Assembly (NCBI GenBank): GCA_026713145.1 | Contig: JAPOPA010000182.1 | Location: 1-33,490 of the forward strand | Source of the DNA: Chloroflexota bacterium | Lineage (GTDB): Bacteria > Chloroflexota > Dehalococcoidia > Lucifugimonadales > VXLM01 | Reading direction: 5' to 3' | DNA length: 33,490 nt | Part shown: one piece after another, positions 1 to 33,490 of the stretch | How the letters are laid out: every line of letters starts with the position of its first letter | Position numbering within the stretch: position 1 is the first letter of the stretch | Made by a program: the position numbers and the translations under genes | Notes under the pieces: generated by a model | What the model was told of the DNA's origin: nothing | Databases searched by the model: none | The model's input: only the letters and a program-made list of their open reading frames with translations

Positions 1-399
1 AACTTCTTGCAGAAAGGGACGATCCCCGAGCGGAAGGCGCTCATCCGTAACTTCGTTGAGGGCATCGAGGTCAATGGAGACGAGGCCGTTCTGACGTACA
101 CCGTCCCCATGCCCAGCGACGGCGTGACGTCGGAATCGGCCTCGGTTCTTGATTTCGTCAAGCCCAGCCCACCTAACTGGACTCGAATCGCAGGGAGGGA
201 GTCCATTAGGGCGAATATGCCAACTGGAAATGAATGGGTGGCGACCCCGACCGGATTCGAACCGGCGATCTCTGCCTTGACAGGGCAGTATGTTAAACCG
301 CTACACCACGGGGCCGCAAATCGTGGAGAGGCTCAATGGCCTAGAGTAAATTGTAGTAGGCTCCCTCACCTGCGGTCAAGCGTTCATGCCGCGCAATAG
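1..399 (+). CDS. Serine recombinase, C-terminal fragment (5' end outside window)
   Basis: The frame is open from base 1. Its first ~60 residues (PERKALIRNFVEGIEV, then DEAVLTYTVPMP and SVLDFV) match the C-terminal coiled-coil/β region typical of site-specific serine recombinases (resolvase/invertase type with zinc-ribbon recombinase domain). The catalytic N-terminus lies left of the window. After about base 180 the translation stops looking like a recombinase. It runs antisense through a complete tRNA-Asp gene (239-315) before the stop at 397-399, so the last ~70 residues are probably not a natural C-terminus. Either the gene was truncated or joined to new sequence here, or its real end has decayed. 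It marks the edge of a possible mobile element or its remnant. Family assignment rests on a short stretch only. Confidence 0.6.
   Translation, partial: NFLQKGTIPERKALIRNFVEGIEVNGDEAVLTYTVPMPSDGVTSESASVLDFVKPSPPNWTRIAGRESIRANMPTGNEWVATPTGFEPAISALTGQYVKPLHHGAANRGEAQWPRVNCSRLPHLRSSVHAAQ
239..315 (-). tRNA. tRNA-Asp (anticodon GTC), CCA encoded
   Basis: Read on the minus strand, the sequence folds as a complete cloverleaf. The 7-bp acceptor stem begins GGCCCCG (309-315) and pairs with CGGGGTC, including one G-U pair. The anticodon stem CTGCC/GGCAG encloses the loop CTGTCAA, giving anticodon GTC. The T-arm has the canonical GGTTCGAATCC core, the discriminator base is G (242), and CCA is encoded at 239-241. 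G73 and the GTC anticodon both fit aspartate identity. The mature gene without CCA is 242-315. The 3' end of the tRNA faces the recombinase fragment, the usual orientation for a tRNA that serves as an integration site. Confidence 0.95.
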
Positions 400-480
400 T
401 CAAGCGTGCGGAGCGTGGTATCCACTCTCCATGCCCCGTCCCTCTAGAAAAAGTGACTCGCAGGCACCGACTACGATGTC

Positions 481-509
481 TTCAAGTAAGGGAACGCACT
501 TGATAAAAT
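481..509 (+). promoter_or_regulatory. Candidate sigma70-type promoter for pth
   Basis: TTCAAG (481-486), a 17-base spacer and TAAAAT (504-509) lie about 50 bases before the pth start. The -10 is good and the -35 weak. The rest of the 400-559 gap shows no gene. Confidence 0.35.
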
Positions 510-559
510 CGCTCCCATTCTCGGATGTCGGACGTTCAACATTTGGGCCAAGGTGGTAA

Positions 560-1183
560 GTGGTGATTCGCAGTGCTTTTGCAAAATTCCTCAGACGGGA
601 AGATCGGGATGAACCCGGTTCTGGACCTTCCATCATTGTCGGTCTTGGGAACCCGGGCTCCAAATTCGAAGGCACCCGACACAACGTTGGGTTCTGGTGC
701 ATCGACCGCATCGCGGATACTCACCCTGAAGGAATCGGCCGTTCACATCGACTCGTGCATACATCTGAACAAGCTATCAACGGTCACCGCGTGGTCCTTG
801 CGAAGCCACGAACGTACGTGAACGAGAGCGGGAGAGCGGTCACATCTCTATTCACCAGGTATCGTGCGAAGGCTGCAGACCTCATCGTCGTGTATGACGA
901 GATGGCGCTCCCGTCCGGCAAAGTGCGCATCAGGGCGCGGGGCGGAGACGGGGGCCACAACGGCATGAAGTCAATCATTGGCGCTGTAGGTACGCAGGAA
1001 TTTGTTCGGGTGCGAATTGGAATCGGGAGACCTGAGGGTCACATTGGCGATATTGAGCATGTGCTCACCAGACCGAGCGTTGGAGAACGTAAGGCCATTG
1101 ACGCGGGGATCGACCTCGCCGTCGAGGCTATCGTCATGACTCTCTCCGAGGGAGTCGAACGCGCCATGAATGTGTACAACTAG
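560..1183 (+). CDS. pth: Peptidyl-tRNA hydrolase
   Basis: Cytosolic enzyme that cleaves the ester bond of peptidyl-tRNAs dropped from ribosomes, recycling tRNA. The 207-residue product is close to the usual ~190, with a ~24-residue N-terminal extension before the conserved IIVGLGNPG. The key residues of the E. coli enzyme are all present: N31 in GLGNPG, the catalytic His H41 in GTRHN, N88 in YVNESG, D113 in VVYDEM and N134 in GGHNGMKS. GTG at 560 is chosen because an AAGGTGG purine block precedes it by about four bases; a second GTG follows at once at 563. The gene converges on the MFS gene with only ten bases between stops. These carry a short perfect palindrome (1183-1192) but no evident terminator. 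Function is very well supported. Confidence 0.96.
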   Translation: MVIRSAFAKFLRREDRDEPGSGPSIIVGLGNPGSKFEGTRHNVGFWCIDRIADTHPEGIGRSHRLVHTSEQAINGHRVVLAKPRTYVNESGRAVTSLFTRYRAKAADLIVVYDEMALPSGKVRIRARGGDGGHNGMKSIIGAVGTQEFVRVRIGIGRPEGHIGDIEHVLTRPSVGERKAIDAGIDLAVEAIVMTLSEGVERAMNVYN

Positions 1184-1193
1184 CTGCGCAGCG

Positions 1194-2447
1194 CTATCGC
1201 TCCGGCGAAATCTCTTCCAGCGTACGTCGGTTGGTTTCCGGTAGTGTGAAGGCGAGAATGAAGGGTGCGAGAAGGCCTACCAGGGCCAGTGCGCTAACGG
1301 CAGTCCACTGATCGCCGGTGAGATCGAAAAGTCGACCGTGCGCCAAGAGTCCAAGCACCCCGCCCGCGGCAGCTACCATGGCAACGAACCCGGAAACCGT
1401 GGACCGGTACGAGGTGGGAAAAAGCTCCTTGCCCATGGCGGCCAAGGATACGTCCGCTCCCGTACCTACAAACGCGAAGGTCACGAGTAATACTGGCAGG
1501 AAGACGCCCGAAGCCTCATAGAAGCCGACCATGGCAATGGGGCTCCCTATGAGGAGCAAGATGGCCATCCGTCTGCGTCCAAAGCGGTCACTGAGACTTC
1601 CAAGGTAGAGGGCGCTCGCCGCGCCGACAATGCCTGTGAGTAGGAGAATGGTGGAGAGGCGCGCAGGCGAATATTCGTGCTCCGACTGCAGGTATGTCGG
1701 TCCGTAGAGCCCTGCAGCAACGTTCGAAATCGCCACAACCAGAATAACAACGGACAGTGCCGAGAATCGTCCGGGGTAGGCATTTGCTACGCTCACGATG
1801 GGGCTAAGATGAGCGGTCACGTAAGAGCCGTTCGATTGAGTTTCTGAACTCAAGAACCGCTTCGTTTCGGGGAGTCCACGAATCAAGAGCGGGAAGAGCG
1901 CAATTGCCGCGAGCGCTAAGAAATAGAGCATCCGCCAACCGAATGGCAACTCCTCGATCATGCCGAACATGATGAGCGCCAGTCCGGAGCCCACGCCAGA
2001 AAGAATGGCCAAGGCCCCGAATCCCCAACCGCGGTGGTCAGACGGGAATTCCTCGGCTATGTAGACTGCGGCCACTATTCCCGTAGCCGTATGGAAAGTG
2101 CGGGCTAGAAACTGAAGAGCCACAAACGTCTCCATAGAGGGAGATGCTCCCGTGGCTACTGTCAATACCACATTGGCCACCATGACGAATATGAGCGCAG
2201 GCCGACGTCCGATGCGGTCGGCCACGAGAACGACGGGGACCGCCACAAGTGACCCGAGTCTGATAGTGGCCGCAACGTTGCTAACCGCCGCATCTTCGAT
2301 GCTGAGTCCATCCTGGATTTGCGGCAAGGCGAGCACCATAATTGCGGTGCCATAGCTCGTGACAAGGGATGCAAAGGAAACCAGCTTCAGTACGCGCCAC
2401 TGGCGCTCATTGAGCGCCGGGAGCGGGAAGGCAGTTCGAATTCTCAC
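1194..2447 (-). CDS. MFS transporter, sugar/metabolite porter-like
   Basis: A 417-residue polytopic protein with about 12 hydrophobic segments, the usual major facilitator size. The loop 2-3 signature is visible as DRIGRR (77-82) and is repeated in the second half as SDRFGRRR. LPET motifs occur after TM6 (about residue 191) and near the C-terminus, and ELFPTSYRST lies in the second half. These mark the sugar-porter/metabolite:H+ symporter branch. It probably moves a small organic solute by proton coupling; the substrate cannot be read from sequence. The start is GTG at 2445-2447 with an AGAGGT Shine-Dalgarno 11 bases upstream. The start codon lies in one arm of an inverted repeat (2446-2454 with 2489-2497). 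It is the last gene of the minus-strand array, 125 bases after the DinB gene. Confidence 0.9.
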   Translation of the reverse strand: MRIRTAFPLPALNERQWRVLKLVSFASLVTSYGTAIMVLALPQIQDGLSIEDAAVSNVAATIRLGSLVAVPVVLVADRIGRRPALIFVMVANVVLTVATGASPSMETFVALQFLARTFHTATGIVAAVYIAEEFPSDHRGWGFGALAILSGVGSGLALIMFGMIEELPFGWRMLYFLALAAIALFPLLIRGLPETKRFLSSETQSNGSYVTAHLSPIVSVANAYPGRFSALSVVILVVAISNVAAGLYGPTYLQSEHEYSPARLSTILLLTGIVGAASALYLGSLSDRFGRRRMAILLLIGSPIAMVGFYEASGVFLPVLLVTFAFVGTGADVSLAAMGKELFPTSYRSTVSGFVAMVAAAGGVLGLLAHGRLFDLTGDQWTAVSALALVGLLAPFILAFTLPETNRRTLEEISPER

Positions 2448-2497
2448 GTGGGGTTACCTCTGCTGACCAGCCCGCTTATCTGGATATGACCCCACGT
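2445..2497 (-). promoter_or_regulatory. Inverted repeat that could fold over the MFS start codon
   Basis: ACGTGGGGT (2446-2454) and ACCCCACGT (2489-2497) are perfect 9-bp complements with a 34-base spacer. In the minus-strand mRNA the downstream arm contains the GTG start codon, adding one U-G pair, and the loop carries the Shine-Dalgarno. It could be a translational switch or a DNA operator; both readings are inference. Confidence 0.4.
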
Positions 2498-2572
2498 ACA
2501 CCTATCCTAAGCCGTCCACGCAACCGCATTCGGTAGTTACGAGAAGGGGACATCAGACCAAGAAAGCCAAGA

Positions 2573-3064
2573 CTAGGCGTCTCTCAGAAAGAGCATGTAG
2601 TCGAGGTCACCAGGTGAGTGTCCGAACTGCGTGAGGAGGACGGCAGCCTCGCTGCGCGACTGGGTGCCGTGGTTGATAACGTGCAGAAGAATCTGCCACA
2701 AGGGTGTTTCGAACCGGGTGCCCCCTGGGCGAGTGTACTTGACTATTGAATTGAGGTCCTCGTCCTCGAGTCCGGCGAGGTAGGAAAGCATAGTTTTTTC
2801 CTCCTCTCGCCAGCGTCTTGCCAATGACTCAAGGTCGGGAAAGTCATCCTGTGAGAGAAGACCGCCGGGAGAGCTACCCTGGCATCTCTGCCGCCACACC
2901 CACTCGGCACCCAATGTGTGGACTAATGTGTCGCGGAGACTGCTGTAACTCACCGGTCCGGGGCTTGTGAACTGCTCTGTCGACAGCCCAGCCGCCGCCG
3001 CTAGAATTCGTTGGTTCACCCAGTAGTTGTAGGCGAAGAGGGAGTGGATAGCCTCGATATTCAT
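2573..3064 (-). CDS. DinB family (four-helix bundle) protein
   Basis: A 163-residue soluble α-helical protein, the standard size for DinB/YfiT-like metalloenzymes. The three metal-ligand histidines of the family are visible: H49 in VHTLGAE, and H128 and H132 in LHVINHGTQSR. The N-terminus has the family's FAYNYWVNQRIL helix. Members are divalent-metal enzymes, several being thiol-dependent transferases for detoxification; the substrate here is unknown. The ATG start is preceded by GAGGACACACC. It has its own good promoter (3149-3177) 80-110 bases upstream with an inverted repeat in the spacer, so it is probably transcribed separately from the Agl23-like gene. It may be co-transcribed with the MFS gene downstream. 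Confidence 0.88.
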   Translation of the reverse strand: MNIEAIHSLFAYNYWVNQRILAAAAGLSTEQFTSPGPVSYSSLRDTLVHTLGAEWVWRQRCQGSSPGGLLSQDDFPDLESLARRWREEEKTMLSYLAGLEDEDLNSIVKYTRPGGTRFETPLWQILLHVINHGTQSRSEAAVLLTQFGHSPGDLDYMLFLRDA

Positions 3065-3148
3065 GGTGTGTCCTCTGAGCCATTACGTTCGGCTTTTCGG
3101 AGAATCTAGGCAACACGGCGAGATTTCAGACGTTACGTGCCTCGGCTC

Positions 3149-3177
3149 ATGGTAGGTCACGTGTTCACGTCAGTCAA
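3149..3177 (-). promoter_or_regulatory. Promoter of the DinB gene with a palindromic operator in its spacer
   Basis: On the minus strand TTGACT (complement of 3172-3177), a 17-base spacer and TACCAT (complement of 3149-3154) form a good sigma70-type promoter about 85 bases before the DinB start. The spacer contains a perfect inverted repeat, ACGTG-TT-CACGT on the plus strand (3159-3170). That position would let a repressor block RNA polymerase. The remainder of the 3065-3221 gap holds no gene. Confidence 0.55.
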
Positions 3178-3221
3178 ATTGGATGGCTGTGCGGCACGAG
3201 CCCGCAGAAATACCCGCTCAT

Positions 3222-5684
3222 CTAATTGAAGCGAGGGGAAAACGGTGAGTCGGTGTCCGGACGCTGGTAGATGTATGCGTTCTCGCTTCCGAGGCACGAA
3301 AAGTCCTCCTCAGCTGGTACACAGGCTCCGTTGTTGGTCCAGAATTCTCGGTAGAGGAAGAAGTCGGCCAGGTCGCGCCATGTCCGGCGGTCCACAGGGT
3401 CGGCGAGGAGTTTGCGTAAGCCGAACGTGTTTTGGTTCTCCTCTTGAGAGTGGTATCCCCTGTACACGGCCTCAGGGAACCACCACCGATGTTTGATTTT
3501 CTGCGGCTTGGAAAATTCCTCGGCAAATGAGGGGTCCGCCGTACTCTTGTTGTTCGAGTGCACGAGCGCGACCGGCGAGTTTGGTGGGTTCGTCACTCCC
3601 GTAGTGCTATAGTTCGTGTATTGGATATCGTCTCTCCCACGCAGGTACCAGTACCATGGCCAATGGAAGCCGCTCGTGCCATCAATGGCGGCGATGGGAA
3701 TACTCTCCTGCGCGTCCTGTTCGCGCAACACTCGCGCCAAATTATGGATGTCCGGCGACGTCTGGGTGTACACGATCATCTCAACCGGGATGTCGCCGTG
3801 CTGGAATGCAGCCATTGTGCCCGCCCGCCCGCTAAGTACGAGGAGTACTGCGGCTACCGAGACCAACGCTATTGTGCCGAATACTGACGGCCGGATTACG
3901 CGAGCCAGGAAATATCCGATCACTGCCAGAGCTATGGCAGTTGCCGCGAGAATCACGCCAAAGGTACGGGCTGGAAGATCGAGAACTGTTTCGTAGCCGT
4001 CAAGACCCAGGAAGGCTAGGTTCCACAATAGGGCCAGGAAAAGCGGAACTCCAACAAGTGTCAGGAGTCCACCGATTTTGGAGACTTTCTTCCATTCAAT
4101 ACTCACGATGATGTCGTTCAGGAACTTGCCGGAAAGCACGATCATCGGCAGCGTGATGTTGACCAACAGCCATGGCATCTTCTCGCTGGCGACGGTGTAG
4201 AGTAGGAGCGTAGTCCACACCCAGTACACCAAGAACATGCCGAACTTGTCTCTTTTGCGGAGGTAGTAGACACTTCCGATGATGGCGAGGAGCAGGGGCA
4301 GGAACTCGTACAGTGACATAATCACGGTGTAGTAATACCAAGGCTGGCTGCCTCTACCCTCGCCCTGCTGCACGACCCAGTAGCCGAGCGACTGCCACAC
4401 GCCGGAGCCAATGCCGAACCCGTTCGTGAGTAACGACGTGTACATCAAAATGTAGAGCGCATAGAAGATTGCCGCCGCCTTCCACCAGACCGATGTGTTC
4501 CACTTGAGGCCGTAGGACAGCGCAAGGAAGATCAGGAACGCCGTGACGAGGAAAGCGACGACCAGACCGCCCCCGACAGGAGAGCCGATCGGTCCAGAAC
4601 CACCAACGGGGCTCGCCAGCGTCAGTCCGCTCCACCCGAGGAGCGGGGTATCCTGGAGGATGCTGACAAACGCACCCCACAGCGGGAGGGTAATGGTAAT
4701 CAGGAAAACCAGGAAGCCGGCCTCCTTGGAAATGCCCCTCATATCCAGTCCGTGTTCAAGTCGGGATATCCAGCCACCCACAATCTTGACCGCGGCGACG
4801 GGCGGCGAGTCCACCCCAACATTGACCTTCGACTTCACCGCGTTCCAGTTACGACTGATGATCACCAGTACTAGGTACAGTCCCATAGTCGCGGTGATGA
4901 GATACGCGCTTTCCTTCGAGGCGAATGCGAAGGCAAGAAGAGCCGCCGTAATGTACAGGTAGTGCGCCTTACCCATCTTGGGTGGAGGTCCTGCAGACTC
5001 CTCTCCGTTAGGTTCCTGGGAGGACTCCTCGTGCTTGGACTCGTCCGCCTCCTCTCTCAAGTCTTTTCGGATAATGTTCGCCAATGCCGATGACCAACGT
5101 CGAATGTGGGAGTTGCGCCACCCTTCTCGAATCGCAGCCGAGACTACTGACCACCAGCGTCGGACAAGGGAGGGACGCCCCTCTGGGTCAACCCCCGGGT
5201 CCTCATCGAGATATCTCCACATGGCAATGACGATGCCGAGTGCCCATACGGCCATGAGAATGTCGTTGCGCGCGAAGCGGCTGTAGTACAGCATCGCTGG
5301 GGAGAAGGCCAGCATGATGGACGCCAAGAGCGCTCCCCAATCTCCCAACCGGGACCGGAAGAGCAGTGGCATGAGAACCAGTGCCGTACCCGCAATGGCG
5401 TACAGAAGGCGAGCGGTGTAATCGCTGTCACCGAAAAGGAAGAACAGCCCGGCGGTTGCCTCCATCTGAAACGGGCCGTGCATCATCGGATTATGGATGT
5501 ACCCTTCGCCGGCGTACAGATTCCAGGAGTAGAAGGCGTGGAGGCTCTCGTCGTGATGGAACGCGCGGACACCCAGGTCCCAGAATCGCATCGCAGCGGC
5601 AGCGACGGTTAGCACGACGTAAGTCGCCACGTAGAGTACGCGCTTCACCGAGTACCGGTTGGGCGTGGGCTGATCGAGTGTCAC
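3222..5684 (-). CDS. TIGR03663-family (Agl23-like) membrane glycosyltransferase-like protein
   Basis: An 820-residue polytopic protein with roughly a dozen membrane segments. The first extracytoplasmic loop carries HHDESLHAF (43-51). It is followed by NPMMHGPFQ and, after further segments, SRFARND, which resembles the GT-C fold of dolichol-phosphate-mannose or ArnT-type transferases. A charged, Glu/Lys-rich soluble loop occurs near residues 205-240. The C-terminal ~200 residues are largely soluble (FHWPWYWYLRGRDD and onward), as in GT-C enzymes with an extracytoplasmic domain. TIGR03663 proteins co-occur with, and often neighbour, the YYY family, exactly as here: the YYY gene ends 40 bases upstream. 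The likely role is lipid-linked sugar transfer or glycan assembly at the membrane, but this is inference. The start is GTG, with no strong Shine-Dalgarno. Confidence 0.85.
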   Translation of the reverse strand: MTLDQPTPNRYSVKRVLYVATYVVLTVAAAAMRFWDLGVRAFHHDESLHAFYSWNLYAGEGYIHNPMMHGPFQMEATAGLFFLFGDSDYTARLLYAIAGTALVLMPLLFRSRLGDWGALLASIMLAFSPAMLYYSRFARNDILMAVWALGIVIAMWRYLDEDPGVDPEGRPSLVRRWWSVVSAAIREGWRNSHIRRWSSALANIIRKDLREEADESKHEESSQEPNGEESAGPPPKMGKAHYLYITAALLAFAFASKESAYLITATMGLYLVLVIISRNWNAVKSKVNVGVDSPPVAAVKIVGGWISRLEHGLDMRGISKEAGFLVFLITITLPLWGAFVSILQDTPLLGWSGLTLASPVGGSGPIGSPVGGGLVVAFLVTAFLIFLALSYGLKWNTSVWWKAAAIFYALYILMYTSLLTNGFGIGSGVWQSLGYWVVQQGEGRGSQPWYYYTVIMSLYEFLPLLLAIIGSVYYLRKRDKFGMFLVYWVWTTLLLYTVASEKMPWLLVNITLPMIVLSGKFLNDIIVSIEWKKVSKIGGLLTLVGVPLFLALLWNLAFLGLDGYETVLDLPARTFGVILAATAIALAVIGYFLARVIRPSVFGTIALVSVAAVLLVLSGRAGTMAAFQHGDIPVEMIVYTQTSPDIHNLARVLREQDAQESIPIAAIDGTSGFHWPWYWYLRGRDDIQYTNYSTTGVTNPPNSPVALVHSNNKSTADPSFAEEFSKPQKIKHRWWFPEAVYRGYHSQEENQNTFGLRKLLADPVDRRTWRDLADFFLYREFWTNNGACVPAEEDFSCLGSENAYIYQRPDTDSPFSPRFN

Positions 5685-5724
5685 AGAACTACTCTACTCA
5701 TATGATTCACACATTTGAGGTCAT

Positions 5725-8052
5725 TCACCTTCTGTATATAACGACATCCGCCTCGGAGAAGACAGGCGTCATGAATCGACCGAATTTCTCGAGTCCCGCA
5801 TCGCCGTACTTGTTGCGTTCACGAGGGCCGACATATACGTGGTCGACGTCGTACTTGTCCAGTAGTGACGCGGCCTCGCTGATATCAAGCGTCTGATAAA
5901 TGGTCTGAACGTCCTGTTCTCGGCCTGCGAATGGTGTCGACGACCCGCGCCACTGCATTTGGTGCCCCGGCCAGTTGAGCGCCGTCGGTACGCCTGTGCT
6001 CGACGCGATGCGCCCGTGCTCGGAGTAGCCACCTCCAACCGCCTCGAGTATCGCCGAGTCTTGACCGACATTTTCCCGGACATACTCAATGGCCCGATAC
6101 TCTGGGCCGGCGAAGCGCTCGACGTGCTGAAGACCGTCCAGCGTCCTCTCCTCGCCGTACAACTCCGCCTTGGAAGCGGTCGCCGCCGGTACGTAGTAAA
6201 TCGACGCTATTAGCACTAGTACGAAAGCCCCTCCCCAGAATCGCAACAAGAGCCGACTAGAGAAGTCCGACTCCGTGATGAGTTTGGCAAAATAGTATAT
6301 GACGTAGCCAGTTGCGGCGGCGAGTACCGTCCAACCCTGATAGTAGAGTTTGAATACGGTGTTCATGCGTTCGTGGGCCCCACCGAATGAGTCGTCGACG
6401 AAGAGGAGCTCCGGCCCCATTATCAGTGCCAGTCCTAGTGACGCCAGGGCCATGGCGAACACCAACCCGTCCCGCTCTTTCTCTTCTCCAATAAGCCACA
6501 AGGTCGCATATGCCGCCAGAGTGACGAGCAGGACAAGAGGCAAGACTTGGATTAACCTTCCAATCACCCCGGCTGGATCGCCGCCGCCGTTCATGTACAA
6601 AGGGACCCAGACTGCGAACGGCAGAAATCCCGCCGCCAGTGCATAGAGTGTCGTGCGTGTCCAGTCCTCTCTGATCGTCGTGCGCGAGTAAACCGCAACG
6701 ACGAAAGGCGCCACTGCGACGAGATAAGGAGCCCATACGAGAACGAAGTGAAGACTGCGCGTCCCCGGGCCGTCCAATGCTCCGATGCCTCCGACTTGGC
6801 TCGTGAAGCTGAGAAAGTACGGCGAGTACAGTACAAAGGCTACGACCCCCACGAGCAGTGCAAACGGAGCCGTCTCCAATACTAGGTCTCGGATACGCGT
6901 CCGTCCGCTCCGGTAAACCCTGAGCGCCGCTATGAGCAAGAAGATCAGTCCGAATACCGGCAGGTCCCACATATTCGTGAATCCGAGACCGCCCAACAGG
7001 AAGGCGATCAAAAAGAGCGAGAGGTAGAGCCGCCAACCACTCCACGACCAAACCGATGGGGCGCGCCAAAAGTTCCACAGAAAACCCAGGAACATTACGA
7101 CAAATGGCACGGACATCACGTGCGGATGCAGATCACCGAGAATGTAGCTGAATGCAGGAAACTCATGGATCGTGTAATCGGTCTGAACACCGGCATCAAA
7201 GCTGCCGATTACTCTGGTCGCACGCCACCACCACCAGTTCTCCGTAGGCCACCACTGTTCCGTAAGACTTCCTGCCGGGGCTGTCAGCCCTTCCACGGCA
7301 ATCCAGCTCCAGAAGCCAACGGAGCCAATGCCGTTGGCGCGAAAGAACTCCAGCACACCCTCCAAGTTTGCAAGAAACACGAGTAGTAGCGCAGCTGTCA
7401 CCCCTGCGAGGACTGCGGCCTTAAACCTGCCCTTGTCGGCCCTTACAAGGTTGGAAACGAGCCCGAACATCCCCACGGCGGCCATCGCGGGCACCAGCGC
7501 GAGGGAGAGGTTGTAAGTCACGCTCGATACGATGCCCGTGAGCTTGGTCAACAAGGCGAAATTCCAGTAACCGAAGTAGTAGTAGCTGATGCCCTCTCCC
7601 CTGAGCCACGCGTCTTCGGGCGTTCCAAGCATCGACCGCGCCGTGCTGTTCAGGAACATGAAATCCATCGGCTGCTCGGTATGGCTGATCGAGGGGTCGT
7701 GGAAACGGTAGGTGATCCAAATCGCGAACACGCCGAGGAAGACGACTTGGCCTGTCGCCAGCGTCTTCCATTCACGGACAACGAAGTCCACTATCTCCTG
7801 CCGGTTGCGCTGGACGACCCACGCCGAGACGCCGGTCATGATAATCAGCAGAAGGATGGCCGTGACCTGTGTGCTCGGTACGATACGCAGGACGCTGAGA
7901 ATCCACGAGGCGTATCCCAATGTGAGAAGGCCAAACGGCATGGCAATGCTAGCGCCACGGTCACGCAGGTTGGGAAGCAGGTAGAAGCAGAGGGGAAAGG
8001 CCGCCAGCGCGATGGCATACGCGGCACTCAGCCACAGGACAACTTCAAGCAT
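5725..8052 (-). CDS. Chlor_Arch_YYY (DUF2298, TIGR03662) membrane protein
   Basis: A 775-residue, strongly hydrophobic protein containing the family's hallmark YYYFGYW (157-163). Just before it lie HTEQPMDF (124-131), with conserved acidic residues, and FLNSTARS. This is the single-copy class of 700-900 residues. The family is restricted mainly to Chloroflexi and Archaea and its biochemistry is unproven. The overall pattern of about 16 membrane segments, acidic residues in the first loop and a C-terminal soluble domain (from about 640, ending VDHVYVGPRERNKY) is GT-C-like. It is the first gene of a two-gene unit with the TIGR03663 partner. An 18-bp near-palindrome lies about 40 bases upstream (8091-8108). 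The upstream neighbour encodes a phosphohexomutase, which fits a sugar-transfer role. Confidence 0.9.
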   Translation of the reverse strand: MLEVVLWLSAAYAIALAAFPLCFYLLPNLRDRGASIAMPFGLLTLGYASWILSVLRIVPSTQVTAILLLIIMTGVSAWVVQRNRQEIVDFVVREWKTLATGQVVFLGVFAIWITYRFHDPSISHTEQPMDFMFLNSTARSMLGTPEDAWLRGEGISYYYFGYWNFALLTKLTGIVSSVTYNLSLALVPAMAAVGMFGLVSNLVRADKGRFKAAVLAGVTAALLLVFLANLEGVLEFFRANGIGSVGFWSWIAVEGLTAPAGSLTEQWWPTENWWWWRATRVIGSFDAGVQTDYTIHEFPAFSYILGDLHPHVMSVPFVVMFLGFLWNFWRAPSVWSWSGWRLYLSLFLIAFLLGGLGFTNMWDLPVFGLIFLLIAALRVYRSGRTRIRDLVLETAPFALLVGVVAFVLYSPYFLSFTSQVGGIGALDGPGTRSLHFVLVWAPYLVAVAPFVVAVYSRTTIREDWTRTTLYALAAGFLPFAVWVPLYMNGGGDPAGVIGRLIQVLPLVLLVTLAAYATLWLIGEEKERDGLVFAMALASLGLALIMGPELLFVDDSFGGAHERMNTVFKLYYQGWTVLAAATGYVIYYFAKLITESDFSSRLLLRFWGGAFVLVLIASIYYVPAATASKAELYGEERTLDGLQHVERFAGPEYRAIEYVRENVGQDSAILEAVGGGYSEHGRIASSTGVPTALNWPGHQMQWRGSSTPFAGREQDVQTIYQTLDISEAASLLDKYDVDHVYVGPRERNKYGDAGLEKFGRFMTPVFSEADVVIYRR

Positions 8053-8090
8053 GGGAACATTCTACCGAAACGACTATCGTGAGTGAATCA

Positions 8091-8108
8091 AGTCCACTTA
8101 AGTGGGCT
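8091..8108. promoter_or_regulatory. Palindrome upstream of the YYY/Agl23 pair
   Basis: The perfect 12-bp palindrome CCACTTAAGTGG (8094-8105) extends to 18 bp with one mismatched symmetrical position. It sits in the 83-base gap between the phosphohexomutase stop and the YYY start. It resembles an operator more than a terminator, because no T-run follows on the minus strand. Confidence 0.4.
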
Positions 8109-8135
8109 CGATGTCCTTATCGCGGAGCCTAAAGG

Positions 8136-9554
8136 TCATACGCCCGCCAGGGAACGCGCTTCGGTCAAAAGAGACTGCACCATTTCGGGTGAATCACCCT
8201 CGGCGTAGATGCGAAGGAGCGGTTCCGTGCCCGAGAAGCGGATCAACGCCCAGTAGCCGTCCGGCAGTACGAACCGGTAGCCGTCCCTGGTATCGACGTC
8301 TTCCACTCGCCGCCCTGCGAGTTGACGTGGCCGGGCAGTCCCGACCCGTCGCTCTATGGCCTCCCGTTCCGCCACGTCGAAGTGGAGGTCGAGACGGTCG
8401 TAGTGGTGTGGACCTACGGTATCCGACAGTACCGACAGCAGCTCGGACACAGTCTTTCCCGTTCTGACCATGAGGTCGAGCATCATAAGACCACTCAGAA
8501 TTCCGTCGCGCTCAGGGATGTTGCCCCGGAAGGCGTACCCGCCGCTCTCCTCTCCTGCCGTGAGGGCGTTCTCGCGCATCATGACCGGCCCAAGGTACTT
8601 GAACCCCACGGGCGTGTCGTAGACCGGTACTCCGTATGCATTCCCCAGCTTATCGATCATGCTGGTCATGGTGATCGACCGCACCAGAGGTCCGCGATTT
8701 CCCAGGACTTCCAGTTGGTAGTAACACAGCAGGGCGAAAGCCTCGAGGGTCGTCACGAACCGACCGCGCTCATCGACAACGCCGAGACGGTCGGCGTCAC
8801 CGTCCGTCGCGAGGCCCGCGTCGGCCTTGGAATTCTCCACCTCTTCAAAAAGCCCTGCGAGATTGTGAGGGAGCGGTTCGGGCTGCACCATCCCCGGAAA
8901 ACTTGGGTTCTTCTCACCACGTAGCTCTACCGCCGCCGAATTCCCACCGGAAACGAGGCGCGCCAGATATCCGGAGCCGGAGCCGTGCATCGAATCGACA
9001 ATTACTCGTAGACCGGCCTTCCGTATCCCGTCGAGATCTACAAGGTGTGCCATATTCTCCAGGTACAAGGGTTCCGGGTTAAAGTACTCCACTAGCCCGC
9101 TCTTAACGCCCTCGGCAAGCCGTGTGGCCTTGAACTGCCCCTGCCGCTCAGCACTGGCAACGTGACGTTCAAGGGAAACTACGATCTCCGGTGAAGCGCT
9201 CCCACCGTAGTCCGGTTTGAATTTGTAGCCGTTCCACTCTGGCGGGTTGTGGCTCGCCGTAATTACAATCCCGCTGCCTGCTCCCTTAGCAACCAAGTTG
9301 AACCCGAAAGCGGGCGTTGGTGCGGGTCTGTCGGCAAGTAACACGCGGAGTCCGTTGCCTGCGAACACCTCCGCCGCTGCCGCCCCAAACTGCTCCGAGC
9401 CGAATCGGGTGTCGTAGCCCACAACCACCGGCCGGCCGTCGCCGTTCGCCGACAGCATGTCAGCCGTCCCCTGGGCACAGAGGCGAACGTTGTCGAAAGT
9501 GAAGTCGTCGGCGACGAGCCCCCGCCATCCGTCGGTCCCGAACTTTATTGGCAT
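8136..9554 (-). CDS. Phosphoglucomutase/phosphomannomutase (α-D-phosphohexomutase)
   Basis: Cytosolic enzyme interconverting hexose 1- and 6-phosphates, supplying glucose-1-P or mannose-1-P for nucleotide sugars. The 472-residue protein has all four active-site elements: the phosphoserine loop TASHNP (S101), the Mg-binding DGDADR (251-256), the sugar-binding GEESGGYAF (334-342) and the phosphate-binding RFSGTEPLLRIY (439-450). ATG at 9552-9554 (MPIKFGTDGWRG) is chosen because the domain begins at once and AGAGGA lies eight bases upstream; a longer frame adds 25 unrelated residues. It lies upstream of the YYY/Agl23 pair, suggesting sugar activation for that system. Whether it prefers glucose, mannose or glucosamine cannot be read from sequence. 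Confidence 0.94.
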   Translation of the reverse strand: MPIKFGTDGWRGLVADDFTFDNVRLCAQGTADMLSANGDGRPVVVGYDTRFGSEQFGAAAAEVFAGNGLRVLLADRPAPTPAFGFNLVAKGAGSGIVITASHNPPEWNGYKFKPDYGGSASPEIVVSLERHVASAERQGQFKATRLAEGVKSGLVEYFNPEPLYLENMAHLVDLDGIRKAGLRVIVDSMHGSGSGYLARLVSGGNSAAVELRGEKNPSFPGMVQPEPLPHNLAGLFEEVENSKADAGLATDGDADRLGVVDERGRFVTTLEAFALLCYYQLEVLGNRGPLVRSITMTSMIDKLGNAYGVPVYDTPVGFKYLGPVMMRENALTAGEESGGYAFRGNIPERDGILSGLMMLDLMVRTGKTVSELLSVLSDTVGPHHYDRLDLHFDVAEREAIERRVGTARPRQLAGRRVEDVDTRDGYRFVLPDGYWALIRFSGTEPLLRIYAEGDSPEMVQSLLTEARSLAGV

Positions 9555-9656
9555 GGAGGAATCCTCTGCCGATACGCTATGGAATAACCGTGTTTGAAAG
9601 CCCAATCGTTGTCGGTGCGGACTGAACAATAGACCACGCAGGGACGTCGCCGTTCA

Positions 9657-10820
9657 CTACCCAGCCTCCAACTCCGTCTGCAATCTCTCCGCGATCAACT
9701 CCGCCTCGCCAGGCATGAGACCGTGCGGATTTACAAAAATGTCCTCGTCGTCGCGGCGGCTTGCCTCGACTATGATCGGCGGATCGCCGTCTGCGAGGGC
9801 ATCGACTATCTCCGTAGCCGGCTTCCCCTGCCACTCGGAGGTGAAGGCAATCGAGACCTCAGGCACCGGTCTGAGCCAGTCGTCCTGCTCGACGGTAGCC
9901 GTGACGCCGGGAATCTCGATCACCGCGTCTACGATGGTGCGACCCTCCGTAAACCAGCGTCGCATATCAGCCTCGTGGTCTCGCCGGACGTACAGGTCAA
10001 GAGCGGTCATCAGGCCAATGACCTCCTCGCGTGCAACCTTCATCGGGCGACCGATGGAGTAGTGCGGACTGGCGTTCAGCTTGGCAGCGTCGATGAGGTC
10101 CTCACGCCCGCAGAGTATACCCGTCGACTGCGGGGCCTTGATCGCTTTCCCGCCGCTGTACGAGACCAAATCGGCACCGTACTCGATAAACTTGCGAAGA
10201 TTCTCCGCGGGCGGCAACATAGCAGCGGCATCGACGAGGAGGGGGAGGCCATGCCCGTGCGCGATCTCTGCAAATTTAGACAATCCCTCAAATGAGTCGG
10301 GGTGCCATCGGGAAGCGATGAACCCCAGCGCCACCGTCTCACCCCCGATGGCTGACTCGACCTCCCAGTCGAGGCAGGTCTCCTCGTTGTCGACCCAGAC
10401 CAACTGCGCCCCGCCCTGTCGCCATGCCTGAGTAAATTCACTGTCGTGCGACCTCTTAATGACAATCCTGTTTTGGTCATGGGCGGCTTCGGGAAGCAAG
10501 GCGATCCTGTCGGGGTCGTCTCCAGCGATCACGGCTGCCGCCTGCAGGGTTAGTCCAGCGGCAGCTCCACTCGTAACGAGTCCCGCCTCGGCCCCGGTAT
10601 GCTCGGCGATGAGCCGGCCGGCCGCCTCATTCAGCTCTTCGAGCACGACCATCGTCCGGCTGGCCTCGGCCATCGCCTTCGCAACTTCCGGCTCCATGAT
10701 GGAACCGCCGAGAATCGTCTGCGTTCCATTGCCGTTGATGATCGGACGAACGCCGTAACGCTCGTAGACACTGCCCCTGTGTCTCAGTGCATCTACCGCG
10801 TCCATTGACTTCACAACCAT
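9657..10820 (-). CDS. SelA/DgaE-like PLP-dependent enzyme
   Basis: A 387-residue fold-type I PLP enzyme of the SelA superfamily. The cofactor lysine is K225 in SYSGGKAIKAPQS, with D197 (LLVDAAA) upstream to pair with the pyridine nitrogen. The N-terminal YGVRPIINGNGTQTILGGS and EELNEAAGRLIAEHTG are hallmarks of this group. Relatives include selenocysteine synthase, but it lacks the long SelA N-terminal domain. It is closer to the shorter proteins that act on sugar-acid substrates, such as D-glucosaminate-6-phosphate ammonia-lyase (DgaE). No selenocysteine machinery is present in the window, so a Sec role is unlikely. ATG at 10820 has GGGAGG seven bases upstream. It lies between metK and the phosphohexomutase, 143 bases after metK. 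Its exact substrate is unknown. Confidence 0.85.
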   Translation of the reverse strand: MVVKSMDAVDALRHRGSVYERYGVRPIINGNGTQTILGGSIMEPEVAKAMAEASRTMVVLEELNEAAGRLIAEHTGAEAGLVTSGAAAGLTLQAAAVIAGDDPDRIALLPEAAHDQNRIVIKRSHDSEFTQAWRQGGAQLVWVDNEETCLDWEVESAIGGETVALGFIASRWHPDSFEGLSKFAEIAHGHGLPLLVDAAAMLPPAENLRKFIEYGADLVSYSGGKAIKAPQSTGILCGREDLIDAAKLNASPHYSIGRPMKVAREEVIGLMTALDLYVRRDHEADMRRWFTEGRTIVDAVIEIPGVTATVEQDDWLRPVPEVSIAFTSEWQGKPATEIVDALADGDPPIIVEASRRDDEDIFVNPHGLMPGEAELIAERLQTELEAG

Positions 10821-10902
10821 TCAGTCGCCTCCCGTCCTAATGGACTCACCCTCGTCGACATCACGGTGCAGGTCTCGATTGTGTGCATACCGTGTCTGCG
10901 TG

Positions 10903-10922
10903 GGGCGGGCTCGGAACCGCCC
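10903..10922 (-). other. GC-rich hairpin between metK and the SelA-like gene
   Basis: GGGCGG (903-908 of this kilobase) pairs with CCGCCC (917-922) across an 8-base loop, 42 bases after the metK stop. No T-run follows on the minus strand, so it is not a canonical intrinsic terminator. It may mark the end of the SAM operon or stabilise the 3' end of the metK message. Confidence 0.3.
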
Positions 10923-10963
10923 GAAGCATGAATCGCACCTATGAACGGGTTAGTTTGAGGCAT

Positions 10964-12181
10964 TCAGCCGAAGGCGTCTGCCCTAATCGCTTCGGCCCTG
11001 TCGGTGCGCTCCCAGGGCAAGTCGAGGTCGTCACGACCGAAGTGACCATATCTCGCCGTCTGCTTGTAGATCGGCCGACGCAGTCCGAGGTCGCGGATGA
11101 TCGCGCCGGGCCGCAGGTCGAAGTGGCGTTCGACCTGCCCTACGATCTCGGCGTCGCCCACGTTGCCTGTTCCGAAGGTCTCCACCGAGATAGACATCGG
11201 ATGCGCGACGCCTATCGCATAGGCGAGCTGGATCTCCAGCCGGTCTGCAAGACCAGCGGCAACCAGGTTCTTGGCAACCCACCGCGCAGCATAGGCTGCC
11301 GACCGGTCTACCTTCGTGGGATCCTTCCCGGAGAACGCGCCGCCTCCGTGTCTCGCGAAACCGCCGTAGGTATCCACGATGATCTTACGCCCCGTCAGGC
11401 CCGCGTCGCCGACGGGACCTCCCGTGACGAAGCGCCCTGAAGGGTTGACATGGTACTGAGTATCTCTGTCTCTCAAAGACGAAGAAATGACCTCGTGAGC
11501 GACGTGCTCGACGAGGTCATTGTGAATAACCGACTGCGGGGTCTCGGCGTCGTGTTGGCTGCTCATGACGACCGTGGCCACTCGCTTGGGCCTGCCAAGC
11601 TCGTACTCGATAGTGACTTGCGACTTTCCATCCGGCCTGAGGTAAGGCACTAGCCCTTCGCGCCGGACTTCCGACATGCGGCGCGTCAGCTTGTGGGCCA
11701 GCATAATGGGAAGCGGCATAAGTTCCTCAGTCTCATTGGTCGCGTACCCGATCATCATGCCCTGATCGCCCGCGCCGAGACTCTCGACCTCTTCCTCGTC
11801 AATTTCCTTCTGGTCACGCACCTCCAGCGACTTGCTGACACCCGCCGCGATGTCGGGCGACTGTTCGTCGAGGGCGATCATGACCGCGCACGACCGGTAG
11901 TCGAACCCATACTCGGGCTTCGTATAGCCCGCGTCGCGTATGGCTTCTCGTACGGCTCCTCGCACATCCACTCGGTCGTTGGACGAAGATATCTCGCCCA
12001 TGACGACGACCAGACCGGTTGTGGTCGCCGTCTCGCACGCGACTCGCGCCCTGGGGTCCCCTGCGATGAATGCGTCGAGAACGGCGTCCGATACCTGGTC
12101 GCAGAGCTTGTCGGGGTGTCCTTCGGTCACGGACTCGGAGGTGAAGAGATAGGACGGTGAGTTGGCGAAGCTGGATGTCAT
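10964..12181 (-). CDS. metK: S-adenosylmethionine synthetase
   Basis: Makes SAM from methionine and ATP in the cytosol, releasing phosphate and diphosphate. At 405 residues it is slightly longer than E. coli MetK (384). Motifs are intact: [18 protein letters not shown] (19-36) with the ATP/metal residues H22 and D24, the signature [12 protein letters not shown] (136-147), and the P-loop-like [14 protein letters not shown] (279-292). It is the last gene of a tight cluster and starts 27 bases after the ahcY stop, so the two are almost surely co-transcribed. That pairs SAM synthesis with removal of S-adenosylhomocysteine. The start is ATG; a modest GAGGA lies about 15 bases upstream. Confidence 0.97.
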
Positions 12182-12208
12182 TTGAGTTGTCGAATCCTCG
12201 TAGATGTT

Positions 12209-13531
<1,323 letters not shown>

Positions 13532-14479
13532 TTATTTCTGTCTCATCGGCAGTGATTCATCATCCGCTAACGGCTCGAACCGTGTCAACGTTGCAAGTTG
13601 ACGAAATCGTGTCTCGATCTCTACGTTCGTCGCTTCCTCAAGGCGTTCGAGGCTGAAACCTTCGACGACGAACGACCCCATCACCGACCCTGTAACCGAG
13701 GCCCGGCGGAATCCCTCTTCAGTCAGGTTCTCGGTCGCGGCGAGGTATCCCATGAACCCGCCCGCAAAGGTATCTCCAGCCCCCGTAGGATCGATAACAT
13801 GCTCCAGCGGCACCGCCGGAGTCAAGAAAGGCTGTCCCTCGTGAAAGAGGATTGCACCGTGTTCTCCTCGCTTGACGACCACGGTGCTTGGGCCCATGGA
13901 GTGTATGGCGTTTGCCGCCTGCAGGAGGTTTATGGAGTCCGTAAAGCTCCTGGCCTCATTCTCGTCCATGAACACGACGTCGACCTGCTGAACTACCTCC
14001 CTCAACTCCGAGACGCTCCCCTCAATCCAGAAATTCATCGTATCTAGCGCGACGAGCTTAGGGCGCCGTCTCATTTGATTCAGCACATCGATCTGGAGAG
14101 ACGGGGCTATGTTGGCCAGGAACAGGAAAGGAGACTCACGTTGAGCTTCACTTAGGCTTGGTGCGAAATCCCCGAAGACATTCAATTGAGTGTCGAGTGT
14201 CTCCCGGGTGTTGATATCCTCTGGTCCGTAGACCCCGGACCATCGAAACGTCCTTCCCTCAACTCGTTCAAGCCCGGAAAGGTCGACGGCGCGCGACCGA
14301 AGCATTTCAACATCACTGTCCCGGAAGTCCTCACCGACGACTCCAACGAGACTTACAGGGGCGAAATTTGAGCACGCTACGGAGAAGTACGTGGCTGAGC
14401 CGCCAAGTGCGTCTTTCCGACGACCCGCGGGCGTCTCTACGGAGTCATACGCCACCGACCCAACTACAAGTACGGTCAT
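13532..14479 (-). CDS. PfkB/ribokinase-family kinase, possibly adenosine kinase
   Basis: A 315-residue PfkB-family kinase. The N-terminal substrate-binding signature is GGSATYFSVACSNF (26-39). The C-terminal signature is DPTGAGDTFAGGF (230-242), whose D236 is the catalytic base and whose GAGD forms the anion hole. MDENEA and VVKRGEHGA are also typical. Substrate is not fixed by sequence. Its position directly upstream of ahcY, whose product is adenosine, and downstream of mtnP suggests that it phosphorylates adenosine or another nucleoside or ribosyl salvage product (inference). ATG at 14477-14479 is chosen because the frame upstream (20 residues) is not kinase-like. It starts ten bases after the stop of a mini-ORF, which suggests translational coupling since no strong Shine-Dalgarno is seen. 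Confidence 0.9.
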   Translation of the reverse strand: MTVLVVGSVAYDSVETPAGRRKDALGGSATYFSVACSNFAPVSLVGVVGEDFRDSDVEMLRSRAVDLSGLERVEGRTFRWSGVYGPEDINTRETLDTQLNVFGDFAPSLSEAQRESPFLFLANIAPSLQIDVLNQMRRRPKLVALDTMNFWIEGSVSELREVVQQVDVVFMDENEARSFTDSINLLQAANAIHSMGPSTVVVKRGEHGAILFHEGQPFLTPAVPLEHVIDPTGAGDTFAGGFMGYLAATENLTEEGFRRASVTGSVMGSFVVEGFSLERLEEATNVEIETRFRQLATLTRFEPLADDESLPMRQK

Positions 14480-14489
14480 GGCCCTGGGT

Positions 14490-14585
14490 TCAGTTCGCCC
14501 GCTCGCGCTCGGCCTTCCGGCGTTCCTTGAGCTTTCCAATGTGCTTGCGGTGCAATCTCCATTTCTCGCACTTGCGTTTGTTCAT
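14490..14585 (-). CDS. Candidate 31-residue highly basic mini-protein
   Basis: A short frame MNKRKCEKWRLHRKHIGKL... ending in RAERERAN-like residues, with more than a third Lys/Arg. It has its own ATG (14583-14585) and a GAGAGAGG Shine-Dalgarno about six bases upstream. It fits exactly between neighbours: 34 bases after the rhodanese stop and ten bases before the PfkB start. Charge and length recall small ribosome- or RNA-binding peptides, such as the COX24/AURKAIP1-like or bTHX types, but I do not recognise a family. It could also act only as a leader that couples translation to the kinase gene. Coding status is not proven; the placement and the ribosome-binding site are the main support. 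Confidence 0.45.
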   Translation of the reverse strand: MNKRKCEKWRLHRKHIGKLKERRKAERERAN

Positions 14586-14619
14586 CAACGCCTCTCTCGG
14601 AACGGGTGGTACTAGAGGT

Positions 14620-14973
14620 CTATTCGTCGGTACCATAGCTCGTGGGAAGGCCCTGCTCAACCCATCCCGGCGTGCCTTCCTCGATGTTGTACAGGTTTTC
14701 AGGGTCAATTCCCATCGCGCCGGCCATCTCTGCCGCGAGGCCGCTTCGCACACCCTGTGCACAGATGAATAGGAGCTTCTTGTCTGTCGGAAGCTCTTCA
14801 ACTCGCATCAGCAGGTCGTCAACCGGAATCGCCATTGCGCCCGTTACGTGCCCAGACAGGTACTCGTCCTCACGACGCACGTCGACCACAACCGCGTCCT
14901 CGTCCTGGTACATCTCGGCAGCCTCCGCGATGGTGAGCCTGTAATAGGGCTCGTTCGCCTCTCTCCTGGGCAT
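14620..14973 (-). CDS. Single-domain rhodanese-like protein
   Basis: A 117-residue rhodanese-homology domain. The family landmarks are VVVDVRREDEYLSGHVTGAMAIP (28-50 region) and the active-site loop C71-AQGVR-S77, a six-residue CxxxxRS loop of the sulfurtransferase type with its cysteine intact. It probably carries persulfide sulfur in the cytosol; donor and acceptor are unknown. ATG at 14971-14973 is chosen over a GTG 15 bases upstream because GGAGG lies eight bases before it. It sits inside the SAM/MTA cluster, 43 bases after mtnP, so it may be linked to sulfur handling in methionine metabolism (inference from position). Confidence 0.9.
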   Translation of the reverse strand: MPRREANEPYYRLTIAEAAEMYQDEDAVVVDVRREDEYLSGHVTGAMAIPVDDLLMRVEELPTDKKLLFICAQGVRSGLAAEMAGAMGIDPENLYNIEEGTPGWVEQGLPTSYGTDE

Positions 14974-15016
14974 CGTCTTCACCTCCACCCTCGACGTAAT
15001 TCCTGTTGTTTTCGTG

Positions 15017-15877
15017 TTACAGGTACCGACCGATGATCGCCGACAGCCTCAATTTGGCTTCGTCGGGTATCAGTTCGCGACTCGTGATTATAGCGCGTTC
15101 GAGTGCCGATTGACAGTTGCACGTCCTCGATTCAGGAATGCGCGCCGATATGTTGGGCAAGAGGGCTTGCGTTGTCTCCACGTTCTTCAAGAGGTTGGCT
15201 ACAACCAGATCGACGGAGACTTCAGCCTCCGTCTGGTGCCACACGTCGTAGTCCGTAACCAGCGCCAGGGTCGCGTAGCATATCTCCGCCTCGCGAGCCA
15301 GCTTGGCCTCCGGCAGCGCCGTCATGCCGATGATGCTCGCACCCCAAGACCGGTAGAGCATCGACTCTGCGCGAGTGGAAAACTGAGGGCCTTCCATCAC
15401 GACATATGTCCCGCCATCGTGGACTGTAACCGGCATGTTCCGTACCGTCCCTACGAGGTCACGCTTGAGCTCCGGGCAGAATGGGTCCGCGAAGCCGACG
15501 TGCGCGGCAACGCCGTCCCCGAAGAACGTCCTCACCCGGCCCCGTGTCCGGTCGATTATCTGGTCGGGCACGACAATGTCGAGCGGCGCGACATTCTCCT
15601 GAAGGCTCCCTACCGCGCTGATCGATATGATCCGCTCTACTCCCAGCAGCTTTAGCGCGTAGATGTTGGCACGAAAGGGAATCTCGCTCGGAAGGTGACG
15701 GTGGCCCTTTCCGTGCCGAGCGAGAAAGGCAACGCGCCGACCTTGAAATGTTCCAATCGTCAAGGCGTCGCTCGGCTGGCCGAACGGTGTGTCGAGGGAC
15801 ACCTGCCTGGCGTCCGTCAGGCCGTCGATGTCGTACAGTCCCGAACCACCGATAAACGCTATTTCGGCTTCAGCCAT
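15017..15877 (-). CDS. mtnP: S-methyl-5'-thioadenosine phosphorylase (PNP/MTAP family)
   Basis: Phosphorolysis of methylthioadenosine to adenine and methylthioribose-1-phosphate, the first step in salvage of the by-product of polyamine and other SAM-dependent reactions. The 286-residue protein is normal for the trimeric MTAP/PNP-II class. Phosphate-site motifs GGSGLYD (10-16), RHGKGHRHLPSEIPFRANI (54-72) and SAVGS (87-91) are present. The substrate pocket has MEGPQFSTRAE (161-171) and TDYDVWH (208-214), whose two Asp residues recognise the 6-amino group of adenine. It starts 25 bases after the 86-residue gene and precedes the rhodanese by 43. No further methionine-salvage genes (mtnA and onward) follow. 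A related purine nucleoside phosphorylase activity cannot be excluded. Confidence 0.93.
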   Translation of the reverse strand: MAEAEIAFIGGSGLYDIDGLTDARQVSLDTPFGQPSDALTIGTFQGRRVAFLARHGKGHRHLPSEIPFRANIYALKLLGVERIISISAVGSLQENVAPLDIVVPDQIIDRTRGRVRTFFGDGVAAHVGFADPFCPELKRDLVGTVRNMPVTVHDGGTYVVMEGPQFSTRAESMLYRSWGASIIGMTALPEAKLAREAEICYATLALVTDYDVWHQTEAEVSVDLVVANLLKNVETTQALLPNISARIPESRTCNCQSALERAIITSRELIPDEAKLRLSAIIGRYL

Positions 15878-15902
15878 CGCTGCTCACTTCCGGTTCATTC
15901 CC

Positions 15903-16163
15903 CTACTCGTTCGCCTGCTCTGCGAGTGGGCGACTTCGATAGTAAACCCCCCACTGCTGCATGACCTCCCGGACTCCGGGGTCTTCCAGCTCCGCCAACT
16001 CTCTGAAGAACCCGGCAAGCGAGTGCGCGTGGAGGAGGTCATCAGAGCAGACCCAGTTCTTTTCCGCGCGAACGACGTACACTAGACCATTCTGGTGCTC
16101 GCACTCCAGTTCCACTCTTCGGCTGCCGGTCTCGCCCTTGACGTTCAATCCGAATTCACTCAT
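15903..16163 (-). CDS. Uncharacterised 86-residue protein
   Basis: I do not recognise this family. It is a small soluble protein with no membrane segment or signal peptide. The first half looks β-rich with alternating polar and hydrophobic residues (RRVELECEHQNGLVYVVRAE). The second half is helical (HSLAGFFRELAEL, then REVMQQWGVYY). Two cysteines lie at positions 21 and 39. The ATG has AAGGGGCG about nine bases upstream. It is the first gene behind the TATAAT promoter at 16209-16214 and ends 25 bases before mtnP, so it probably belongs to the SAM/MTA operon. A regulatory or accessory role there would be guesswork. Confidence 0.7.
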   Translation of the reverse strand: MSEFGLNVKGETGSRRVELECEHQNGLVYVVRAEKNWVCSDDLLHAHSLAGFFRELAELEDPGVREVMQQWGVYYRSRPLAEQANE

Positions 16164-16208
16164 GTCCGCGCCCCTTGATGTGTGGTAGGCTGATGGTCGG
16201 CAGCACGC

Positions 16209-16214
16209 ATTATA
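16209..16214 (-). promoter_or_regulatory. -10 element (TATAAT) for the SAM/MTA operon
   Basis: A consensus TATAAT on the minus strand lies 45-50 bases before the start of the 86-residue gene, in the 90-base divergent gap 16164-16253. No good -35 is seen at the right distance, so activation by a regulator is possible. The predicted leader of about 35 bases is too short for a SAM or SAH riboswitch. Confidence 0.45.
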
Positions 16215-16253
16215 TCAACGCCTTACGCAAAACTACCTCCGCACTACACCCCC

Positions 16254-17225
16254 ATGTCGATGATCTCGGTCCAAGACCTCGCCAAGAGCTACGGAAAGAT
16301 CGAAGCCGTGAAGGGCGTATCTTTCGACGTGGATGCCGGTGAGATTTTCGGCTTCCTGGGTCCGAATGGCGCGGGCAAGACTACCACGATCAACATGCTC
16401 TGCACGCTCGTCAAGCCGGGTGGGGGCGCGGCTTCGGTCAACGGCCACGACATCGTCAGCGAGAAGAACGACGTAAGACGGTCAATCGGCCTGGTGTTTC
16501 AAGAAACCACGCTCGACGACTACCTGACCGCCGAGCAAAATATCATGTTTCATGCCATGGCCTATGGAGTCCCGAAGAAGGTGCGGCAGGAGCGGACGAA
16601 GGCGCTTCTCAGCCTTATGGAGCTATGGGACCGTCGCAAGGGCCACATCCGCACCTACTCCGGCGGAATGAAACGACGGCTTGAGATCGCGCGTGGCCTG
16701 ATCCATCTTCCGCGTGTGCTGTTCCTCGATGAACCTACGCTGGGCCTCGATCCTCAGACCCGCAACCGCATATGGGAGTATATCCGCGACCTGCGTCGTC
16801 AGGAAGAGTTGACGATCTTCCTCACGACTCACTACATGGACGAGGCCGAAAACTGTGACCGCATCGCCGTCATCGACCACGGCAAGATCGTTGCCCTCGA
16901 CACCCCGGACAACCTCAAGAGCCAGGTGGGAGGAGACTTGCTGACGCTGCGGACCGACGACATTGCGCACGCGGAGTCGGAACTGCGTGACAGACACTCC
17001 CTCCAACCGGAGGTCAGAGACGGCGCGATCACGGTGCGCGTCCCCAATGGCGAGTCCTTTCTCCCACGCTTCGTGCAGAGCTACGAGGGCGGAATACAGT
17101 CCATCGGCCTGCGCCGGCCCACGCTGGACGATGTGTTCCTTCACCTCACCGGACGCGAGATTCGCGACGAAGAGGTCAACGAACAGGGGCAGATGATGCA
17201 GATGATGCGGATGAGATATCGTTAG
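16254..17225 (+). CDS. ABC-2 type (DrrA-like) transporter ATP-binding protein
   Basis: A 323-residue ATPase that would energise export of lipid- or drug-like molecules. All nucleotide-binding elements are intact: Walker A GPNGAGKT (36-43), Q-loop Q83, signature YSGGMKRR (135-142), Walker B VLFLDEPT (155-162) with catalytic E160, and H-loop H193. The C-terminal ~100 residues form the extra domain of DrrA/CcmA-like ATPases, with [14 protein letters not shown] as the family's end motif. A Met-rich tail ([11 protein letters not shown]) follows. Such genes are normally followed by an ABC-2 permease, but the next gene 83 bases on is a hydrolase-like protein. The partner must lie elsewhere or has been lost. 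The start is the first of two close ATGs (16254, 16260); no clear Shine-Dalgarno is visible. Confidence 0.92.
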
Positions 17226-17308
17226 CAGACGGCCCCTCCTCTTCGACGAACTAGAGCACACGTCCCAACGACAGGGCGGGCAATCTATGGAACAAGGCGG
17301 ATACGCTA

Positions 17309-18853
17309 ATGCCACGCAGCGGAAGAGTTCGACGAGTCTACGATAACGACGACGCCTGGATCATGGCGGAGACGAAGCCGCCCCTGACTCCGGACATCAT
17401 GTGGTGGAACATGATTGAGCCGCACGAGGGGTCTCCCGTTGACGGCTGGCTCTACTCCGTGGGCGGTCACGACGTTTACGACTATGAGACCGACATTGGC
17501 GAGCGCACGTCGGAGGCCTACGCAGAGGGCGGCGACAAGCGCCAGCGAAATCGAGGGGACAACCTTCGGCATATGATTGACCACCACGGCGGCCTGATGT
17601 CCATCATGACCGAGCAGTGCCACCGCCTCGGAATGGACTTTCTCCCCTCCGTGCGCATGAACGAGCACTACGACATCGACCCCGGCGACCCTTCCTATGG
17701 AAAACTGCGCCGCGAGCATCCTGAGTTCACCATCGGCAAGGGCGTGGACCTGCCGGAACCGAGCATGGAATGGGGAGTGGGCACAGGCCTCGACTACGCC
17801 CTGCCAGAGGTTCGCGACTACATGAGCTCCATCGCCCTGGAGACGGTTGAACGTTGGGATGTCGATGGCCTGGAGCTCGACTTCTTCCGCCACCCAACGC
17901 ACTTCAACATCGAGGAGGCGTACTCCAACCGCTACCTGATGACCGATATGGTTGAAAAGATACGCCGGCGGATGGACGAGATCGGCGAGGCACGCGGAAA
18001 GGGACTCGATCTCATGGTGCGCGTTCCCGCGACCATCGAACGCTGCGAACGAATTGGCCTCGACATCCGCGAATGGGTGGACTCCTATCTCGTGGACGTG
18101 GTTGTTGCAGGAGGCGGATTCATCCCGTTCGAGATGCCAATCAAAGAGTTCGTTGATCTTGCCGAGGGCACGGAAACGCTAATCTACGGGTGCCTGGAAG
18201 CCTATCGTCCCGCCGTGGACGAGTTGACGCTGCGGGCAATCGCGGCGCGGTACTGGGACGCCGGCGTCGACGGCCTGTACCTGTTCAACTTCTACTCAAT
18301 GCCTCAGGAGTGGAAACGCCGCGTGCTCGGAGACCTCGTCGATCGTGACGCCCTGCGTCGCATGGACAAGCGCTACGAGACCGACGACCGCACGCGCTTC
18401 GTCCCGACGTCGCATCTACACCTGACGTTCCTCAATGCGATTCCCCGCGCCCAGCTTCCCGTAACCCTTCGCTGCACCGCAACCGGATCGGGCGGTAGAG
18501 TCGCGATGGACATGCCGGAGAGTTTTCGGAACGCGCGCACGTCACTCGGCCTGAGGTTCGGAGGCCTTGCCGAGAACGACGTGATCGAGGTCGTCGTCAA
18601 CGGGCTGGCGTTGCCTATTGCTCCCACGAGGGATGACGGTTGGACGCACGTCTTCTACGAAGAAGGTTGGAACAAGTACCCGTCGGAGACAAAGACCGAG
18701 GAGCTTCCGGGTGAAACTCTCGACTACAATCTCGCCCCGACGATGCTCCAGCGGGGGATGAACACGATCGAAGTCAAGCTCGTGTCCGAAGACCCCACTC
18801 GCAAGGATGATCTTGAACTCCGGCAGGTCAAGGTCGAAGTGCGGTACGAGTAG
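17309..18853 (+). CDS. Glycoside-hydrolase-like TIM-barrel protein (GHL10-like)
   Basis: A 514-residue protein without an obvious signal peptide. Residues ~30-350 read as a TIM barrel of the glycosyl-hydrolase-like 10 type: WWNMIEPHEG (32-41), FLPSVRMNEHYD (111-122), LDYALPEVRDY (161-171), the probable catalytic strand DGLELDFFRHP (186-196), and later strands YLVDVVVAGG and DGLYLFNFY (321-329). Acidic residues in DGLELDF are the likeliest catalytic ones. Residues ~370-514 form a β-rich C-terminal domain. Relatives in Planctomycetes and Chloroflexi are annotated as family-10-like glycosyl hydrolases without known substrate. It may act on a carbohydrate or glycoconjugate, but activity is inferred only from the fold. 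AAGGCGG precedes the ATG by about ten bases. Confidence 0.75.
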   Translation: MPRSGRVRRVYDNDDAWIMAETKPPLTPDIMWWNMIEPHEGSPVDGWLYSVGGHDVYDYETDIGERTSEAYAEGGDKRQRNRGDNLRHMIDHHGGLMSIMTEQCHRLGMDFLPSVRMNEHYDIDPGDPSYGKLRREHPEFTIGKGVDLPEPSMEWGVGTGLDYALPEVRDYMSSIALETVERWDVDGLELDFFRHPTHFNIEEAYSNRYLMTDMVEKIRRRMDEIGEARGKGLDLMVRVPATIERCERIGLDIREWVDSYLVDVVVAGGGFIPFEMPIKEFVDLAEGTETLIYGCLEAYRPAVDELTLRAIAARYWDAGVDGLYLFNFYSMPQEWKRRVLGDLVDRDALRRMDKRYETDDRTRFVPTSHLHLTFLNAIPRAQLPVTLRCTATGSGGRVAMDMPESFRNARTSLGLRFGGLAENDVIEVVVNGLALPIAPTRDDGWTHVFYEEGWNKYPSETKTEELPGETLDYNLAPTMLQRGMNTIEVKLVSEDPTRKDDLELRQVKVEVRYE

Positions 18854-18906
18854 GCCAACTCTAGGTTCGGCTGACGGTTCTTTCCGGCAAAGATGGGACC
18901 AAAGCC

Positions 18907-19874
18907 TTGGAACAACTATCCCGCGAGGATCGTCCGCCATTGCCGCAGATCCCCGATGTAATCAAACAACGGTGGGAAATTGTTCCCGTCTGTTACTTGG
19001 GCGGTAGACACAATCGGCACTGGCTTGTCGAATATGGCCACAGCAACCTTGTGGTTCGCGGTTATTCAGATGAAGCCTTCCCTAACATTGCCTATGAGCA
19101 CGATGTTCTGGCACGTCTAGATGAAGCGGGCTGGCCGGTTCCCGCGGCTTTGGAAGAATCAATGCAGGTCGAAGGTCGAACTTGGGGACTGTTCAAGTTC
19201 CTTCCGGGTACATGCCGGGTAACCAACGACTCCGAAGAACGCCGGGCGAGGAGTCGCCTGCTCGCCTAGCTTCACGAAACTACTGCTTCGCTTGCGGGAA
19301 TGGGGAAGCGTCGAGGGTTTGGTCTGTCGGACGAAGTGATCCGCGATCCCAAACTCATCGACTCGATTCGGATGTATGAACAGCACCGGCCACCAGAGGG
19401 TCACATCATGAGGTGGCACATCGACCAAACGACGGAGGTCTTTGACCGCCTTGACCTCAACGATGCGGCCACAACCGTCCTGCATGGCGACTTTGCCCCT
19501 TGGAACCTCCTGTACGAGGGTGAAGACCTCACCGGCGTCATCGACTTCGAGGCGACCCACTTGAACTACAGAGTCGCCGACTTCGCCAATTCCTGGCGTG
19601 GGTATCAGGATGAGGTCATCGAGGGATACGAAGAAGTGAGCAGGCTGTCCGACCTGGAATGGGAGTTGCTCGTGCCTACCTACTGGGCTTGGATGTTCAT
19701 CGGGCTGGGCTTGGATGTTCATCGGGCTGGGCTTGGATGTTCATCGGGGTCGGGCGATCGATCGAGACTGCGTTAGCGGAGAATATCGCCCCACCAGACT
19801 TTGAGTGGCAAGTCAGGCATCTGCTTCGCAGAGAAGGACTGGCGGGGAGTCTTGTAGATCCCTACCCCAAATAG
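18907..19874 (+). pseudogene. Aminoglycoside-phosphotransferase/homoserine-kinase-II-like gene, broken twice
   Basis: The product would be a ~320-residue kinase of the APH/choline-kinase fold. The N-lobe is read from a TTG at 18907 (YLGGRHNRHWLVE, NLVVRGYS, hinge LFKFLPG). An in-frame TAG at 19267-19269 interrupts it between the lobes. The same frame resumes with LHETTASLAGMG and the catalytic loop HGDFAPWN (19483-19506) and metal motif IDFE (19540-19551), both intact. Near the end three tandem copies of a 22-bp unit (19684-19749) add 44 bases and shift the frame. The proper C-terminus (FIGVGRSIETAL... to a stop at 19872-19874) continues in the next frame. One copy of the unit would restore one continuous frame. 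It is either a young pseudogene or an assembly error. Confidence 0.85.
19684..19749 (+). repeat. 22-bp unit in three tandem copies
   Basis: Units start at 19684, 19706 and 19728, each beginning TGGGCTTGGATG. The first two are identical and the third differs only at its last base. The array lies inside the kinase-like pseudogene. Since 22 is not divisible by three, each unit shifts the frame; one or four copies would be in frame, three are not. Slipped-strand duplication is the likely origin. Confidence 0.95.
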
Positions 19875-19961
19875 CGGGAACCCGCCAGAACCACCGCAGT
19901 CACCTTCCGCTGTTGATGAGGCGTTGGAATGCCGCGCGGGCCTTTGAAGCCTCAACGTTCC

Positions 19962-20825
19962 TCAGACCTCAAACGACATCAGTTCCTCGGAGAACACGAG
20001 GTCGCCTTCGTATATCTTCTTCGCGTCTCCGATGCCCTTTTCCATGACGGGGTGCTGCGCCAGGTATGGACCCACGTGGGCGAGCACCAGCTTCTTCACT
20101 CCCGCCTCCTGCGCCATCTTCGCCGAGCCCACGTTGCCCATGGCCCCGTGCTGCTCGCCGTGCTCGTGCATGTGCTCTTCCTCGTCCCAGCACATCGTGA
20201 TTAGGACATCGGCTCCTTCGGCCAGCTTCGTGACGGAGTCGCACGGCTCGGTGTCTCCCGTGAAGACGACACTTCCCTCGTCGCTGTCGATGCGGTAGGC
20301 CAGCGAGTCGAGGTACGGTTGCACGTGGACGGCATCGGCTCCGGTAACCTCCCAGCTTGGGCCTGAAAATATCCTGCCCGCCGTGATGTCCCTAGCGCTC
20401 ACCTCCGGGGGCATCCGGGGAGGTGTGCCGCCGCGGTTCACGTAGACCTTCTGGCTGTAGGGGTGGTTCACACGCGCCTTCCAGTCATGGGAGAACGCGC
20501 CCTCGCTCTCGTCGAGGATGCGGTGCGTCAGCTGCTCGGTCAGCGTCGGACCGAAGACCTGGAGAACGTTCTCCTTACCGATGCTCTGGTCCCAACGGGT
20601 CAGAAGGAAGCAAGGGTAATCTACGTCGTGGTCGAAGTGATGGTGCGTGAAGAACAGGTAGTCGATGTTCGTAGGCCACAGGCCGGCCTTGACCAGCTTG
20701 TGCGTCGCGGCGGGGCCGCAGTCTACCATGATCTGGTCACCGCCGATCTCCAGCACGTATGAGGTACCGTAGCGGGCTGGGGTAGGGGTCGGCGTTCCTG
20801 CCCCAAGGATAGTGATTCGGGCCAT
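19962..20825 (-). CDS. MBL-fold metallo-hydrolase (RNase Z-like)
   Basis: A 287-residue metallo-β-lactamase-fold enzyme. The metal-binding signature THHHFDHD (60-67; ligands H61, H63, D65, H66) is intact. Further ligands are D in VFTGDTEPCD and H in LVLAHVGPY. The N-terminus ITILGAGTPTPTPARYGTSYVLE is typical of the RNase Z/arylsulfatase-like branch. The substrate is unknown; relatives hydrolyse phosphodiesters or sulfate esters. A His/Glu-rich stretch (EEEHMHEHGEQHG) precedes the last ligand region. ATG at 20823-20825 is chosen because AAGGAG lies about ten bases upstream and the fold begins at once; a longer frame adds 17 Cys-rich residues. It is divergent from the EamA transporter. Confidence 0.9.
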   Translation of the reverse strand: MARITILGAGTPTPTPARYGTSYVLEIGGDQIMVDCGPAATHKLVKAGLWPTNIDYLFFTHHHFDHDVDYPCFLLTRWDQSIGKENVLQVFGPTLTEQLTHRILDESEGAFSHDWKARVNHPYSQKVYVNRGGTPPRMPPEVSARDITAGRIFSGPSWEVTGADAVHVQPYLDSLAYRIDSDEGSVVFTGDTEPCDSVTKLAEGADVLITMCWDEEEHMHEHGEQHGAMGNVGSAKMAQEAGVKKLVLAHVGPYLAQHPVMEKGIGDAKKIYEGDLVFSEELMSFEV

Positions 20826-20924
20826 GTCGCAGGTCTCCTTCAACGAGCAGTCGGCATGAGTGTAGCAGAAAAACATTGAGATGAACGTCTACAATGTCCG
20901 GCACTGACCGGACTGCGCCGCTCC
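20826..20924. promoter_or_regulatory. Divergent promoter region
   Basis: This 99-base gap separates the MBL hydrolase (minus) and EamA transporter (plus). A plausible plus-strand -10, TACAAT (20890-20895), and a minus-strand TACACT about 35 bases before the MBL start are visible. Neither has a good -35 at 16-18 bases. Confidence 0.3.
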
Positions 20925-21818
20925 ATGGACAGACAGACCAAGGCCTACATATACGCGGGATGCGCCGTACTCATGTGGTCGAACGTCGCGTCGGCCTTCA
21001 AGGTGTCGCTGCGCTACGTCGAAGTGCCACACATGCTGCTCTACGCCACGCTCGTCTCGGCGCTCCTGTTCCTGGTGGTCGCGGCGTGGCAGCGCAAGCT
21101 GGGGCAGGCTCTCTCGTGTACGCCCAAGGAGGACCTCCGGGCCGCGACACTCGGCTTCCTCAACCCGTTCCTGTACTACCTCGTACTGTTCGAGGCCTAC
21201 GACCGCCTGCCCGCACAGGAAGCGCAGCCCCTCAATTACACCTGGCCAGTGGTGGTGGTCATTCTCTCGGTGCCGCTGCTCAAGCAGCCAATCGGGCGAG
21301 TGTCGCTGGCCGCAATTCTCGTGAGCTTCTTCGGCGTACTGGTGATCTCCACGCAGGGAGATCTGCTGGGCTTTAGTTTCGGCGATCCATTTGGCACGGG
21401 GTTGGCGGTCGGCAGCGCCTTCATTTGGGCGACGTTCTGGCTGACGAACGTCCGGGACAAGCGCGACGAGGTCGTCAAGCTCCTTCTGAGTTTCGTATTC
21501 GGGCTGGTGTTCGTCGCCATTGCCGCGTTCGTGCTGGCAGGTCCGCCTCCCATGGACCTGCGAGGCATCGGCGGGTCTGCATACGCGGGGGTCTTCGAGA
21601 TGGGCATTACGTTCGTGCTCTGGATGCGCGCGCTATCGCTCTCCAGAACGACGGCGCAGGTCAGCAACCTCGTCTTTCTCTCGCCGTTTGTTTCGCTCGC
21701 GCTGATCGCCGTCATAGTCGGGGAGACGATGCTGCTGTCGTCGGTGATTGGTCTTGTATTCATCATCGGCGGAATCGTCATTCGCCGCTTCGATCGCACC
21801 GTGCCACAGTCGACCTGA
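20925..21818 (+). CDS. DMT-superfamily transporter (two EamA domains)
   Basis: A 297-residue inner-membrane protein with about ten hydrophobic helices, the standard architecture of two five-helix EamA repeats. The first repeat starts YIYAGCAVLMWSNVASAFKVSLRY and ends near VLVISTQGDLLGF. The second starts GTGLAVGSAFIWATFW and ends with VGETMLLSSVIGLVFIIGGIVI. Such proteins export or import metabolites such as amino acids or nucleosides; the substrate is not predictable. It is followed after 42 bases by the luciferase-like monooxygenase on the same strand, so the two may be co-transcribed. No strong Shine-Dalgarno precedes the ATG. Confidence 0.9.
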   Translation: MDRQTKAYIYAGCAVLMWSNVASAFKVSLRYVEVPHMLLYATLVSALLFLVVAAWQRKLGQALSCTPKEDLRAATLGFLNPFLYYLVLFEAYDRLPAQEAQPLNYTWPVVVVILSVPLLKQPIGRVSLAAILVSFFGVLVISTQGDLLGFSFGDPFGTGLAVGSAFIWATFWLTNVRDKRDEVVKLLLSFVFGLVFVAIAAFVLAGPPPMDLRGIGGSAYAGVFEMGITFVLWMRALSLSRTTAQVSNLVFLSPFVSLALIAVIVGETMLLSSVIGLVFIIGGIVIRRFDRTVPQST

Positions 21819-21860
21819 AGTGGTACCATCCGCACTTAGCAACCGCTTGGAGGAACGAAC

Positions 21861-22934
21861 ATGGAACTGGGCTACTTCACAATGCCGCTACACCCGCCCG
21901 GCTCTAACCTCACTGAGACTCTCGAACACGACCTGCAGCAGATGATCACGCTCGATAAGCTGGGCTACCGCGAGGCCTGGATCGGCGAGCACTTCACCGC
22001 CCAGTGGGAGAATATCCCGGCGCCCGACCTTTTCATCGCCCAGGCCCTCGGCATGACCGACAACATCACTTTTGGCACCGGCGTCTCATGTCTGCCGAAC
22101 CATAATCCCTTCATGCTGGCCCACCGCATCGCGCAGCTCGACCACATGGCCAAGGGACGGTTTCACTGGGGCGTCGGATCGGGCGGCTTCGTCGGCGACT
22201 TCGAAGTCTTCGGGTTCGATCCGAGTAAGGGAGAGCAACTCGCCATGTCGCGCGACTCCCTGGAGCTCGTGCTTCAGCTCTGGCAGGACCCCAAGCCGGG
22301 TCGGTACAAGAGCAAGTACTGGGACTTCAACGTGCCGGAGACTATCGGCGAGATCGGCCTCGACCTTCATGTTCGCCCTTACCAGCTTCCGCATCCTCCG
22401 ATAGGCGTCGCGGGCGTGTCTCCCAACTCGGGGACACTCGTAGTTGCGGGCGAGCGCGGTTTCATTCCCATGAGCATAAATATCGTGCCTCCCTCCGTGA
22501 TCGGCACCCACTGGGAAGCCGTGGAGAGAGGCGCGGAGAAGACGGGGCGGGTCCCCGACCGGTCGACTTGGCGCATCGCCCGAGAGGTCTACGTCGCCGA
22601 GACCACCGAACAGGCCCGACGGGAGGTCATGGAGGGCACCCTGGCCCGCGATTTTGCGCAGTATTTCATGAAGATGTTGCCGTACACCAAGCGAATCGAC
22701 CTGTTGAAGAATGACCCGGACATGCCCGACTCCGACGTAACTCTCGACTACGTCCTCGACAACATCTTCATAGTCGGCAGTCCCGACCACGTGGTAGAGC
22801 GGTTGGAGGAGCTCTATCACAATGTCGGCGGTTTCGGCATCCTCCTCACGATGGGGCACGAATGGGACCCACGTGAGCAATGGGAGCGCTCGATCTCTCT
22901 CCTGAAGAATGAGGTGATCCCCCGGTTGCCTTGA
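21861..22934 (+). CDS. LLM-class flavin-dependent monooxygenase (luciferase-like)
   Basis: A 357-residue TIM-barrel oxidoreductase of the bacterial luciferase family, using FMN or F420. Family features are the N-terminal LGYREAWIGEHFT (32-44), ITFGTGVSCLPNHNPFMLAHRIAQLDHMAKGRFHWGVGSGG (roughly 70-110) with the flavin-binding GxGSGG, PHPPIGVAGVSPNS, and the C-terminal FIVGSPDHVVERLEEL. It resembles the limonene-monooxygenase/alkanal-monooxygenase branch. These enzymes insert oxygen into or cleave recalcitrant organic compounds, and large sets of paralogues are a known trait of SAR202 bacteria. GGAGG lies eight bases before the ATG. A reductase partner is not encoded nearby. Substrate and cofactor choice are open. 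Confidence 0.92.
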   Translation: MELGYFTMPLHPPGSNLTETLEHDLQQMITLDKLGYREAWIGEHFTAQWENIPAPDLFIAQALGMTDNITFGTGVSCLPNHNPFMLAHRIAQLDHMAKGRFHWGVGSGGFVGDFEVFGFDPSKGEQLAMSRDSLELVLQLWQDPKPGRYKSKYWDFNVPETIGEIGLDLHVRPYQLPHPPIGVAGVSPNSGTLVVAGERGFIPMSINIVPPSVIGTHWEAVERGAEKTGRVPDRSTWRIAREVYVAETTEQARREVMEGTLARDFAQYFMKMLPYTKRIDLLKNDPDMPDSDVTLDYVLDNIFIVGSPDHVVERLEELYHNVGGFGILLTMGHEWDPREQWERSISLLKNEVIPRLP

Positions 22935-22989
22935 TGCCGTTCACACATAGACAACACCAAGCCTGTGACTGCCGGTCTCGGTTGTGGTT

Positions 22990-23006
22990 GGAGCCAACGT
23001 TGGTCC
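22990..23006. other. Palindrome in the 22935-23093 gap
   Basis: The 10-bp palindrome CCAACGTTGG (22994-23003) is flanked by GGA and TCC that extend it with one bulge. It follows the monooxygenase stop by about 55 bases. No T-run follows. It may be an operator for the next gene; otherwise the gap is featureless. Confidence 0.25.
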
Positions 23007-23093
23007 AGCAGTCTGATACACGGAGGCTGACGCTAATACTCGCATCGCCGCCGCCTAGGCGCTCGTGATCTCCACCCCTCGAACGGAAGGCTC

Positions 23094-23768
23094 ATGAACA
23101 TAAACGACATCTTTACCAAGGGATTGGACATCAATGACGCGCTGGACATGTTATGGCCCGTGTTGATTTATGTTTTGGGCATGTCCGTCTTTGCGATCTT
23201 CGTGTTCAAGTTCTATCGGTTCGTGGCTGCTCGGGACGTATTCGAGTTGAATCTGGGCAGATCTGAAGGGCTGAGCTTCCGATGGATGAGGTCTCTCCTT
23301 CACCTCGTACTGTATGTCGTCAAGTATCTCGCTCTTTTTCCAGTATTCGCGTTCTTCTGGTTCGCAGTCCTCACGGTGATATTGGCCTTCCTCTCGAAAG
23401 AGCAGACCTTCTCGGAAACCCTGCTAATAGCTCTTGTCACTGTCAGCGCCATTCGTGTCACGTCCTATTACAAGGAAGACCTAGCGCGGGACCTGGCCAA
23501 GATTCTGCCCTTCGCCGTACTGAGCGTTGTCCTTATCAATGCGTCATTCTCCTCTGTTTCGGATTCCCTGGATAGGCTGAGAATGGCCGGTGACTACAGC
23601 GAGACTATCCTTTACTATCTGGTATTTCTCATAGCCTTGGAGTTAGTGTTGCGGCTTCTTGTGGGCGTCGTAAAGCTGATAGTGGGCTTGAAAAACAGAA
23701 CCCCCGAAACCCCCGACCAATCTGCCGACACCGCCCTGCCAACGCAGACGGAACCAGTTCCCAAATGA
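23094..23768 (+). CDS. Uncharacterised polytopic membrane protein
   Basis: I do not recognise this family. The 224-residue protein has about five or six hydrophobic segments (approximately 20-43, 68-100 as one or two passes, 107-121, 135-151 and 171-199). A polar, Pro/Thr-rich C-terminal tail of 25 residues follows (TPETPDQSADTALPTQTEPVPK region). Charged loops between segments contain LGRSEGLSFRWMRS and YYKEDLARDLAKILP. There is no signal peptide separate from the first segment and no catalytic motif. GGAAGG precedes the ATG by six bases. It stands alone, with gaps of ~160 bases before and ~250 after, and is not clearly in an operon. Coding is supported by length, hydropathy pattern and the ribosome-binding site. 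Confidence 0.8.
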   Translation: MNINDIFTKGLDINDALDMLWPVLIYVLGMSVFAIFVFKFYRFVAARDVFELNLGRSEGLSFRWMRSLLHLVLYVVKYLALFPVFAFFWFAVLTVILAFLSKEQTFSETLLIALVTVSAIRVTSYYKEDLARDLAKILPFAVLSVVLINASFSSVSDSLDRLRMAGDYSETILYYLVFLIALELVLRLLVGVVKLIVGLKNRTPETPDQSADTALPTQTEPVPK

Positions 23769-24017
23769 GGGGAACCGAACGAAGCATTGCCCATTCCCTT
23801 TAGCCGCGGTCGTTCGTCGTCCTCAATTCGTTCACTCCGGCGAAGAGTCCGCTCCGTACTGTCCGCCAATCTGCGACAGGCTCGCGTGGAGTATTCGCCA
23901 TCCTTTCTTTCTTCAATCTCTCATTGCTTACTGAAGGCGAACGGTATTCTCGATTGGGGCATGGAACTCACTAAGGGAACGCTAGCGTCCCCATCCCAGA
24001 CTCTGTAGGCTGGAATC
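23769..24017. other. Intergenic gap without a gene
   Basis: No convincing gene is seen. Near its right end is a short hairpin, GGGA-ACGC-TA-GCGT-CCC (about 23974-23992), 25 bases before the RNase start. It could modulate the exoribonuclease message; no T-run follows it. Confidence 0.4.
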
Positions 24018-26054
24018 ATGGAACCTGACGAGATTGTCGTGGCGCGACTGAACAAGGGAGCGACCGTCCTCCGCTACATCGATAGGACGCCTTCTCGCGT
24101 CACCCTGGCGCTTGGCCGCAACAAGCAAGCCAAGCTACCCGCAGACCGCGTGTTATTCACGACAGGCGTCGTCCCACACGACTACGAGGCATTCCTGGAA
24201 TTCCGCGACCGGACCGAGAAAGCCGCAAACCAGATCGACCTGTTCGATGTCTGGGAGGTTGCGGTTGACGAGCAGGTCGCCATGAGTGTCGATGAGATCG
24301 CCGATCTATACTATGACAGCTGCATCGGGCCGGCGGAGATGGTTGCTCTGACGCTGCACCTCGATCACGGTTCCGACTACTTCATCCCTCAAGACGGAGG
24401 GCACGTTCCTCGTTCGAAGGAGGAACTTGAAGCTCTTCGCGCTCGGCGGCTGCGGGAGGCGGAGAACGCACATGCGGCGGAGTCGCTCATGACCGCGCTG
24501 AGGGCGGGTTCTCTCCCAGACCCCATGTCGCGGCTTCACATGGGCCTCCTGGAACACATCAAGGGATTCGCCGTACATGGGGACGAGTATACCCGCAGCT
24601 ATGCCGCGCACAGTCTGCTGCAAGATGCCTCGGACGGGACTCGCGATCTCCAGCGTCGGGCATTTGAACTGCTAGTGGACGCGGGAGTCTTCTTGCAGGA
24701 TGAGCCGCTGGAACTGCACCGCTCCGAAATTGAAGAGGTCTTTCCGACAGCCGCATTGGAGGAGGCTGATTCCATCCGAGCAGAGCCAAATCTGGACAAC
24801 CGCGAACGGCTCGACCTCACGGACCTCGATACCTTCACCATCGACGACGCTGATACACGAGACCGGGATGACGCGCTCTCTCTGGAGGCGGTTGACGGCG
24901 GTTACAGGGTTGGCATACATATCGCCGACACGGGCGCGATCGTGCCGGTCGACGGAGAGATGAACACCGAGGCGGACCGGAGGATGGCGACCCTCTATAT
25001 CCCGGAGCGCTCAATACCCATGCTCCCACCTGCGTTCGTCCACGATGTCGGCAGCCTCGATCCCGATCAAGTACGAAGGGCCGTGAGTCTGCTCGTCAGT
25101 ATCGACGAGTCGGGGCAGGTGCAGGGCTACGAGATCAAGCCGTCGCTGATACGCAGCAGGGCCGCGATCTCATACGTCGAGGCGGACGCGGCGATTGCGG
25201 ACGAGTTCCACAGGTGGCATCCAACGTTGCTTCCGATGAGCGACCTCGCGCAGGCGCTCCTCGCCCGGCGGGAGCAGGCGGGTGCAATCAATGTGAACCG
25301 CGAGGAGATGCTAATCAAGGTCGCCACGCCGACCGACATCGAGGTCCGTGTAGTCGCGAGGAACACTCCGGCACGTGACCTCGTTTCTGAAATGATGGTG
25401 CTGTGCAACTCGCTGATGGCCGACTACTGCAAGATAAACGAAATACCGGCCTCATACCGATCGCAGTCCGCGCCGGACGTGTCCGACCTCGACCTCTTCG
25501 ATGCGGACGGAGTCCTGCGCCCATTGACTCGCCTTCATCGACACCGACTCATGAGAAGGTTCTCACCGGCGGTCATCAGTGTGACTCCGACGCGGCACGC
25601 GGGGCTCGGAGTCGATACCTACATCCAAGCCACTTCTCCCCTACGACGGTATCCCGACCTCGTGATGCAGCGGCAGATCAGCCACTTCCTCGCTCTCGGT
25701 GAGCCGATCTATTCCGCCGACGACATCTCATCGATGGCCAAGCGGGCGGAAATACAGATGCGGGACCTCTCCCGGATCGAGGACGCGCGGCGTCGATACT
25801 GGTTTCTCAAGTACCTCATGCTCACGCGGCTCGGCGCACCTATTGAGGCCGACCACTTCACAGCCTACGTGCTGGAGAACGAGCCTCGACGTCTTGCCGC
25901 CCTCGACCTTGACGAGTACCCATTCCGCGTCCGTGCCGAGTTGCCTAACACGATTCAGCCGGGAACGACAGTAACACTCAAGCTGACGGGAGTCGATCTG
26001 TGGCGTCGACAGGCCTACTTCCTCCACGTACCGCGTTTTGTGGAAACGGAATAG
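24018..26054 (+). CDS. RNase II/R-family 3'-5' exoribonuclease
   Basis: A 678-residue processive exoribonuclease. An N-terminal β-rich segment (1-50) and a helical/winged-helix part (about 55-240) precede the RNB domain. This arrangement is as in cyanobacterial and plastid-type enzymes rather than the two cold-shock domains of E. coli RNase R. The catalytic DEDD-like cluster in TIDDADTRDRDDALS is complete: D276, D282, D284, D285, matching D201/207/209/210 of E. coli RNase II. The family signature YIQATSPLRRYPDLVMQRQ follows in the RNB domain. The last ~70 residues read as a degenerate S1-like barrel (VRAELPNTIQPGTTVTLKL). It converges on RNase D with 25 bases between stops. Naming it rnr versus rnb is not justified from sequence alone. 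Confidence 0.92.
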   Translation: MEPDEIVVARLNKGATVLRYIDRTPSRVTLALGRNKQAKLPADRVLFTTGVVPHDYEAFLEFRDRTEKAANQIDLFDVWEVAVDEQVAMSVDEIADLYYDSCIGPAEMVALTLHLDHGSDYFIPQDGGHVPRSKEELEALRARRLREAENAHAAESLMTALRAGSLPDPMSRLHMGLLEHIKGFAVHGDEYTRSYAAHSLLQDASDGTRDLQRRAFELLVDAGVFLQDEPLELHRSEIEEVFPTAALEEADSIRAEPNLDNRERLDLTDLDTFTIDDADTRDRDDALSLEAVDGGYRVGIHIADTGAIVPVDGEMNTEADRRMATLYIPERSIPMLPPAFVHDVGSLDPDQVRRAVSLLVSIDESGQVQGYEIKPSLIRSRAAISYVEADAAIADEFHRWHPTLLPMSDLAQALLARREQAGAINVNREEMLIKVATPTDIEVRVVARNTPARDLVSEMMVLCNSLMADYCKINEIPASYRSQSAPDVSDLDLFDADGVLRPLTRLHRHRLMRRFSPAVISVTPTRHAGLGVDTYIQATSPLRRYPDLVMQRQISHFLALGEPIYSADDISSMAKRAEIQMRDLSRIEDARRRYWFLKYLMLTRLGAPIEADHFTAYVLENEPRRLAALDLDEYPFRVRAELPNTIQPGTTVTLKLTGVDLWRRQAYFLHVPRFVETE

Positions 26055-26079
26055 GACTGGAGTGTTACAACTGCAGCTT

Positions 26080-27285
26080 TTACGTCACCAATGCCCGTAG
26101 CGATTCCTCAAACTCGTCGCGCTGCCATCGCCTGATTTCCGGGGCCTGAAGCTCGATTTCCAGTTCGTCGGGGAAAGACGCAATTCGCTGAAGACTGGCC
26201 ATTGGCCAGAGGAGGCCCACCGCAAGGGAGAGCTTCTGCGAATGTTCTGTGCGCCACGCCTTGAGCTTGTCCAGCCGCTGGCCCACTTTCGCCCGTTCGG
26301 CGCGGGAGAAGCGGCGTCCGCGCGGTTGACGCGGTCTCTGGAGGGGCTCAGTGGCCCTACCCTTCTTGATGGAGTCTCGAATACCTGCCGCCAGCCTGCC
26401 GCGCGCAAACATCCCCAGACCCCGCACATCACGCAGATCGGACTTGGGTTCTGCCGCTAGTGACAGCAATGCAGCGTCCGGGATCACGCGGAAGTGCGGC
26501 CTGCCCAGTCGGAGCGCGTGCCGCTCTCGGTACTCCATCAGCGCCTTGAGGATGGCAAGCCCACGGCCGTCCAGATCACGCGATCCCTTGACGGCGAATA
26601 CCGCCAATTCAGGGTCGGGCGGGTTGTAGCGAATCTCCGCGAGACGTTCGCACTCTTCCCTGACCCAACTGATGCGATCCAGGGCTCGGAGCCTTTCGAC
26701 GAGCTTGTCTCGAAGGTCAAACAGGTACCGAACATCTCCGGCGGCGTACTCCAGCGCCGTGTTGCTGAGGGGGCGGATCGACCAGTCGGAACGCTGGATG
26801 CTCTTCTCCTTCGGAATGGTCACGTCCAAGAAGTCCTGCAGGGTCGACGCCAGTCCGAGACGCTCGCTTCCCACGAAGGCCGCAGCGATGCTGGTGTCGA
26901 ACAGGTTTCCGACGTGCAACCCCCAGTCGCGGTCGAGGCTTCGAATGTCGTGGTCGCCAGAGTGGAGAACGGTCTCGACTCCCGGATTCGCCAAGACCTC
27001 GCCAAGTGGACTCATATCGTCTATGGCGAGCGGGTCTATCAGGTAGAAGGACCCGGACGTGGAAAGCTGGATCAGGCAGATTCGTTCCGGGTAGCGAAAA
27101 AAGCCGTTCGACTCGAGGTCGAAGCCGATGCGGGACTCTCCAGCGATCCGCTCGACGACCCGCCTGAAACGGTTTTCGTCGGTGATCAGCTCGTAGTCTA
27201 TAACCGGCGCTCGATCGTCTGGTCGCGGTGCAGTCTTGGACGAATCCCGGGGCGGCCTATTGTCGTTTCGGCTGTGTCGGCCCAT
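26080..27285 (-). CDS. rnd: Ribonuclease D-like DEDDy exoribonuclease with HRDC region
   Basis: A 401-residue 3'-5' exoribonuclease that trims tRNA and other stable RNAs in E. coli. The DEDDy residues are D56 and E58 in GFDLES, D113 in HSGDHDI, and Y180 and D184 in EYAAGDVRYL. The C-terminal half holds an HRDC-like helical region (RGLAILKALMEYRERHALRLGRPHFRVIPDAALL) followed by a basic stretch (LQRPRQPRGRRFSRAERAK) that may contact RNA. ATG at 27283-27285 is preferred over a start 45 bases upstream, because the extension is Cys/Trp-rich and not RNase D-like. No Shine-Dalgarno is seen for either. A TACACT -10-like element ending about ten bases upstream would make the message nearly leaderless. 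It is convergent with the RNase II/R-like gene. Confidence 0.92.
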   Translation of the reverse strand: MGRHSRNDNRPPRDSSKTAPRPDDRAPVIDYELITDENRFRRVVERIAGESRIGFDLESNGFFRYPERICLIQLSTSGSFYLIDPLAIDDMSPLGEVLANPGVETVLHSGDHDIRSLDRDWGLHVGNLFDTSIAAAFVGSERLGLASTLQDFLDVTIPKEKSIQRSDWSIRPLSNTALEYAAGDVRYLFDLRDKLVERLRALDRISWVREECERLAEIRYNPPDPELAVFAVKGSRDLDGRGLAILKALMEYRERHALRLGRPHFRVIPDAALLSLAAEPKSDLRDVRGLGMFARGRLAAGIRDSIKKGRATEPLQRPRQPRGRRFSRAERAKVGQRLDKLKAWRTEHSQKLSLAVGLLWPMASLQRIASFPDELEIELQAPEIRRWQRDEFEESLRALVT

Positions 27286-27353
27286 CGACGCGGGAGTGTA
27301 CCACAACATGGCCGGACAAGGCATAAACACTGCTTCGGTGCAAGACGATAATC

Positions 27354-27381
27354 CTTGAGGGCATTTGTTCTAGGGTATAAT
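27354..27381 (+). promoter_or_regulatory. Promoter of the Liv-type ABC operon
   Basis: CTTGAG (27354-27359), a 16-base spacer and a perfect TATAAT (27376-27381) lie about 110 bases before the first binding-protein gene. The ~105-base leader has no evident riboswitch. The Shine-Dalgarno AAGGAG (27481-27486) precedes the ATG by seven bases. Confidence 0.6.
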
Positions 27382-27493
27382 TCTTCAAAGGAACAGCTGG
27401 TGCTACGTACAAGAGTGTAAGCATCCCTAAACGTCAAGAGATGCAGTCCGTTGATAAGGTGGGGAAGCCGGCCGCACATCAAGGAGATGACTC

Positions 27494-28678
27494 ATGCGAT
27501 TGTCGTCCTGGAAACGGATAGTCGGGTTAGGACTGCTGGTAGTTGTCATTGCGTTGGCCATGGCCTGCGGTACGGATGAGGACGGCGAAGAGAGCCCGTA
27601 CCGGATAGGCGTCATGGAATCGCTTACGGGCGCCGGTGAGACCTACGGCCAAGTGGCTAACAATGCCAAGACGATGGCCATGGACGAGATCAATGCCGCG
27701 GGGGGCATCGTTGGGCGGAAGCTGGAGCTTGTAGTCGAGGACTCGAAGTGCAACGCCCAGGACGCGATTAACGCCTACAACAAGCTTACCGACGTGGACG
27801 GAATGAAGATCATCCTCGGGACATCGTGCAGCGGCGCGATGCTTGGCGTCGCGCCACACGCCGAGGAGGATGGAGTGGTGCTCTTCTCCGGCCTTGCCAG
27901 CAATCCCGACATCGCCAATGCCGGGGACTACATCTTCCGCACGCAGATCAGCGATATCGAGGTGGGCATCAACACGGGCAACGTTCTCTGGGCGAACGGA
28001 ATCCGCTCGTTGGCCACCATCACCGAAGAGACCGACTACGCCGAAGGTGTAAGGCGTACATCCGTATCGCAGTTCGAAAAGAACGGCGGCGAGGTTATCG
28101 CACAGGAGCGATACGCGCCCGACACCACCGACTTCAGGTCGCAGCTGACCAAGCTATTCGGGGCGAATCCGGACGCGCTTCACATTGCGCCACAGTCTGA
28201 ATTCTCGGCGGGCACCATCGTCAAGCAGGCCAAGGAATTGGGCTACGACGGGCCAATCTACGGGGAAACAATCACAGTGGGGACGACCGCGCTCGATATC
28301 GCGGGGGACGCTGCCACCGGGCTCAGGGCCATCACGGCAACTCCCGACCCGAATAACGCCAAGGCCCAGGAAGTCCTGGCCAATTTTCGGGCGCGATACA
28401 ATTACATTACCTTGCCGTGGCACCTTGGTTCCGCCTACGACGACGTGTACATTGCGGCGGAGTGCCTCAAGCAGACTAAAGACGACCAGGACGCAGACGG
28501 ATTTCGGGACTGTTTGTACGATATCACCTGGAGCGGCGCTCTCGGAAATAACTACAGTTTCGACGAATACGGTGAGGTAGTTGGTCTTTCCAGGGCGGTC
28601 GTGGAGGTCCTCCCACCGGAAGAGAGGACTATAGAGAACTATGGGTACAAGGTACTAAGCGGCGATGAATTGGAGTAG
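27494..28678 (+). CDS. Liv/HAAT-type ABC substrate-binding lipoprotein, copy 1
   Basis: A 394-residue periplasmic-binding-protein type I receptor. An N-terminal signal peptide with lipobox LAMAC makes C25 the lipidated residue, followed by an acidic linker (GTDEDGEES). The mature domain starts YRIGVMESLTGAGETYGQ, a hallmark of the branched-chain-amino-acid/amide receptor family. C86 and C112 match the Cys53-Cys78 disulfide of E. coli LivJ. C324 and C340 form a second likely pair around an acidic DQDADGFRD loop (331-339). It delivers an amino acid, amide or urea-like solute to the LivH/M/G/F transporter encoded downstream; the ligand is unknown. It is paralogous to the next gene along its full length. 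Confidence 0.95.
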   Translation: MRLSSWKRIVGLGLLVVVIALAMACGTDEDGEESPYRIGVMESLTGAGETYGQVANNAKTMAMDEINAAGGIVGRKLELVVEDSKCNAQDAINAYNKLTDVDGMKIILGTSCSGAMLGVAPHAEEDGVVLFSGLASNPDIANAGDYIFRTQISDIEVGINTGNVLWANGIRSLATITEETDYAEGVRRTSVSQFEKNGGEVIAQERYAPDTTDFRSQLTKLFGANPDALHIAPQSEFSAGTIVKQAKELGYDGPIYGETITVGTTALDIAGDAATGLRAITATPDPNNAKAQEVLANFRARYNYITLPWHLGSAYDDVYIAAECLKQTKDDQDADGFRDCLYDITWSGALGNNYSFDEYGEVVGLSRAVVEVLPPEERTIENYGYKVLSGDELE

Positions 28679-28722
28679 GCGCCGCTTCTCGCCTGAAAGC
28701 CATGTTGGCGCTCCACAAGGTG

Positions 28723-28739
28723 TGAGAGATTCCCTCTCA
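28723..28739 (+). other. Short hairpin between the two binding-protein genes
   Basis: TGAGAG (28723-28728) pairs perfectly with CTCTCA (28734-28739) across a five-base loop. No T-run follows. It could protect the 3' end of the first message. Confidence 0.3.
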
Positions 28740-28756
28740 ACAAACGTCACTCATAC

Positions 28757-28785
28757 TTGCAAGACCCGCGTGGCGGTGATACAAC
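28757..28785 (+). promoter_or_regulatory. Candidate internal promoter for binding-protein copy 2
   Basis: TTGCAA (28757-28762), a 17-base spacer and TACAAC (28780-28785) lie 55 bases before the second copy. Each hexamer matches four of six consensus positions. This would let the second receptor and the transporter genes be expressed independently. Confidence 0.35.
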
Positions 28786-28839
28786 GTAGCAGAAGCATCG
28801 GCCCATTAGGGAGCATCCTTACGAAAAAGGGAGATTGTC

Positions 28840-30027
28840 ATGCAATTATTCTCATGGAAACGAATTATAGCGTTAGGATTGCTGGCGGTTCTGGTGTCGG
28901 TGGTTGTGGCTTGTGGAGAGGACGAAGATGAAGGAGATGAAGAACCGTTTCGCATAGGCGTGATGGAGTCGCTCACAGGTCCTGGTGAGACCTACGGCCA
29001 AGTTTCTAACAACGCCAAGCAATTGGCCGTGGCCGAGATCAACGAAGCGGGCGGCATCAACGGGCGCATGATACAGCTGATCGTCGAAGACTCGAAGTGC
29101 AGCGCCCAAGACTCGATTACCGCCTACAACAAGCTTACTGACGTGGACGGCGTAAAGATCATCCTCGGCACATCATGTAGCGGCGCGATGCTGGGAGCAG
29201 CGCCGCTCGCGGAGGCCGACGGCGTGGTGATGTTCTCAGGGCTGGCGACGAACCCGGACATCGCCGAAGCCGGCGACTACATATTCAGGACGGCGATGAG
29301 CGATGCGCAACTAGGCATCGACACGGGAAACGTGCTGTGGGCGGACGGAATCCGCACGCTTGCCACCATCAATGAGTCCACCGACTACGCCGAAGGCGTG
29401 AGGCGGGCGTCCGTCGCGCAGTTTGAGAAGCGCGGAGGTGAGGTCGTGGCGGCTGAGCAGTACGCGTCCGAGACCACGGATTTCAGGACCCAGTTGACCA
29501 AGCTGCTCAGTGCAAACCCCGATGCCATTCACCTGGCTGCGCAAGGTGAGTTCAGTGGCGGAACTATCGTCAAGCAGCTTCGGGAACTGGGCTACGAAGG
29601 GCCTATCTACTCCGAGGTGGTTCCGGTCGGCTCCGAGGCTCTGAAGATCGCCGGGGACGCCGCCACGGGACTGAAGGCCATTACGGCGGACCTCGATCCG
29701 GCCAACAACAAGGCGCAAGAGGTCCTCGGCAGCTATAGGGACCGCTACGGCCAGGTCACGTTGCCGTGGTACCTCGGCTCGGCCTATGATGACGTGTACA
29801 TCACGGCAGAGTGCCTGAAGAGGACGGGCGACGATCAGGACGCGGACGGTTTCCGGGACTGTCTCTACGACATCACCTGGAGCGGAGCAATCGGGGTAGG
29901 CTACAGCTTCGACGACAAGGGCGAGGTCGTGGGCCTTTCCAATGTTGTCGTGGAGGTACTTCCAACGGGTGACAGGACCGAAGACAACAACGGATACAAG
30001 GTCCTTGGAGGCGCTCCGACCGAGTAG
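28840..30027 (+). CDS. Liv/HAAT-type ABC substrate-binding lipoprotein, copy 2
   Basis: A 395-residue paralogue of the preceding gene, aligning from the signal peptide (both ...SWKRI) to the C-terminus (YGYKVLSG versus NGYKVLGG). The lipobox VVVAC gives lipidated C25, with an acidic linker EDEDEGDEE. C87 and C113 correspond to the conserved LivJ disulfide, and the acidic DDQDADGFRDCLYD loop is identical in the two copies. Differences cluster in ligand-facing stretches, for example ISDIEVGINTG versus MSDAQLGIDTG and YGETITVGTTAL versus YSEVVPVGSEAL. This suggests a related but different ligand (inference). AAGGGAG precedes the ATG by six bases. A strong hairpin follows before the permease genes. 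Confidence 0.95.
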   Translation: MQLFSWKRIIALGLLAVLVSVVVACGEDEDEGDEEPFRIGVMESLTGPGETYGQVSNNAKQLAVAEINEAGGINGRMIQLIVEDSKCSAQDSITAYNKLTDVDGVKIILGTSCSGAMLGAAPLAEADGVVMFSGLATNPDIAEAGDYIFRTAMSDAQLGIDTGNVLWADGIRTLATINESTDYAEGVRRASVAQFEKRGGEVVAAEQYASETTDFRTQLTKLLSANPDAIHLAAQGEFSGGTIVKQLRELGYEGPIYSEVVPVGSEALKIAGDAATGLKAITADLDPANNKAQEVLGSYRDRYGQVTLPWYLGSAYDDVYITAECLKRTGDDQDADGFRDCLYDITWSGAIGVGYSFDDKGEVVGLSNVVVEVLPTGDRTEDNNGYKVLGGAPTE

Positions 30028-30107
30028 CTCCTGCTCCCGATCCTTGATGCCGGTTGGCATTGCTTCACACCGTGGACGAACCCTGGAGTGTCGCCCAGCA
30101 AGATGCC

Positions 30108-30143
30108 TTATCTCCCGCCCCGACCAAACGGAGCGGGAGATAA
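30108..30143 (+). other. Strong intercistronic hairpin before the LivH gene
   Basis: TTATCTCCCGC (30108-30118) and GCGGGAGATAA (30133-30143) form a perfect 11-bp stem. After one mismatch, three more pairs (120-122 with 129-131) close a six-base ACCAAA loop. No T-run follows, and the LivH Shine-Dalgarno (GTGGAGG) starts two bases after the stem. It most likely protects the receptor mRNA from 3' decay and lowers permease expression relative to the receptors. Confidence 0.8.
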
Positions 30144-30163
30144 CGTGGAGGCCCCATACGTAG

Positions 30164-31549
30164 ATGAGTCTCGAGAGACTGAGGTTCGCCTGGTGGAGCC
30201 GGTTGCTACCGAGCGGTGATGGCCACGGCAGACTCTTGGCAACAGTGCTGGGCGCTGCGGTATTTGCCTATATCGCCTGGAAGATAGCCCAGTCTCCTGA
30301 TCAGGCCGTGCAATTCGCCTTCAACGGCCTTTCCGTGGGGGCGGTGTACGCCCTTCTCGCGATGGGCTTCACAATCGTCTACAGCACCGTATGGTTCTTC
30401 GATCTGTACTATGGCGCCGCAGCCGCCATAGGCGCTTACGGTGTCTTCTATCTGAGGTCGCAAGACGGCTTCGGCGGCCAGGACTACACCAACCCCTACG
30501 TGACCGCCATGCTTGCCGCCGTGACCGCAGGAGTGGTCGCGTGGGCGCTCTACGAAACTTTCTTCCATAGGCTGCGGCCACGCTACGGTAGAAGGGTCCT
30601 TTACGCAGCCGGAGGTCTCTTGGCCGTTGGTGCGGGGGCCTACATGGGACTCGTCCTAAGCATCACTGACTCCACAAATGTCATTCTGAGTCCGGCTATA
30701 GGCGTCCTTGTTGCACTGGCCGCGGGCTGGGCGATCTATCGAGGCTCTCGACTTGCACTTCCGACATTCAATGCCGTGCCATTGCTGATCCTAGCCGCAA
30801 TCGTAGGTATCGCTCTCGGAGGGTATTGCGGATTCCTCATCGCCGACACTCCAGGATCGAAGCTCTACCTGAGTTGGGGAGTGTCATGCCTGATGGCGGG
30901 AATTGTGGGCGTGGGATTCTACCGAGGTCTCTACGTGTACATGCGCGAGCAGGCGAGGTCGCCCCTCATCATGCTCGTGGCCACACTGGGCATACTCCTG
31001 GCCATCACCGCCGCGACCTCCATCATATTCGAGAGCAATCCACGTCCCCTCCCGGAGGCCTTCGGCAGCGCTCCATGGACGATCCTGGGCAGCAACATCA
31101 AGGGGTTCAACATCTTCGCCGTCGGCGTGGCCCTCGCAGGTTTCGTGTTCCTGTTGTTCCTCCTGAGAATGACCTCATTCGGAAAGGCCGTGCGGGCGAT
31201 CGGCGACGATGAAGAGGTATCGAAAGTGGTGGGAATAAACACCACCGTCATCATCGCGATCGTATTCTTCATCGGCGCGATCTATGCGGCAATGGCCGGG
31301 CTGCTGAGCGGCCACGATACGGCCATACAGCCCAGGATGGGGCTCTTACTCTTACTGAAAGGCTGGATAGCCTCCGTGGTCGGAGGAATAGGCAACCTGT
31401 ATGGCGCAATCGTCGGCGGATTCGCCTTAGGCATGGTCGAGCAGTTCGGCATCTGGGACCTCGCGGGGGAGTGGAAGGACGTCATATCATTCATGGTCCT
31501 CATCCTCTTCCTGTCGTTCTGGCCCAAGGGCCTCTTGCCGAGGGAGTAG
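30164..31549 (+). CDS. LivH-like ABC permease with an extra membrane region
   Basis: Inner-membrane permease of the branched-chain-amino-acid-type transporter. At 461 residues it is about 150 longer than usual LivH (~300). The canonical start is at residues 54-95 (NGLSVGAVYALLAMGFTIVYS to AIGAYGVF). The canonical middle resumes at about 256 (LYVYMREQARSPLIMLVATLG), and the C-terminal part is standard (FGKAVRAIGDDEEVSKVVGIN, the coupling-helix region, then KGWIASVVGGIGNLYGAIVGG). Between them, about 140-238, lie roughly three additional hydrophobic segments, and there is also an extra N-terminal segment (24-40). GTGGAGG lies 13 bases before the ATG; a five-bp hairpin spans codons 2-6 (30167-30180). 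The LivM gene starts four bases after its stop. Confidence 0.9.
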   Translation: MSLERLRFAWWSRLLPSGDGHGRLLATVLGAAVFAYIAWKIAQSPDQAVQFAFNGLSVGAVYALLAMGFTIVYSTVWFFDLYYGAAAAIGAYGVFYLRSQDGFGGQDYTNPYVTAMLAAVTAGVVAWALYETFFHRLRPRYGRRVLYAAGGLLAVGAGAYMGLVLSITDSTNVILSPAIGVLVALAAGWAIYRGSRLALPTFNAVPLLILAAIVGIALGGYCGFLIADTPGSKLYLSWGVSCLMAGIVGVGFYRGLYVYMREQARSPLIMLVATLGILLAITAATSIIFESNPRPLPEAFGSAPWTILGSNIKGFNIFAVGVALAGFVFLLFLLRMTSFGKAVRAIGDDEEVSKVVGINTTVIIAIVFFIGAIYAAMAGLLSGHDTAIQPRMGLLLLLKGWIASVVGGIGNLYGAIVGGFALGMVEQFGIWDLAGEWKDVISFMVLILFLSFWPKGLLPRE

Positions 31550-31553
31550 GACT

Positions 31554-32609
31554 GTGCAGATTGACACAACGGCCATAGTCGACATGTTGAGGCTGGCACA
31601 ATCACCCCGGGAATTTCTACGGTTTGCCAAAGGCAATTTGGAACTGTGGGCAAACTTGTTGATCATCGGCTGGGCAGTTGTATTCATGGTGTGGCAAGGC
31701 ACAGGATTCGCTATATCGGTTGGCACCGTTTTTGCCATCTGGGCGATTCTCGCCGTCAGCCTGAACTTGGTGGTGGGCTTCACGGGACTGCTATCGGTTG
31801 GACACGTAGGCTTCTTCGGACTCGGCGCATACACGGTGGCCATTCTCACGTCGGACGCCGCGTACGAACAGCTTCGCACGGAGGCCATTCCAACGTTTGG
31901 TCTGCCTTTCTTCGCCGCGCTCCCCGTAGCAATCCTTTTTGCTGGCCTCGTAGCGGTCGCGGTTGGTATCGTATTCAATCGGTTCAGGGACGACATATTC
32001 GTTCTTGTTTCATTCGGCTTCGCCATAATCGCCTTTAACGTATTTCTGAACTTGCGGAGTGTTACCAGGGGGGCCTTTGGTATTCATGAAATAGCAAGGC
32101 CGGAGATTGGTACTTGGGTGTTCGACGGCGAGTTGGAGTTCCTCGCTCTTGTTGTGGCCTTCCTCGGCCTCGTCGTGCTGATTTCATGGTTCATAGTGAC
32201 GTCATCCTTTGGGCGGGTGCTCACAGCAATCCGTGAGGACGAGCAGGCCACTGAGGTCTTCGGTTACCAGGTGACGCACTTCAAGCTGGCGATATGGGTC
32301 ATCTCGGCAATGATGGCGGGACTCGCTGGTGGTCTGTTCGCAAGCTGGACCACGTTCATCGATCCGAACTCATTCATCCTGCTGGAGTCGATGCTCCTGG
32401 TCTGCATCGTCATTCTCGGAGGACTGGCTACGATCTGGGGATCCTTGCTTGGGGCTATAGTGTTCGTCCTGCTTGAAGAGGGGATGCGCTTCATACCTTT
32501 CCTGCCGGCAGAGTATGTCGGTCAGGCCCGACAGGTAGTCCTCGGCATCCTGTTGGTGATCCTCATGCTGTTCAGGCCCCAGGGCCTTGTCGGGAGATAC
32601 AAGCTGTGA
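31554..32609 (+). CDS. LivM-like ABC permease
   Basis: The second membrane subunit of the transporter, 351 residues, normal for LivM. Hydrophobic helices begin at about 35. The family landmarks are AVSLNLVVGFTGLLSVGHVGFFGLGAYT (roughly 64-91), FVLVSFGFAIIAFNVFLNLRSVTRGAFGIH, the coupling region FGRVLTAIREDEQATEVFGYQVTHFKLAIW, and the end FRPQGLVGRYKL. The start is GTG at 31554, four bases after the LivH stop, with GGGAG inside the end of LivH. Its stop overlaps the LivG start by four bases (GTGA, 32606-32609), so the genes are translationally coupled. Confidence 0.95.
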   Translation: MQIDTTAIVDMLRLAQSPREFLRFAKGNLELWANLLIIGWAVVFMVWQGTGFAISVGTVFAIWAILAVSLNLVVGFTGLLSVGHVGFFGLGAYTVAILTSDAAYEQLRTEAIPTFGLPFFAALPVAILFAGLVAVAVGIVFNRFRDDIFVLVSFGFAIIAFNVFLNLRSVTRGAFGIHEIARPEIGTWVFDGELEFLALVVAFLGLVVLISWFIVTSSFGRVLTAIREDEQATEVFGYQVTHFKLAIWVISAMMAGLAGGLFASWTTFIDPNSFILLESMLLVCIVILGGLATIWGSLLGAIVFVLLEEGMRFIPFLPAEYVGQARQVVLGILLVILMLFRPQGLVGRYKL

Positions 32610-33376
32610 GTACTAGCCGGCCCGACAAGATCGACCTCGACGAGATCTTCGTATTGCGGACGAAGGAGGTCTCAAAGCGCTTCGGCGCGGTGAAGGCCGT
32701 GGACCAGCTCAGCATATCTATCTTTAGGGAGTGGATAACGTGCATCGTCGGACCGAACGGATCGGGAAAATCGAGCCTGATCAATCTTCTGAGCGGTATT
32801 CTGCCTCTTGACGAGGGAGTCGTTGTCATCGACGGCGTGGGACTCCGCGTCCTGAAGGCACACGAGGCGCCGGGACACGGCATCACGAGGACCTTCCAGG
32901 AGGTGCGACTATTCGACCAGATCAGCGTCTGGGACAACATCATGGTGACCCTGACCGAACGTCGCTTTCTGCCCGCGCTCTTCGAACGAACGAGCCCCCA
33001 ACACAAGGAGAAGACGCAGAGTATCCTGCAGAGCGTCGGCATGTGGGAGAAGAAGGACGCGATGGCAATGGACCTTTCCTACGGCCAGCGAAAACTACTG
33101 GAAATCGGGCGCGCCATGGCGATGGACGTGAGCATATACCTATTCGACGAGCCCTTCGCGGGACTCTTTCCCCAGATGCTGGAAAGGGTCAAGTCGATAT
33201 TGAAGGACATGAGGGAACAGGGCAACACGATAATCTTCGTCTCACACAACATGGATATCGTTCGCGAGCTGTCCGACCATCTCTTCGTATTGGACAGTGG
33301 CGCCCTTCTTGCCGTGGGGGAGGTCGATGAAGTGCTCAGCAGACCAAACGTGATAGACGCCTACTTAGGAACCTAG
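32606..33376 (+). CDS. LivG-like ABC ATP-binding protein
   Basis: A 256-residue ATPase subunit of the same transporter, acting on the cytosolic face. Walker A is GPNGSGKS (49-56), the Q-loop is Q98 in TRTFQEVRLF, the signature is LSYGQRK (157-163), Walker B is IYLFDEPFAGL (177-187) and the switch histidine is H214 in FVSHNMD. The TRTFQ and SYGQRKLLEIGRA motifs are characteristic of LivG. The N-terminus has about 15 residues before the first β-strand. The GTG start overlaps the LivM stop by four bases. Confidence 0.95.
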   Translation: MSTSRPDKIDLDEIFVLRTKEVSKRFGAVKAVDQLSISIFREWITCIVGPNGSGKSSLINLLSGILPLDEGVVVIDGVGLRVLKAHEAPGHGITRTFQEVRLFDQISVWDNIMVTLTERRFLPALFERTSPQHKEKTQSILQSVGMWEKKDAMAMDLSYGQRKLLEIGRAMAMDVSIYLFDEPFAGLFPQMLERVKSILKDMREQGNTIIFVSHNMDIVRELSDHLFVLDSGALLAVGEVDEVLSRPNVIDAYLGT

Positions 33377-33397
33377 CAACAAATACGGAATGCAAAG

Positions 33398-33490
33398 ATG
33401 CTCCTCGAATTGTTCAACATATCGGTACGGTACGGGGCCGTCACGGCCCTGACCGACGTATCCCTCGGAGTCGAGAAGGGCGAGGTCGTG
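33398..33490 (+). CDS. LivF-like ABC ATP-binding protein, N-terminal part only
   Basis: The first 31 residues (MLLELFNISVRYGAVTALTDVSLGVEKGEVV) match the start of LivF-type ATPases, up to the strand before Walker A. The window ends before any catalytic motif. It begins 21 bases after the LivG stop; no strong Shine-Dalgarno is visible. Being fifth in the ABC operon fits LivF, the second ATPase. Confidence 0.85.
   Translation, partial: MLLELFNISVRYGAVTALTDVSLGVEKGEVV

Follow-up and report, generated by a model that had tools for sequence, protein, structure and literature searches.

YYY (DUF2298) and TIGR03663 of Chloroflexota, a co-inherited gene pair with predicted GT-C folds

The YYY protein (TIGR03662, DUF2298) and the TIGR03663/Agl23 protein were found to be a real genetic unit that is nearly always co-inherited, and predicted models give good support to a GT-C fold for both of them. 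On balance, we favor the view that the two proteins are GT-C transferases of the outer face, which use polyprenyl-phosphate sugars and act on one glycan or acceptor. DUF2298 is an unexplained family in two thirds of the sampled Chloroflexota genomes. Now that it is placed near the oligosaccharyltransferases, without the peptide-reading motif, and has a fixed partner and named candidate catalytic residues, this long-standing unknown becomes open to experiment. The results suggest that SAR202 and relatives have a system for surface glycosylation that has not been described before, and raise doubt over Agl23 as a flippase alone.

Part of this picture was already available. The genome co-occurrence of TIGR03662 and TIGR03663 is reportedly contained in the original family descriptions, and Pfam matches already show that TIGR03663 has a PMT-like N-terminus; Pfam may also already group DUF2298 with GT-C. 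New here are the placement at the level of structure, the residues proposed as catalytic, numbers for the co-occurrence, the fusions, a flippase-like neighbor that is conserved, and the removal of the mutase from the system.

Results

Gene Organization of the Window

The window, by which we mean the whole analyzed stretch of 33,490 nucleotides, carries on its minus strand, in this order, a PfkB-type kinase gene, ahcY, metK, genes for a DgaE/SelA-like PLP enzyme, a phosphohexomutase, YYY and TIGR03663, a DinB-family gene and an MFS transporter gene (Table 1). ORF calls agreed with the initial annotation in all coordinates, in the shared strand and in the gaps of 83 bases between the mutase and YYY and 40 bases between YYY and TIGR03663. 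The mutase, which ends at 8136, starts either with a TTG at 9629 or with the previously annotated ATG at 9554. The family names given to the two membrane proteins were also right, with scores above curated cut-offs: YYY reached 510 bits against TIGR03662 (cut-off 300), spanning residues 2-774, and 390 bits against DUF2298 (PF10060, cut-off 27.8), and its partner reached 247 bits against the TIGR03663 profile (cut-off 126). The YYYFGYW motif ascribed to the DUF2298 protein is present at residues 157-163, and the mutase had correctly been called complete, with all four PGM/PMM domains above cut-off.

Table 1. Coordinates of the features of the YYY-TIGR03663 locus in the window
Feature	Position	Strand	Description and basis
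YYY protein (TIGR03662, DUF2298), 775 aa	5725..8052	-	Three extra N-terminal helices, 13-helix GT-C core and outer C-terminal domain; family, fold, topology
TIGR03663/Agl23 protein, 820 aa	3222..5684	-	GT-C core with outer C-terminal domain; family, fold, sequence match to ArnT
Phosphohexomutase (PGM/PMM/GlmM type), 472 aa	8136..9554	-	Single-copy enzyme outside the conserved unit; domains, gene order
YYY outer loop 1, residues 119-175, presumed catalytic	7528..7698	-	E126, M129, D147, W149, YYYFGYW; conservation (E126, D147, Y158 100%), loop placement
YYY outer loop 2, residues 227-314, presumed metal site	7111..7374	-	E297, D307-L-H309-P-H311; compare AglB D161-x-H163
YYY C-terminal outer domain, residues 642-775	5728..6129	-	Fold of the AglB C-terminal unit; without WWDYG
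TIGR03663 outer loop 1, residues 35-92, presumed catalytic	5409..5582	-	D45-E46, H69-G70-P71; D45, E46, H69, R92 100% conserved; DE in register with ArnT

YYY and TIGR03663 Are Nearly Always Inherited Together

Among 151 Chloroflexota genomes, 97 carried both families, 4 carried YYY only, none carried TIGR03663 only and 50 carried neither (Fisher P 1e-35, a value that ignores shared ancestry). Every TIGR03663-bearing genome (97/97) thus also carries YYY, which bears out the co-occurrence that had been claimed. The families had further been described as rare. This holds outside the group, where 2 of 14 control genomes had both above cut-off; within Chloroflexota it does not, as YYY was above cut-off in 99 of 151. 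Haloferax volcanii, one of the controls, has matches to both families. Within the order, TIGR03663 was above cut-off in 54 of 60 relatives, and 50 of these 54 have YYY directly upstream of it in the same orientation; two of the remaining four loci lie at contig edges and two (G163 and G185) have the genes truly apart. The median gap over 97 non-redundant pair loci was 2 bases, and 43 pairs overlapped. Natural fusions, which exceed 1200 aa (one has about 1450), were also found. The source genome encodes, on another contig, a protein of which one half is a GT-C module of the PMT_2 type and the other is YYY, and other classes have gene runs that combine a GT-C/YYY fusion with a solo YYY and one or two TIGR03663-like genes (L116, L117, L122, L175). 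The gene overlaps and the joining of a GT-C module to YYY in paralogues speak indirectly for an association of the two proteins.

The best 80 matches of the TIGR03663 scan were all from Chloroflexota. The named records of relatives belong to SAR202/Dehalococcoidia and other Chloroflexota. A plasmid search for archaeal relatives gave no match for TIGR03663 and two for YYY, one on Pseudobutyrivibrio pNP95, where DUF2298 sits among surface-polysaccharide genes, and one in Halarchaeum, in an unannotated stretch close to the record end.

Neighboring genes were identified by clustering and family scans. In 61 of 88 loci the gene immediately upstream of the pair was ftsY. On the downstream side, 59 of 87 loci had a PF03706/TIGR00374 flippase-like gene no farther than three genes away, and 60 of 87 had a gene for a FAD-dependent oxidase-like protein (NF005560). 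The flippase-like and FAD genes were both present in 53 loci, with Nuo-type subunits farther out. In the source genome, PF03706 flippase-like genes are located on other contigs and not in the locus, and no clear orthologue of the FAD oxidoreductase was found there.

The persistence of rnc-ftsY synteny around the pair would suit two independent GT-C transferases with different targets, linked by nothing more than an old gene order near ftsY. The pairwise distances of both proteins, which correlate with those of FtsY as well (r 0.53 and 0.79), would suit this too. However, the mirror-tree test of YYY versus TIGR03663 was positive, if weak, with a correlation of 0.46 left after removal of the FtsY component. 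Other classes also keep the pair intact in a different gene setting (L116, L117 and L122), and TIGR03663 never occurs without YYY in the 151 genomes. We regard such independence as improbable.

The Phosphohexomutase Is Outside the Conserved Unit

The initial annotation had suggested that the two proteins may act as a two-subunit transferase with the mutase next to them as supplier, a model that amounts to one operon-encoded system. The gene order of the window, G152 and G153 agrees with this model, and these are the only three of four genus members in which the mutase adjoins the pair. However, neighborhood statistics showed that the adjacency is not conserved. It was seen in 2 of 88 scorable loci, both from the window's genus, plus one incomplete contig of the same genus (L085), and in none of the 26 order genomes outside the genus. 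In G151, of the same genus, and in all 26 further order genomes the mutase match lies elsewhere (that of G163 being a distant relative only), indicating that the link is a gene-order accident in part of one genus. Moreover, genomes without the pair, such as G157 and G170, keep the mutase. On gene order, the mutase was therefore rejected as a component, and the operon model as a whole is left with hardly any likelihood.

Predicted Structures of Both Proteins Match GT-C Enzymes

AlphaFold models were built from alignments of 49 YYY and 49 TIGR03663 relatives, giving pLDDT 93.1 and pTM 0.94 for YYY and pLDDT 87.6 and pTM 0.88 for TIGR03663. When each protein was modeled singly and compared with GT-C structures, GT-C enzymes were matched in both cases (Foldseek, VIA). 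The best match of the TIGR03663 model was ArnT (Foldseek 1.2e-8; second aligner Z 25.8, rmsd 3.8, 441 residues). For YYY, the top eleven Foldseek matches were all GT-C enzymes, with AftA (4.8e-7), DPY19 and AglB first, and the match list from the second aligner was almost purely GT-C. With this second aligner, for which Z values up to 13 are possible by chance for helical bundles, YYY aligned with yeast STT3 above that level (Z 17.3, 472 residues, rmsd 7.0) and with AftA at Z 14.1 over residues 16-775, extra N-terminal helices included, at an identity of no more than 14%. The C-terminal domain of YYY aligned with AglB-S2 (3vu0) over 114 residues (Z 11.3, rmsd 2.7). The GT-C fold that had been guessed for both proteins is thus well supported by confident models, which match ArnT in the case of TIGR03663 and STT3/AglB/AftA in the case of YYY.

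Sequence comparisons were also carried out. The TIGR03663 profile picks up ArnT (E 4.6e-4) in an alignment that pairs the DE dipeptides of the two, and PMT_2 matches were obtained for 48 of 49 relatives; against the ArnT family profile, the protein scored 24 bits and did not reach the cut-off of 567. YYY matched no solved structure by sequence, none of 49 YYY relatives matched PF02516 with an E value of 1 or below, and WWD was present in the C-terminal part of none of 107 solo YYY proteins. YYY was not filed as an oligosaccharyltransferase because it has neither WWDYG nor a PF02516 match. A one-pass profile alignment of YYY 304-744 with STT3 158-619 scored 56.5 with a probability of 84%, the STT3 profile consisting of only three proteins, all from one Chloroflexota genome. 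It begins at the loop-2 motif (ILGDLHPH versus LLGYTDTH). Reversed and block-shuffled controls scored 28-40, and TIGR03663 scored 54 against the identical three-protein set. Single STT3 sequences gave no signal against the YYY profile, and since only the three-sequence profile gave one, the match is taken as support and not as proof. The YYY and TIGR03663 profiles did not match each other significantly (probability 10%), with the presumed catalytic loops nonetheless in register.

It has to be considered whether YYY might be an OST-class stand-in for STT3 in Chloroflexota, which would transfer lipid-linked glycans en bloc without an N-x-S/T sequon, with TIGR03663 building or delivering the glycan. 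A strong, near full-length STT3 was found in 1 of 151 Chloroflexota genomes (G082), which has neither YYY nor TIGR03663, and one relative within the order, G161, has both kinds. We consider this role unlikely.

Outer Loops Carry Conserved Acidic and Histidine Motifs

Conservation was counted over 112-143 non-identical solo relatives. In YYY, E126, D147, Y158, E297, P299, H309, H311, R562, N564, F567 and H697 were invariant (100%) and D307 was kept in 97%; the fused YYY paralogues retain nearly the same invariant set. In TIGR03663, D45, E46, H69, R92, R136, R444, Q447, P448, E501 and P504 were invariant (100%), and the DE, HGP and EKMP motifs were conserved at 99-100%. Acidic residues had been noticed in the first outer loop of both proteins, and these are E126 and D147 in YYY and D45 and E46 in TIGR03663, all among the invariant ones. 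By helix count, YYY has three extra helices and a 13-helix core, with K/R concentrated in short inner loops. In this topology, E126-D147 belong to outer loop 1, and outer loop 2 carries D307-L-H309-P-H311 at its end. The TIHE of YYY (294-297) was considered as the TIxE motif of oligosaccharyltransferases and set aside; TIHE is in loop 2, whereas the TIxE motif lies in loop 5.

The metal ligands of AglB are D47, D161 and H163 (PMC7226087). The profile alignment, made with the three-sequence STT3 profile, pairs YYY H309-x-H311 with the STT3 D-x-H, and the position of D307-L-H309-P-H311 fits the helix count. Judged from these sequence features, the D/H motif in outer loop 2 of YYY is presumed to be a metal site.

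Discussion

Proposed Mechanism

From the predicted folds, the invariant active-site-like motifs, the co-occurrence, the adjacency and the GT2 and flippase-like candidates in the genome, we infer catalysis, donor type, metal use, acceptor and the cooperation of YYY with TIGR03663 as follows. GT2 enzymes in the cytoplasm would load sugar onto polyprenyl phosphate. The source genome has four GT2 proteins, three of which are similar to dolichyl-phosphate sugar synthases of archaea and to ArnC-type enzymes; the GT2 scores of 52-76 bits stay under the equivalog cut-offs, and the genes lie outside the locus. The flippase-like PF03706 protein may then turn the lipid-linked sugar to the outer face. There, on the outer face of the cytoplasmic membrane, TIGR03663, which is ArnT/PMT-like and has the DE motif, and YYY, which is STT3/AglB/AftA-like, has the acidic residues and DxHxH and is probably metal-dependent, would each transfer sugars or short glycans. 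Both would have the same surface glycan or acceptor as their target and act on it one after the other or as a complex.

Alternatively, TIGR03663 could be a flippase for lipid-linked sugars and YYY the transferase that uses the delivered substrate. Purified Agl23 of H. hispanica translocated lipid-linked oligosaccharides in liposomes and rescued a yeast rft1 deletion (PMC11182771), which speaks for this alternative as far as Agl23 is a TIGR03663 member, a membership that rests on the NCBI family name, and the strict pairing with YYY would suit a supplier and a user. The initial annotation had seen no settled function for either family. For YYY that statement stands, and the open papers found on DUF2298 assign no function; for Agl23 there is the published flippase role. 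However, such conservation of the DE, HGP and EKMP motifs, in an ArnT/PMT transferase fold, is difficult to reconcile with a protein that only flips, and most relatives keep a distinct flippase-like gene nearby. Because the ArnT fold and the enzyme-like residue conservation favor transfer, and with that other gene available for flipping, we consider a flippase role of TIGR03663 possible but not likely. Conceivably, one GT-C protein does both transfer and flipping. Two outer-face transferases remain our preferred reading, and they were compared with the following systems.

Comparison with Known Systems

TIGR03663 resembles ArnT/PMT (GT83, GT39) in its predicted fold, its outer-loop-1 DE motif, the weak sequence match and the PMT_2 matches. 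It differs in being far under the ArnT cut-off and in having its own C-terminal domain, HGP and EKMPW motifs and a strict partner, YYY. YYY shares with STT3/AglB/PglB (GT66) the 13-helix core, the AglB-type outer C-terminal domain, the acidic loop 1 and, presumably, the loop-2 D/H motif, but has three extra N-terminal helices and a long loop 2, and is without WWDYG and PF02516. The arabinofuranosyltransferase AftA (GT85) is its best Foldseek match, in an alignment that takes in the extra N-terminal helices; AftA is, however, a mycobacterial arabinan enzyme of at most 14% identity, compared here by fold. Haloarcula hispanica Agl23, compared by name only, shares the NCBIfam family name with TIGR03663, whereas it was reported as a flippase (PMC11182771). 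In contrast to the three-component GtrABC-type systems (PMC11127046), the source genome has two GT-C partners (four modules with the fusion) instead of one, its components are scattered, and its flippase-like gene belongs to PF03706, not to GtrA or MATE. The logic of a lipid-sugar synthase, a flippase and a GT-C enzyme would be the same, and candidates for all three are present in the source genome.

Domain variants of YYY in the relatives

The membrane protein YYY was found in several altered forms. At locus L093 of genome G171 and on contig C7 of genome G204, YYY reaches about 1200 aa and carries a large mid-domain insertion, which lies at profile positions 352-369 in the former and 352-456 in the latter. 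In two other relatives, a single ORF of 2300-2500 aa holds two YYY domains, and an additional solo YYY adjoins the double ORF in both. In G158, a tandem run of four ORFs, about 220 aa apiece, lies behind a GT-C-YYY fusion. The YYY profile match of each was confined to positions 576-685, the C-terminal outer domain, indicating on profile matching that these ORFs are repeated, free-standing copies of this domain.

STT3/AglB-type proteins and neighboring genes

The Dehalococcoidia genome G082 encodes three STT3/AglB-type proteins, one of which carries WAD in place of WWD; both YYY and TIGR03663 are absent from this genome. In the window, the PLP enzyme upstream of the mutase scored 227 bits against DgaE, far under the cut-off of 600. 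The FAD oxidase-like protein, which belongs to the HpnE/phytoene-desaturase superfamily, is linked with the flippase-like gene in most relatives, and a polyprenyl carrier could, purely as a guess, be its substrate.

Coordinates of the features in the window and its relatives
Feature	Location	Remark
DgaE/SelA-like PLP enzyme	window 9657-10820	between metK and mutase
Two-YYY-domain ORF	L118 10097-17593 (G118)	single frame
Two-YYY-domain ORF	L120 7989-14990 (G150)	single frame
Tandem ORFs	G158 C1:3082826-3085652	
STT3/AglB-type protein	L252 1345-3687	G082
STT3/AglB-type protein	L252 3569-6013	G082
STT3/AglB-type protein	L253 647-2989	G082
FAD oxidase-like protein	L066 11313-12698	NF005560; also in relatives
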